Shown here in pieces: positions 1 through 51,956 of a stretch of DNA of 51,956 nt. A model generated the notes under the pieces. That model was not told the origin of the DNA and searched no databases. It saw nothing but the letters and a program-made list of their open reading frames with translations. A program made the translations under genes and the position numbers. Each line of letters begins with the position of its first letter. Position 1 is the stretch's first letter. The stretch is from Gemmatimonadaceae bacterium. GTDB lineage: Bacteria; Gemmatimonadota; Gemmatimonadetes; Gemmatimonadales; Gemmatimonadaceae. The stretch is taken from assembly GCA_025450035.1 (NCBI GenBank), contig JANWIF010000049.1, positions 1 through 51,956 of the forward strand, read 5' to 3'.

Positions 1-13
1 ATGGAGAGCCGGG

Positions 14-60
14 CCCCCCCAACCCCCCACCCCCCCACCCCCCCACCCCCCACCCCCCCC
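14..60. repeat. C-rich low-complexity tract
   Basis: Runs of five to eight C separated by single or double A, ending about 60 bases before the moxR start. No gene is visible in the first 119 bases. On the opposite strand this is a G-run array, so G-quadruplex formation or slippage is possible. A sequencing or assembly artefact cannot be excluded. Confidence 0.8.
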
Positions 61-119
61 GGCACGCTCCATTTCCATACCTCTTACCTGGCCCCTCTTT
101 ACCTCGCCCCCTGCCGTCC

Positions 120-1117
<998 letters not shown>

Positions 1118-1121
<4 letters not shown>

Positions 1122-1999
1122 CGCTACCCGATGTCTTGCGCGAGGTGCGCCGCCTCGAGATCCGCAGCCGGCGGTTGGTGCAGGATGTCCTGGCCGGGGA
1201 ATACTCGAGTGTGTTCAAGGGGCGCGGCGTGGAATTCGCCGATGTGCGCCCGTATCTGCCTGGTGATGATGTGCGCACCATCGACTGGCGCGTCACCGCC
1301 CGCACCGGTGCGCCGTACGTGCGGCGCTACACCGAAGAGCGCGAGCTCACGGTGCTCTTCCTCATCGATCACAGCGCATCTGATGACTTCGGTACGCGTC
1401 GTCGCACGAAATCGGAGCTTGCTACCGAAGTGAGCGCGGTGCTCGCTCTGGCCGCCGTGCGCAACAACGACCGCGTGGGCGCGATCCTATTTTCCGACCA
1501 CGTCGAGCGATTCATCACGCCGGCCAAGGGGAAGCGGCATGTCCTGCGTGTCATTCGCGAGATGGTGTCGTTCCAGCCAACGGGCGTGGGAACCGACTTA
1601 CGCGCGGCGCTCGAATTTGCCGCGCGAGTGCTGCACCGCAGGGCGGTGTTGTTCGTCTTCTCCGATTGGCTCGCTCACGACTACGAGCGCACGCTGGAGA
1701 TGGTGGCACGCCGCCACGATACCATCGGCGTGCACCTCACCGATCCGCGCGACGACGAACTTCCCGATGTCGGATTGGTCGCCCTACGCGACCCCGAACG
1801 GGATGACTGGCGTTGGGTGGACAGCGCGCGCGCCGACGTGCGCGACCAGTATCGGCGCCAGGCGCTCGCGCAACAGGCGGTGGTCGCCCGCACGCTCAGG
1901 GTGGCCGGCGCGGACATGATTCGTCTGCGAACCGGTGAAGGGTACGTCGGACCGCTCCTTGGCTTCTTCCGCCGGCGCGAGCGCCGGATGCGGCATTGA
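1118..1999 (+). CDS. DUF58 domain protein
   Basis: A 293-residue DUF58 protein, the standard partner encoded after MoxR. The DUF58 signature (GRGVEFADVRPYLPGDD followed by IDW) lies at about residues 35-57. A VWA-like metal-binding motif DHSAS follows at 84-88. No signal peptide or membrane segment is visible, so it is probably cytoplasmic. It starts with a GTG that overlaps the moxR stop by four bases. Only seven bases separate its stop from the start of the next gene. Members of this family are linked to MoxR/VWA systems for stress tolerance or protein maturation; the molecular role is not settled. Confidence 0.93.
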
Positions 2000-2006
2000 G
2001 GAGCTC

Positions 2007-2975
2007 ATGCGCATCGCGTTCGCGTTAGTCACCGCCGTGCTGGTCTCCGTCGCCCCCCGCGCGGCGCGCGCCCAACGGCTGGATGTGTCCGGAGGCGGCA
2101 CGGTGACTATCGGGGATCCGGTCACGTTGGTTCTACACGCGGCGCTCCCCGCGGGCGCGACCGTGGAGTCCCCGCCGCACCCGCGCGATTCGCTTCCATC
2201 CAGCGTGCGGCTCATCGGCGTGGACACCATTCGCCGCGCCGGGGACGGCGCACTCCTCTATCGCGCCCGCGTCGCGTTCTACGAAACCGGTAGTCTAACG
2301 AGCCCGGCCTTCGCGCTCACGTACCGCATGCCGGGACGCGAGGCGCTGGACTCGGTGGTCAGCGGCGCCCTGTTGGTGACGGTGATGGCCACACTCCCCG
2401 ATACGGCGATCGCCATGCGCGACATTCGCCCGTTCGCCGCGCTCGGCGGTCAGGAGAGCACGAGGTGGTGGGTCGCGGTGATCGCGGCGCTGATCGCGGG
2501 AGCAATCGCCGCGATCGTCATCCGCGCACGCCGCCGCACGCCAGCACGACTGGCCGTGCCCGCCGAGTCCGTGCGCCCGCTCAGCGCGTACGAGGCCGCG
2601 CGGGCGCACCTGGACGCGGTTCGCCGCGCGGGGTGGTTGGACGGCGACGTCGAACGACACTACGAGGAAATCGCCGAGACGTTGCGCCGCTATCTTGAGC
2701 ACGCCCATGCGGTGCCGGCGGTGCGTCGCACCACCAGCGAGCTGTTGCGTACCCTGCCCGATGCGCTCCGCGCGGAGGGCATGGACGTCGAGCTCGGTGC
2801 TATGTTAGGCGAAGCGGACCTGGTCAAGTTCGCCCGCCTCCGCCCGGCCGCGCGCCCCGCGCTCGCCTTCCTCGAGCGCGCGACGGCGCTGCTCGACCGG
2901 TTGCATGCGGCCAGTGCGTCATCGGCGCCACCATCTCCATCGAGCGTTCACCGGGAGCACGATGCGATTCGCTGA
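2007..2975 (+). CDS. Signal-peptide protein of the bat operon, DUF4381/BatD-like
   Basis: A 322-residue envelope protein. Residues 1-22 form a signal peptide ending in ARA before Q. A beta-rich, probably periplasmic segment runs to about 150, and one membrane helix lies at about 154-172. A helical C-terminal domain contains a YEAAR...RYLE region and a LGEADLVKFARLRP region, as in proteins encoded between DUF58 and BatA. The reading frame opens further upstream, but the ATG at 2007 is preferred because GAGGAG at 1998-2003 precedes it and the signal peptide begins there. The end overlaps batA by 14 bases. The role is presumably to anchor or regulate the MoxR/VWA complex. The family name is less certain than the context. 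Confidence 0.8.
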   Translation: MRIAFALVTAVLVSVAPRAARAQRLDVSGGGTVTIGDPVTLVLHAALPAGATVESPPHPRDSLPSSVRLIGVDTIRRAGDGALLYRARVAFYETGSLTSPAFALTYRMPGREALDSVVSGALLVTVMATLPDTAIAMRDIRPFAALGGQESTRWWVAVIAALIAGAIAAIVIRARRRTPARLAVPAESVRPLSAYEAARAHLDAVRRAGWLDGDVERHYEEIAETLRRYLEHAHAVPAVRRTTSELLRTLPDALRAEGMDVELGAMLGEADLVKFARLRPAARPALAFLERATALLDRLHAASASSAPPSPSSVHREHDAIR

Positions 2976-3990
2976 GCCGTGGGCGTTCGCGCTGCTCGCG
3001 TTCGTGGCCGCCTACCTGTGGTTCGCCTGGCCGCGCCGCCGCCGTGCGCCGGCAGCCACGCTCGGCCTCCCCGCACTCACTCTGTTAGGCAATGAGCCGC
3101 CGTCGGGGCGCGAGCGCGCCCTCTGGTGGCCCGTGGCCCTGCGTGCCCTGGCACTGACGGCGCTGGTCACCGCCCTCGCGCGCCCGCGCTCGCCGGGCGA
3201 GATACGCGACGTGACGATGAACGGACGCAACATCGTCCTCGCGCTCGATGTCTCGAGCTCCATGAAGGCGCGCGACTTCGCACCCGACGACCGCATCACG
3301 GCGGCCAAACGCGTGCTCGAACGCTTCATCGACGAACGCCCGGGTGACTTCATGGGCCTCGTGGTGTTTGCCAGTCGCCCGTTCACCCAAGCGCCGCTCA
3401 CCGATGATCGCGCCGTGTTGTTAGACCTGCTGCAGCGTGTCGACATCGGCATTCTCCCGGACGGCACGGCGATCGGGACGGCCCTGGCCATGGCCGAGAA
3501 TCACTTGAAGGACTTGCCGCGCCGCAGCGGCGTGATCGTGCTGATTACCGACGGCGGCAACAATACCGGCACGCCCGACCCGATCGTCGCCGCTCAGATC
3601 GCACGCGCGATTGGAGTGCGCATCTACGCCATCGGCATGAGCGCTCGACGGGGTGCACGCATGCCCGGCGATGCCTGGGTGCGCGGCATGGGCCAGCAGT
3701 ACCAGCAGCGCGAGCTCGCCTACGGCGAGCAGCCTGCCGTCCTCAGCATGCGCGACGAACAGTTGCTGCGCACGGTGGCCTCGGTGAGCGGCGGGACGTA
3801 CTATCGCGCGTCTGACCTGAGCTCGCTCGATCGTATCGTGCGCGACATCGACCGGGCCGAGAAGAGCAGACTGCGCGAACGCCAGATTCTGACCTGGCAC
3901 GAGCACGTCGCATGGCTGCTCGTACCCGCGCTGATTTTTCTGTGCGTGGAGTTGACCCTGCGGTCCACGTGGTTGCGGACGGTGCCCTGA
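2962..3990 (+). CDS. batA: VWA domain membrane protein, BatA-like
   Basis: A 342-residue inner-membrane VWA protein. Hydrophobic segments at about residues 5-23 and 58-73 precede the VWA domain, and a final helix sits close to the C-terminus. The metal-ion-dependent adhesion motif DVSSS is at 96-100, and TDGG is the second metal-site loop. In aerotolerance (bat) operons BatA and BatB are paired VWA proteins acting with MoxR. The chosen ATG overlaps the preceding gene by 14 bases and begins with the expected N-terminal helix; a longer upstream frame exists but would run through the preceding gene. The next gene follows after two bases. Confidence 0.9.
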   Translation: MRFAEPWAFALLAFVAAYLWFAWPRRRRAPAATLGLPALTLLGNEPPSGRERALWWPVALRALALTALVTALARPRSPGEIRDVTMNGRNIVLALDVSSSMKARDFAPDDRITAAKRVLERFIDERPGDFMGLVVFASRPFTQAPLTDDRAVLLDLLQRVDIGILPDGTAIGTALAMAENHLKDLPRRSGVIVLITDGGNNTGTPDPIVAAQIARAIGVRIYAIGMSARRGARMPGDAWVRGMGQQYQQRELAYGEQPAVLSMRDEQLLRTVASVSGGTYYRASDLSSLDRIVRDIDRAEKSRLRERQILTWHEHVAWLLVPALIFLCVELTLRSTWLRTVP

Positions 3991-3992
3991 CC

Positions 3993-5759
3993 ATGCGCTT
4001 CGACACGCCGCTCTGGCTCATCGCACTCGCTGCAATCCTGCCGCTCGCGATCGTCGCGCTCATCATGCGCGCCCGGCGTGGGCGGGCCGACCTCGCGCGC
4101 TACGGCGATCTCTCGCTGGTTGCGCGCTGGTCGGCAATTCCATCGCGTGCCACTCGCGCACTCTCCGGCGCACTCGTGGTTGCCGCGCTTGCGCTCGTCA
4201 CCATTGCCCTCGCCCGACCGCAATGGGGCGAGACCTCGGCCACCGTGCGGCGTACCTCGCGCGATCTATTGTTCGTCCTTGACCTCTCGCGATCAATGAG
4301 CGCCGGCGATGGCTCGCCAACGCGCCTCGATGCCGCGAAGGCCGCCGCCCGCACGATTGCCGACTCGCTGCCGAACGATCGAGTGGGACTGCTCATCTTC
4401 GGCGGCAACGCATTCTTGCAGCTGCCACTGACCACCGATCACGGAATATTTTCCCGATTCGTCGACGCCGTGAGCACCGAGGACGTTCCCGATCCGGCGA
4501 CTGACATCGAAGGCGCCGAGGATCTCGCCGCCGCGACGTTCGCGCGCGATGGCGGGCCCGGCGCGCACATCGTCGTGCTGCTCACCGATGGTGAAGCGAC
4601 CCAGGGATCCATGCGCGATGGGGCGCGCGTGTTGGCCAAGAACAACATCCGCCTGTATGCGGTAGGGGTGGGCACGGTTGGCGGGTCCACGATGCCTAAC
4701 ACGCCGACCGACTCCCGGCCGCATCGCGACTACGCCGGTCGCGTCGTCGTGTCCCGGCTCGCGGCCGCCGACCTGCGTGCCGCCGCGGCGGTCACCGGCG
4801 GCGACTACGTCGCGTGGACAGATGCCGCGAGCGCGCAGCCGGTGCTCGCCGACATTCGGCGGCTCGCGGCCGCCGCAGTGACGTCGCGCGAACGCGCCGC
4901 GCTCACCGATCGATTCATGTGGCCGGCGGCGCTCGCGCTCCTCGCCTTGCTCGTCGAAGCGCTGCTCGTGGCGCCCCGCCGCAAGGCTCGCGGCCGGATG
5001 CGGAGCAGCGCCTCCCTTGGCCGCGCGGCGGCGGCCGTGCTCGTAGTGGTTGGCGTGTTCGGTGCGTTAGGCGCGCAGCCGCGATGGGACAGGAGTCGGG
5101 CGGCGCACGCGGCCGCGCTGTACCAGGCCGGCCGATACCGGGATGCGCTCGACGAGCTACGCGCGCTGCAACGGGATGCCGGGCAGTCGGGCGACCCCGA
5201 CGCCCAGGCACTCGTCGCCTACGACATGGGGAACGCGCTCTACCGGTTAGCCCAATTCGATGAGGCGGTTCGCAGCTACCGTTCGGCGCTCGGCGGACCG
5301 CCGGCGATTCGCCGGCAAGCGCTGTTCAATCTCGGCAACACCTACCTGCACGAGGCCGATGGAGCGCCCGACAAACGGCCGGCGCTGCACGCGGCAATCA
5401 ACTCGTACACGGACGCCCTGGCACTCGATTCGCGAGATGTCGATGCAAAGTGGAATCTCGAGTTCGCGTTGCGGCGGTTGGCCGACGAAAACACGCGCTT
5501 TGGCGGCGGCCCGCGTCGTAAGGCCGATTGGGGCGGCGGCAACCTCACCAAGTCCGGGTACGCCGGCGCGCCGCAGACCGGCGCCGGCGCGTCGCAGGGC
5601 GGCGGGTTCGGCAATCCGCAGGGAGGAGAGTCGGCACCGCAGATCTCAGAGTCGCAGGCTCGGCAGATGCTCGATGCCCTACAAAAGGCCATGGTCACCG
5701 GACAGGTTGGCGGCGGTTCGCGTGGCACGAAGGCGACATCGACGCGGGCGGATTGGTGA
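3993..5759 (+). CDS. batB: BatB-BatC fusion: VWA domain plus TPR
   Basis: A 588-residue protein that joins two usually separate Bat functions. Two N-terminal helices (about 7-24 and 57-74) precede a VWA domain with the metal motif DLSRS at 97-101 and a TDGEA loop. Membrane segments follow at roughly 310-330 and 345-365. Tetratricopeptide-like repeats then fill about 375-500 (for example the LYQAGRYRDAL and YDMGNALYRLAQFDEA regions). The C-terminus is Gly/Gln-rich and disordered. In many genomes the TPR part is a separate BatC. The ATG at 3993 lies two bases after batA; an earlier in-frame start would lie within batA. The TPR part is predicted periplasmic, which is inference. Confidence 0.88.
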   Translation: MRFDTPLWLIALAAILPLAIVALIMRARRGRADLARYGDLSLVARWSAIPSRATRALSGALVVAALALVTIALARPQWGETSATVRRTSRDLLFVLDLSRSMSAGDGSPTRLDAAKAAARTIADSLPNDRVGLLIFGGNAFLQLPLTTDHGIFSRFVDAVSTEDVPDPATDIEGAEDLAAATFARDGGPGAHIVVLLTDGEATQGSMRDGARVLAKNNIRLYAVGVGTVGGSTMPNTPTDSRPHRDYAGRVVVSRLAAADLRAAAAVTGGDYVAWTDAASAQPVLADIRRLAAAAVTSRERAALTDRFMWPAALALLALLVEALLVAPRRKARGRMRSSASLGRAAAAVLVVVGVFGALGAQPRWDRSRAAHAAALYQAGRYRDALDELRALQRDAGQSGDPDAQALVAYDMGNALYRLAQFDEAVRSYRSALGGPPAIRRQALFNLGNTYLHEADGAPDKRPALHAAINSYTDALALDSRDVDAKWNLEFALRRLADENTRFGGGPRRKADWGGGNLTKSGYAGAPQTGAGASQGGGFGNPQGGESAPQISESQARQMLDALQKAMVTGQVGGGSRGTKATSTRADW

Positions 5760-5880
5760 TGCGCACGCGCAACGGCACTTCGCCCGAGTGTCTAACATAT
5801 TGATCTTCAATAGGTTGCATGGGCGGCCGCAGCAGTGGAGACGGGCGCGTCCCTTGCACGACAGCGGTGCGCGGCTGAGC

Positions 5881-5909
5881 TTCGGGCATTCGGGTGAACG
5901 TGCTATGAT
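5881..5909 (+). promoter_or_regulatory. Candidate promoter upstream of the coiled-coil gene
   Basis: TATGAT at 5904-5909 resembles a -10 box, with TTCGGG 17 bases upstream as a poor -35. It lies in the 200-base gap after the bat operon, 55 bases before the next gene. The weak -35 makes this tentative. Confidence 0.3.
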
Positions 5910-5963
5910 TCGCCGAACCCTGCCGGAACGCGCAGCGTCACGCGCGATGTCGCGCGACGGCCG

Positions 5964-7460
5964 ATGTGGGCCGCATCTGCTTCGATGCCGAGGTCCAATC
6001 TCTTGGGTTTCCCAACCCTGCAGGTGATCGTGTGGCTGGTCGTCGGCGCCGTTCTTGGGGCGTTGGCCGCCGCGTTGGTCGTGCGACGACACAAGCGCGT
6101 GACGCGGCGCGATTTTCTCGCGCAGCTGCGCCGCCGTGAGGGCGCGATCGATCGCCTGAAGACCTCCCTCAAGGAACACGCCGACCGGCTGCGTCGCCAA
6201 GACGACGAGCTGCACGAGCTGGGACTGCTGCGCCGCGAACGCATGACGTTAGGCGGCGACCTCGACCAGGCCCGCCGTACGATCGCCGAGATGCAGCACA
6301 CGCTCGATGCATCGCGGTCGGCCGCGCGCGAGAACGAGATGCGGTTGGGTATGGCGCTCGAAACCGAGCGACAGGACGCGGCCACTCGGCGCGCCACCAT
6401 GTCGGCCGATCTGGCCGCGGCACAGGAGAGCGCGCTCAGCCTGCGCGCGGAGCTCGCGTCGGCGCGCGAAACGGCCGCCCGGACGACGGCGCGCCTGGAG
6501 GCTGATCTGGCTGCCACCCGCGCGCTGCTCGAGCGCACCGCGGAAGACCTACATACCGACCGGGCGGCGTCGACCGAGTTGCGTGTCGACCTCGCGCGTC
6601 GCGTGAGCGTGCTGGAAGACGAGCGGATCCGCTTGGAGTCGGAGTTAGGCAAGGAGCGGCGCGAAAGCGCCGAGAAGCAGCAGACGCTGCGTTCGTTCGT
6701 GAGCATGCTCCGCGAGCAGTACGCGTTGGCGTGCGCTGAGCGGGACGCGGCCAGTCGCGAAGCCGATCTGCGCCGCACGCAGGCGGAAGAGATCGCCCAA
6801 GCGCTCGACACCGCACGCGAGGAGTTCGGCCGCCGATTGGACGAGGATCACTCGGACGCGGTGACGGTACTGGCCAAGGTCTGGGACTACGTCCACAACT
6901 ACCCGCGGCTGCGCGATCGTCCGGTCACGCCATCGGCCGCGCCGCTGGCCGACGCTCCGCCCAGCGACGAACCCCCACCCACCGACGAACCCCCGGCTCC
7001 GCCCACCGACGAGCCGCCGCCCGCACCGGCGTGGGAGCCTTCCCCGCCGCCGGCGCCTTCGCCGTCCACGCCCATCGAAGCGGCGACACCATCCGCGTCG
7101 CTGGAGCGCGAGGTCCCTACCGCGCCGGCGCGCGGGTTAGCGGATGGACCTCGCACGTCCGACGGTGGGGTGGACACCTACGACATCGAAGTCGCGTTAG
7201 GCGAAAACATGCCCCGGCCGGAGCAGCAGCCGGGCCTTCCCGTGGGTACTACCAAGGTGCGCCGTCCCGTGTCGGCGATGCGCCGCGAGAATGACGTGCT
7301 GGTGATCTGCGACGACGGCTCCGTCTGGTCCAAACGACCCAGCGGGTGGGTTCAGGAGATCCCCATTCCTGGGTCCGAAGTCGAACAGCTGCAGCCTCGT
7401 TCAGCCCGGCCAGATGCTGAGGTGGAGGACACAGGAACGGCGGGCGACGAGCGGTCCTAG
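5964..7460 (+). CDS. Membrane-anchored coiled-coil protein with Pro-rich linker
   Basis: I do not recognise a named family. The protein (up to 498 residues) has one N-terminal membrane helix at about residues 20-41. A long charged coiled-coil region follows to about residue 300. Next comes a Pro/Asp/Glu linker with repeated DEPPPT-type units (about 325-375). A compact C-terminal segment of about 80 residues includes VLVICDDGSVWSK, which could be a small beta domain. It resembles RmuC-like or envelope-spanning scaffolds in architecture only. Starts at 5964 and 5985 are both possible and neither has a good ribosome site. It stands alone between the bat operon and the BI-1 gene and ends just before a hairpin. 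Confidence 0.75.
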   Translation: MWAASASMPRSNLLGFPTLQVIVWLVVGAVLGALAAALVVRRHKRVTRRDFLAQLRRREGAIDRLKTSLKEHADRLRRQDDELHELGLLRRERMTLGGDLDQARRTIAEMQHTLDASRSAARENEMRLGMALETERQDAATRRATMSADLAAAQESALSLRAELASARETAARTTARLEADLAATRALLERTAEDLHTDRAASTELRVDLARRVSVLEDERIRLESELGKERRESAEKQQTLRSFVSMLREQYALACAERDAASREADLRRTQAEEIAQALDTAREEFGRRLDEDHSDAVTVLAKVWDYVHNYPRLRDRPVTPSAAPLADAPPSDEPPPTDEPPAPPTDEPPPAPAWEPSPPPAPSPSTPIEAATPSASLEREVPTAPARGLADGPRTSDGGVDTYDIEVALGENMPRPEQQPGLPVGTTKVRRPVSAMRRENDVLVICDDGSVWSKRPSGWVQEIPIPGSEVEQLQPRSARPDAEVEDTGTAGDERS

Positions 7461-7476
7461 ATGGGAGAGGGGCCGC

Positions 7477-7497
7477 GGTAGTGGTACTACCACTACC
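7477..7497 (+). terminator. Hairpin after the coiled-coil gene
   Basis: GGTAGTGG and CCACTACC form a perfect 8-base stem around TACTA, starting 17 bases after the stop at 7460. There is no U-rich tail, so it could be a factor-dependent terminator, an RNA-end protector or an operator for the downstream BI-1 gene. Confidence 0.5.
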
Positions 7498-7604
7498 GGC
7501 CGCTGGTGCCTTGCGCGCTCTCGCGGTGTAGAATTAAACATGCGATGATGGGGACCCCGGCCGTTCGCCGCGGCGCGTTCTCCTGATCTCTTTCCGAGAA
7601 TTCC

Positions 7605-8336
7605 ATGGCTCGCTCGAATCCCGCGCTCAAAGAATCCGTTTTCCGGAATGCCGTTGCCGGCGTCGGTGCCGCGCAGATGACCGTATCCGGAACCGTGATC
7701 AAGGCGATGATCCTCATCGCCGTCACCGTTTTCTCCGCCGGCTGGGTCTGGACCGCGACGCTCTCGAATCCGGCCGTCGTCGGGCCCGCGGTGCTCATCG
7801 GCGCGATCGGCGGTTTGGTCGTCGCGCTCATCACCATCTTCAAGCCGCAGGCGGCGCCCATCACCGCTCCGCTGTACGCAGTGCTCGAAGGGTTGGCGCT
7901 CGGCGCGATCTCGGCCATGTACGCCGGCCTGTACCATGGTCTCCCGTTGCAGGCCGTGGGTCTCACCTGCATGGTGGCGCTCGGGATGTTGCTGGCCTAT
8001 CAGACCGGCCTCATTCGCGCCACGCCCATGTTCCGCCGCATCATCATCTCGGCGACCATCGGCATCATGTTGTTCTACGGCCTGTCGATCGTGCTGGGGA
8101 TGTTCCACGTGTCCATGCCCATCTTGTGGAGTTCTAGCCCGTTAGGCATAGGGCTCAGCGTGGTCTTCGCGGGTGTGGCCGCGATGAACCTGATTCTCGA
8201 CTTCGACCTCATCGAGCGCGGTGCCCAGCAGGGCGCGCCCAAGTACATGGAGTGGTACGGAGGGTTTGCGCTGCTCATGACGCTCGTCTGGTTGTATCTC
8301 GAGATTCTGCGGCTGCTGGGACGGTTTCGGCAGTAG
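7605..8336 (+). CDS. Bax inhibitor-1 / YccA family membrane protein
   Basis: A 243-residue integral membrane protein with about seven hydrophobic helices starting near residue 30. It belongs to the Bax inhibitor-1 (TMBIM/YccA) family, recognisable from the N-terminal SNPALKESVF region. A conserved late motif NLILDFDLIERG carries the paired acidic residues that serve as pH/Ca sensors in studied homologues. Bacterial members are proposed to be ion leak channels or FtsH-linked proteins; the role here is unknown. Transcription is probably from its own promoter in the 144-base upstream gap, where TAGAAT at 7529-7534 is a possible -10 without a convincing -35. It ends before a strong hairpin. Confidence 0.9.
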   Translation: MARSNPALKESVFRNAVAGVGAAQMTVSGTVIKAMILIAVTVFSAGWVWTATLSNPAVVGPAVLIGAIGGLVVALITIFKPQAAPITAPLYAVLEGLALGAISAMYAGLYHGLPLQAVGLTCMVALGMLLAYQTGLIRATPMFRRIIISATIGIMLFYGLSIVLGMFHVSMPILWSSSPLGIGLSVVFAGVAAMNLILDFDLIERGAQQGAPKYMEWYGGFALLMTLVWLYLEILRLLGRFRQ

Positions 8337-8359
8337 TCGCCGGTCGTTCGTTGATGCGG

Positions 8360-8392
8360 TTGGCCCGTCGAGCACTCCGTTCGGCGGGCCAA
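8360..8392 (+). terminator. Rho-independent-like hairpin after the BI-1 gene
   Basis: TTGGCCCG at 8360-8367 and CGGGCCAA at 8385-8392 form a perfect 8-base stem with a 17-base loop, 24 bases after the BI-1 stop. The tail (TCGTGTCT) is only modestly T-rich. Confidence 0.6.
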
Positions 8393-8450
8393 TCGTGTCT
8401 CGCACCTGAACCCACGTGCCTGAGCTGAGTTCACCCCCCGAGAGCGCTCG

Positions 8451-9323
8451 GTGACCAGGGAATCGGGAGTCGATCGCCGGACCTTTATGCGCGGTGCCGG
8501 CGGACTGCTCGCGGCCGGTGCCCTGTTCGGATCCAGCGACGCCGTAGCGCGGGCCGTGGCCCTCGCCGGCCAGGCCCGCGCAAAGTTAGGCAAGATCGGC
8601 CTGCAGCTCTACACGGTGCGCGGCCTGATGGACCACGACCTCGCAGGCACCATCGCGGAGGTAGCCCGGATCGGATATCGCGAGGTCGAGCTCGCCGGCC
8701 TGCACGGCAAGACGGCCAAGGAGATGCGGGTCATCGTCGACCGCGCTGGCCTAACGGTGCCGTCGTCTCATATCAGCATGCAGGACGTCCGCGGCGATTG
8801 GTCGCGCACCCTCGACGACGCGGCCACGCTCGGCCAGACCTACATCGTCTGCCCGTGGATCGACGAGCCCGACCGCACGGTGGATGGCTACACCCGCGTG
8901 GCGCACGAGCTCACGCGCGCCGGTGAGGCGTCGCGCGCGCGGGGGATCCAGCTCGCCTACCACAATCACGATTACGAGTTCACCCCCGTCGGAGGCCGGC
9001 TCCCGTATGACATCCTGCTCGCCGAGAGCGACCCGTCGCTCGTACAGTTGGAGCTGGACATCTTCTGGATCGTGAAGGGCGGCCAGGACCCGCTCGCGTA
9101 TTTCGCTCGCTTTCCCGGCCGCTTTCCGCTCGTGCACGCGAAGGACATGACGAAAGACGGCACGATGGTGGATGTCGGCAGCGGCTCGATCGACTGGCGT
9201 GCCATCTTCGCGCACTCGAAGCAAGCAGGGGTGCAGCACACGTTCGTCGAGCACGACGAACCAGCCTCGCCGATCGCCGAAACGAAGGCGAGCTACGAGT
9301 ACCTGCGCGCGCTCAGGTTCTGA
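8451..9323 (+). CDS. Tat-exported sugar phosphate isomerase/epimerase (TIM barrel)
   Basis: A 290-residue protein of the xylose-isomerase-like TIM-barrel superfamily (AP endonuclease 2 fold). A twin-arginine signal, DRRTFMRG at about 8-15, precedes a hydrophobic stretch, so the enzyme is probably exported folded. Metal-ligand positions typical of the fold are visible: REVELAG near the second strand, NHDYEF in the middle, LELDIFW with its Asp, VHAKDM, and the terminal VEHD. Substrate cannot be read from sequence. Relatives act on keto-sugars and inositol derivatives, which fits the nearby Gfo/Idh/MocA, GMC and DUF1080 genes. Start is the GTG at 8451; the preceding GAGAG is a modest ribosome site. 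Confidence 0.88.
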   Translation: MTRESGVDRRTFMRGAGGLLAAGALFGSSDAVARAVALAGQARAKLGKIGLQLYTVRGLMDHDLAGTIAEVARIGYREVELAGLHGKTAKEMRVIVDRAGLTVPSSHISMQDVRGDWSRTLDDAATLGQTYIVCPWIDEPDRTVDGYTRVAHELTRAGEASRARGIQLAYHNHDYEFTPVGGRLPYDILLAESDPSLVQLELDIFWIVKGGQDPLAYFARFPGRFPLVHAKDMTKDGTMVDVGSGSIDWRAIFAHSKQAGVQHTFVEHDEPASPIAETKASYEYLRALRF

Positions 9324-9386
9324 CTACAGGGACTCGGACTGGGCGCTCGGGCCTCGGGACTCGGTCACCCACTACTTCCGCCACGA

Positions 9387-10073
9387 TCACGACGCTGGCG
9401 CAGTCCCGCTCCGTTGGGCGCGAAACTCCGACGGTCGCTCCCGGCGCGCCTCGGAGAGAGCGCGCCGTACACCGGCGGCATTCAGATCGGTAGCGTACAC
9501 TGGAGTGCCCGGCTGCTGCCGCCAGGATTCGTCCAGGCTGCCGGCGTCGATGCCGTCGAATCCGAGCTCATCGACCACGCGCAGCACCACCGCCTTCGCT
9601 TTTTCGTCGTCGCCGGCGACAGGCAGCGCGATGCGTCGCGGGTCGCCCGCGGGCCGTCCGTGATCCATCAGATGTTGCGCGTAGATGTTGTTGAACGCCT
9701 TCACCACCGGACGGCCGAGCTGTTGGGCAACCCAGCTGCTCTCGGTAGTGCCCGCCTCGATCGCTTCGATGCGGCCATCGCGCTGCTGCGGGTAATAGTT
9801 GCCGGTGTCCACGACAACCGTGCGACTGTCCGCCGGCCCGAACAGGTCCTTCGGTAACTCGGGAATATTCCTTTCGGGAATCGTCACGATGACGAGATCC
9901 TTTCCGCGAGCGGCCTCTGTGACCCGCGCCGCGACGGCGCCGGCTTCCGATGACAGGCTCGCGAGTGTCGCGGGCCCTCTGGAGTTCGCAACCGAGACGT
10001 CATGGCCGAGTGCGCTGAGACGTCGGGTGAGAGTACCGCCGATATGGCCCGCGCCGATGATACCGATCTTCAT
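9387..10073 (-). CDS. NADP oxidoreductase, F420-dependent NADP reductase-like
   Basis: A 228-residue Rossmann-fold protein. It opens with the dinucleotide-binding motif GIIGAGHIGGTLTRRL, followed by NSRG at the end of strand two, which suits NADP binding. This is the coenzyme F420-dependent NADP oxidoreductase-type domain, found also in many plain NADPH-dependent dehydrogenases. KAFNNIYA and the late LDESWRQQPG regions are typical. The ATG at 10073 is chosen because AGGAGG lies eight bases upstream and the Rossmann strand begins at once. It is a single gene convergent with the isomerase. Whether F420 is used in this organism cannot be judged. Confidence 0.85.
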   Translation of the reverse strand: MKIGIIGAGHIGGTLTRRLSALGHDVSVANSRGPATLASLSSEAGAVAARVTEAARGKDLVIVTIPERNIPELPKDLFGPADSRTVVVDTGNYYPQQRDGRIEAIEAGTTESSWVAQQLGRPVVKAFNNIYAQHLMDHGRPAGDPRRIALPVAGDDEKAKAVVLRVVDELGFDGIDAGSLDESWRQQPGTPVYATDLNAAGVRRALSEARRERPSEFRAQRSGTAPAS

Positions 10074-10426
10074 AGCCGCTCCTCCTGAGATGGACACCGA
10101 AGGCAACGACTGCTTCATGTCGCGTGCCAGCCGCGCTATCAAAGCGGAACCAGCAGCGACAGCAACACGTACCGGTCAGGGGCGGCGAGTGCGGCACACG
10201 GCGCCAGCACGGCCCGCGGCGCACTCGTACGACAACAGCAGCATGCGTGGGTGGGCGCAGTCCTTACGCTGTGCACAGCGCGATCCGCTCTTATCGCATC
10301 ATCCGCTTCAACATGTCGTTGTGACTCGCCGCGCCGACCCGCGCCCATCCGACAGCAGCGCCCGGTCGCATGCCGGTTGACGCGTGTCAGAACACCTTCT
10401 GCTATCAACGCTGCCCGCGCAGCCAG
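10074..10426. other. Intergenic region with repeat copy and palindrome
   Basis: No convincing gene lies between the NADP reductase-like gene and the AlaX-type gene. The stretch holds a diverged copy of the dispersed intergenic repeat (10251-10365) and a perfect palindrome at 10267-10280. The promoter of the NADP reductase-like gene should also lie here, but no clear boxes are visible. Confidence 0.6.
10251..10365 (+). repeat. Dispersed intergenic repeat, copy C (most diverged)
   Basis: Shares GGGCGCAGTCC and ATCCGCTTCAA with copy A at similar spacing (about 50 bases apart), and ends in an AGCGCCCGG segment comparable to the end of the other copies. It is the weakest of three related segments. 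Confidence 0.45.
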
Positions 10427-11602
10427 TTAGGCTCGAGAAGTCCCGATGCGTGCGAGAACCCGACTCAGCATATCGAAACTCGGTACAGTCCCCTGTGCTA
10501 TCCGTGCAGAGCCGCCCCCACGACCGCCCGCATCCGCCAGCACGGTCTTGAGCAGGCGGCCCGCATCGACGCCAGAATCCGCGGACGTGGCTACGAGCAC
10601 ACCGAGCGTCGGTGACTCAACGGCACCGACGAACATCGCGCGCGGCAACGCGGCCACGGCCAACGCGAGCAGGCGCAGGTCATCGAGCGACCCCGTGGCG
10701 CGTCGCTCGACAACCCCGCGGACGCCATCTGCGTTAGGCGCCACCTCGCCATAGCGCTCCAGAGCCACGCGTGTGGCCAACTCGCCTTCCAGCGCCCGCA
10801 GCCGCGATGCGGCATCGCGCAATCGCGTGTGCTGGCCCGCGACGAGGCCCGCGACTTCGTTGGGCGCAGCGGACAACGTTCGCGCGAGGTGCGCCAGCGC
10901 CTCGTAGTCGGCGCGCGCGTCCCGGATCGCGCGCCAGCCACACACGAACTCGATGCGCGCCGACTGGCGCACCTTGTCGATGCGGCGCAGCAGAATCGGC
11001 CCGATCTCGCCCGTCGCGCGCACATGCGTACCGCCGCACGCGCTGCGGTCGAGATTCGCGATCGTCACGATGCGGATCATCCCCACACGATCGGTTGCCT
11101 TGCGCAGTCCCGCGGCCGATGCCGCATCCTCGAATGACACGCTCAGCGGCCGGTTCTCGAACACGATTTCATTGGCACGCTGCTCGGCCGCCGCCACGCG
11201 TTCGGGCGTCACCTCCGGAACGTCGAGATCGAGCGTCGATGCGTCGCTCCCGAAGTGCACGCTCACCGTTTCCCAATCGAACAGCGATGCCAACACCGCG
11301 GAGAGGAGATGCTGCCCGGTGTGCTGCTGCATGTGGTCGAACCGCCGCGTCCAGTCGATTACGCCGGTCACGTCGTCCGCATCGAGCGGCGCGTCGAGCA
11401 GATGCGCGATACGATCGCCGTCGTCGATCACATCGCGCACCGCAATACCGTTCAGCGCGCCCGTGTCGTGCGACTGACCGCCCGACGTCGGATAGAACGC
11501 CGTCTGCTCGAGATAGATGCGACGGCCGCCATCCGACCGGTCGACAACGCGGGCGCCAAACGTGCGAAGATACGAATCGGAGTAATAGAGGCGAGTTACC
11601 AT
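10427..11602 (-). CDS. AlaX-type alanyl-tRNA editing protein with DHHA1 domain
   Basis: A 391-residue free-standing trans-editing protein that hydrolyses mischarged Ser- or Gly-tRNA(Ala). The N-terminal part matches the second additional domain of alanyl-tRNA synthetase. Its zinc ligands are visible: HTGQH (H94, H98) and CGGTH (C189, H193). An FYPTSGGQ motif lies at about 37-44. From about residue 250 to the end there is a helical linker and a DHHA1 domain with the Gly-rich GGRGGGSARIAQG segment. This corresponds to the long AlaX form (class II). No synthetase core is present. The ATG at 11602 gives the expected N-terminus. Monocistronic and divergent from the MFS gene. Confidence 0.92.
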   Translation of the reverse strand: MVTRLYYSDSYLRTFGARVVDRSDGGRRIYLEQTAFYPTSGGQSHDTGALNGIAVRDVIDDGDRIAHLLDAPLDADDVTGVIDWTRRFDHMQQHTGQHLLSAVLASLFDWETVSVHFGSDASTLDLDVPEVTPERVAAAEQRANEIVFENRPLSVSFEDAASAAGLRKATDRVGMIRIVTIANLDRSACGGTHVRATGEIGPILLRRIDKVRQSARIEFVCGWRAIRDARADYEALAHLARTLSAAPNEVAGLVAGQHTRLRDAASRLRALEGELATRVALERYGEVAPNADGVRGVVERRATGSLDDLRLLALAVAALPRAMFVGAVESPTLGVLVATSADSGVDAGRLLKTVLADAGGRGGGSARIAQGTVPSFDMLSRVLARIGTSRA

Positions 11603-11724
11603 GTGCGTACCATGCGCACCAGCACGCCGAGGCGGTAGCCCCCGCTCACCCGCGCGGTCCTTGCCGAGTGCCGCTCGCGCGGTATCTTCTCGCGCGCCGC
11701 ACTCATTCCCTCCGGAGACCGGCC

Positions 11725-12945
11725 ATGACCGCCGTTCGTGTCAAGCTCTCGACGATGATGTTCCTCGAGTACTTCGTCTGGGGCGCCTGGTTCGTCACCA
11801 TGGGCACCTACTTGGGCAGCTCGCTCAAGTTCGACGGCACCCAGATCGGACTCGCCTACGGCGCGACGGCGATCGCGGCCATGATCTCGCCGTTCTTCGT
11901 CGGCATGGTGGCCGATCGGTTCTTCGCCACCGAACGTATCCTGGCCGTGCTGCACCTCGTGGGCGGCGTGGTATTGTGGTACGCGTCGACCGTGCGCGGA
12001 TTCGGCGCGTTCTACGCCGTGCTCATCGTGTACGCGCTGTGCTACATGCCCACCCTCGCGCTCACCAACTCGATCTCGTTCGATCACATGAAGAACCCCA
12101 CGCGCGAATTTCCGTTGGTCCGCGTGTTGGGCACCATCGGATGGATCGCCGCCGGTCTCATCGTGGGAACGTTACGGCTCGAGCCCACGGCGGTGCCGCT
12201 GCAGATCGCAGCGGCAGCGTCGATGGTGCTTGGTCTCTTCTCGTTCGTGTTGCCGCACACGCCGCCGCACGCGCTGGGTCAACGCATCACGGCGCGCGAT
12301 GTGTTGGGACTCGACGCGTTGTCGCTACTCAAGGACCATGCGTTCGCGGTGTTCATCCTCGGCTCGTTCCTGTTGTGCATCCCGCTGCAGTTCTACTACG
12401 CGTTCACCAATCCGTTCCTGAACGAGATCGGAATGCAGAACGCGGCCAGCAAGATGACGCTCGGCCAGTTCTTCGAGATCGGATTCATGCTGCTCCTGCC
12501 GCTCGCGCTCGTCAAGTTAGGCGTGAAGCGCATCCTGCTGCTGGGGATGGCCGCGTGGGCCATTCGCTATCTGTTCTTCGCCTACGGCAACGCCCACTCT
12601 GCCGTCTGGATGCTCTACGGCGGGATCATCCTCCACGGCGTCTGCTACGACTTCTTCTTCGTCACCGGTCAGATCTACGTCGACCAGCGGGCTAGCGTGT
12701 CCATTCGCGCCGCGGCGCAGGGCTTTCTTGCGTTCATCACGCAAGGGGTGGGGTTGTTCATCGGCTCGCTGCTCTCCGGGCCGGTGGTCGACGCACACGT
12801 GCTTCCCGGCGGCGCGCACGATTGGCGAGCCATCTGGCTCGTGCCTGCGGCCGGCGCGGCCGTGATCTTCGTCTTGTTCGCGCTCCTGTTCCGTCCACGG
12901 GCGCAGGCGCCCCAACCCGAACCAGCCGCCGCGCTCGCGGCCTGA
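11725..12945 (+). CDS. MFS transporter, nucleoside:H+ symporter (NupG/XapB) family
   Basis: A 406-residue permease with about twelve membrane helices. The N-terminus (RVKLSTMMFLEYFVWGAWFVTMGTYL) is typical of the nucleoside:H+ symporter family. In environmental bacteria, members of this group often sit in sugar-degradation loci, so the substrate may be a sugar rather than a nucleoside. GGAGA precedes the ATG at 11725. The reading frame stays open far upstream, but that part is antisense to the AlaX-type gene and is not protein-like. The Gfo/Idh/MocA gene follows after 13 bases, so the two are probably co-transcribed. Confidence 0.88.
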   Translation: MTAVRVKLSTMMFLEYFVWGAWFVTMGTYLGSSLKFDGTQIGLAYGATAIAAMISPFFVGMVADRFFATERILAVLHLVGGVVLWYASTVRGFGAFYAVLIVYALCYMPTLALTNSISFDHMKNPTREFPLVRVLGTIGWIAAGLIVGTLRLEPTAVPLQIAAAASMVLGLFSFVLPHTPPHALGQRITARDVLGLDALSLLKDHAFAVFILGSFLLCIPLQFYYAFTNPFLNEIGMQNAASKMTLGQFFEIGFMLLLPLALVKLGVKRILLLGMAAWAIRYLFFAYGNAHSAVWMLYGGIILHGVCYDFFFVTGQIYVDQRASVSIRAAAQGFLAFITQGVGLFIGSLLSGPVVDAHVLPGGAHDWRAIWLVPAAGAAVIFVLFALLFRPRAQAPQPEPAAALAA

Positions 12946-12958
12946 GGAGATGGCACTC

Positions 12959-14299
12959 ATGCCTAACGATTCGGTGTCGCGACGGACGTTCTTGGGTGAC
13001 GTGGCCCTCGCCGGCGCCGCGTTCACCATCGTTCCCCGACACGTCCTGGGACGCGGATATACCGCGCCCAGCGACACGCTCAACATCGCGTGCATCGGCG
13101 TGGGCGGCAAAGGCGAGAGCGACGTGCGCGGCGTGAGCACGGAGAACATCTATGCGCTGTGCGACGTGGATCTGCACAGCGCCGAGGCGTCGTTTCGCGC
13201 GTTCCCCAAGGCCAAGCGGTATCGCGATTACCGCGAGATGATGGACAAGGAAGCCGGCAACATCGATGCGGTCACCGTCACCATTCCCGACCACTCGCAC
13301 GCCGCCGCGGCCATGTTGGCGATGAAGCACGGCAAGCACGTGTTCTGCCAGAAACCGCTCGCCCATACCATGGATGAGGTCCGCGCGCTGATGGATGCCG
13401 CCGCGCGAACCAAGGTGGCAACGCAGATGGGAAATCAGGGCCACGCCGGTGCCGGCACGCGGCTCATTCGCGAGTTGGTCGAAGCCGGCGCCATCGGCAC
13501 GGTGCGCGAGGTGCATTACTGGACCGACCGCCCCATCTGGCCGCAGGGCATGGAGCGCCCGCTCGAAGCCTACGAGGTGCCACCGTGGTTGGACTGGGAC
13601 CTCTGGCTCGGCCCCGCCCCGGCGCGCCCATACCATCCGGCGTACGCGCCCTTCGCGTGGCGCGGCTGGTGGGATTTCGGCTGCGGTGCGTTAGGCGATA
13701 TCGCCGCGCATGCCATGGACGCCGCGTTCTGGGCCCTCGATCTCGGATTCCCCACGCGCATCGAAGCGGAAACGACGCGCCTCTATCCCGAAACCGCACC
13801 CAAGCTGTCGCGCATCGTGTACGAGTTTGCCGCGCGCGGCTCGCGGGGCCCGGTGCGCGTAGTGTGGCACGATGGCGGCCTGGCCGAAGCGCGGCCCGTT
13901 GAACTCGCGCTTGAATTCAACTGGCCCGGGTTCGCCGACGTCGGCTCGCAACTCTGGATCGGGTCCGACGGCAAGCTCCTCGCCGATTGCTATGGCGAGG
14001 GGGTGCAACTCCTCGACCCCAAGCGGCAAGCGGAGTTCACCGCGCACCCGCCGCCGCAGAAATATCCGCGCACGGCCGGCGCGTATCAGGAGTGGATCAC
14101 CGCGTGCAAGGGTGGCCCGCCTGCGGGGTCTAATTTCGCCGGACACGCCGGCCCGCTCACGCAGATGGTGCTGCTGGGCAATCTGGCGATCCGGATGAAT
14201 CAGACGCTCGAACTCGATTCCCGGACCGGCCTGGTGACTAACGCCAAGGTGCCGGAGGAGTTCGTGAAGACGGAGTACAGAACAGGCTGGGCGTTGTGA
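12959..14299 (+). CDS. Tat-exported Gfo/Idh/MocA family oxidoreductase
   Basis: A 446-residue NAD(P)-dependent sugar oxidoreductase. A twin-arginine signal, SRRTFLGD, opens the protein. The Rossmann motif CIGVGGKG follows at about residue 45, and the family's EKP position reads CQKPLAHT. The second half contains a GDIAAH motif and the insert usual for planctomycete-type Gfo/Idh/MocA proteins. The tightly bound cofactor of this family permits activity after Tat export. Two ATGs compete: 12950 abuts the GAGGAG at 12944-12949, while 12959 lies nine bases past it, so 12959 is preferred. It follows the MFS gene and probably oxidises a sugar or glycoside at a ring hydroxyl; the substrate is inferred. 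Confidence 0.9.
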   Translation: MPNDSVSRRTFLGDVALAGAAFTIVPRHVLGRGYTAPSDTLNIACIGVGGKGESDVRGVSTENIYALCDVDLHSAEASFRAFPKAKRYRDYREMMDKEAGNIDAVTVTIPDHSHAAAAMLAMKHGKHVFCQKPLAHTMDEVRALMDAAARTKVATQMGNQGHAGAGTRLIRELVEAGAIGTVREVHYWTDRPIWPQGMERPLEAYEVPPWLDWDLWLGPAPARPYHPAYAPFAWRGWWDFGCGALGDIAAHAMDAAFWALDLGFPTRIEAETTRLYPETAPKLSRIVYEFAARGSRGPVRVVWHDGGLAEARPVELALEFNWPGFADVGSQLWIGSDGKLLADCYGEGVQLLDPKRQAEFTAHPPPQKYPRTAGAYQEWITACKGGPPAGSNFAGHAGPLTQMVLLGNLAIRMNQTLELDSRTGLVTNAKVPEEFVKTEYRTGWAL

Positions 14300-14631
14300 C
14301 ATCTCACATGCCTCCAGCCGCCATAGCGCGACCGAAGCCATTGTGAGCTACAACTTCTGGACGGACCGCCTAACCGAGGAGGGACCTGCCCGTCCCGATG
14401 TGCATTGAACACGTACCCCCCGAGTCACATTCCCGCTGAACCGGGACAGGTGCTGCTCGGCAACCTGGCGATCCGGATGAATCAGACGCTCGAACTCGAT
14501 TCCCAGAGCGGCCGGGTGACGAACGCCAAGGTGCCGGAGGCGTTCGTGAAGACGGACTCTCGGAATGGCTGGAGCCTGTAGGCGCCCAGCCAGCGCCAGA
14601 CGCCAGCCCACCGCACTCCCTGATCGTCACG
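14300..14631. other. Intergenic decay zone
   Basis: Between the Gfo/Idh/MocA gene and the toxin-antitoxin promoter there is no intact gene. Most of it is the remnant at 14451-14581 and about 150 bases of unassigned sequence before it. Confidence 0.6.
14451..14581 (+). pseudogene. Remnant of a second Gfo/Idh/MocA gene (3' end only)
   Basis: About 130 bases are a near copy of the last 133 bases of the intact gene at 12959-14299. The segment coding LGNLAIRMNQTLELDS is the same, and the frame continues to an in-frame TAG at 14579-14581. By eye about nine of ten bases match over the first 105. Nothing upstream resembles the rest of the family, so this is the surviving tail of a tandem duplicate or of a recombination event. 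Confidence 0.85.
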
Positions 14632-14660
14632 TTGCCGGATTGGGCGACACGATTTAGTAT
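14632..14660 (+). promoter_or_regulatory. Promoter of the toxin-antitoxin operon
   Basis: TTGCCG at 14632-14637 and TAGTAT at 14655-14660 are separated by 17 bases, a good sigma-70-type arrangement. The -10 box overlaps the left arm of the inverted repeat at 14656-14679, consistent with autorepression by the antitoxin. Confidence 0.65.
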
Positions 14661-14679
14661 TACCTCATGAAGTAATACT
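14656..14679. promoter_or_regulatory. Operator-like inverted repeat upstream of the antitoxin
   Basis: AGTATTAC and GTAATACT form a perfect 8-base inverted repeat around an 8-base spacer, 18 bases before the GTG start. It is AT-rich in a GC-rich region. AbrB/MazE-type antitoxins normally bind such a palindrome over their own promoter. Confidence 0.7.
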
Positions 14680-14697
14680 CTTTCTGAAGGTGCGTCC

Positions 14698-14925
14698 GTG
14701 AAAATCACGACCAAAGGACAGGTGACCATCCCGGCCCATATCCGTGAACGCCTCGGTTTGCTCCCGAACACCGAGGTGGAATTCCGTCTTGCTGGCGACA
14801 GCGTGGTCGTCAAGAAGGCGCGCCGCGGCGCGCGGCGCGGCGAGCTGCTCGTGGCGCATCTTCGCGGCCGCGGCAGCGTTCGCCTGAGCACCGACGAAAT
14901 CCTCGCTCTCACGCGCGACCGCTAG
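14698..14925 (+). CDS. AbrB/MazE-type antitoxin
   Basis: A 75-residue protein with an N-terminal AbrB/SpoVT swapped-hairpin DNA-binding domain, easily recognised from KITTKGQVTIPAHIRERLGL. The C-terminal 30 residues are basic then acidic (LSTDEILALTR) and would wrap the toxin. It is the antitoxin of the adjacent PIN-domain protein and probably represses the operon through the inverted repeat at 14656-14679. Start is a GTG at 14698 preceded by GAAGG. The toxin GTG lies four bases after the stop. The pair sits between a decayed Gfo copy and a catabolic operon, a common spot for acquired modules. Confidence 0.9.
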   Translation: MKITTKGQVTIPAHIRERLGLLPNTEVEFRLAGDSVVVKKARRGARRGELLVAHLRGRGSVRLSTDEILALTRDR

Positions 14926-14929
14926 CACG

Positions 14930-15334
14930 GTGGGACTCCTGCTCGTCGACAGCAACGTTATCCTCGATGTGCTAACGGAGGATCCGCGATGGTTCCCGTG
15001 GTCGGCCGATGCACTCGCCCGATCCGCCGAGTCCGATGTACTGGTGATCAACCCGATTATCTACGCGGAAGTCTCCGTTCGCTTCGCGCGGATCGAGGAA
15101 CTGGAGGAAGCCGTGCCAGCGACGTTCTTCAAACGCGAGACGCTGCCGTGGCAAGCGGGATTTCTCGCTGGCAAGTGCTTCCTGACCTACCGGCGACGCG
15201 GCGGCCCCAGGCGTTCACCGCTGCCCGACTTCTACGTCGGCGCGCACGCTGCCGTTCGCGGCATGGGCCTCCTCACGCGCGACGCCACACGCTATCGCTC
15301 CTATTTCCCGAGGGTGCCGCTCATCGCCCCTTGA
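14930..15334 (+). CDS. PIN domain ribonuclease toxin, VapC-like
   Basis: A 134-residue PIN-domain protein, the usual VapC length. The conserved acidic residues are in place: D7 in VDSNVILD, the Glu in YAEVS, the Asp in LPDFYVGAHA, and the late Asp in TRDATRYRSYFP. Such toxins cleave tRNA or rRNA in an Mg-dependent way until neutralised by their antitoxin. It has no obvious ribosome site of its own; the GTG start four bases after the antitoxin stop suggests coupled translation. Pairing a PIN toxin with an AbrB-family antitoxin is a standard VapBC form. The RNA target is unknown. Confidence 0.9.
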   Translation: MGLLLVDSNVILDVLTEDPRWFPWSADALARSAESDVLVINPIIYAEVSVRFARIEELEEAVPATFFKRETLPWQAGFLAGKCFLTYRRRGGPRRSPLPDFYVGAHAAVRGMGLLTRDATRYRSYFPRVPLIAP

Positions 15335-15354
15335 CCGGCGCACGCCGGCCGCTC

Positions 15355-16596
15355 TCATGGCTTCCACGTCCCCTTCGCCACCTGCGGCACGAACGCATCC
15401 AGCCCGTGCGGAGGAAACTCCACGGTCTTACCGCGCTCGGAGCTCATGTACGCCGCCATCAAGATCTTTACGACATCCACTCCATCGTCGAACGTGAGGC
15501 GCGGTTTCTCCTTCCCCAGAAACACCCGGACGAAATGCCGATCCTCGGCTTCGTATCCGTAGGCCGCGGCCTCGCTGGCCACCACGGGCATGAGCCCCAT
15601 CTCCGCGTTCTGCTTTTCCACCAGATCTTCCCCCGCTCGCCCGTGCACCTCGCGGCTGAAGAACAGCTTGAGGCTGCTGTCGAGCGTGTTCCACGACATC
15701 GAGTACTCCGGACCGAGCAGCTCCGCCGACAGCCGCAACCCGGCGCCGACGAAACTCCACGACGTGGTGGCTTCGCCTAACACTCGGAGTCCGCGTGCAT
15801 CCTCGAACTCGAGCATCACGCTGGCGAAATCCTCCGCCGGATGTTTGCGGTAATCCACGGACATCCCCATCGTGCGCGCCAACCGCTTGGCGTACACCGG
15901 CCGCGACCACTTGAGGCTGGCAATGTGCCCGGTCACACGCCTAACGGTGAGCGAGCCCAGCGGCTGCCCCGGCTCGGTGAGGAGATGACGCACCACCAGC
16001 GCCGAGTGGCACATCATGTCGTTCAGCACCCCGCCGCCCTGCAGCTTCCCCTGCCAGAACCACGGCATGTGCGGCCCGCTATGCTCCTCGGCGGCCCGGG
16101 CCAGATATGGACGCCCGGTCAGCTTCGCCCCACGAGCCCAGATGAGTGCCCGGCCGTGTTCCACCTGCGGCGCGAACGCCTGATTCTCCAGGTACCCGTG
16201 CGCCAGCCCCACGCCCTTCACCAATGCGGTGACGCGCTTCGCCTCGGCCACGTTGCGGGCGAGCGGCTTCTCACACGCAATCCCGACTAACGAACCACGC
16301 CCCCGCCTCACCGCGTCGACGATCTCCTCGACGTTCTCGACCCGCGCCTGGTTCGGACCGCACAACCAGAGCGCGCCGATACGGGGATCGGCCACCATGT
16401 CGCCAATCGATGCGAACGGCCTCGCCCGCCCCACGTCCAACTTCCGGGCCAACGAGGCCGTCGCCGCGGCATGCCCTGCGTTAGGACTCCAGATGCCCAA
16501 CACGTCGGCATCCCGCACGCCCACGAACGCCTGCAGATGGAAGCGGGCGTTGAAGCCGCTGCCGATGAACCCGATGCCCAACCGTTGGTGGGCCAT
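15355..16596 (-). CDS. Gfo/Idh/MocA family oxidoreductase (cytoplasmic)
   Basis: A 413-residue NAD(P)-dependent oxidoreductase. The Rossmann motif GFIGSGFNARFH starts near residue 8, and the catalytic-region EKP motif appears as ACEKPLARN. The C-terminal half contains the alpha/beta fold with GGGVLNDMMCHSALVVRHL, where the His lies at the active site in this family. Unlike the gene at 12959, no Tat or Sec signal is present. The ATG at 16596 is five bases after the stop of the upstream esterase, so it is the distal gene of the - strand operon. Function is likely oxidation or reduction of a sugar intermediate; substrate unknown. Confidence 0.88.
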   Translation of the reverse strand: MAHQRLGIGFIGSGFNARFHLQAFVGVRDADVLGIWSPNAGHAAATASLARKLDVGRARPFASIGDMVADPRIGALWLCGPNQARVENVEEIVDAVRRGRGSLVGIACEKPLARNVAEAKRVTALVKGVGLAHGYLENQAFAPQVEHGRALIWARGAKLTGRPYLARAAEEHSGPHMPWFWQGKLQGGGVLNDMMCHSALVVRHLLTEPGQPLGSLTVRRVTGHIASLKWSRPVYAKRLARTMGMSVDYRKHPAEDFASVMLEFEDARGLRVLGEATTSWSFVGAGLRLSAELLGPEYSMSWNTLDSSLKLFFSREVHGRAGEDLVEKQNAEMGLMPVVASEAAAYGYEAEDRHFVRVFLGKEKPRLTFDDGVDVVKILMAAYMSSERGKTVEFPPHGLDAFVPQVAKGTWKP

Positions 16597-16601
16597 GAGC
16601 G

Positions 16602-18308
16602 TCAGCGATACCGCCACGCCGCGGCGTGTTGATCGGCCGGCGCGTGACGCTGAATGAACGTCGCCATCTCGCGCACCAGGTCGGCGGTGCTCGTGTGCTG
16701 CCACCCGTGCCCCTTCTCGGGCCGCCCATAACGGAACGTCGCGTGCGCGCGAGGATGCGACGTCGAGTCGAGAAAGCCCTGTAGGTCCATCACCGCGAGA
16801 TTGAGATAGAAGTTGTCCATGTCGCCCACGTCGACGTGAATCTTATCCACCAGCTGAGGCCCAACGGTGGACCAGTGCGCCGCCAGATAGGCACGCAAAT
16901 CGAACCCGTGATCGCGCATGTAGTCGGCCACCGCATGATCGATGTGGCCGGTCCGCTTGTCCCATAGCGGCGCCGGATACCCGTCGGCGCCCACCGGGCC
17001 ATACACGGATTCCCATGCTTCGAGTTGCTCGCCCGATCGCCCGTGGCTGCCGAGCACATCCTCGAGGTGGCTGAAGTCCCGGATGGACAACAGCGGCTGG
17101 CCGTCGTTTCCGCGCATCACGTATCGCGGCGGATGGTACCATTCGCTCACCGGACTGAAAATCTGCCCGCCGGGCCCGCCGACGCTGAACGCGTTGGAGT
17201 CGGCGTAGACGTCGATCGATCCGTAGTGTCTGAAGTCGACAGGATCGGGATAGAGCGTCCACGTGCCCCCGAAAAAGTCCGGATGATAGATCTGCAATGC
17301 AATCGACTCCCATCCACCGGTCGAGCCCCCGCTCAACACACGCGCGTACGGCCGCCGAATGATTCGATAGTGACTCTCGATGTACGGAATGAGCTCGGTC
17401 ATGATCGCGTCGCCGTACGGTCCGTTGTTGGCCGAGTTCACTGCGTACGAGTCATCGAAGTATGGGGTGGGATGCTGGAAGGTGACGGCGATGATGCGCG
17501 GAAAATCATCGCTGTTCCATTGCCGGTAGAGCTCCCAACCCGGCTGCAGGTTGTAGCTCTTGAGCAGTGCGCGCATCATCGACTGCCCAGGTTGGCTGTC
17601 GGTCGTAAAGCCTAACGGCGCGCCGAGTCCGAAGTGTCCCTGCTCATAGAGCACCGGATAGTGCACCGCCGAATGCTCGTCGTAGCCCTTGGGGAGCAGC
17701 ACCGTGGCACCCAGGTACATCGGGTGACCCCAGAATGTGCTGAGCAGCGCGCTCTGGATCTTGATGTGCTTCACCCATTTCGTGTCGGCCGGCACGGCCA
17801 CCGGTGGAAGCGCGCGCGTGAGTTCGAGGGAGACGGTGTAGCCCGCATCCGCGTCCAGGTGAACGCGCTTGGGCTCGCTCACCAGATTGCCGGGCGAGCG
17901 GTTGAATTGCTGCCCCTCCCACTGATCCATGTGCGCCCAGATGAGGTGCCCGTCCGAACGGTGAAACTGCGTGTACACGTTGAGGATCGCCTGCACGGTG
18001 TAGTCTCCGGCCGGAATGTCGCGCAGCGACACGGTCGGGTACCCGATGGACGTGTCGCCGATGACCGCCGACTGTCCCGGCGCGAGCGCGCTCACGTCCA
18101 TGGCGAAGAGCGGCATGCTCTCCGTAAACGACCCGGCTGTTAGGCGCGGCTCTCGCGTGGAATCTCGCGTGATGACGATGAACAGCCGGCCCGTGATCGG
18201 CTCCGCGTGCACCGATGCCGGGAAGGACACGTCGAATTGCACCGTCGCGTGTTGGCCGCGGGCGCCAATGAGCAGAAGGCTGAGTACGACCGTTAGGAGG
18301 GGGCGCAT
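16602..18308 (-). CDS. Secreted alpha/beta-hydrolase, esterase D-like
   Basis: A 568-residue secreted hydrolase with a Sec signal in the first 19 residues. The first 200 residues are beta-rich. The catalytic part resembles the putative esterase / Fes-type alpha/beta hydrolase family: YLGATVLLPKGYD, then the nucleophile elbow LSGGSTGGWES. A conserved His lies near the C-terminus in EKGHGWQHTS. Such enzymes remove acyl groups from sugars or polyphenol glycosides, which suits the flanking oxidoreductase genes. The start codon at 18308 follows the gluconate-subunit gene by 88 bases. The specificity is inferred only from neighbours. Confidence 0.85.
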   Translation of the reverse strand: MRPLLTVVLSLLLIGARGQHATVQFDVSFPASVHAEPITGRLFIVITRDSTREPRLTAGSFTESMPLFAMDVSALAPGQSAVIGDTSIGYPTVSLRDIPAGDYTVQAILNVYTQFHRSDGHLIWAHMDQWEGQQFNRSPGNLVSEPKRVHLDADAGYTVSLELTRALPPVAVPADTKWVKHIKIQSALLSTFWGHPMYLGATVLLPKGYDEHSAVHYPVLYEQGHFGLGAPLGFTTDSQPGQSMMRALLKSYNLQPGWELYRQWNSDDFPRIIAVTFQHPTPYFDDSYAVNSANNGPYGDAIMTELIPYIESHYRIIRRPYARVLSGGSTGGWESIALQIYHPDFFGGTWTLYPDPVDFRHYGSIDVYADSNAFSVGGPGGQIFSPVSEWYHPPRYVMRGNDGQPLLSIRDFSHLEDVLGSHGRSGEQLEAWESVYGPVGADGYPAPLWDKRTGHIDHAVADYMRDHGFDLRAYLAAHWSTVGPQLVDKIHVDVGDMDNFYLNLAVMDLQGFLDSTSHPRAHATFRYGRPEKGHGWQHTSTADLVREMATFIQRHAPADQHAAAWRYR

Positions 18309-18396
18309 AGGAGAGGTGAGGGGGAAGTCGGCATCAAAAATTAGGGACGCGGTACCACGGTCGTGCGTCGTCGCTGGTAGCCCGAGCGTCGAGTCG

Positions 18397-19059
18397 CTAT
18401 CCCACGCCGAGTTTCTTCAACGCTGCCGGCGGACACCCGTTCCACACCGGCACTATGGTATTCCCTTCATACTTCAAGTCCTCCACGCCCATGCGGCTCG
18501 AGAAGAAGCCGCTGGCCGTGAAGTCGCGAAAGTCGCTGAAGAAGGCGACGCCGGGGCCGAGCTCGCGCTTCGCGCGGTTCGGCCAGGCAATGTCGTCGAG
18601 CACCGCGATGTGCTGGGCGGAGGTGCACTGCACGAACGCCACGCCGAAGCGATCCACGCACGCATGGTCCAGCCACGCCAGGCCGCCGCGCAACGGCAAG
18701 ACATCCCTGGGGTAGAGCGCCAGCATCCGGTCCATGAACTCGGGCACCCCGGCATCCGTGGCGCTGCCGGACCGCTCGTCGCGCGGGATGATGAGGTCGA
18801 CCAAGATGCGCACGGTGTCCCACTCGTGCGACGTGAACACGGTAGGGATGTACGGACCCCTCGGCGCCGCCGCGGGGTCGGTGGCCGTTCCGCCGATCGC
18901 GCGCGCGATGCCCGTGCCACGGTCGCACGCGGTGGCGAACGTCGTGAGCGCCACCAACCCCAGCATCGAGCGGCGCGACAGCGTAGGCGTCGCGTTCTCC
19001 GCATCGTCGGCAGCTCCGCCGCCGCCCGGCACCCTCCAGTCGTGCTCGTGATCACTCAT
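18397..19059 (-). CDS. Gluconate 2-dehydrogenase subunit 3 family protein
   Basis: A 220-residue protein of the gluconate 2-dehydrogenase subunit 3 family. A twin-arginine motif SRRSMLGL lies at 28-35 with a following hydrophobic stretch and Cys45, so it may also be lipidated. The body contains the family's LVDLIIPRDERSGSATDAGVPEFMD block. In known dehydrogenases the small subunit carries the Tat signal and takes the folded flavoprotein out with it. The upstream GMC gene lacks a signal, and the two overlap by four bases (ATGA), which supports a tight complex. The ATG at 19059 gives a short acidic region before the Tat signal. Confidence 0.9.
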   Translation of the reverse strand: MSDHEHDWRVPGGGGAADDAENATPTLSRRSMLGLVALTTFATACDRGTGIARAIGGTATDPAAAPRGPYIPTVFTSHEWDTVRILVDLIIPRDERSGSATDAGVPEFMDRMLALYPRDVLPLRGGLAWLDHACVDRFGVAFVQCTSAQHIAVLDDIAWPNRAKRELGPGVAFFSDFRDFTASGFFSSRMGVEDLKYEGNTIVPVWNGCPPAALKKLGVG

Positions 19060-20750
19060 AGTGCCCCCGCCGCGCGCTGCTGGGTGATGTAATCCGCCGT
19101 ACGCCACGCCAGCGCGAGAATCGTCCACGTCGGATTCTTGTCGGCTTGCGACACGAATGGGCCGCCATCGGCCACGAACAGGTTGCTCACATCGTGCGCT
19201 TGGCAATGCGCGTTGAGCACAGACGTGCGCGGATCATTCCCCATTCGTACGGCGCCTAACTCATGGATGATCTGGCCGCCGTTCGAAATGCCGTAGCCCT
19301 CGGCGCGCGTCGGCATCGGCGAAAACACCTCGCCCCCCATCTCGTCCACCAGCGCGCGAAACGTCTCCTGCATGTGCTTTACCTGATTGATCTCGTGGTC
19401 GCTCCACTTCCAATGAAAACGGAGCACCGGAATCCCCCATCGATCAACGACGGTCGGGTCGAGCTCGCAGTACGAATCGGCGTTGGGAATCATCTCGCCG
19501 CGGCCGGAGAACCCGATGGTCGCGCCGTAGTAGCGGCGGTAGTCGTTCTTGAGTGACGCGCCATAGCCGCCGGCGTTCGGGTAGTGCTCGATCCCTCCCA
19601 TGAAGCCGTACGATGGCGTATCCAACCCGCCCCACAGTTCGATGTGGTAGCCGCGAGGAAAGTCGAGCGTGCGGTTGTCGAGCCACCAAGGCATGTATAG
19701 ATGATTGCCGCCCACACCGTCCTCGTTGTGCGGCACGTGATCGACCATCTTGGGGATGTAGCCGGCGACGTCCGTGCCCGTGGTGTCGGTGAGAAACCGC
19801 CCAACGACGCCACTCGAGTTCGCCAGACCTGCCGGAAATCGCGATGACGTGGAGTTGAGCAGCAGCCGGGCCGTCTCGCACGCGCTCGCGGCTAACACAA
19901 CGATACGCGCGCGCGCATGCTCGTCCGCTCCAGTCGCCTTGTTCACGTACGCCACGCCCGTCGCCCGCCCCCCGGGATCGATTGTCACCTCGCGCGCCAT
20001 GGCGTTGGTGATGAGCGTGAGCTTGCCGGTCGCGAGTGCAGGCGGAAAGAGCACGCCACTGCTCGAAAAATTCGAGTTCGTCTTGCACCCGCGACTGCAC
20101 TGCCCACAATAATGGCACGCCGCACGCCCATGGTGCGGCTGCGTGATGACCGACAAGCGCGCCGGAATGCACGTGATGCGCAGCCGGTCACTCGCCTCCT
20201 TCACGAGCAACTCCCAACAGCGCGGCGCGGGCGGCGGCATGAAGATGCCATCGGGATGGTTCCGCAGCCCTTCGACGCTGCCGAACAGGCCGATCAACCG
20301 GTCGATGCGATCGTAATACGGCTTGACGTCGTCATAGGTGATCGGCCAATCGTCGCCGAACCCGTCGAGGCTGCGATGGCGAAAGTCGTCAGGCCCGAAG
20401 CGCAGGGAGATGCGCCCCCAGTGATTGGTCCGGCCGCCCAGCATACGCGCCCGCCACCAGTCGAACCTGGTGCCGGCGGCCGTGGTGTACGGCTCGCCCT
20501 CGATCTTCCAGCCGCCAATGCATCCATCGAACTCGCCGAACGGACGCTCATCCGACCCGCGGCCTCGGCGCGCCGTCGCGTACGGCCACTCGAGCATCGC
20601 CGAATCCTTCATCGGACTCCACATTTCGCCCGCCTCGAGCAGCACCACGTCCGCGCCCGCGTGCGTGAGCGCGTACGCCGCCATGCCGCCGCCCGCCCCC
20701 GAGCCGACGATGCACACGTCGTACGTCTTCCGTGTCGATGCGACTTGCAT
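19056..20750 (-). CDS. GMC family FAD-dependent oxidoreductase (dehydrogenase large subunit)
   Basis: A 564-residue glucose-methanol-choline oxidoreductase. The FAD-binding motif GSGAGG is at about 16-21 and LLEAGE follows. A Cys cluster CHYCGQCSRGC lies mid-protein, as in gluconate/fructose dehydrogenase flavoproteins. The motif HELGAVRMGNDP and the closing ADGGPFVSQADKNPTWTILALA are diagnostic for this group. It probably oxidises a sugar or glycoside hydroxyl and passes electrons to a cytochrome not seen here. The start is placed at 20750, which has a G-rich ribosome site just upstream; an earlier frame extends 22 residues but is not conserved-looking. Its 3' end overlaps subunit 3. Confidence 0.92.
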   Translation of the reverse strand: MQVASTRKTYDVCIVGSGAGGGMAAYALTHAGADVVLLEAGEMWSPMKDSAMLEWPYATARRGRGSDERPFGEFDGCIGGWKIEGEPYTTAAGTRFDWWRARMLGGRTNHWGRISLRFGPDDFRHRSLDGFGDDWPITYDDVKPYYDRIDRLIGLFGSVEGLRNHPDGIFMPPPAPRCWELLVKEASDRLRITCIPARLSVITQPHHGRAACHYCGQCSRGCKTNSNFSSSGVLFPPALATGKLTLITNAMAREVTIDPGGRATGVAYVNKATGADEHARARIVVLAASACETARLLLNSTSSRFPAGLANSSGVVGRFLTDTTGTDVAGYIPKMVDHVPHNEDGVGGNHLYMPWWLDNRTLDFPRGYHIELWGGLDTPSYGFMGGIEHYPNAGGYGASLKNDYRRYYGATIGFSGRGEMIPNADSYCELDPTVVDRWGIPVLRFHWKWSDHEINQVKHMQETFRALVDEMGGEVFSPMPTRAEGYGISNGGQIIHELGAVRMGNDPRTSVLNAHCQAHDVSNLFVADGGPFVSQADKNPTWTILALAWRTADYITQQRAAGAL

Positions 20751-20788
20751 GCCCCCCCTATTCGATGTTGTTCCTCGCCTCTTGCCCC

Positions 20789-21553
20789 TTACCTGTTCTC
20801 TATCTGTCTTACCCATATCTCGCGGTACCGCACTCGATTCCCGTGATCCTGAAGCTCTAACGGCAACTCATCCGGCGTCACGTGGTACGGGGGACGCCGT
20901 TGGTTTGCCGTTGGACCGCTGAGGGCGACGTTGTCCTGCACCAGCACCCCGTTATGGAATACGGTGAGCCGCGCCGGAAATGTCACGGCGCCCGCGCTGT
21001 CGAATCGTGGCCGATGAAAGATGATGTCGTACGTCTGCCATTCGCCCGGCGGTCGGCTGACATTCACCAGCGGCGGAAATTGCCCGTACACCGCGGCGGC
21101 TTGGCCATCGGCGTACGTGACATTGTGATACGAGTCGAGTACCTGCACCTCGTACAACCCCATGAGAAACACACCGCTGTTGCCGCGCTCCTGCCCGTCG
21201 CCAGAGGCTGGCGTGGGCGTCGACCACTCGATGTGCAGCTGACAGTCGCCAAAGGCGCGCGCAGTAACGATGTCGCCCGTGCCCGGTGCGACCTCGATGG
21301 AGCCGTCACGCACCATCCATCGCGCGGGCCCACCCTGCTGCTGTCGCCATGCGGCGAGATCGTGACCGTCGAACAACACCACGGCATCCTCGGGAGGCGC
21401 CACTGGCGGTCGCTCAGGGCCCGGGTCGACCACCGGCGGCTTCGGCCTGTCCATAGAGTGCTGCGGCCACCGCGTGTCGACCTGACTCATGGCGGATGGC
21501 GCAACGGTCAACGCCATCGCAGCGACGAGCGTCGCAAAAAGAAGAGGCTTCAT
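20789..21553 (-). CDS. DUF1080 (3-keto-disaccharide hydrolase domain) secreted protein
   Basis: A 254-residue secreted DUF1080 protein, the concanavalin-like fold now annotated as 3-keto-disaccharide hydrolase. A Sec signal occupies about residues 1-22, followed by a Pro-rich linker. The domain shows LFDGHDLAAW, the central ERGNSGVFLMGLYEVQVLDSY block and the terminal NRVRYREIWVR strand, all typical. Characterised relatives cleave glycosidic bonds after oxidation of the sugar at C3. It is the first gene of the - strand operon and sits 38 bases upstream of the GMC oxidoreductase. Start is the ATG at 21553; the open frame upstream is not protein-like. Confidence 0.92.
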   Translation of the reverse strand: MKPLLFATLVAAMALTVAPSAMSQVDTRWPQHSMDRPKPPVVDPGPERPPVAPPEDAVVLFDGHDLAAWRQQQGGPARWMVRDGSIEVAPGTGDIVTARAFGDCQLHIEWSTPTPASGDGQERGNSGVFLMGLYEVQVLDSYHNVTYADGQAAAVYGQFPPLVNVSRPPGEWQTYDIIFHRPRFDSAGAVTFPARLTVFHNGVLVQDNVALSGPTANQRRPPYHVTPDELPLELQDHGNRVRYREIWVRQIENR

Positions 21554-21750
21554 CGGTGAGTGGTGTGCGGGATTCTCCGCCGACGAACGCGGAGCGGTGC
21601 CACATGGTAATACGCCGGCGTACCGCCCGGGACAAGGACTACGGCGTCGCCCGCTGGCAGTTGGCAGTTCACCAACCACCAACGACCAACCGCCACCCAC
21701 CATCCACCCCTGGTCCCCGGCCCGCACCCTCCCTAACATCCCGGCACGCC

Positions 21751-24087
21751 ATGTTAGCCTCTCCCGCGGTGCTCGCTCTCCTGCTCGCCGTGCCGGGCGC
21801 GCAACCCACCTACAACGGTCGCGCACGACAGACGGACGTGGCGCCGCCGCGCATCGATGCGCACCTCATGATCGACGGCACTCTTGATGATTCTGTCTGG
21901 AAGCGCGCGGCGATGCTCACCGGATTCTCGCAGTATCGACCGGTGGACGGATCACCGGCCCTCGATTCGACCGAGGTGCTCGTGTGGTACTCGGCCGACG
22001 CCATGTACTTCGGCATTCGGGCGTTCGAACCGCACGGCGATGTCGTGCGCGCCACGCTCGCCGATCGCGATAACATCGACGCCGACGACAACGTCCAGAT
22101 TCTCCTCGACACGTATGCCGATCACCGCCGCGCATTCATGTTCGCGGTGAATCCGCTCGGCATTCAGGAGGACGGTGTGCGCAGCGAGGGACAGGACGCC
22201 GGCGCCGCCGGCGGCGGCAGCGGCACGACAGGACGGTTCGATGGCGTCATCGACCTCAATCCCGATTTTGTATGGGAGTCGCGTGGACACGTCACCCCGT
22301 GGGGATACGAGGTCGAAGTCCGCATTCCATTTCGCAGCCTCCGCTTCCAGAACGCCGATCCGCAGACGTGGGGACTGCAGATCGTGCGCGAAGTGCAGCA
22401 TTCCGGTTACGAGGACACGTGGACCCCCACCGTGCGCGCCAATGCCAGTTTCCTCATTCAGAGCGGCCGTCTCGTTGGGCTGACGGGGATGCATCGCGGC
22501 TTGGTCATGGACCTCATTCCCGAGGCGACGACGAAGGTCGATGGCGACTCGGTGGGCTCCCGGTACGGCTACGCCGCCCACCCCGCCATCGGCGGAACGA
22601 TGTTCTGGGGCCTCACCAACGGCCTGGGATTGAGTGCGACCGCCCATCCCGACTTTTCGCAGGTCGAAGCCGATGTTGCACAGGTCACGCTCAATCAGCG
22701 CTTCGCCCTGTTCTATCCGGAGAAGCGTCCGTTTTTCCTCGAGGGGCTCGAGCAGTACGACACGCCTAACCGCCTGATCTACACGCGCGATATCGTGCAG
22801 CCGGACGCGGGAGCCAAACTCACCGGCAAGATCGGTCAGACCAGTATCGCGTATCTCGGCGCGGTGGACCAACAGGATTCCACGGGTGGCAACAACGCCA
22901 CCTATAACATCCTGCGCGTGCGACGCGACCTCGGCGTCAGTTCCACCCTCGGCCTGGTGTATACCGACCGGATCGATGGCGGCGACTACAACCGGATGGG
23001 AGGGTTCGACGCGCGCGTGCTCTGGCACAAGTTCTGGTTTTCGCAAGTCCAGGTAGTGGGCTCGCGCACGCGCGATGCGTCGGGGTCGCACAGCGGCGCA
23101 CTCTGGGATGTCACGTTCGGCGACCGCACCGGCCGCGCGTACGGCAATCATTTCGAGCTGCTCGGCGTGAGCCCCGACTTCGTCGCGGCGAGCGGGTTTG
23201 TCAACCGCACCGGATACGTGCAGGCGAAGATGTACAATCGCTACACCGTGTACGGCGCGCCCGGAGCGTTCGTGGAACAGGTGTCGGCGTTTCTCATCGT
23301 GCAGCCGTTGTGGAACTACGCCGACTTCGGACGGTTAGGCGGAACGTTCGAGGGGGGCTATTCCGGATCGCTCTCGGCCACGCTCCGCGGCGGATGGAAT
23401 CTGAGCGCCGCGATCAACGACAACGCCCAACGATTCGACACGTCGTCGTATCCCGGGTACGCCGTCGTGAGCGCGAACGATACCAGCACCTTCGTACTGC
23501 CTCACGGCCTGTACCAACTGGTGAACGAGAATTTCAGCATCACTTCGCCTAACCGCTCGGTGACCTGGACGGCGACAATCGGCTACGGCGCGGCGGTGCT
23601 GTTCGCCGAAGCCGCGGAAGGGCGCGAGCTCAGTGCGCAGGCGGATGTCGCCTGGCGTCCGACGCCGTCGCTTCGCCTCGATGCGGGTTGGATCACCGAT
23701 CGCCTGACCCGCCTGCGCGACGGGAGCCGGTTTGCGCTCACCAATATCCCCCGCCTCAAGGCCGAGTACCAGCTCACGCGCTCGATTTTCTTCCGCTACG
23801 TGGGCCAGTACGTCGCCCAACACCAGACCGCGCTGGCCGACCCGCGCACTGGTGAACCGCTGATACAACGCGATCCCACGACCGGCGAGTTCCTTCCGCT
23901 CACAGAGCTCACATCCAACGTATTCCGCAACGACGTGCTCCTCTCCTATAAACCCATTCCCGGCACCGTCCTGTTCGTCGGATATGGCACGTCGCTCTCC
24001 GAACCGAACGCGTTCGCGTTCTCGAGGGGTTTGCAACGCGTGACGGACGGCGTGTTTGTGAAGGTGAGCTATCTGTTCAGATTGTAA
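21751..24087 (+). CDS. DUF5916 outer-membrane protein with CBM9-like domain
   Basis: A 778-residue protein. A signal peptide (about 1-17) precedes a carbohydrate-binding family 9-like beta-sandwich at roughly 25-210 (IDGTLDDSVW, VLVWYSADAMYFGIRA, DNVQILLDTYAD). The remainder is DUF5916, rich in alternating aromatic strands and ending in KVSYLFRL, the terminal pattern of an outer-membrane beta-barrel. FYPEKRPFFLEG is the DUF5916 hallmark. Such proteins are abundant in Gemmatimonadota and Bacteroidota, and their substrate is unknown. It is divergent from the DUF1080 operon across 197 bases and likely part of the same sugar-handling locus. The start at 21751 is chosen for the signal peptide; the frame is open upstream. 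Confidence 0.9.
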   Translation: MLASPAVLALLLAVPGAQPTYNGRARQTDVAPPRIDAHLMIDGTLDDSVWKRAAMLTGFSQYRPVDGSPALDSTEVLVWYSADAMYFGIRAFEPHGDVVRATLADRDNIDADDNVQILLDTYADHRRAFMFAVNPLGIQEDGVRSEGQDAGAAGGGSGTTGRFDGVIDLNPDFVWESRGHVTPWGYEVEVRIPFRSLRFQNADPQTWGLQIVREVQHSGYEDTWTPTVRANASFLIQSGRLVGLTGMHRGLVMDLIPEATTKVDGDSVGSRYGYAAHPAIGGTMFWGLTNGLGLSATAHPDFSQVEADVAQVTLNQRFALFYPEKRPFFLEGLEQYDTPNRLIYTRDIVQPDAGAKLTGKIGQTSIAYLGAVDQQDSTGGNNATYNILRVRRDLGVSSTLGLVYTDRIDGGDYNRMGGFDARVLWHKFWFSQVQVVGSRTRDASGSHSGALWDVTFGDRTGRAYGNHFELLGVSPDFVAASGFVNRTGYVQAKMYNRYTVYGAPGAFVEQVSAFLIVQPLWNYADFGRLGGTFEGGYSGSLSATLRGGWNLSAAINDNAQRFDTSSYPGYAVVSANDTSTFVLPHGLYQLVNENFSITSPNRSVTWTATIGYGAAVLFAEAAEGRELSAQADVAWRPTPSLRLDAGWITDRLTRLRDGSRFALTNIPRLKAEYQLTRSIFFRYVGQYVAQHQTALADPRTGEPLIQRDPTTGEFLPLTELTSNVFRNDVLLSYKPIPGTVLFVGYGTSLSEPNAFAFSRGLQRVTDGVFVKVSYLFRL

Positions 24088-24106
24088 CCGAGTGTCCGGT
24101 GCCGTG

Positions 24107-24225
24107 GTTGGGCGCAGTCCGTGCCCCGCGCGTTCACACAAGTCGCTTCCATCGGTTTGATCCGCTTCAATGAGGCGTGGTCACTCGGCATGCCCGGTGG
24201 CACCAGCCCGACCGCCGCGCCCGAG
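24107..24225 (+). repeat. Dispersed intergenic repeat, copy A
   Basis: Lies between the convergent DUF5916 and BNR genes. Compared with copy B it shares GTTG(T)GGCGC at the left, GGCGTGGTCACT in the middle (67 bases in) and ACCGCCGCGCCCGAG at the right (37 bases further), with only one- or two-base spacing differences. The intervening sequence is diverged. Confidence 0.6.
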
Positions 24226-24258
24226 TGAATCCCGATTGACACGCGGCAACGCGGTCTA

Positions 24259-27200
24259 CTAGTCGATCCCCGTCACGCCCAGCTCCTTGAGCAGCCCATT
24301 GAACCCGCCCACGCCCTTCGTTTCCACATCCCGCAGCTTCCGCAACTGCTCGTCCAGCTGCGCCGTGAGATCGCGAAACGCGTCACGCTCCGCACGCGTT
24401 GGCGCCGCATCCGCGCTCAATACCATCGCATTCAACGTGAGCAGCTTGTTGTAGATCGTGATCGGATAGTGCAGCGTGATCTCGTCCGCATGCGAGTGTA
24501 CTTCGGCGAGCGCTTCGCGCACCGCCTCCAGTGTGTGGGTCAGGGAGTCGCCGGCCGATCGAACGCGCGCCGCGTATGGCCTGCCTTCAACCTGCGAACG
24601 GCGGGATGCGATCTGCGCCTGCAGCTTCTCAATGCGTTCGACGGTCAGGCTCGTGGAATCGATCGCTGAATCGATCTGACGGGCGAGCACCATCTGCGCA
24701 CCCAGGTCTGCGGCGGAAACCTGCACGCGGGGATCTTCGGTCACGCGCGCCTGACGCGTGAACGTCTTCCCGCCAGTCGTTAGGCGCACGGTATACGCGC
24801 CCGGCGCCGCCACCGGACCATCCAGCGTACCCTCGTCGTCGACCACGTCTTTGAGGCCGTGTGCCGAGGGCCAGCGCAGCGCCCACACGAACCGGTTGAC
24901 GCCGGCGCGGGTCGAGACCAATGAATCGCGAGGTGCATACGACACGCTGTCGTGCACCGGGACGTGCGTGCTGTCGGCGGTCGAGTCGCTCGTGAAGGTG
25001 CGCAACACCTGTCCCGTACTGTCGAGAAACGCCAGAGACACCGGACCGGAAGGCACCGTTCGCAGCCAATAGTCGACGATCAGTCCGTTCGGCGGATTGT
25101 CGCCCGCGTCGGTCCGGTGTCCGCTGCCGCCTTGAAAGCGCACCGCGGGCTCGGGAGCGAACAGGAACACATCAGCCCGCTGTATCGAATCCACCATCTC
25201 GCGCAGCGGGGCGATGTCGTCGATCGACCAGAAGGCACGGCCATGCGTGGCCGCGATCAGATCCGCGCCGTGGATCGTGAGGTCGCGTACCGATGCGCGC
25301 GGCAGGTTGAGCTGCAGCGAGCGCCACCGCATGCCGTCATCGAACGACACGTACGCGCCCGTCTCGGTCCCTGCGAACAACAATCCGCGACGTACCGGAT
25401 CTTCACGAATCGTGCGCGTGTATGCGTCCACCGGGATGCCCGACACGATGCGCGTCCAACTCCTGCCGAAATCGTGAGTCGTGTAGAGCAGCGGACGGAC
25501 GTCGTCCTGCTGATAGCGGTTCGCGGCGAGGTACGCCGTCCCCGCGTCGTAGTGCGATGGCTCGATGATGCTCACGCGAGTGAACGTCCCCAGGTCGCGT
25601 GGCGTCACGTCACGCCAGGTCGCGCCACCATCGGTCGACAGGTGCACCAACCCATCGTCCGATCCCGCCCAGAGTACTCCCGCCTTCACCGGAGATTCCG
25701 CGAACGCGAAGATCGTGGCGTACCACTCCGTCCCCGTCATGTCGCGCGTGATCGGGCCACCAACCGGGCCGAGTGTCGACGTGTCGTGCACCGTGAGGTC
25801 GGGGCTGATCTTCTCCCACGTCGCGCCCTGGTCCGTGCTCCTGAATACGTATTGTGCCGTGGCGTAGAGCGCCGACGTATCGTGCAGCGAGAACATAATC
25901 GGGAATGTCCACTGAAACCGGTAAGGCACGTCCTTCGCGGGAATGCCGTCGAAATTGTTCAGGTATACCGACACGTCGCGCTCTTGCAGCGTGCGGTGAT
26001 CATAGCGCGTGATGGTCCCCATGTAGCTGCCGGCAAACACGATGTTGGAATCGCGTGCGAACGGCGCGATGTAGCCGCTCTCGCCGCCGCCAACATCGTA
26101 CCAATCGGAGTTGTCGATCACGCCGTGGTCGGAACGGCTGGCGATGGAAACGGTGCCGAGGTCCTGCTGGGCACCGTAGATGCGGTACGGAAACTGGTTG
26201 TCGGTAATGACGTGATAGAACTGTCCCGTCGGCTGGTTCCCCTGCGACGACCAGGTCGTACCGCCGTCCAGACTGATCGTGGCGCCGCCATCATTGCCTT
26301 CGATCATCCGTTGCGGGTCCTTCGCATCCACCCACAAGACGTGATCGTCGCCATGCGGCGCGCGCACCGGCGAGTATGTGTGCCCGCCGTCGATCGACCG
26401 CCACGTGCCAAGATTCAGCACGTAGACAATGTTCGCGTTCGTGGGGTCTGCGGTGACCCCCGAGAAATACCATGGGCGCACCATGAACTTCTGGTCAGCA
26501 TTCACGCGCGTCCACGTGGCGCCGGCATCATCCGATCGAAAGATGCCTCCCGTACTGTCCTTTGCTTCCACGCTCGCCCACACCCGTGCCGGTTGCGCGG
26601 GCGACACGGCGATCCCGATGCGGCCGAGGGGCCGTGTGGGAAGCCCTTTGTTGCGCGTCAATTCCGTCCACGTATCGCCGGCGTCGATGCTCTTGAACAA
26701 CCCGCTGCGGCCGCCGCCGGCGCTGAATCCCCACGGGTAGCGTTCGAATTTCCACATCGCCGCGTACAGAATCCGTGGGTTCTTCGGATCGAGCGCGAGA
26801 TCGATCGCGCCGGTGCTGTCATCCAGGAACAACACGCGCTGCCACGTGATGCCGCCGTCGCGCGAGCGATACACGCCGCGCTCTGCGTTAGGCCCAAACG
26901 CGTGACCGGCGGCCGCGACGTACACAACGTCCGGGTCGCGTGGATCGACGCGCACGGCGGCGATGTGCTGGGTAGCGTCGAGCCCCAGATGCCTCCAGGT
27001 CTCGCCTCCGTCGGTGGAGCGATACATCCCGTCGCCGCCGGTGAGGTCCTCGCGAAAGTCGGCCTCGCCGGTACCCACGTAAATCACATTGCGATCGGAC
27101 GGCGCAACGGCAATCGCGCCGACGCTGGCGATGTTCGAGCGGCCGTCGGTGATGTTGCTCCACGTCGCGCCGGCGTTCGTCGTCTTCCACACACCGCCGT

Positions 27201-27468
27201 CCACGCCGCCGAAGTAAAACGTGTACGGCTGATCCGGGTCGCCGGCGACAGCCACAGCTCGCCCTCCGCGGAACGGTCCGATCAGTCGCCACTGTAGACC
27301 GCGGACTGCGGGGTCGCTCTGCACGGCTGAGGTCGCGTCGCTGTCGGTCCGCGCGACGCCGGGCGCGCGAGAATGGTTCGCCCTCCGCTGGGCCGGAAGC
27401 GGTGTGAGGGCAACGCACGCGGCGAACAACGCCACTGAAGACGACGGGATAAAGCGACACGGATGCAT
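24259..27468 (-). CDS. Large secreted BNR-repeat (sortilin/VPS10-like beta-propeller) protein
   Basis: A 1,069-residue protein with a signal peptide in the first 26 residues. About 650 residues carry repeated BNR-type units (S-x-D-G-G-x-T-W and variants such as STDGGETW, SIDAGDTW, SDDAGATW, STDGGATW), forming sialidase/VPS10-like propellers. The fold opens with LQWRLIGPFRGGR, the usual start of this bacterial family. A C-terminal helical domain of about 200 residues follows. Annotations range from glycosyl hydrolase to photosystem-stability-like, but no catalytic residues are evident, so a binding or structural envelope role is likely. Start is the ATG at 27468. A TATAAT lies about 80 bases upstream. 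Confidence 0.88.
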   Translation of the reverse strand: MHPCRFIPSSSVALFAACVALTPLPAQRRANHSRAPGVARTDSDATSAVQSDPAVRGLQWRLIGPFRGGRAVAVAGDPDQPYTFYFGGVDGGVWKTTNAGATWSNITDGRSNIASVGAIAVAPSDRNVIYVGTGEADFREDLTGGDGMYRSTDGGETWRHLGLDATQHIAAVRVDPRDPDVVYVAAAGHAFGPNAERGVYRSRDGGITWQRVLFLDDSTGAIDLALDPKNPRILYAAMWKFERYPWGFSAGGGRSGLFKSIDAGDTWTELTRNKGLPTRPLGRIGIAVSPAQPARVWASVEAKDSTGGIFRSDDAGATWTRVNADQKFMVRPWYFSGVTADPTNANIVYVLNLGTWRSIDGGHTYSPVRAPHGDDHVLWVDAKDPQRMIEGNDGGATISLDGGTTWSSQGNQPTGQFYHVITDNQFPYRIYGAQQDLGTVSIASRSDHGVIDNSDWYDVGGGESGYIAPFARDSNIVFAGSYMGTITRYDHRTLQERDVSVYLNNFDGIPAKDVPYRFQWTFPIMFSLHDTSALYATAQYVFRSTDQGATWEKISPDLTVHDTSTLGPVGGPITRDMTGTEWYATIFAFAESPVKAGVLWAGSDDGLVHLSTDGGATWRDVTPRDLGTFTRVSIIEPSHYDAGTAYLAANRYQQDDVRPLLYTTHDFGRSWTRIVSGIPVDAYTRTIREDPVRRGLLFAGTETGAYVSFDDGMRWRSLQLNLPRASVRDLTIHGADLIAATHGRAFWSIDDIAPLREMVDSIQRADVFLFAPEPAVRFQGGSGHRTDAGDNPPNGLIVDYWLRTVPSGPVSLAFLDSTGQVLRTFTSDSTADSTHVPVHDSVSYAPRDSLVSTRAGVNRFVWALRWPSAHGLKDVVDDEGTLDGPVAAPGAYTVRLTTGGKTFTRQARVTEDPRVQVSAADLGAQMVLARQIDSAIDSTSLTVERIEKLQAQIASRRSQVEGRPYAARVRSAGDSLTHTLEAVREALAEVHSHADEITLHYPITIYNKLLTLNAMVLSADAAPTRAERDAFRDLTAQLDEQLRKLRDVETKGVGGFNGLLKELGVTGID

Positions 27469-27546
27469 GGTGGGGGCCGTGGGACGACGGAGGAGCGCAA
27501 CCGGGGGCGGCAGAAGCAACCTCGCAGTGACAAGGTCGAAGACATG

Positions 27547-27552
27547 ATTATA
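27547..27552 (-). promoter_or_regulatory. Candidate -10 box of the BNR-repeat gene
   Basis: A perfect TATAAT reads on the - strand 79 bases before the start codon at 27468, rare in this GC-rich gap. No -35 match is visible at 16-18 bases. Confidence 0.35.
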
Positions 27553-27641
27553 TGCGAGTGCCTTCACCGGCGCGTCCTCCCCCACTTCCCCCACCCGACC
27601 GCGCGGGCCAACCTTCGGGTAATGTTCCGAAGGAGGACAGT

Positions 27642-28751
27642 GTGAAGTGGTCCTGGAAGCTGGGGCGGTTTGCCGGCATCGATGTTCGCGTGCACGCGAC
27701 GTTCCTCATTCTGCTCGCGTGGATCGCCGTGGCCGGATACCGGGCACTCGGCACGGTCACTGGCGCGTTGGGCGAAGTCCTGTTCGTGCTGGCCCTGTTC
27801 GCGTCGGTCGTGCTCCACGAATATGGCCACGCGCTCACGGCGAGGCGTTACGGGGTCGCGACGCGAGAGATCACACTCCTGCCGATCGGCGGTGTGGCCC
27901 AACTCGACCGGATTCCCACGAACCCGCGCCAGGAGCTGGCCATCGCCGTTGCCGGCCCGGCGGTGACGGTGGTGTTGGTCATCGTGCTCTGGCTCGTGCT
28001 CGTCGCGGTTGGCGGTCGCACCGATGCGGGCGCGGTGCTCCAGCCGCACAGTGCGTTCCTGTCGCGGCTGCTGTGGGCGAACATCATTCTGGCCGTCTTC
28101 AACGTGCTCCCCGCCTTCCCGATGGACGGCGGCCGCATCCTACGCGCGGCGCTGGCTATGCGCATGGACTATGCACGGGCGACGCGCATCGCGGCGGAGA
28201 TCGGCAAACTGTTTGCGCTGCTGTTCGGCGCGATTGGCCTGTTCTCGAACCCGTGGCTGGTGCTCATCGCACTGTTCGTGTGGTTGGGCGCGGTCGGAGA
28301 ATCGCAGGCGGTACAGACGCGCTCGATGTTCGAGGGCGTGCCGGTAGAGCGCGTGATGATCCGCGACGTACGCACCCTCGCGCCGGATGATCCCCTCTCC
28401 CGCGCGGCCGGCGAAGTGGTGGCCGGCTTTCAACAGGACTTTCCCGTCGTGCAGGACGGCACGGTGGTGGGTGTGCTCACGCGCGCCGACCTGATGCGCG
28501 CGCTGGCCGGCCACGGTGCTGCCTCACGGGTCTCGGATGCGATGCAGCGGGACTTCCAGGTCGCCGCGCCTAACGAGGATCTCGATCGGGCGTTCGCCCG
28601 CCTCCAGGCCTGCCGGTGTCACACGTTCCCCGTAGTGCAGGATGGCCGCCTGGTGGGCGTGCTCACAGCGGAGAACGTCGGCGAGTTCATGATGGTGCAG
28701 TCCGCGATCGGCGGCCGCCCCGGCGGAGGCGCGGCTCGCAAAGCGAGCTAG
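27642..28751 (+). CDS. Site-2 protease family M50 metalloprotease with two CBS domains
   Basis: A 369-residue integral-membrane zinc protease. The metal motif HEYGH is at 59-63, and the third-ligand motif NVLPAFPMDGGR places Asp at 162. About six hydrophobic segments make up the first 225 residues. Two CBS domains (about 230-345) form the C-terminal half and could sense adenosine nucleotides. Family members cleave transmembrane substrates such as anti-sigma factors. The GTG at 27642 is chosen because AGGAGG at 27631-27636 precedes it by five bases; the longer frame starts in non-coding-like sequence. It is divergent from the BNR gene and convergent with the glycosyltransferase. Confidence 0.93.
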   Translation: MKWSWKLGRFAGIDVRVHATFLILLAWIAVAGYRALGTVTGALGEVLFVLALFASVVLHEYGHALTARRYGVATREITLLPIGGVAQLDRIPTNPRQELAIAVAGPAVTVVLVIVLWLVLVAVGGRTDAGAVLQPHSAFLSRLLWANIILAVFNVLPAFPMDGGRILRAALAMRMDYARATRIAAEIGKLFALLFGAIGLFSNPWLVLIALFVWLGAVGESQAVQTRSMFEGVPVERVMIRDVRTLAPDDPLSRAAGEVVAGFQQDFPVVQDGTVVGVLTRADLMRALAGHGAASRVSDAMQRDFQVAAPNEDLDRAFARLQACRCHTFPVVQDGRLVGVLTAENVGEFMMVQSAIGGRPGGGAARKAS

Positions 28752-28813
28752 TGGACCGCGTCTCAGATATTGGTGGCCCCCGTCGTGCGACCAGGATCTG
28801 AGACGCGATCCAC
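28751..28813. terminator. Bidirectional terminator hairpin between convergent genes
   Basis: An 18-base arm at 28751-28768 pairs with 28796-28813 with one mismatch, around a 27-base loop. The left arm begins at the last base of the protease stop. The - strand glycosyltransferase reads into the structure: its stop is at 28763-28765, so its last dozen or so codons lie in the loop and right arm. Confidence 0.75.
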
Positions 28814-29749
28814 TAGCGCCGACCGGACGCGGTGTCCCAGCCAATAGAGCATGCCCTGGCCGAGGTACCAATAGTGCAACGTCGTGCGGCGGGGCAGGCG
28901 CCATGATCGCACGTCCCTGGCTGCCAATCGCGCGTGGTACGCGAAGTCTGCGTACGCACGCACGCGCATTCCCCCGCCGCGGCCGGGCGCCAGGAGATAC
29001 TTCCCGAATAGGGCGCCGCGGGCCACGGAATACGCGCGTGTCAGATGCCGCGCCTGCGCATCCGTGCGGCGCCCGTGATTGTGGAGCACCAACAGATCGG
29101 GCGAGTACACCATCTTGAGCCCGGCCAGCAACCCGCGGTAGACATAGTCGACATCCTCGCCCGCCCGGGCGGATGTGCCACCGCCTAACGCAATATCGAA
29201 CCATCCCACCGACTCGACGACCCGGCGGCGCATTGCCATGTTGCAGCCGACGATGAGCGACACGGCGTACGGGTCGGCCACCGGCGCACGCTCGCGCGAC
29301 GTCCGGGTGGTCGTCGGTCGGTCGCGCAAGTCGTACAGCTCGACCCGCCCGCCCAGGATGTCGAGCTCGGGGTCGCGCGCAAACTCCGCCCCCGCGACCC
29401 ACAGCCACCGTTGGTCAGTTAGGCAATCGTCATCGGTGAGGCATACCAGCGTGCCGCGGGCCGCGGCCAATCCCGCGGTGCGCGCGCGCGACAGGCCCTG
29501 CCGGGGCTCGCGCACGACGCGCAACGGAAGCGACGACCGATGGTCGGCCAGCAGCGCCGCGGTGCCATCGGTGCTCCCGTTGTCCACGATGACCACTTCC
29601 CAGCGTACCGCCGGCGGAATCTCCAAGCGCAAGAGCTGCGTCAGCGACCGGCCGAGTGCCTCGCACCGGTTCCGCGTACACAGTAGCACCGTCACATCGA
29701 TGCCGCCGTCTGCTGTCGCCCCCGCCGCGGCCGCACTCACGTCGCCCAT
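28763..29749 (-). CDS. Family 2 glycosyltransferase
   Basis: A 328-residue GT-A-fold glycosyltransferase. It begins VTVLLCTRNRCEALGRSL, has the nucleotide-binding VDNGSTDGT at 55-63, the metal-binding DDD at 106-108, and a later GEDVDYVYR acceptor-site motif. No transmembrane domain is clear, so it probably acts at the membrane's inner face, building a repeat unit. The ATG at 29749 overlaps the end of the pyruvyl transferase gene by 13 bases. It is the last gene of the polysaccharide operon. Its extreme C-terminus is encoded by the terminator stem-loop. Sugar donor unknown. Confidence 0.9.
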   Translation of the reverse strand: MGDVSAAAAGATADGGIDVTVLLCTRNRCEALGRSLTQLLRLEIPPAVRWEVVIVDNGSTDGTAALLADHRSSLPLRVVREPRQGLSRARTAGLAAARGTLVCLTDDDCLTDQRWLWVAGAEFARDPELDILGGRVELYDLRDRPTTTRTSRERAPVADPYAVSLIVGCNMAMRRRVVESVGWFDIALGGGTSARAGEDVDYVYRGLLAGLKMVYSPDLLVLHNHGRRTDAQARHLTRAYSVARGALFGKYLLAPGRGGGMRVRAYADFAYHARLAARDVRSWRLPRRTTLHYWYLGQGMLYWLGHRVRSALVDRVSDPGRTTGATNI

Positions 29750-30780
29750 TGGGCCACCGCCTCGAGCGCCTGCGACGGAGTCTCCGCCCACCGCGCGAGC
29801 GTCGCATCGCTCGTCCACGTCTCGTAGAACTGACGCACCTTGCCGTAGTTGTTGTCCAGGACCGCGTGCGGAATGCCGAGTAGCAGGCTCAGAATGTGGC
29901 CGTGCAACCGGTCGGTGATCACGGCGCGCCCTCCGGCCAGCATGGCGCACCCCGCGCGGAATCGCTGGCCGGCGCTCCACGTCGCCAAACGCCCCAACAC
30001 GGGTGAGGCCCGTTCCAGCACGCGCGGGTGCGATCCGATCCACTCGCGCAGTAAGCGCTCGCTGCGCTCGAGCAGGGTTCGCCGCCGCGACGTCCAGTCG
30101 ATGGTGGCAAACTCTACCGGCCGAGCGCTTGGCGACGCCTCTCGGTCACGCCGCGCGAGCCAGACGATCGATGTGCGCACGCTGGTGCGACGCGGGAGCG
30201 GCCCCAGCGCGAATGCCATGTCCGGACAGAGCGCACACGGCGCGCGGAACGCCGATCGGGCGGCGTCCAGGCTGTGCGCGTCGCGCAGCAGCATGGTGAA
30301 CCGCGGATGCGCGTCGAATGCCGCCCGCGCCTCGTCGAGCGCTGAGGTACGAGCGTAGTACATCGTTTGGGGCAGCTGAATCACCCGTGTGTCGGGAAAG
30401 TCGGCCAACACCCGGTGGCGGAATTCCTCCGTGCGCGGCCACAGGTCTCCCAGGTTCCCGCCGCCGGAGAGCAGGATGACACCATCGCCTAACCGCCTGG
30501 CCAGCGCCGGACGAGAGTACGTGTCGATGCTGCACACATAGCACACGTGCTTCCCAGCGCGGTGGAGAAGCGCGAGCGTTCCCATCAAGATGGCGCTGTC
30601 GCCGATATTCTCGTGCACAGGCACATCGAGCAGTGCCACGCGCGTCACGTCGCGAAGCAGCGGCCGCACCGTCGCATCGATCCGCGCGCGCAGCGTGTCG
30701 ACGAGCGCCGCCGCCTTACTCACCGCGAGTGCCACACCGTCCGCTGGCTGTTCTCCATCGGGCGCCGGCCGCGTGTTCAT
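29737..30780 (-). CDS. Polysaccharide pyruvyl transferase family protein
   Basis: A 347-residue protein of the polysaccharide pyruvyl transferase family (CsaB/EpsI/EpsO-like), which attaches ketal pyruvate from phosphoenolpyruvate to a sugar of a surface polymer. Recognisable blocks are the N-terminal VHENIGDSAILMG, the Gly-rich LLSGGGNLGDLWP, VIQLPQTMYY, and the C-terminal VITDRLHGHILSLLLGIPHAVLDNNYGK, which is the diagnostic His-containing motif. It overlaps the ATP-binding gene upstream by four bases and the glycosyltransferase downstream by 13. The pyruvylated residue would make an acidic surface polymer, possibly a capsule or cell-wall glycan; that is inference. Confidence 0.92.
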   Translation of the reverse strand: MNTRPAPDGEQPADGVALAVSKAAALVDTLRARIDATVRPLLRDVTRVALLDVPVHENIGDSAILMGTLALLHRAGKHVCYVCSIDTYSRPALARRLGDGVILLSGGGNLGDLWPRTEEFRHRVLADFPDTRVIQLPQTMYYARTSALDEARAAFDAHPRFTMLLRDAHSLDAARSAFRAPCALCPDMAFALGPLPRRTSVRTSIVWLARRDREASPSARPVEFATIDWTSRRRTLLERSERLLREWIGSHPRVLERASPVLGRLATWSAGQRFRAGCAMLAGGRAVITDRLHGHILSLLLGIPHAVLDNNYGKVRQFYETWTSDATLARWAETPSQALEAVAQWAT

Positions 30781-32024
30781 GTGCGGCCGCTGCCCGAGCG
30801 CGTGCCGCCCGCTCCGTTAGACCGCGGAGCCGTGCCGATTGCGACGAGTTGCGCGCGCGGCAACAGATGCGCGGTGCCGCTGAAGGCCAACGCGCCAGGT
30901 TGCACCTGGAGGGTGACGCCCGGCCCGGACGCCAGATCGCGATGTGTGACGTGGTCCCACACACCGATCTCCAACGAGTACACACCGGGCGCGACGTTGA
31001 ATTGCAGATCCACGTCCAACTCGAATGGGCCCTGTGCGGGTAGTGTCGCGCCGCACGCGCTCGCCGTCGCAGTGAACACGAGTCGTCCGGTCGAGAGCGC
31101 GCGAACACGCAGCGAGCAGTCGCGCGGGCCCGGACGGTCCCCATGCACCGATCCGCTGATCCGGAATTGCGACCGCTCCCCGGCGCGCACCGGAAGGGCC
31201 GACGTGAGCACGAGTGCATCCAATACGACAGGCGACACGGCGCTCGCCGCTGGATCGCCGGGCCGTTCACGTTCCAGATAGGCTTCGATGCACTCGGTGG
31301 GCGACCCGCGCCGCACGACCTGCCCGCGATCCAGTAAGAGGGCGTGCGTGCACAACGACGCAATGCGGTCGAGCTGGTGCGACACCAGCACGACGGGGAT
31401 CCCGCTCCGGCACATCTCCTGGATCCGGTCGAATGCCTTTTGTTGGAATCGCATGTCGCCCACCGACAGCACCTCGTCGATCACGAGCACGTCGGGATTG
31501 ATGTGCGCGGCGATCGCAAAGCCCAACCGTGCATTCATGCCGTTCGAGTATCGTTTCACCGGGGTATCGATGAACGACTCGATCTCCGCGAACGCGACGA
31601 TCTCATCGAAGCGGCGCGCGATCTCGGTGCGTTTCATTCCGAGAATCGCCCCCTGCAGAAAGACATTTTCTCGACCGGTGAGATCCGGATGGAATCCCGC
31701 CGCGACCTCGATCAGCGCTCCCGCACGTCCGGTGATCGCACACGCGCCGCGCGTGGGCACCAGGATGCGCGTGAGCAGTTTCAGGATCGTGGACTTGCCC
31801 GCGCCGTTAGGCCCGAGGATGCCCAGCGCCTCACCGGGACGCACCTCGAAGGAGACGTCGCGCACCGCCCAGAACTCTTCGCCGGACAGCTCGCGCCGCG
31901 ATGGTGCGCGGCGCGCTAGGCGCCGGGCGGCGGCCGGGATGAGATCGCGGAGACTGTCGTGCAGCTCGCCGCGGGCGAACTTTTTCCAGACCTCGTGGAA
32001 CGCGATGCGCGGCTCGGTGGTCAT
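30777..32024 (-). CDS. wzt: ABC transporter ATP-binding protein with C-terminal glycan-binding domain, Wzt-like
   Basis: A 415-residue ATPase of the O-antigen/teichoic-acid exporter type. Walker A GPNGAGKS is at 71-78, the signature is the Wzt-type YSNGMNARLGFA, Walker B is VLVIDEV, and the H-loop appears as LVSHQ. After about residue 260 a beta-sandwich follows, ending near 395. In Wzt proteins this domain recognises the finished non-reducing end of the glycan, so export is coupled to a terminal modification. Pyruvate could be such a mark, given the pyruvyl transferase next door; this is inference. Start is the ATG at 32024, six bases after the permease stop. Confidence 0.92.
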   Translation of the reverse strand: MTTEPRIAFHEVWKKFARGELHDSLRDLIPAAARRLARRAPSRRELSGEEFWAVRDVSFEVRPGEALGILGPNGAGKSTILKLLTRILVPTRGACAITGRAGALIEVAAGFHPDLTGRENVFLQGAILGMKRTEIARRFDEIVAFAEIESFIDTPVKRYSNGMNARLGFAIAAHINPDVLVIDEVLSVGDMRFQQKAFDRIQEMCRSGIPVVLVSHQLDRIASLCTHALLLDRGQVVRRGSPTECIEAYLERERPGDPAASAVSPVVLDALVLTSALPVRAGERSQFRISGSVHGDRPGPRDCSLRVRALSTGRLVFTATASACGATLPAQGPFELDVDLQFNVAPGVYSLEIGVWDHVTHRDLASGPGVTLQVQPGALAFSGTAHLLPRAQLVAIGTAPRSNGAGGTRSGSGRT

Positions 32025-32030
32025 GTCGGC

Positions 32031-32933
32031 TCAGACATACTCGGCGAACAGACCTTCCGAGCGGTGAAAGATCAACGCGCTTCCCAGCAGGCCCACGACG
32101 GCCCATCCCGCACCGTACGCCAGATACCAGGGGCTCCACGCCAGGATGTCGTGCGCGCCCGCGTGGACGATCAGCGGAACGAGCAGGTTGTGCCCGTCGA
32201 CCACGCTCAGGCGCAACCCCTCGAGCAATGGCGCCAGCGGGTTGAGCATCATGAGCCTCGCGCCTAACGGGCCGAACATGCGAGGCTCGAAGAAGACCGG
32301 CGTGAAGAAGATCCCGACCGTGAGCATCACCTGCACGATGTACTTCACGTCCCGAAAGAACAGATTCGCGCACCCCAGGAACAGCGCCGCGCCCGCCGTC
32401 ACGCAGACAATGAGCAGTGCCAGCACCGGCGCCCAGAGCGCGGCGAGCCCGTAGTGCACACCCAGCAGCGGGAGCGCGAGGGCCACCGTGATCGCACCGA
32501 TGGTCGAGTCGAATCCTTGCGCCAACACGGCCGACAGCGGAAGAACTTCGCGAGGGAAATAGATCTTGGAGACCAGCGCCAGATTGCCGGTCAAACTGCT
32601 CGTGGCAAACCCGATGGCGCCCACGAAGAACGCCCATGGTAACGCCTTCACCGCCATCCCCGCGATCTCCGCGGTTTTCACGTGCCCGCCGCCCATGTAC
32701 GCCATGGCGTAGCGAACCAGCGTGCCCGCCGCCACGATCAGCGCCGGCATCAGGATCGCCCACGCGAAGCCCATCACGGCCTGCTTGTACCGGATGCGGA
32801 TGTCGCGCAACATCAGTTCGTACAACAGATCCCGGTATCGCCACAGTTCGTCGACCGCGATCACACGAAGATCGCCGAACACGGAGCGCCGGGGTGCGGG
32901 CGGAAGGTCGGTGGTGAGAGCGAGATCGGTCAT
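32031..32933 (-). CDS. wzm: ABC-2 type polysaccharide export permease, Wzm-like
   Basis: A 300-residue ABC-2 permease with about six membrane helices. The N-terminal cytoplasmic segment YRDLLYELMLRDIRIRYKQAVMGFAWAILMP is the hallmark of polysaccharide exporters (Wzm/TagG). KIYFPREVLPLSAV is the conserved loop after the second helix pair. It pairs with the ATP-binding protein encoded six bases downstream, forming the channel that moves undecaprenol-linked glycan across the inner membrane. It is the first gene of the operon; its promoter must lie within 32934-33136, which it shares with the divergent kinase-like gene. Confidence 0.92.
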   Translation of the reverse strand: MTDLALTTDLPPAPRRSVFGDLRVIAVDELWRYRDLLYELMLRDIRIRYKQAVMGFAWAILMPALIVAAGTLVRYAMAYMGGGHVKTAEIAGMAVKALPWAFFVGAIGFATSSLTGNLALVSKIYFPREVLPLSAVLAQGFDSTIGAITVALALPLLGVHYGLAALWAPVLALLIVCVTAGAALFLGCANLFFRDVKYIVQVMLTVGIFFTPVFFEPRMFGPLGARLMMLNPLAPLLEGLRLSVVDGHNLLVPLIVHAGAHDILAWSPWYLAYGAGWAVVGLLGSALIFHRSEGLFAEYV

Positions 32934-33136
32934 GCGGACGTGGAAAGACGGGGCGGCGGTGCGCGCCCATCGCGTGTCCTGCGTGGCGCAGCTATCATGC
33001 CACGGTCGTGCTCGGATGATACGGCCCCTCGACCGCCGGCAACAGTCATCCCGCCTTTCTCATGGTCGCCGAACGTGTTGCGGTGGCATGATATTGCAGG
33101 GCTGCACGCCACGAATCGCCGCTCGAGGACCACATC

Positions 33137-33820
33137 GTGATCGAGACCGTGCCTTCCCGTGTTCCGACCGGCACCGCCGGCGAAACTTCACCATTCGATA
33201 CCGCGTGGACCAACGTGCGTGACGCGCTCCTTTGCGGGTTGACCCACTCCCTCAGCAATCGTGTAATGGCCATCGCCACGCTCGCCGAGCTGGCGTCAGG
33301 CCCAACGCCGGAGCCGCGAGCGGGCGAGGTGCTGTCTGCGGAGTCTCACCGGTTGGATGCACTCTTGCGACAGTTCCGAATGTTGTGCGCAACGGATCCC
33401 GCGCAGTGCGAGCCGGTACACCTCGGCGATCTGCTGCCGTCGTTGGTCGCGCTGAGTACGCGGCATCCAGAGGCGACCGACCTGCCGTGCGAGCTCGACG
33501 TGGACACGGGAGCGCAACCGGCGTGGGGCGATCCGGCTTGCATCCAACGAGTCGTCCTCACGTTGATCGTCGCGGCCACGCGCGCGGCGCGGCGCATGGC
33601 CGTGCCCGTGGTCCGATTGCGTGTGTGGGGCGATGATCGAACGACGATCGTGAGCGCGTGTGTGGAGCGTGGTGGCGCGGGACGTGCCGAGCCTACCCGC
33701 GTCCAACCGGTTCCGGCGCCTGGAACGCACCCGATTCGCATTATCGAACCGCTGGACGGCGGCGTACGCTACGAACTGATCCTGCCGGCGCTCGTCGAGG
33801 CGCGGCGGCGCGGCGTGTGA
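33137..33820 (+). CDS. Degenerate histidine-kinase-like protein (DHp-like, no ATP-binding motifs)
   Basis: A 227-residue protein that looks like a kinase core without its catalytic parts. LTHSLSNRVMAIATLAEL (His37) resembles the phosphoacceptor helix of HisKA/ChpT-type phosphotransferases. The following domain has the layout of an HATPase, with AWGDPACIQRVVLTLIVAATRAA in the N-box position. It lacks the N-box Asn and the DxGxG glycine boxes. It may therefore be a phosphotransferase or a scaffold rather than an autokinase. It lies tail to tail with the sigma-factor gene, 13 bases away, and close to the NtrC-type regulator gene. Start is the GTG at 33137. Family assignment is tentative. Confidence 0.6.
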   Translation: MIETVPSRVPTGTAGETSPFDTAWTNVRDALLCGLTHSLSNRVMAIATLAELASGPTPEPRAGEVLSAESHRLDALLRQFRMLCATDPAQCEPVHLGDLLPSLVALSTRHPEATDLPCELDVDTGAQPAWGDPACIQRVVLTLIVAATRAARRMAVPVVRLRVWGDDRTTIVSACVERGGAGRAEPTRVQPVPAPGTHPIRIIEPLDGGVRYELILPALVEARRRGV

Positions 33821-33833
33821 CGCCGTCGTGCCG

Positions 33834-34601
33834 TTAGGCCACGAGTGTCCGCGACGGCGCCAGCGCCGCGCGCAGGCGGACGATGGCCTTCTGCTTGATC
33901 TGCGACACGCGCGACTCGGTGACGTCGAGCACGCGCGCGATGTCGGACAGCTTCAGCGCTTCCAGATAATACAGCGTCAGCACGCGACGCTCCACCGCCG
34001 GGAGCTCGAGTACCGCGGCGCTCAGTAATTGGAGCTCTTGCTCGCGCGTGATATGCTCTTCGACGCCTGGCTCGCCCTCGCCATCGCCGGCGGCGAGCGT
34101 CTCGGCCAGTGTCGGGTGCTCGCCGTCTTCGCCGGCCACCGTCTCGTCGAGGCCGACATGCATCGTGCACGCCGCGTCCAGTTGCCACCGACTCACCGTT
34201 TCGACGTCGACGCCCAATCGCATGGCGGTCTCGCCAGTTCGCGGCGCCCGTCCCAGCTCGTGTCCTAACGCCTCCTGAGCCGCGCTCAACAATCGCGCGC
34301 GGCGACGGACCGACGACGGCACGTGGTCCAGTCGCCGAAGGTCGTCGATGATGGCGCCGTGAATGCGCGGCACCGCGTACGTGCTGAAGGCGTGCCCACG
34401 CGTAACGTCGAACCGGTCCAGCGCATCGGCAAGACCGAGCGTGCCCGCGCTCAACAATTCATCGAGCTCCACAGCGCCACCCAACCGACGGTGGACACCG
34501 CGAGCGACGTGATGCACGAGGTTCAGGTGGCCCGCGATCAACTGCTCGCGAGCGTTCTCGTCGCCGGTCCTGAACCGCTGCCACAGTTCCGCGTCCAACA
34601 T
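33834..34601 (-). CDS. fliA: RNA polymerase sigma factor, FliA/WhiG (sigma-28) type
   Basis: A 255-residue sigma-70 family factor of the sigma-28 group. Region 2 shows LDELLSAGTLGLADALDRFD and HAFSTYAVPRIHGAIIDDLRRLDHVPSSVRR, near-diagnostic for FliA/WhiG. Region 3 (ARLLSAAQEALGHELGRAPRTGETAMRLGV) and region 4 (LPAVERRVLTLYYLEALKLSDIARVLDVTESRVSQIKQKA) follow. An acidic stretch separates 3 and 4. Its presence agrees with the near-consensus sigma-28 promoter at 36407-36433 before a FlgM-like ORF. The start is the ATG at 34601, with no strong ribosome site. No flagellar structural genes are in the window, so a motility role is inferred. Confidence 0.9.
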   Translation of the reverse strand: MLDAELWQRFRTGDENAREQLIAGHLNLVHHVARGVHRRLGGAVELDELLSAGTLGLADALDRFDVTRGHAFSTYAVPRIHGAIIDDLRRLDHVPSSVRRRARLLSAAQEALGHELGRAPRTGETAMRLGVDVETVSRWQLDAACTMHVGLDETVAGEDGEHPTLAETLAAGDGEGEPGVEEHITREQELQLLSAAVLELPAVERRVLTLYYLEALKLSDIARVLDVTESRVSQIKQKAIVRLRAALAPSRTLVA

Positions 34602-34893
34602 GCTGCCTTTGCGTTGAGGGCCTCACAAAGGCGCCCATCGCGCGCTTTGCTGGACCTCACCAAGGCAACCGACGCGCCACGCCATGACGGTCCGGACCGC
34701 CGCATCCCGTCGCGATGCCCACGGTCGCGCAACGTGCAGCCACCGATGGAGTTGGGCGTGGGGCCAAGCCCCGCTGACAGGCGCTCGCGAGGAACACCGC
34801 GGCCCGTGCGAGGCGACCAAGAACGGCCGCGCGGCAGAAACTGCCCAACCGGGCCGGGCACGAGTTGCCGCCGGCGCCCGGAAGGCCGCACCC
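34602..34893. other. Intergenic region upstream of the sigma factor gene
   Basis: Lies between the end of the NtrC-type gene and the sigma gene, both on the - strand. I see no gene, RNA or clear promoter in it; it presumably carries the sigma gene's promoter. Confidence 0.5.
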
Positions 34894-36297
34894 TCACTCG
34901 GCGGCGGTCTGACCGCGTGGCGGGCCGTTCAGTTTGTAGCGGAGCGTGCGAACACTGATGCCCAACAACCCGGCGGCGCGCGTCCGGTTCGAGCGCGTGA
35001 CCTGCAACGCACGGGCGATCAGTGCCTCTTCGGCCTCGGCCAGGCTCAACGTCGTAAGAAGCACACCGTCCGGGGAAGCGCCATGTGATGGTGCTGGCGT
35101 GGTTCCATTCGTGGGCGCCGGTCTCATGTCGCGGAACGTGTCGGCGTCGAGCGCACGCGCCTGGAGCACCGTGTCGGAGCTCAGAATCACCGCGCGCTCG
35201 ATGACGTGTTGCAGCTCGCGCACGTTCCCTGGCCACTGATGGCGCTGCAATACGCACAACGCCTCGGGCGCGATTCCCGTGATCTCCTTCCCCGATTCCG
35301 CCGCCGCGCGCACGGCAAAACGCTGGGCAAGCATCGGCACATCCTCGAGCCGCTCGCGCAACGGCGGAATGCGCACTGGAATCACGCTCAGCCGGAAGAA
35401 GAGATCTTGCCGGAAGCGTCCGGCAGCTGTTTCCGCCGCCAGATCACGGTTAGTCGTCGCAATCACGCGCACATCAACGCGGATCGGCGAGGTACCACCC
35501 ACGCGCTCGAACTCCTGCTCCTGCAGCACGCGCAGCAACTTGGCTTGGAGGTCGAGGCGCATTTCGGAGATCTCATCAAGCAGCAGCGTGCCGCCGTGCG
35601 AACGCTCGAACGCGCCTTCGACACGCTTCACCGCACCCGTGAAGGCGCCGCGCTCGTGCCCGAACAGCGCGCTCTCCACGAGGCCTTCCGGCAGCGCCGC
35701 ACAGTTCAGCTTGATGAATGGGCGATCGCGTCGGTCACTCAACTCGTGAATCGCGCGCGCGAATAACTCTTTGCCCGTTCCTGATTCTCCCTGCAAGAGC
35801 ACCGTGGCGCGCGTGGGCGCTGCAGTGGCGGCGGCCTGCAGCGCGCGGCGAATAGCCGGGCTCTCACCAATGATCTGACGCTCGCTCCGCGCTTCCATCA
35901 CTTCCCGCCGCAACGCCGCGTTCTCACGGCGCAAGCGGACGAACTCCAATGCCTGAGCTACGGCGAGCTCGAGTTGGGCGGTGCGCACAGGTTTGGTGAT
36001 GTAGTCCACAGCGCCCGCCTTGATCGATGCCACGGCGTGCTCGATGCTGGCGTAACCCGTGATCATGATCAGCGGCGTGTCGTAGCCCTCGCGCTCGAGC
36101 AGCTCCAGGAGTTCGAGGCCCGTCATCCCCGGCATGCGAGAGTCGGAGATGATCAGGTCGACGTCGCCGCGCGCGAGCATAGCAAGCGCCTCGGGCACGT
36201 TGGCCGCGTTCAGCGGCTGATGCCCGGCTTGCTTCAGCGAGTCTGCCAGGAGCAGAGAAATCGCCGGATCGTCGTCGACACAGAGTACGGTAGCCAT
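34894..36297 (-). CDS. Sigma-54-dependent response regulator, NtrC family
   Basis: A 467-residue regulator with three domains. The receiver has acidic CVDDDP and the phosphoacceptor D52 in ISDSRMPG. The AAA+ domain begins at about 145 with Walker A GESGTGKE, the sigma-54-contact loop GAFTGA and the Walker B-type LLLDEIS. A Fis-type helix-turn-helix follows at the C-terminus (RAAGLLGISVRTLRYKLNG). All catalytic motifs are intact, so it should activate sigma-54 promoters when phosphorylated. Start choice is the ATG at 36297; a GTG at 36315 would add six residues. No cognate kinase lies next to it apart from the degenerate one at 33137. Confidence 0.94.
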   Translation of the reverse strand: MATVLCVDDDPAISLLLADSLKQAGHQPLNAANVPEALAMLARGDVDLIISDSRMPGMTGLELLELLEREGYDTPLIMITGYASIEHAVASIKAGAVDYITKPVRTAQLELAVAQALEFVRLRRENAALRREVMEARSERQIIGESPAIRRALQAAATAAPTRATVLLQGESGTGKELFARAIHELSDRRDRPFIKLNCAALPEGLVESALFGHERGAFTGAVKRVEGAFERSHGGTLLLDEISEMRLDLQAKLLRVLQEQEFERVGGTSPIRVDVRVIATTNRDLAAETAAGRFRQDLFFRLSVIPVRIPPLRERLEDVPMLAQRFAVRAAAESGKEITGIAPEALCVLQRHQWPGNVRELQHVIERAVILSSDTVLQARALDADTFRDMRPAPTNGTTPAPSHGASPDGVLLTTLSLAEAEEALIARALQVTRSNRTRAAGLLGISVRTLRYKLNGPPRGQTAAE

Positions 36298-36406
36298 CGC
36301 CCCAAAGACGCCCACCCGAGGCAGTCGGCAACGATTTCCGAGACGCCTGTGCCGCCCGGCAATGCTGGGGTCGTGCTTTCGAGCGGGGACTCGTTGTAGC
36401 GGGCGC

Positions 36407-36433
36407 TAAAGTTTCTGGCGAGCCAACCGATGA
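36407..36433 (+). promoter_or_regulatory. Sigma-28 promoter upstream of the FlgM-like ORF
   Basis: TAAAGTTT at 36407-36414, an 11-base spacer, and ACCGATGA at 36426-36433. The enterobacterial FliA consensus is TAAAGTTT-N11-GCCGATAA, so 14 of 16 bases match with the correct spacing. Transcription would begin near 36440. Confidence 0.75.
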
Positions 36434-36440
36434 TCCTGGC

Positions 36441-36653
36441 ATGACCACCACACGTCGGAACGATCTCGATGCCGCGCCGTGCAATGGACGCGCGATGGAG
36501 GGACGTAGCAGCTCCCTCGTGACCACGACCCGCACGTCAATGAACAGACATCAGGTGGACGCGATTAGGAGACGGATCTGCGATGGCGACTATGATACCC
36601 CACAGGCCGTCGACGCCGTGGCGCGCCGCATTCTTGAGAGCGGAGATCTCTAG
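36441..36653 (+). CDS. flgM: FlgM-like anti-sigma-28 factor
   Basis: A small ORF of up to 70 residues whose C-terminal 35 match the FlgM pattern (about V-x-x-[IL]-R-x-x-I-x-x-G-x-Y and then A-x-x-[IL]-L). Here it reads HQVDAIRRRICDGDYD, then VDAVARRILESG. FlgM binds and holds off the flagellar sigma-28 until export. A FliA-type sigma gene is 1.8 kb away and a sigma-28 promoter lies directly upstream, as expected for flgM. The ATG at 36441 falls within a base or two of the predicted transcript start, so translation would be leaderless; ATGs at 36495 and 36540 are alternatives, neither with a ribosome site. The ORF is shorter than classical FlgM (about 90-100), so this is a probable rather than a certain gene. 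Confidence 0.65.
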   Translation: MTTTRRNDLDAAPCNGRAMEGRSSSLVTTTRTSMNRHQVDAIRRRICDGDYDTPQAVDAVARRILESGDL

Positions 36654-36679
36654 ACCAGCGACCTGCGCCGTCCTCGCGA

Positions 36680-37339
36680 CTAGGCGCGAGCCCGGTTCAA
36701 CCGCTGAGCAAACCACAGCGTGGAATCCTCGAGGTCGCCCGGCACGAGCTCGTGTCCCGCCCGCTGCCACCGAAGCGTGACGCCGGCGCCAGCTGCCTCC
36801 ATAACGTCCGCCAGCCGCTGCGTCCGCTCAGCGGGTGACATGGGATCCTGGCGCCCGCCGGAGATCAACACCTCCGTTCCATCCAGGGGCGGCGGCGGCG
36901 CGAGTTCAAGCGGCAACACGGCGCGGAGCAGTACTGCGCCGCGCAACAAGCCCGGCTCGAGAAGGAATATACTCGCCGCGATGTTCGCGCCGTTCGAGTA
37001 GCCCAGCGCGTACAGCGACGACGTCGCGAATCCGTACTCGTGCGACGCCGTGCGGATGAACTCTGCAAGCTCGGGAACTCGGGCGCGGATGTCAGCCTCG
37101 TCGAACACCCCTTCGGCATGCCGGCGAAAGAAGCGCGGCATGCCGAGCTCGAGCACCCTGCCGCGTGGGCTCAGCAGCGACGCGCCCGGCGCGAGTGTAG
37201 CGCCCAACGACAATAAATCGGATTCATCACCGCCGGTTCCGTGCAGCAGGAGCACCGTGGCTCCCCCCCCCCCCCCTCCCCCCTTCGCGCGTTCGGGGCC
37301 GCTCACCCAGCGGTGCGGCCATTCGGCAAGCGTGGTCAT
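36680..37339 (-). CDS. Carboxylesterase / phospholipase family alpha/beta-hydrolase with N-terminal poly-Gly run
   Basis: A 219-residue hydrolase of the carboxylesterase/phospholipase family (MhqO/YpfH-like). The catalytic triad can be read as Ser115 in GYSNGAN, Asp165 in GGRQDPMSP and His196 in AGHELVPG; LLLHGTGGDESDLL forms the oxyanion region. Residues 20-26 are seven consecutive glycines encoded by a G-run with one A interruption (37263-37283 on the + strand is 14 C, T, 6 C). A one-base slip there would frameshift the whole domain. Start is the ATG at 37339. It stands alone between the FlgM-like ORF and the DUF421 gene. Substrate unknown. Confidence 0.87.
   Translation of the reverse strand: MTTLAEWPHRWVSGPERAKGGGGGGGATVLLLHGTGGDESDLLSLGATLAPGASLLSPRGRVLELGMPRFFRRHAEGVFDEADIRARVPELAEFIRTASHEYGFATSSLYALGYSNGANIAASIFLLEPGLLRGAVLLRAVLPLELAPPPPLDGTEVLISGGRQDPMSPAERTQRLADVMEAAGAGVTLRWQRAGHELVPGDLEDSTLWFAQRLNRARA
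37263..37283. repeat. Homopolymer C14-T-C6 inside the esterase gene
   Basis: Fourteen C, one T, six C. On the coding (-) strand it is G-rich and sits near codons 20-26. Long homopolymers are unusual in coding DNA and are the kind of site that gives phase variation or sequencing error. Confidence 0.9.
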
Positions 37340-37538
37340 GGGATCGCCGCCGCCGCGAGGGAACTGGTCATGTGTACTTCCGGGGGAATGTGAAGTGAGC
37401 GCTCGTCATCGTGCGCGCGGGTGATTTATAGCAACCTATCTCGCCGCGCTCCCTGCGACGCGCTACTATCACGGCGATGACCGGCGTGCTGGCGCACGCC
37501 CATCGCGCATTACTTCTCCCCCCAGCCGGCCCCGACCC

Positions 37539-38132
37539 ATGCATGCTCTCTGGATCGACCTTCTCACGCCGGGCGTCTCCGTCCTCGAGAAGGTGATTCG
37601 CTCGATCGTCGTGTACGCCTTCCTGCTCGTTGGGCTCCGACTCGCCGGCAAGCGCGAGCTTGGCCAGCTCAACCCCTTTGACCTCGTCGTGCTGCTCGTG
37701 CTGTCCAACACGGTGCAGAACGCGATTATTGGCAACGACAACTCCCTGGTCGGCGGGTTGATCGGCGCCATCGTGCTGCTCGCGCTCAACTACGTAGTTG
37801 TCCGCTTCTTGTTTCTGCATCCAAAGCTGGACCGTCTGGCCGAAGGGAACCCGGTGATTCTGGTGAAAGACGGAAAGATTCTCGACGATCGGCTCAAGCG
37901 CGAGCTCATCACGCGAGCCGAGCTGTCCTCGGCGATGCGGCGGCAAGGCGTGTCCGACATACGCCAGGTGGACTGTGCGCGTCTGGAAGTCGGGGGTGCG
38001 CTGACGTTCGTCATGAACCATCCCTCCAGCGAGGAACGGTGGCATAGCGAGGTTGGCACGCGGATCGATCGGTTGGAGGGAAAGATCGAGCGCATTCTGG
38101 CCGCGATCGAAGCGCGGGGCAACCGCGCCTAA
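37539..38132 (+). CDS. DUF421 membrane protein, YetF-like
   Basis: A 197-residue DUF421 protein, the usual size. Three membrane helices occupy about residues 15-90, including the family motif LAGKRELGQLNPFDLVVLLVLSNTVQNAI. A soluble C-terminal domain has GNPVILVKDGKILDD, followed by a coiled-coil-like tail. Relatives include Bacillus YetF and YkjA. They are membrane proteins of unknown biochemical function, and some affect spore or stress physiology. Start is the ATG at 37539. The preceding 199 bases separate it from the divergent esterase; no clear promoter was found there. Confidence 0.9.
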   Translation: MHALWIDLLTPGVSVLEKVIRSIVVYAFLLVGLRLAGKRELGQLNPFDLVVLLVLSNTVQNAIIGNDNSLVGGLIGAIVLLALNYVVVRFLFLHPKLDRLAEGNPVILVKDGKILDDRLKRELITRAELSSAMRRQGVSDIRQVDCARLEVGGALTFVMNHPSSEERWHSEVGTRIDRLEGKIERILAAIEARGNRA

Positions 38133-38182
38133 CGCACTCCGCCGGCGTGGGGCGGCGACGCGCGACCCGAATACGGCGAACG

Positions 38183-39208
38183 CTACGACATCCACTCATC
38201 GAGGTGCGCGCTGACGAAGTCATCGTCCGCGAGCTCCGGGTGCGCGGCCCGCACCCGGTCGATCTCCTCCCGCTGGCCCGGCGATAGCACGTCGTGCGGG
38301 TCGAGACAGCGGGTGCTGGAGAGCAACCGCTGCTGGTAGAGCACGTGTTGAATGCCGGCGATGCACCCGGCGAACCCGTGGGCCGCATCGAAAATGGCGG
38401 CGTTGGCATCGGTGAGCGCGGCGGCGCGCGTGAGCCAAGGGCCCGCCGCTGGCGCGGCGTCGGCGCGGAGCTCGCCCAACATCTCCACGGCCCGCCTCGT
38501 CCACACCGCCCATTGGCCTAACAAGCCGCCCACGATGCGCGTGCCGCCGGGAAACGGGGTGAGCAGGTCGAGGATGATCGCGTCGTCGTTGCCGGTGTAG
38601 AGCGCGACGTCGCGACGGCCGGCGTCGCTCACGGCACGCACGACGTCGAGCGTGGCATAGCGGCTGAAGGGGGCGATCTTGATGGCCACCACGTGTTCGA
38701 TCTCAACGAACCGGCGCCAGAAGGCATACCCGAGGGCGCGGCCGCCGGCGGCGGGTTGGAGATAGAAGCCAAACACCGGGATGATGCCGGCGATCTCCCG
38801 GCAATGGGCGAGTAGGGCATCGTCGTCCGCGTCGTCCCAGCCGGCGAGACTCAGCAGCCCCGCGTCGTATCCCAGATGCCGGGCCAGAAGGGCTTCGCGC
38901 ATCGCCTGCGGCGTGCGCCCGCAGACACCGGCAATCCGAGCCAACCTTGGCTTTCCGCGCTCGTCCGCTTCTGCCGCCGTGAGCGCCGCGAGCGTGAGCA
39001 CCGGTTCCAGCAGACCGTGATCGCGTATGCTGAACTGCGTGGTGTGCACGCCAACGGCAATGCCGCCGGCGCCTGCCTCCAGATAGTAGCGCGTGAGCGC
39101 GCGCTGCCGACGCTCGTCCAGATGTCCGGCGGCGTCGAGCGCCAACGGATGTGCGGGAATTACCTGTCCCCTGGACAGGTGTTCGCGGAGGTCCCAGGGT
39201 GGCGCCAT
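38183..39208 (-). CDS. Dihydrodipicolinate synthase / N-acetylneuraminate lyase family protein
   Basis: A 341-residue TIM-barrel aldolase of the DapA/NanA family. The Schiff-base lysine is expected at K177 in VVAIKIAPFSRY, and the N-terminal barrel shows EAGAGGIAVGVHTTQF. It is more diverged than housekeeping DapA, and the linked gene encodes an epimerase. Aldol cleavage or dehydration of a sugar acid is therefore more likely than lysine synthesis. The ATG at 39208 shares one base with the upstream stop (TGATG), so translation is probably coupled. No other lysine-pathway genes are near. Confidence 0.82.
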   Translation of the reverse strand: MAPPWDLREHLSRGQVIPAHPLALDAAGHLDERRQRALTRYYLEAGAGGIAVGVHTTQFSIRDHGLLEPVLTLAALTAAEADERGKPRLARIAGVCGRTPQAMREALLARHLGYDAGLLSLAGWDDADDDALLAHCREIAGIIPVFGFYLQPAAGGRALGYAFWRRFVEIEHVVAIKIAPFSRYATLDVVRAVSDAGRRDVALYTGNDDAIILDLLTPFPGGTRIVGGLLGQWAVWTRRAVEMLGELRADAAPAAGPWLTRAAALTDANAAIFDAAHGFAGCIAGIQHVLYQQRLLSSTRCLDPHDVLSPGQREEIDRVRAAHPELADDDFVSAHLDEWMS

Positions 39209-40281
39209 CAAAACTGCCCCCGCCGCTCCTGGAAGTGTGTCGGCGCGCCGAGCGTCCGGCCATCGCGCCGCAGCCAATCGACAATCCAGGCCATCATCTG
39301 CCCAACGGATACGGTTGGCGCTCCGAATAGCTCCAGCGATCGGCTGGCGTCGCTGAGCAAAGCGTCAGCCGCCTCGTGGCCCACGATGTGGACCGGCCGG
39401 CCCAGCATGGACCCGGCATGTTCCGCCAGCGCGCGCACGGACAACCCCTCGACGCCGGTCACGTTCACGATCGAGGGCGGCGAGCTGGCTAGCGTTAGGC
39501 ACTGGAGCGCGCGCGCGCAGGCGTCGCCTTGCCAGATCACGTTGACGTAGCCCATGCCGACGTCCACGGGATCGCCCCGCAGCACAGCGCGCACAATGTC
39601 CACCAGCACGCCGTAGCGCAGCTCGACGGCGTAGTTGAGCCGGACGATCGCGACGGGCGTGCCGGTGTGCAGCGAGTAGTACTCGAACACGCGCTCGCGT
39701 CCGAGACACGATGACGCGTATTCGCCCACGGGCGCCGGCGGCTGGCGTTCGGTGGCGCCGCCGCTGTCCGCCGGCACGAAGGGGTACACGTTGCCCGTGG
39801 AGAACGCAACGATGCGGGCGCCGGGGTAGCGTGTGGCGGCGTATGCGGGAACGACGGTATTCATCATCCACGTCCCGGCCGGTTCGCTTGCTGTGCCGAA
39901 TTTCTGGCCGGCCATGAAGACCACGTTGGCCGCATCGGGGAGCGCAGCCACAGCGCGCGGATCGGTGAGGTCGCACGTGATGGTCTCGACGTGTGCCACG
40001 CGCAACTGCTGCTCGGTACCGGCAGTCGAAAAGCGTGACACCGCAATCACGCGATCGGTGCGCCCCAGGATGTCGAACGCGCGGCGGGCCATGCGCGCGA
40101 GCGTCGGCCCCATCTTCCCGGCCGCGCCCAGAATCACGATGTCGCCCTGGATGGTGCGCAGCGCGTCCACCGCGCCCGGCGTGGGCTCGGCGAGCCGCTG
40201 TTCGAGTTGCGCCTCGGTGTCGGGCGGCGGCGCGCCGAGGGGAGAGCCGGCGGGCGGGATGCGCGCGGTGCGGCGCAGCAT
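39208..40281 (-). CDS. NAD-dependent epimerase/dehydratase family protein
   Basis: A 357-residue extended short-chain dehydrogenase/reductase. The dinucleotide motif GAAGKMG is at 52-58, after an unusual 45-residue leader. STGNVYPF is the catalytic Ser/Thr region, and EYASSCLGRERVFEYY replaces the usual YxxxK, so the lysine is not where expected. In this group the EYASSCLGRE form is common and may use other chemistry. The late VNVTGVEGLSVRAL region supports the family. It is translated just before the DapA-like aldolase with a one-base overlap, suggesting the two act on the same sugar-acid derivative. Start is the ATG at 40281. Confidence 0.83.
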   Translation of the reverse strand: MLRRTARIPPAGSPLGAPPPDTEAQLEQRLAEPTPGAVDALRTIQGDIVILGAAGKMGPTLARMARRAFDILGRTDRVIAVSRFSTAGTEQQLRVAHVETITCDLTDPRAVAALPDAANVVFMAGQKFGTASEPAGTWMMNTVVPAYAATRYPGARIVAFSTGNVYPFVPADSGGATERQPPAPVGEYASSCLGRERVFEYYSLHTGTPVAIVRLNYAVELRYGVLVDIVRAVLRGDPVDVGMGYVNVIWQGDACARALQCLTLASSPPSIVNVTGVEGLSVRALAEHAGSMLGRPVHIVGHEAADALLSDASRSLELFGAPTVSVGQMMAWIVDWLRRDGRTLGAPTHFQERRGQF

Positions 40282-40321
40282 GTATCTCCCTAACGGAATG
40301 GTACAGAGTGAAGCGCGCGAG

Positions 40322-40771
40322 TCACCGCCGGAGCGCCTCGCGCGCGTGTCGCTTGAGCCGGTCGACCATCGCCGTGAGGCCGGCTTCGCGTGTACCGAGT
40401 CCGATGTCGTCCATCATCGTGCGGACGATGTCCGACGGCACAGCCAGGGTGGTCGACGGCGGCTGGTCGTTCACCGCCGAAAACAGGATCGACAGGAACG
40501 CCGCGATCGTCGGCGACTGCCGCACGTTCACGTCGGCGTAGAAGTGCAGCGTCCCGTCACGCTGCTCCGGGAAGATATCCACACGCGTTTGACACTCCGG
40601 GACGGTAAAGTTCGAACGGTCGATCGCGGCGTAGCGCGGCGGGAGCGGTTCCAACTTCTTCGCGTACGATACCAACGCCTGCATCTTCTCCTCCCGGCTC
40701 AGCGACCGAAAGTATCGCAGCACCCGTTCGATGCTGGGCGGCAAGGCGGGATCGATTTGATCGTTCGGCAT
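40322..40771 (-). CDS. sufE: SufE-like sulfur acceptor for Fe-S cluster assembly
   Basis: A 149-residue SufE/YgdK family protein. It receives persulfide sulfur from a cysteine desulfurase (SufS) for iron-sulfur cluster assembly. The sulfur-accepting Cys is C60 in FTVPECQTRV, and the loop around it is conserved. The N-terminal SREEKMQALVSYAKKLEPLP and the central SPTIAAFLSILF match the family. No sufS or other suf genes lie nearby, so it is a scattered member. Start is the ATG at 40771. It is 40 bases upstream of the epimerase gene and co-directional. Confidence 0.9.
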   Translation of the reverse strand: MPNDQIDPALPPSIERVLRYFRSLSREEKMQALVSYAKKLEPLPPRYAAIDRSNFTVPECQTRVDIFPEQRDGTLHFYADVNVRQSPTIAAFLSILFSAVNDQPPSTTLAVPSDIVRTMMDDIGLGTREAGLTAMVDRLKRHAREALRR

Positions 40772-40909
40772 ACGGAGCGGAACGGCGGTGGATGCAACGC
40801 GTCAGGACAGCGCGAGCGATTCGAAGTCTTCGGGTCGCTCCGGACGAAACATCAAGTCGAACGCCAACCACGCGGTCTGCGAGATCGGAAACATGCGACC
40901 GGAAATATA

Positions 40910-41734
40910 CTACGCGCGGGGCTCGTTGAGCCGGCGTGCCAGCCACACGAGGAACGACCGCGGCGCAAGGCGCGCACTCTCGATGAGCAATCGGTTGGCG
41001 AGTCCGGCAACCACCACTGGGCGCCCACGCCGCAGGCCAGCATATCCGATGCGCGCTACCGTCGCCGCATCCATCACCGAAAAGGAACGAAAGAGCCGGC
41101 TTCCCTCGACGTTCGCCGCCGCAGCAAACCCGGTGCGCGTTGGGCCGGGACAGAGCGCTGTGACCGTGACGCCGCTGCCCCGCACCTCGGCCCCCAGCGC
41201 CTGCGAGAACGACAGCAGGTGCGCTTTGCTCGCGTAGTAGCCGGCCATGAACGGCCCGGGCAAGAACGAGGCCGTGGATGCCACATTCAGGATGCGTCCG
41301 AAGCGCCGCCGAAGCATCCCCGGCAGCAGCAGATGACAGAGATGCATCACCGAAGCAACGTTGAGCTGCAGCATCGCCAACTCATCTCCAATCGCGTGCT
41401 CGACAAATCGCCCGGCGAGGCCCGCGCCGGCATTGTTAATCAGAACGTCGATCGAGATCGGTTCACCATCACCCGTGTCGAATCCGGTGGCCAGACGATC
41501 CACTATACTGGCGGCGGCGCCGGGCGCCGACAGATCCGTCGCGATGACGGCGGTGCGGACGTGATGTTGTGCCCCGAGCTCGCCGGCCGCCGTGTGCAGC
41601 GCCCGCTCGTTTCGCGCGACCAGCACCAAGTCGTGCCCGTCGCGCGCGAGAAGTGCCGCCAACTCGAGCCCGATGCCCCCCGACGCACCAGTGACGAGCG
41701 CCGTTCGGCCAGGCAAGGAAGGTGACGCCGGCAT
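40910..41734 (-). CDS. Short-chain dehydrogenase/reductase
   Basis: A 274-residue classical SDR. TGASGGIG is at 15-22, NNAG at 100-103, and the catalytic Ser153, Tyr166 and Lys170 lie in STASF...GYYASK. The length and the late GLANRLLIESARLAPRSFL segment suit the DltE/YqjQ-type SDRs that act on fatty or aliphatic ketones. The substrate is unknown. A TTG start further upstream would add 11 residues; the ATG at 41734 is preferred. It is co-directional with sufE but separated by 138 bases. Confidence 0.88.
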   Translation of the reverse strand: MPASPSLPGRTALVTGASGGIGLELAALLARDGHDLVLVARNERALHTAAGELGAQHHVRTAVIATDLSAPGAAASIVDRLATGFDTGDGEPISIDVLINNAGAGLAGRFVEHAIGDELAMLQLNVASVMHLCHLLLPGMLRRRFGRILNVASTASFLPGPFMAGYYASKAHLLSFSQALGAEVRGSGVTVTALCPGPTRTGFAAAANVEGSRLFRSFSVMDAATVARIGYAGLRRGRPVVVAGLANRLLIESARLAPRSFLVWLARRLNEPRA

Positions 41735-41955
41735 AATCCCTCGACGAATTCGCGCCCACTTGGCCAAGCCCGCGGTAGCGGAGTAGTCGGGCGTCCAATG
41801 TGCGCAATGTAGTCGCGCCGGAGTGCGAGCGCGGAGGACGACGGGGATACTCGCGAGTGGAGACCATTGCCGCGGTTGCTGAGCGGCTCAAAACGGGAGA
41901 ACTTGGGTCAGGCGCCGTTACGACGTCAGATATTCAACATTGCCAGGAGCGTACA

Positions 41956-42387
41956 ATGCCGACACGTGTAGCCACGGCCGTATGGGAAGGCGGATTGCAG
42001 TCCGGGACGGGATCGTTCGCGGGGCAGAGCGGAAAGATCGGTGGTGCCTATTCATTCGGCACGCGCTTTGGAAATACGCCGGGTACGAACCCGGAGGAAC
42101 TGCTCGCCGCCGCGGAGGCCGCGTGCTATAGCATGGCACTCTCGCTGGGCCTCGAGAAAAACGGCACGCCTCCACAGCGCATCGACACGAAGGCAGCGTG
42201 CACCATCGACAAAGTTGGCGACGGTTTCAAGATCACGACGATGGTGCTCACCGTCCGCGCGAAGGTGCCCAACATCGATCCGGCATCGTTCCGGAAGATT
42301 GCCGAGGCGACCAAGGATGGCTGCCCGGTGTCCGCGTCCCTAAAGGGCAACGTCCAGATCGATCTGAACGCGACGCTGGAAGCCTGA
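41956..42387 (+). CDS. osmC: OsmC family peroxidase
   Basis: A 143-residue OsmC/Ohr-fold peroxiredoxin that reduces organic hydroperoxides using two cysteines. C57 (in AACYSMAL) and C123 (in DGCPVSASLK) are at the expected positions; NPEELLAAAEAACYSMAL is the family's signature helix. It is closer to OsmC than to Ohr. The ATG at 41956 follows CAGGAG by seven bases, and the open frame upstream is not protein-like. It is divergent from the SDR gene across 221 bases and convergent with the ClC channel gene, with a repeat copy in the gap. Confidence 0.93.
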   Translation: MPTRVATAVWEGGLQSGTGSFAGQSGKIGGAYSFGTRFGNTPGTNPEELLAAAEAACYSMALSLGLEKNGTPPQRIDTKAACTIDKVGDGFKITTMVLTVRAKVPNIDPASFRKIAEATKDGCPVSASLKGNVQIDLNATLEA

Positions 42388-42411
42388 TTCGGTCATCGGG
42401 ACGGGTCCGTC

Positions 42412-42533
42412 GTTGTGGCGCGCGGTCCCCGCTCGCCGCGCGGAGCGATCCGTTTTGATCTGCCGTATCGGCTTTAACAAGGCGTGGTCACTTGCCTTCC
42501 GACGCCGTACCGCGCCCGACGGCCGCACCCGAG
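42412..42533 (+). repeat. Dispersed intergenic repeat, copy B
   Basis: Related to copy A at 24107-24225: the same three anchors (GTTG(T)GGCGC, GGCGTGGTCACT, AC[CG]GCCGC[GA]CCCGAG) at the same spacing. CGCGCGG (42419-42425) and CCGCGCG (42436-42442) form a 7-base stem in its left half. It also lies between convergent genes. Confidence 0.6.
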
Positions 42534-42543
42534 GTGCTCTCCA

Positions 42544-44454
42544 CTAATCCGGATGCGGCGGTTGAGCGTCGGTGTCCTCACGCGGGCGCCGAAAGTGCCA
42601 CGGCAGCGCGTGAAGTTCGAGCCGGATGGTCCGCGTGGCGCTATGCTCCGAGGCCAATCGGCCTGCGTGAGCCGCCAGGAGATCGCTGCGCGACACCATG
42701 CCGACCACCCGCCGCGGTTCCTCGCGCGTTACCACCGGCAGCCGCCCAACGCTCTGCCGCACCATGTGGTCCGCGGCCTGTCGCACCGTGCTGTCTTCGT
42801 AAATCACCACCGGCGGACGCGTGATCACGTCGCGCACGCGCGCGTCGATGGGCAGTTCCAGGTCGAGCAGCTCGCCGCGCGTCGTCACGCCGACGAGATT
42901 CCCGCCGGCGTCAACCACCGGATACCCCTGGTGACGCGAATCCTCGTCCCGCGACGCCATCCAGTCTCTCACGTTCTCGATGAAGTCGTCGGCGTTGAGC
43001 GCCACCACGTGGCTCGCCGCGATCTCCTTGACCAGGATTTGCGACAGGAAGTCCACCGCGTAATCCGCCCCCACGTCCGTGCCGCGGCGCGCGAGTTTCT
43101 CGGTCATGATGGTGTTCCGCATGAGCATCAGCGATACCAGGTACGCTGCGCTGCATCCGCCTAACAGCGGGAGCAGCCCCACGGGCTGGCGCGTGGTCTC
43201 GAACGCGAATACCACCGACGCCAGCATGGCCCGGGACGCACCGGCGAAGATGGCCGCCATGCCGACCAGTGCCGCGATGCGCACATCCACACCCAGTCCG
43301 GGCGCGATGGCGATCACCATCGCCCCGATCAGCGCGCCTAACCCACCGCCAATGGTGAACAACGGCGCCAGGGTCCCGCCGGATGTCCCGCTACCTAACG
43401 CAATGGCCCACGAAACGAACTTCGCCACCACCAGCGCGAGCAGCGCCGTCCAGGCCACGTTGCCGGAAAGGATGCGGTCGATGTTGTCGTACCCCACCCC
43501 CATCGTGTGCGGCACGAAGTAGCCGATGATGCCCACGGCCAGGCCGCCGATCGCCGGCCACCACATCCAGTGGATCGGCAGCTTGTCGAACCCATCCTCG
43601 GTGAGATAGACAGCACGCGTCACGTACACCGAGGCGAAACCCACAACGGCACCCAGCACGATGTACGTGGCCAGCGCTGTCCCGTTCGGCTGCGCAAGAT
43701 TGGGCATCGGGAAAATCGGCGCCGACCCCATGAACGCCATGCGCACCGCCGTTGCCGTCGCGCTGGCGAACGCGACCGGCACGAGCGAGCGGGCACGATA
43801 TTCGAACAGGAGAAGTTCGATGGCGAGCAGAACCGCGGACACGGGACTGCCGAACGTTGCCGCCATCCCCGCCGCTGCGCCCGCCGCCAGCAGCACCTTT
43901 CGTTCGTCGGCCGTCGTGCGCACCAGCTGCCCGACCAACGACCCCAGCGCGCCGCCGGTGGCGATGATCGGACCCTCGGCGCCGAACGGTCCGCCCGTCC
44001 CAATCGCGAATGCGGCCGACACCGGCTTGAGAATGGTGACCCGCGGGGCCACGCGGCTCTCGTTGTAGAGCACCTGCTCCATGGCCTCGGGGATTCCGTG
44101 TCCCCGGATCGCCGCCGACCCGTAGCGCGCCATGATGCCCACGATCAGGCCGCCGATCACTGGGATCCAGATCACCCACAGGCCCAGATGATTTCCGGCA
44201 GGCGAGGAGAACGCGGTGGAAATGCGGCCGTAGAACGAAATGTTCGTGATCAGGCCGATCAGCCGCATCAGAATCACCGCCACGAACCCCGCCCCGAAGG
44301 CGACAAGAATGGCGAGCCCGCTAATGAAGACGATGCGGCGATGGTCTTCGAACTGCTGGTGAGGCACGTGCGCGGCATTCAGCGCCGGCCCGAGCGATGG
44401 TGCCACAGGAATCCCTCCCGTGGTGCTGGCGCTCGAGGCGTGGTGATCGGTCAT
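42544..44454 (-). CDS. ClC-type chloride channel/transporter with CBS domains
   Basis: A 636-residue ClC protein. The selectivity motifs are GHGIPE (118-123, a variant of GSGIP) and GPFGAEGP (155-162), which carries the gating Glu160. Another motif, GTSGGTLAPLF, contains the G-x-F/L-x-P type loop. Roughly ten to twelve membrane helices fill residues 40-470. Two CBS domains follow (about 495-610). Such proteins exchange chloride for protons or act as channels; the retained gating Glu favours an exchanger. The ATG at 44454 gives an acidic N-terminal tail. It is upstream-adjacent to DUF502 on the same strand, with a gap of 137 bases. Confidence 0.92.
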   Translation of the reverse strand: MTDHHASSASTTGGIPVAPSLGPALNAAHVPHQQFEDHRRIVFISGLAILVAFGAGFVAVILMRLIGLITNISFYGRISTAFSSPAGNHLGLWVIWIPVIGGLIVGIMARYGSAAIRGHGIPEAMEQVLYNESRVAPRVTILKPVSAAFAIGTGGPFGAEGPIIATGGALGSLVGQLVRTTADERKVLLAAGAAAGMAATFGSPVSAVLLAIELLLFEYRARSLVPVAFASATATAVRMAFMGSAPIFPMPNLAQPNGTALATYIVLGAVVGFASVYVTRAVYLTEDGFDKLPIHWMWWPAIGGLAVGIIGYFVPHTMGVGYDNIDRILSGNVAWTALLALVVAKFVSWAIALGSGTSGGTLAPLFTIGGGLGALIGAMVIAIAPGLGVDVRIAALVGMAAIFAGASRAMLASVVFAFETTRQPVGLLPLLGGCSAAYLVSLMLMRNTIMTEKLARRGTDVGADYAVDFLSQILVKEIAASHVVALNADDFIENVRDWMASRDEDSRHQGYPVVDAGGNLVGVTTRGELLDLELPIDARVRDVITRPPVVIYEDSTVRQAADHMVRQSVGRLPVVTREEPRRVVGMVSRSDLLAAHAGRLASEHSATRTIRLELHALPWHFRRPREDTDAQPPHPD

Positions 44455-44591
44455 GCAAGGTCTCGTCGAGTGAACGGCACGCGCCGCGCGCCAGCAAAGT
44501 CCCGAGCACGGCGCCGGCACTGATACATAGGGCTCCAATATAACCGGGGCCGGCAAAACACCGACAACACCCAGCAGACCCTTGCCGCGCC

Positions 44592-45143
44592 TTACCGTTT
44601 CAGTGAGGTCGAGATGCCGCCAGAGACAATGAATGCCATGACGTCGGCGCTGTCAGCCTCAAGGGGGCGGACGCGCGTAGAAGGCACCACCAGCAGATTC
44701 CCTGAGAATCCGTACGACTGCGGGACGTACACCGCGACGTACCCCCTCAGTCCGAGGACTTCCAGCGATTCTGCCGTTACGAAACCGAGGACCTGCACGC
44801 CCTCGCCAGGCGTGAGCGTGAGCAGCACCGGCGTCTCGAAGCGGCGCTTCTCGCCCACGAATGCGCTGAGAAGATCCCTCGTGGAACCGTAAAGCAGCCG
44901 CACAAATGGCAGCCTCTGCAGCAGGCGCTCCACCGCCGACACCGCTCCGCGGGTAAGGAGATTCGATGCCAGGAAGCCGACAAGCGTGATCAGCAGCAGC
45001 GTGATCACGAAGCCGGCCCCCGGAATCGAAAGCCCCAGCCAGCGATCCACCCGCTGAAAGAGGTCCCAGCAGACGTACAGCGTCAGCGCCAACGGCGCCG
45101 TGACAATCAGCCCGCGAATGAAATAGTTGAAGAGTCTCCGCAT
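44592..45143 (-). CDS. DUF502 family membrane protein
   Basis: A 183-residue DUF502 protein. Two N-terminal membrane helices (about 9-29 and 43-65) are separated by a short loop with RVDRWLG. The C-terminal domain contains the family patterns LPFVRLLYGSTRDLLSAF, VYVPQSYGFSGNLLVVPSTRV and a closing SGG. No enzymatic motif is known for this family. The ATG at 45143 lies 17 bases after the stop of the upstream peptidase gene, so they may be co-transcribed. Frame continues upstream but overlaps the peptidase gene in a non-protein-like way. Confidence 0.88.
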   Translation of the reverse strand: MRRLFNYFIRGLIVTAPLALTLYVCWDLFQRVDRWLGLSIPGAGFVITLLLITLVGFLASNLLTRGAVSAVERLLQRLPFVRLLYGSTRDLLSAFVGEKRRFETPVLLTLTPGEGVQVLGFVTAESLEVLGLRGYVAVYVPQSYGFSGNLLVVPSTRVRPLEADSADVMAFIVSGGISTSLKR

Positions 45144-45159
45144 CACGCGCCGGGATGAC

Positions 45160-46893
45160 TCACTGCAGACGCACGATATAGAGTCGAGCGCCGGCATACG
45201 TGACCGCACCGCCGTTCGTGTCCAACTCCCCGAACACGACGGTTCCCGATGCAGGCACGGAGACCAGGTAATAATTCGCCGACGCCGACGCCACACTGCC
45301 AGTCGTGGCCTGCGATTGACTCAGCGTATTCGCGACAAGCGGGAAAACGTTGTTGTTTATCCTCGACTCGATGTCGCGAATGTTCCAGCTGAGGAACGTG
45401 TATCGCGACGGCAATCCACTGATGGCGTCGTCGTCGGTGTAGAGCGCCGGGAGCCATCCCGCGGTAATCGAATCGAACGGCACGCCGGTGCGCGCCACGA
45501 GGTTGGCCACGCCGGTGTCGGGGCCCGCTACCAACGCGCGCGTGAACGCGGCCACATTCCCGTTGGCGTAGTGATCCGCGCTCCACCGCAGCAGCGACCA
45601 GGCGGCGCCACGCACCGCCAACGACGTGTCGGCGTGCCCGCTGGTTGCACCCAGGGTTCCAGGCGTCGACATCCACTCGCGCAGCCGGGCCATGTTCTGC
45701 CCATAGAATGCGTCGAAGTTGTTCAGGGTCGGAAAGTCCGCCACGTCAGCGATGGCCAATTTCTGTGTATCCGAGAAATTGTCTTCCGCTCGACCCACGA
45801 GTTCTTCGGCAAAGTGCGACAATCCTTCGTTCAGCCACGTCGCCTCATCGGGCGCATCTTCGGCGAAAAACCGGACGCCGGCGTTGATCATGTGCTGAAA
45901 TTCGTGAGCGATCGTGCCGCGGATGTCCTGGCGCACGATGGAATCGGGGCGAGCGTCGCTGAACGTACCCGCCGGGTCGGGGACGAGGAGGTAGAACACT
46001 TCCGATTCGTTGCTTTCGGCGCAGGAGTTGACTCCGGTGCTCGGAAACAGGTCGCCGGCGAAAAAGAATCCCTCGAGGATGCTGTTCGACCCCCTCTTCG
46101 TCGCCGCGTTCACCTGCGGCGTGAACAGCAGGTAAACATGTCCGTCGTGATCGATGTCCGATGGGCTGCCAAAATGTACCATGTCTGTCGGATAGATGAT
46201 TTGGTCGAACTCCGACTCGATCGACTGGAAATCAGCCGCTGAGAAGCCGCCCGCTGGCGCTTTTACGTCCTGCACGATGATCCCATGCGTACCAACCGTC
46301 TTGACCACGGCCTTCTGCGTGGTGAATGACGTGCACGCGTTGCTGGCAGTTGCATCGGGGATCTTGAATGTGAGCGTGTCGCCTACGCTCGGGACCACAG
46401 TACGGTCGACATGCGTCGGGATGGAGCGCATCGCTCTCGAGGCTGCGGCAAACGCACCGCGCCGGTCGAGGTGCAGCACGCGCCGCTCCATGGCGCGAAA
46501 GCGCCCCTCGGCGATGGATCGCGTGTCGAGCGCACGGTCGCTGAGAACGGCGCCCGATGTCGAACGGGCGGCGACGACGTCGTTCCCCGTCGCCGCGGCG
46601 AATCCGAATTGATAGTGGCCGATGACATCGGGCGTCAGGTCGGCGTTGCCGGCCACGACGAGGAACGACCCGGCGCCGCCGCCGGCGGTGGCCAACGTGA
46701 CGCAATCGAGCGCGACCGGCGACGTGAGCGCCGACACCTGACCGACGGCGAGCGACACGGTCGTATTGGTCGAGCCCGTCGGGCACGGGGCGTTGCCATG
46801 GGGGGGCGGTGGCGGCTGTGTCGTTGAAGACGAGCCGCACGCTACTGCGAAGCTGAGCGCGGCCAACGCTGCCACGTGTGTCGCTCGGATCAT
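45160..46893 (-). CDS. Lipoprotein zinc metallopeptidase, M30 (hyicolysin)-like
   Basis: A 577-residue predicted lipoprotein; the lipobox ends at Cys19 (LSFAVAC). A Pro-rich linker follows. The zinc motif HEFQH lies at 330-334, and a third ligand is probably Glu356 in TWLNEGLSHFAEE. These together are typical of the hyicolysin-like M30 gluzincins. About 310 residues precede the catalytic region and about 200 follow, both without a recognised domain. It would face the periplasm or the outer surface. The start is the ATG at 46893; the much longer open frame upstream runs antisense through two other genes and is not real. Confidence 0.83.
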   Translation of the reverse strand: MIRATHVAALAALSFAVACGSSSTTQPPPPPHGNAPCPTGSTNTTVSLAVGQVSALTSPVALDCVTLATAGGGAGSFLVVAGNADLTPDVIGHYQFGFAAATGNDVVAARSTSGAVLSDRALDTRSIAEGRFRAMERRVLHLDRRGAFAAASRAMRSIPTHVDRTVVPSVGDTLTFKIPDATASNACTSFTTQKAVVKTVGTHGIIVQDVKAPAGGFSAADFQSIESEFDQIIYPTDMVHFGSPSDIDHDGHVYLLFTPQVNAATKRGSNSILEGFFFAGDLFPSTGVNSCAESNESEVFYLLVPDPAGTFSDARPDSIVRQDIRGTIAHEFQHMINAGVRFFAEDAPDEATWLNEGLSHFAEELVGRAEDNFSDTQKLAIADVADFPTLNNFDAFYGQNMARLREWMSTPGTLGATSGHADTSLAVRGAAWSLLRWSADHYANGNVAAFTRALVAGPDTGVANLVARTGVPFDSITAGWLPALYTDDDAISGLPSRYTFLSWNIRDIESRINNNVFPLVANTLSQSQATTGSVASASANYYLVSVPASGTVVFGELDTNGGAVTYAGARLYIVRLQ

Positions 46894-47058
46894 AGGGGTT
46901 CCGGTTCGAGGTGTGGTTGCGCCGGCTGCGCGTGTCGGCCAGGCCTCCGCCCGCCCGCTAGCCAATCTAACGACAACCTTGTCAACCACGACGAGGTTCC
47001 CGCCACGGTCGCCAGCAACAGGTCGCGGCACGTTCCCCTGGCAAGATAGATTCCACCC

Positions 47059-47760
47059 ATGCACCATCGAGCCCTTGCCCATCTCCGGCACGCGGACCCC
47101 GTCCTTGCGCGGGTGATCGACGACGTCGGCCCCTGTCGCTTTGCTGTTCGCGACGGCGGCTCGCACTTCGACCACATCCTGCGTGCCATCGTATATCAAC
47201 AGCTCTCGGGGAGCGCGGCCGCGACGATTCACGGCCGCGTCATAGCGCTGTTCGACGGCACCGCGTCCATGCCGGCGCAGGTGCTCGCGACCCCCGACGA
47301 ATCGCTGCGCGCGGCCGGTCTCTCGCGCCAGAAGATCACCTACGTGAAAGACCTCGCCCAACGGGTACACTCCGGTGCGCTCCCTGTTCACGATCTGCAC
47401 GAGCTCGCCGACCAGGCGGTCATCGACGCGCTCACCCAGGTGAAGGGCATCGGGCGCTGGACCGCGGAGATGTTCCTGATGTTCCGACTCGGCCGCCCCG
47501 ACGTGCTCCCCGATCTGGACCTCGGCATCCGCAAGGCGATCCAGCGCGCGTATGGGTTGCGGCGGATGCCTAACGCAGAGCGGGTGCACAAGATCGGCGC
47601 CGTGTGGACGCCGTATCGCACCATCGCGTCGTGGTACCTGTGGCGCAGTCTCGATGCCGTCGGTGCGCGCCGGCAGCCGGCTAAGTGTGCGCGACCTAGG
47701 ACCTCCTCGACGCGCTCGCACACTGCGCGGCGTTCGGCCAAGCCCGGGCGTGGCCGCTAA
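47059..47760 (+). CDS. alkA: DNA-3-methyladenine glycosylase, AlkA-type
   Basis: A 233-residue base-excision DNA glycosylase of the HhH-GPD superfamily. The helix-hairpin-helix is VKGIGRWTAEMFL at 128-140, and the expected catalytic Asp is D154 in PDLDLGIRKA. IVYQQLSGSAAATIHGR is the typical entry helix. It is the short form without the N-terminal domain of E. coli AlkA. It removes alkylated purines. The C-terminal 25 residues are basic and of low complexity. Start is the ATG at 47059, divergent from the M30-like gene. The downstream methyltransferase GTG overlaps its end by 11 bases. Confidence 0.9.
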   Translation: MHHRALAHLRHADPVLARVIDDVGPCRFAVRDGGSHFDHILRAIVYQQLSGSAAATIHGRVIALFDGTASMPAQVLATPDESLRAAGLSRQKITYVKDLAQRVHSGALPVHDLHELADQAVIDALTQVKGIGRWTAEMFLMFRLGRPDVLPDLDLGIRKAIQRAYGLRRMPNAERVHKIGAVWTPYRTIASWYLWRSLDAVGARRQPAKCARPRTSSTRSHTARRSAKPGRGR

Positions 47761-48925
47761 GGGTGCCGCGTCGCGGCTCGACCTCTTCGCAAGCTGCGCC
47801 CCCGGACTCGAATCGCTGCTGGCCGAGGAGCTGCGCGGGCTGGGGTTGCCGCCGCGTGAGATCGAGCCCGGCGGCGTAGCGTTCACGGGCGGACTGGACG
47901 CCGTGTGCCGGGCGAATTTGTGGCTCCGCACCGCCGGCCGCGTCATCGTGCGGATCGCGACGTTTCGCGCGCGCGCGTTTGGTGAACTCGAGCGACGGGC
48001 GCGCGCCGTCGACTGGGATCGCGTCCTGCCTCCGGGCCGCGCGATCCGGCTCCGGGTCACGAGCCACAAGTCGCGCTTGTATCACACGGCCGGTATCGCC
48101 CAACGGTTGGCCAGCGCCATCGAGGCGGGCGTGCCCGGCGCGATCATCGCCGCATCGCCGCCTAACGAGGAGGAAGCGCCCCGGGCGGCCACGGACGGCG
48201 ATCCGCTGCTGGTCGTCCGCGTGATGCACGACATCTGCACCGTGAGCATCGACAGCTCCGGCGCGCTGCTGCACCGCCGCGGCTACCGGCTGGAAACCGC
48301 GAAGGCACCCATGCGCGAGACGCTCGCCGCCGCGATGGTGCTGGGCGGCGGTTGGGATGCACGCACGCCGCTCCTCGATCCGATGTGCGGCGCGGGTACG
48401 ATTCCGATCGAAGCGGCGCTCATCGCGCGCCGCAGTCCGCCCGGCGCCCACCGCCGCTTCGCCTTCCTCGACTGGCCCGACTTCCCCGGGCCCATCTGGT
48501 CGCGCGCACTCGATCAGGCGCGCGATGCGGTGCTCCCCGCTGCCCCGTGCAGCATTCATGGCTCCGACCGCGATGCCGGCGCCATCGCCGCGGCCACCGC
48601 GAACGCCGCCCGCGCCGGTGTGGGCGCCGACATCGCCTTCGCGCAGCGGGCGCTGTCGGCCGTCAGTCCCCCGCCTAACGCCGGGTGGGTGATCACCAAT
48701 CCTCCGTACGGCGTTCGCGTGGGCGACCGCCGGCTCCTGCGCGACCTCTACGCCCAACTCGGTCACGTGCTCCGCAGCCGCTGCCCCGGTTGGACCCTGG
48801 TGCTCATGTTCGCCGACGCCCGGCTGGCCAGGCACACCGCGCTGGACCTCCGGCCAGTGCTCTCGACCGTGAACGGCGGCATCCGCGTGACGGTCGGGCG
48901 CGCGCAGCTGCCGCTTCAGCGTTAG
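47750..48925 (+). CDS. THUMP-domain rRNA N2-guanine methyltransferase, RlmL/YpsC-like
   Basis: A 391-residue class I methyltransferase. A THUMP RNA-binding domain occupies about residues 10-160. The methyltransferase domain follows, with the SAM-binding DPMCGAGTIPIEAAL and the catalytic NPPYG. This is the RlmL/YpsC group that modifies 23S rRNA (G2445 in E. coli); the fused RlmK part of the E. coli protein is absent. The GTG at 47750 is chosen because the THUMP domain starts right after it; the frame opens upstream but lies inside the glycosylase gene. The substrate position is inferred from homologues. Confidence 0.9.
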   Translation: MAAKGAASRLDLFASCAPGLESLLAEELRGLGLPPREIEPGGVAFTGGLDAVCRANLWLRTAGRVIVRIATFRARAFGELERRARAVDWDRVLPPGRAIRLRVTSHKSRLYHTAGIAQRLASAIEAGVPGAIIAASPPNEEEAPRAATDGDPLLVVRVMHDICTVSIDSSGALLHRRGYRLETAKAPMRETLAAAMVLGGGWDARTPLLDPMCGAGTIPIEAALIARRSPPGAHRRFAFLDWPDFPGPIWSRALDQARDAVLPAAPCSIHGSDRDAGAIAAATANAARAGVGADIAFAQRALSAVSPPPNAGWVITNPPYGVRVGDRRLLRDLYAQLGHVLRSRCPGWTLVLMFADARLARHTALDLRPVLSTVNGGIRVTVGRAQLPLQR

Positions 48926-48974
48926 GCGGAGCAGCTCAGCCGGCCTAATACCCCACGCGATCCCGAAAGCTCGC

Positions 48975-49340
48975 TCACGCTCTTGCCCTTCCCGGTACCA
49001 GCACCGACAACACGAAGCTCACCAGCCCCACGACGATGGCCCCCCAGAACGCCGCCCAGAACCCGGCCACGTGAAAGCCAAGTCCAAGCGACCGCGATGC
49101 TGAACTGGTGAGCCACAGCATGAACGCATTCAGCACGAACGTGAATAGTCCCAACGTCACGATGAACAGCGGAAACGTAAAGAACGTGAGCACGGGTCGA
49201 ACGATGGCGTTCAACACGCCGAACACCAGCGATACACCGAGGAGCGCCATCCACCCGCCGTGGTAGGTGATCCCCGGGACCAAGCGCGTGGCCACCCACA
49301 ACGCGGCGGCAGTGATCAGGAGTCGCAGAAAGAATCGCAT
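48975..49340 (-). CDS. Four-helix membrane protein of the phage holin superfamily IV type
   Basis: A 121-residue protein with four hydrophobic helices, carrying the family marks NAIVRPVLTFFTFPLFIVTLGLFTFVLNAFML and a basic C-terminus. It belongs to the group annotated as mycobacterial-type 4-TM phage holin. In chromosomes it is usually an ordinary membrane protein of unknown function rather than a lysis protein, and no phage genes are nearby. The ATG at 49340 begins MRFFLRLLI. It is 32 bases downstream of the MFS gene on the same strand. Confidence 0.87.
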   Translation of the reverse strand: MRFFLRLLITAAALWVATRLVPGITYHGGWMALLGVSLVFGVLNAIVRPVLTFFTFPLFIVTLGLFTFVLNAFMLWLTSSASRSLGLGFHVAGFWAAFWGAIVVGLVSFVLSVLVPGRARA

Positions 49341-49372
49341 CGCAGCTACCTCGTAAAGGGTGAACGGGCGCC

Positions 49373-50611
49373 TTACGCCGCGCCGGGTTCGTACAGCGGT
49401 CCCATGTCGCGAAGCTCGGGCCAGAGGCGTGCCACCGCGACAACCACCAGAATCGTGATCACCCCGCCGGCCACTACCGACACTACCGGCCCAAGGAGTG
49501 CAGCCGTCACACCGGACTCGAATCCACCCAGCTCGTTCGACGTATCGATGAACACCCCGTTCACCGCCGATACGCGTCCACGCATCGCATCGGGGGTGCG
49601 CACCTGTACCAGCGTGTGACGCACCACCACACTGATGTTGTCGAGTCCGCCGAGCAGGAGCAACAGCACCATCGATAGGATAAACGAGCGCGAGAGGCCG
49701 AAGCCGATGGTCGCTACACCGAATCCTGCCACCGCCCACAGCAGGCTGCGCCCGGCGCGCCGCATCGGCGGCCGATGCGTGAGCACGATCGCCATCGCCA
49801 ACGCGCCCATCGACGGCGCGGCGCGCAGCCAACCGAATCCCACGGGCCCAACGTGCAAAATGTCCTTGGCGAAGACGGGAAGCAGCGTCGTCGCTCCGCC
49901 AAACAGCACGGCAAACAGGTCAAGGGTAATCGACGCCAAAATCACTTTCGTCTGGCGTACGAACCGGATGCCGGCGAGTAGGCTCGACAGCGTCATCGTC
50001 TCCCGCCGGCGCTCGATTTGGCGCCCCGCGATGCCCCACACGCACGCCAGGAACGCCAACGCGAGCATCGCGTCCACCACGTACACAGGGCCGGCGTGCT
50101 TGCGTATGCCGATGATCGCGCCGCCTAACGCAGGACCCACGACGGACGCGATCTGAAAGCCGCTGCTGCTCCAGGTCACGGCATTCGCGAAATCGGCCGC
50201 CGGGACCAGTTGCGGCAAGAGCGCCGCCGTGGCCGGCCGATTGAACGCCAGCGCACACCCGATCACGAACAACGTCGCGAACACGAGCGCCACCGGCCCG
50301 CGCGTGAACGAGATCGCGGCAAGGGTCAATGAGCCCACGGACAGCACGAGCTGCGTGATGAGCACGATGCCGCGGCGATCCTGCCGGTCGGCCAGATGTC
50401 CCGAAGGGAGCGCGAACGCGATGATGGGGACCACGAGCACCAGCCCCACGAACCCGAGTGCCAGGGCGGAGTGCGTGCGCTCGTACAGCTCCCATCCGAT
50501 CGCGACGTCGAGCATCTGCTGCCCGATCGTCGAAAGCATGCGCCCGGCCAGAAACAGCCGGAAGTCGCGGAAACGCAGTGCGGCGTACGGATCGTGCGAA
50601 GCGGTCGCCAC
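49373..50611 (-). CDS. MFS transporter, multidrug/enterobactin exporter-like
   Basis: A 412-residue permease with about twelve helices, opening with ALRFRDFRLFLAGRMLSTIGQQMLDVAIGWELYERT, the start of the MFS_3/EntS-like branch. GHLADRQDRRGI is the cytoplasmic loop 2-3 motif A of the major facilitator superfamily. It may export a small molecule such as a siderophore or drug; the substrate is unknown. The frame opens far upstream, but the first sensible start is the GTG at 50611, just before the first helix. It has no strong ribosome site, so the start is provisional. It is divergent from the GAF kinase gene. Confidence 0.87.
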   Translation of the reverse strand: MATASHDPYAALRFRDFRLFLAGRMLSTIGQQMLDVAIGWELYERTHSALALGFVGLVLVVPIIAFALPSGHLADRQDRRGIVLITQLVLSVGSLTLAAISFTRGPVALVFATLFVIGCALAFNRPATAALLPQLVPAADFANAVTWSSSGFQIASVVGPALGGAIIGIRKHAGPVYVVDAMLALAFLACVWGIAGRQIERRRETMTLSSLLAGIRFVRQTKVILASITLDLFAVLFGGATTLLPVFAKDILHVGPVGFGWLRAAPSMGALAMAIVLTHRPPMRRAGRSLLWAVAGFGVATIGFGLSRSFILSMVLLLLLGGLDNISVVVRHTLVQVRTPDAMRGRVSAVNGVFIDTSNELGGFESGVTAALLGPVVSVVAGGVITILVVVAVARLWPELRDMGPLYEPGAA

Positions 50612-50822
50612 CGAGCGCGGAGTTGAGAGGAGCGCGGAAAGTAGCGTGAGTGGGGCAAGCCCGTAAGCGTGGGGCGCTGGTCGCGCCTGCGGTGCATGGT
50701 ATATTGTCTCGTAACGCGCGCCGTACCGCGCGCGCCGGACCGGTGTACGCGGACGTAACGCATGTCTCACTTGCCATCCGTGGGTGCCGTCGCGCCGCGC
50801 GGCGGTATCGGCGCGTGAAACG

Positions 50823-51956
50823 ATGGTGCTGGATGAACTAACCGACGGCGCCGACGATGCGGTGCGCCTGCTCGCCGCCGCGCGCCGCGCCGCGGCCCAA
50901 GCGGCCACCCTGCAACAGCTCACGGCCGCGCTGTCCAGCGCACTGAGCGAGGAACAGGTGGGTGCCGTGGTACTTCGTGAGGCGCTGCCGGCCTTCGGCG
51001 CCGCGGCCGGCGACGTCATCCTGCTCACGGACGACGGCCGCACCTTCCGCGTCCTCTGCTGGATGGGCTACCCAGAGCACCTCATCCGCGCGTGGATGCA
51101 GTATCCCGTGGACAGTGGTTCGCCGGGTGGCGACGTCGTGACTACCGATGCGCCGGTGTTTCTCGAGTCGTTCGCGGAGTGGGAGGAGCGCTACCCGCGC
51201 ATCGCACCGATCATCGGCGCCGTACATCTGTCGGCCTACGCGGGGCTGCCGCTCACGTTCGGCGGGCGCGTGCTGGGAGTGGTGAGCTTCAACTTTCCCG
51301 AGGCGCGCACGTTCACATCGGACCAGCGGGGTATGCTGCTCGCCTTCGCCGCCCAATGCGCGCAGGCGCTCGAGCGGGCGCGTCTCTTTTCCGCCGAGCA
51401 GCGCGCCCGGATGGACGCCGAGTCGGCCACCCGCGCCAAGAGCGACTTCCTGGCCGTGATGAGCCACGAGCTGCGCACGCCTCTCACGTCGATCCTCGGC
51501 TATGAAGAGCTGCTCGCCGATGGCATCAGCGGGCCGGTCACCGACCTGCAACGGCAGCAGCTCTCACGCATCGAAGCCAGCGCGCTGCATCTGCTCGGTC
51601 TCATCGACGAGTTGCTCACCTTATCGCGGCTCGAGACCGGACACGAGACCGTGCAGCTCGGGGCGGTGCACGTCGCCGGGTTGCTCGACGCCGCGGCGAC
51701 GCTGGTGGCGCCGCTGGCCGCGGCCCGGCGCCTGACGGTGACCATCGAGCCGTGTCCCAGCGACCTAACGGTGGTGACCGATGTGGTGAAGCTGCGCCAG
51801 GTGCTCGTGAACCTGTTGTCCAACGCCGTCAAGTTCACCGAGCGGGGCACGGTGACGCTCGGTGCGCGCATCGAGGCCGACAGCCTGGTACTCGATGTGC
51901 GTGACACGGGGATCGGCATCGCCGCCGAACACCTCGAGCGAATCTTCGAACCGTTC
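50823..51956 (+). CDS. GAF-domain sensor histidine kinase (truncated by window end)
   Basis: The visible part (378 codons, open at the right edge) is a hybrid-free sensor kinase. Residues about 30-190 form a GAF domain (TFRVLCWMGYPEHLIRAW and GVVSFNFPEARTFTSDQRGML). The HisKA helix has the phosphoacceptor H215 in MSHELRTPLTSILGY. The HATPase shows the N-box LRQVLVNLLSNAVKFTE and the first G-box DVRDTGIGI. No membrane segment is seen, so it is probably a soluble cytoplasmic sensor. Its ligand and its response regulator are not visible. The ATG at 50823 is the likely start, 211 bases from the divergent MFS gene. Whether a receiver or other domain follows cannot be seen. Confidence 0.9.
   Translation, partial: MVLDELTDGADDAVRLLAAARRAAAQAATLQQLTAALSSALSEEQVGAVVLREALPAFGAAAGDVILLTDDGRTFRVLCWMGYPEHLIRAWMQYPVDSGSPGGDVVTTDAPVFLESFAEWEERYPRIAPIIGAVHLSAYAGLPLTFGGRVLGVVSFNFPEARTFTSDQRGMLLAFAAQCAQALERARLFSAEQRARMDAESATRAKSDFLAVMSHELRTPLTSILGYEELLADGISGPVTDLQRQQLSRIEASALHLLGLIDELLTLSRLETGHETVQLGAVHVAGLLDAAATLVAPLAAARRLTVTIEPCPSDLTVVTDVVKLRQVLVNLLSNAVKFTERGTVTLGARIEADSLVLDVRDTGIGIAAEHLERIFEPF

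Follow-up and report, generated by a model that had tools for sequence, protein, structure and literature searches.

FlgM is the textbook anti-sigma factor that is controlled by its own secretion, and its export signal lies in the N-terminus. Sigma factors of the FliA/WhiG family are also used without a flagellum, as by Streptomyces, where the anti-sigma factor of WhiG is RsiG with cyclic-di-GMP and is not FlgM-like. The direct precedent for FliA and FlgM without a flagellum is Legionella oakridgensis. This species is reported to have no flagellum and to have kept functional FliA and FlgM (Tlapak et al. 2017, via PMC5655016); flgM expression is sigma-28-dependent both there and in L. pneumophila, and the L. 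oakridgensis FlgM seems to be degraded and not secreted (PMC5655016). More broadly, FliA homologs have been reported in 41% of non-motile genomes (PMC12199754).

Here we describe a locus of this kind from a member of the Gemmatimonadaceae. The window, that is, the whole 51,956-nucleotide stretch of DNA analysed, is the complete contig C49 of a 3.5-Mb draft genome that is 81% complete. We consider it rather likely that this locus represents a compact regulatory module of sigma-28 and its anti-sigma factor in an apparently flagellum-less genus, which seems to have retained a known motility switch and adapted it to another, non-flagellar use. Its features, in order along the window, are as follows.

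33137..33820, plus strand: histidine-kinase-like protein with a GLTHSLSNRV box, encoded convergently to the sigma gene; weak NCBIfam matches to AtoS/VirA-type kinases
33834..34601, minus strand: FliA/WhiG-family sigma factor (sigma-28), 255 aa; TIGR02479 at 193.8 bits, cut-off 189.6
34665..34679, minus strand: sigma-54-type promoter, TGGCGC-N5-TTGC, 9/10 to consensus, ~79 nt upstream of the sigma start
34832..34870, no strand assigned: pair of GGCA-N5-TGCC dyads between the regulator and sigma genes, in a block conserved in 5 congeners
34894..36297, minus strand: NtrC-type sigma-54-dependent response regulator; Pfam receiver, AAA+ with GAFTGA, and Fis HTH
36326..36340, no strand assigned: CGGCA-N5-TTCCG dyad between the regulator gene and flgM, conserved in 5 congeners
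36407..36433, plus strand: sigma-28-type promoter of the flgM-like gene, TAAAGTTT-N11-ACCGATGA, 14/16 to consensus
36441..36653, plus strand: FlgM-derived short putative anti-sigma ORF, 70 aa, ATG start, predicted leaderless

The regulator gene is divergent from flgM, and the sigma gene lies further along on the regulator's strand. As in L. oakridgensis, only sigma-28 and FlgM appear to be left of the flagellar regulon, with no basal body through which FlgM could be exported. What is new here is the phylum, Gemmatimonadota, a truncated and predicted leaderless FlgM, and, unlike in L. oakridgensis, one compact locus in which an NtrC-type regulator and a kinase-like gene join a sigma-54-type promoter as the module's own input; FlgM here is the C-terminal part of the protein, a comparison that leaves the length of the L. 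oakridgensis FlgM aside. With the Salmonella/E. coli sigma-28/FlgM loop (complexes 1rp3 and 9wsf) the locus shares the sigma family, the C-terminal FlgM helices and a sigma-28-type promoter ahead of flgM, but it appears to have no flagellar export apparatus, lacks the N-terminal part of FlgM and has a sigma gene probably under sigma-54. It resembles Streptomyces WhiG in having a FliA/WhiG-family sigma factor without a flagellum, whereas its putative anti-sigma factor is FlgM-like.

All six genomes of the genus are draft assemblies, one of them 98% complete. In five of the six the ORF, promoter, regulator and sigma gene are kept together in synteny, which supports the original prediction, made from the window alone, of a sigma-28/anti-sigma-28 loop with flgM as a target of its own sigma. 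The named relatives that bear the locus are Gemmatimonadaceae or Gemmatimonadetes metagenome assemblies, and a sigma scan of the species genome collection returned three congeners and nothing else. The sixth genome, G002, is a fragmented assembly in which none of the flgM-like, sigma and regulator genes was found. Searches for FlhA, which detected it in 22 of 60 genomes, were negative in all six genus genomes, and so were searches for flagellin above cut-off (G005 gave a single partial match below threshold). From these FlhA and flagellin searches the genus appears to be without a flagellum and without the export apparatus, so that the earlier observation that no flagellar structural genes are present extends to the genus level; with no FlhA in the six genomes, export of FlgM via a flagellar type III apparatus appears not to be a feature of this system. 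The regulator-sigma pair with a divergent FlgM-like ORF has also been kept in three further genera, G014, G018 and G025, which lack both FlhA and flagellin. A separate observation concerns G021, where three extra FHIPEP fragments (C2:4814662-4817185) lie beside the full flagellar FlhA and might belong to a second type III apparatus.

Judged by homology, the 70-aa ORF is a descendant of FlgM that has retained mainly the sigma-binding end. Residues ~33-70 match the FlgM C-terminus, the sigma-binding part, and a profile-profile comparison matches the final 44 residues to the family's full-length FlgMs (E = 6e-17, 44 columns), in agreement with the FlgM C-terminal pattern originally noticed. Counterparts in four of the five other genus genomes are 39-49% identical (E = 7e-13 to 1e-8), and FlgMs of the wider family are matched with E-values down to 6.5e-8. 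The check proposed at the outset, an HMM search for FlgM, thus had a divided outcome: homology to relatives is well above background, but Pfam FlgM (PF04316) scores only 13.4 bits (E = 0.09) against a gathering cut-off of 25. A Pfam search for FlgM in the genome itself was negative and the NCBIfam search of the ORF gave no match. The same Pfam family matches 13/13 full-length family FlgMs and four of nine non-flagellar short copies, with a best E-value of 0.038. Solved FlgM structures (9wsf and, weakly, 1rp3) are found by the profile of full-length family FlgMs, while the short-FlgM profile returned only chance cupin matches among solved structures. An AlphaFold model of the ORF (mean pLDDT 61) has residues 1-35 without regular structure followed by helices at 36-47 and 54-67, and the two-helix C-terminal sigma-binding segment of FlgM is present by both profile match and predicted helices. 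Because dN/dS between congeners is mostly ~0.2-0.5, indicating purifying selection, we regard the ORF as a real gene. Since the FlgM cut-off is not reached and the N-terminal and export features are missing, we call it FlgM-derived or FlgM-like rather than FlgM.

The flagellated Gemmatimonadaceae carry direct homologs of this FlgM, FliA and NtrC-type regulator with the same promoter motif, but in these relatives the regulator gene and flgM are located alongside flagellar genes, and FlgM is 94-106 aa long with a Shine-Dalgarno leader, compared with 70-72 aa in the genus (5/5). All five genus copies lack both the conserved start of the N-terminal part and its D-V-(I)S-(A)GRAL-type motif, of which D, V and S are invariant in 13/13 full-length FlgMs. 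In each of the genus copies the ATG follows the -10 octamer after exactly 7 nt and without a Shine-Dalgarno sequence, whereas full-length flgM genes start 19-27 nt after the octamer with a Shine-Dalgarno sequence present (15/15); none of the internal in-frame starts of the five genus copies has one either. In E. coli aer, the sigma-28 start site is 6 bp downstream of the -10 octamer (PMC2859248), and given the 7-nt spacing we predict that the flgM transcript starts on the ATG or no more than ~2 nt from it. A leaderless flgM mRNA, raised at first as something that might be the case, is on this comparison a firmer prediction for the five genus copies. One deletion could account for the loss of both the leader with its Shine-Dalgarno sequence and the N-terminal part.

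The promoter of the flgM-like gene consists of TAAAGTTT (36407-36414), an 11-nt spacer (ctggcgagcca) and ACCGATGA (36426-36433). It is the sole site with three or fewer mismatches to the sigma-28 consensus in the 52-kb window, where shuffles lead one to expect 0.01, so the 14-of-16 match first reported upstream of the ORF is borne out. Across 5 congeners TAAAGTT and ACCGAT do not change, in contrast to the variable 11-nt spacer between them. On a position weight matrix (PWM) built from the flgM promoters of relatives, with the window site excluded, this site scores 21.9 (99% null = 11.4). The same PWM places its best site at -110 to -124 from the matched flagellin start in 20/20 flagellated relatives, with scores of 11.5-26.7 against the same null, and a related sigma-28-type motif precedes flgM in most family relatives. 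Because a matrix trained on flgM finds the flagellin sites in all 20, sigma-28-type promoters can be taken as ordinary for flagellated members of the family, and the idea that the quality of the match is notable in this lineage has to be dropped. The sequence and conservation of the flgM promoter are consistent with its being used by sigma-28.

As first described, a FliA/WhiG-type sigma gene lies 1.8 kb from the ORF, its identity resting on the TIGR02479 match above cut-off. Pfam sigma regions 2 and 4 are also above cut-off and region 3 is just under its own (24.5 versus 25.3); the protein is 68-71% identical in congeners, at the same locus. Two substitutions, R76H and R91S, set the genus apart, both positions being Arg in 21/21 flagellar sigmas of relatives and in E. 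coli FliA, whose sequence we used for numbering. These substitutions may alter promoter use or FlgM contacts. The genome of the window has a second FliA/WhiG-type sigma gene elsewhere (C108:853-1551, locus L122), 44% identical, which groups with copies in genomes of other families including G040, a genome without FlhA.

With regard to output, it is close to an even chance that the sigma factor reads a shifted promoter and serves a real non-flagellar regulon that consensus scans have missed, a reading compatible with the loop. Both substitutions would fit such a shift, as would the genus flgM promoter, which reads ACCGATSA in place of the GCCGATAC that prevails in the family. Strict-consensus scans of the genus genomes found no second conserved sigma-28 target, with exact patterns that would catch only ~5/20 flagellin promoters, a reach that leaves room for a regulon with weaker sites; the missing second site nevertheless speaks against a shifted promoter, and so does a flgM promoter that stays near consensus. 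Most genome-wide scans gave counts near those of the reversed-pattern control. One returned an excess, partly from a repeated palindrome, GTTTTTGCCTAC-AAA-GTAGGCAAAAAC, and the best remaining sites, on inspection, were not followed by any evident gene in the proper orientation. The palindrome and its variants are scattered over genus genomes (G004 contigs C37, C40, C64, C67 and C69; G003 contigs C47, C194 and C431; loci L168, L183, L189 and L194 across the two) and have the look of a repeat family or an operator, with no relation to sigma-28.

Upstream in the proposed circuit, the regulator has all the features of its type (receiver, sigma-54 interaction domain with GAFTGA, Fis-type HTH), and in flagellated relatives its closest homologs belong to the flagellar cluster and have flagellin-type genes nearby. 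All five congeners (5/5) have the sigma-54-type promoter 76-79 nt upstream of their sigma gene, with 9/10 positions matching, and in three of these five the sigma locus holds the genome's only copy of the exact extended motif TGGMRC-N5-TTGCTTTT. The rpoN gene was found in four of the five locus-bearing genus genomes and not in that of the window (G000, 81% complete). The sigma gene is probably under sigma-54 control, and the conserved dyads are probable binding sites of the regulator; flagellated relatives have similar dyads in their flagellar cluster. In five genus genomes the kinase-like gene is the neighbour of the sigma gene, and in four other genomes it is next to a comparable sigma gene, whereas none of the flagellar sigma genes checked had it as a neighbour. 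Its product is a possible input to the regulator. Also adjoining the sigma locus is a polysaccharide-export-like operon (28763-32933; ABC-2 membrane protein, ABC ATPase, pyruvyl transferase and glycosyltransferase) with a sigma-54-like TGGCATGATAGCTGC upstream (32988-33002, minus strand) that is conserved in 3 genomes; this operon is a possible output of the regulator. On the other side of flgM, a long C tract (37265-37290) in an MhqD-like esterase gene (36680-37339, minus strand) codes for a glycine run and is a possible slippage site.

With regard to origin, the sigma factor may come from an old non-flagellar paralog group with a FlgM and a kinase-like partner of its own, which some relatives have alongside the flagellar sigma-28; the genus would then have kept this module and not a flagellar remnant. 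We give this account, which is compatible with the mechanism, appreciable weight, though a little less than the shifted regulon. G016, G027 and G033 have a second sigma besides the flagellar one; these second copies and the genus sigmas form one side of a branch in the sigma tree, and the kinase-like gene adjoins both groups and not the flagellar sigmas checked. The second locus of G033 additionally has a FlgM-like ORF and sigma-28-type and sigma-54-type sites. However, the branch has support of only 71/77, the backbones of the regulator and combined trees are unresolved, G018 has the kinase-like gene yet a sigma that is placed with the flagellar ones, and a tree constrained to unite all kinase-linked sigmas is rejected (p = 0.023). 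G014 and G025 likewise fall among flagellar sigmas. A single clade of all aflagellate copies was rejected on sigma alone (p = 0.012) and not on concatenated sigma and regulator (p = 0.064). The genus module may thus be an old paralog, and other lineages seem to have kept a remnant independently. In G033, which is flagellated, the second locus (L111, C1:809529-810840) with its kinase-like gene stands beside the flagellar set.

That the locus is a plain relic, with the flagellum lost and sigma-28, regulator and FlgM persisting as functionless, decaying leftovers, we judge improbable. Decay would agree with a regulator whose nearest kin are flagellar-cluster genes, with a FlgM already a third shorter and with the lack of a further strong-consensus sigma-28 target in the scans. 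Yet between congeners dN/dS is ~0.1-0.3 for sigma and ~0.06-0.11 for the regulator, alongside the values given above for flgM; there are no frameshifts in five genomes, the flgM promoter elements are invariant while their spacer drifts, and the sigma-54-type promoter is retained. It is more improbable still, to the point of being hard to credit, that the ORF is an unrelated small protein or chance ORF with no anti-sigma role, since against the sub-threshold Pfam score and missing NCBIfam match stand its conservation, synteny, purifying selection and FlgM C-terminus.

We therefore favor a sigma-28/anti-sigma-28 loop without a flagellum. The NtrC-type regulator would be activated by a signal, which the kinase-like protein at 33137 possibly relays, and with sigma-54 RNA polymerase it would turn on the sigma-28 gene. 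Sigma-28 RNA polymerase would then transcribe flgM from its consensus promoter, starting on or within ~2 nt of the ATG, to yield a 70-aa product with a disordered N-terminus and two C-terminal FlgM helices. We infer that this protein binds sigma-28, most likely at region 4, and shuts it down, so that sigma-28 driving its own anti-sigma would form a delayed negative feedback loop. The brake would be released by something other than flagellar secretion; because there is no flagellar type III apparatus for export, sigma-28 activity would be set by synthesis versus FlgM turnover or titration. Counting against this explanation are the weak or missing Pfam FlgM matches of the short copies, the R76H and R91S substitutions, the draft state of the genomes and the rpoN gene not found in G000.

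A more detailed history can be offered only tentatively, and in full it is rather unlikely. A single deletion would have joined the sigma-28 promoter to the sigma-binding half of FlgM, with leader, Shine-Dalgarno sequence and export segment going together. The secretion-gated checkpoint would thereby have become a closed, export-independent loop with a leaderless mRNA, fed by the kinase-like protein and the NtrC-type regulator and now timing a non-flagellar programme, with flgM maybe its main consensus target.

The loop we favor bears on what becomes of a checkpoint when the structure it monitors is lost. A lineage that has lost the secretion machine but retained sigma-28, and of FlgM just the sigma-binding part, would be a natural experiment on the function of the part of FlgM that is missing, and it may inform how such a checkpoint is rewired. 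The leaderless flgM is a concrete prediction from the locus. Together with L. oakridgensis, these genomes suggest that the pattern is now seen in a second, distant phylum.
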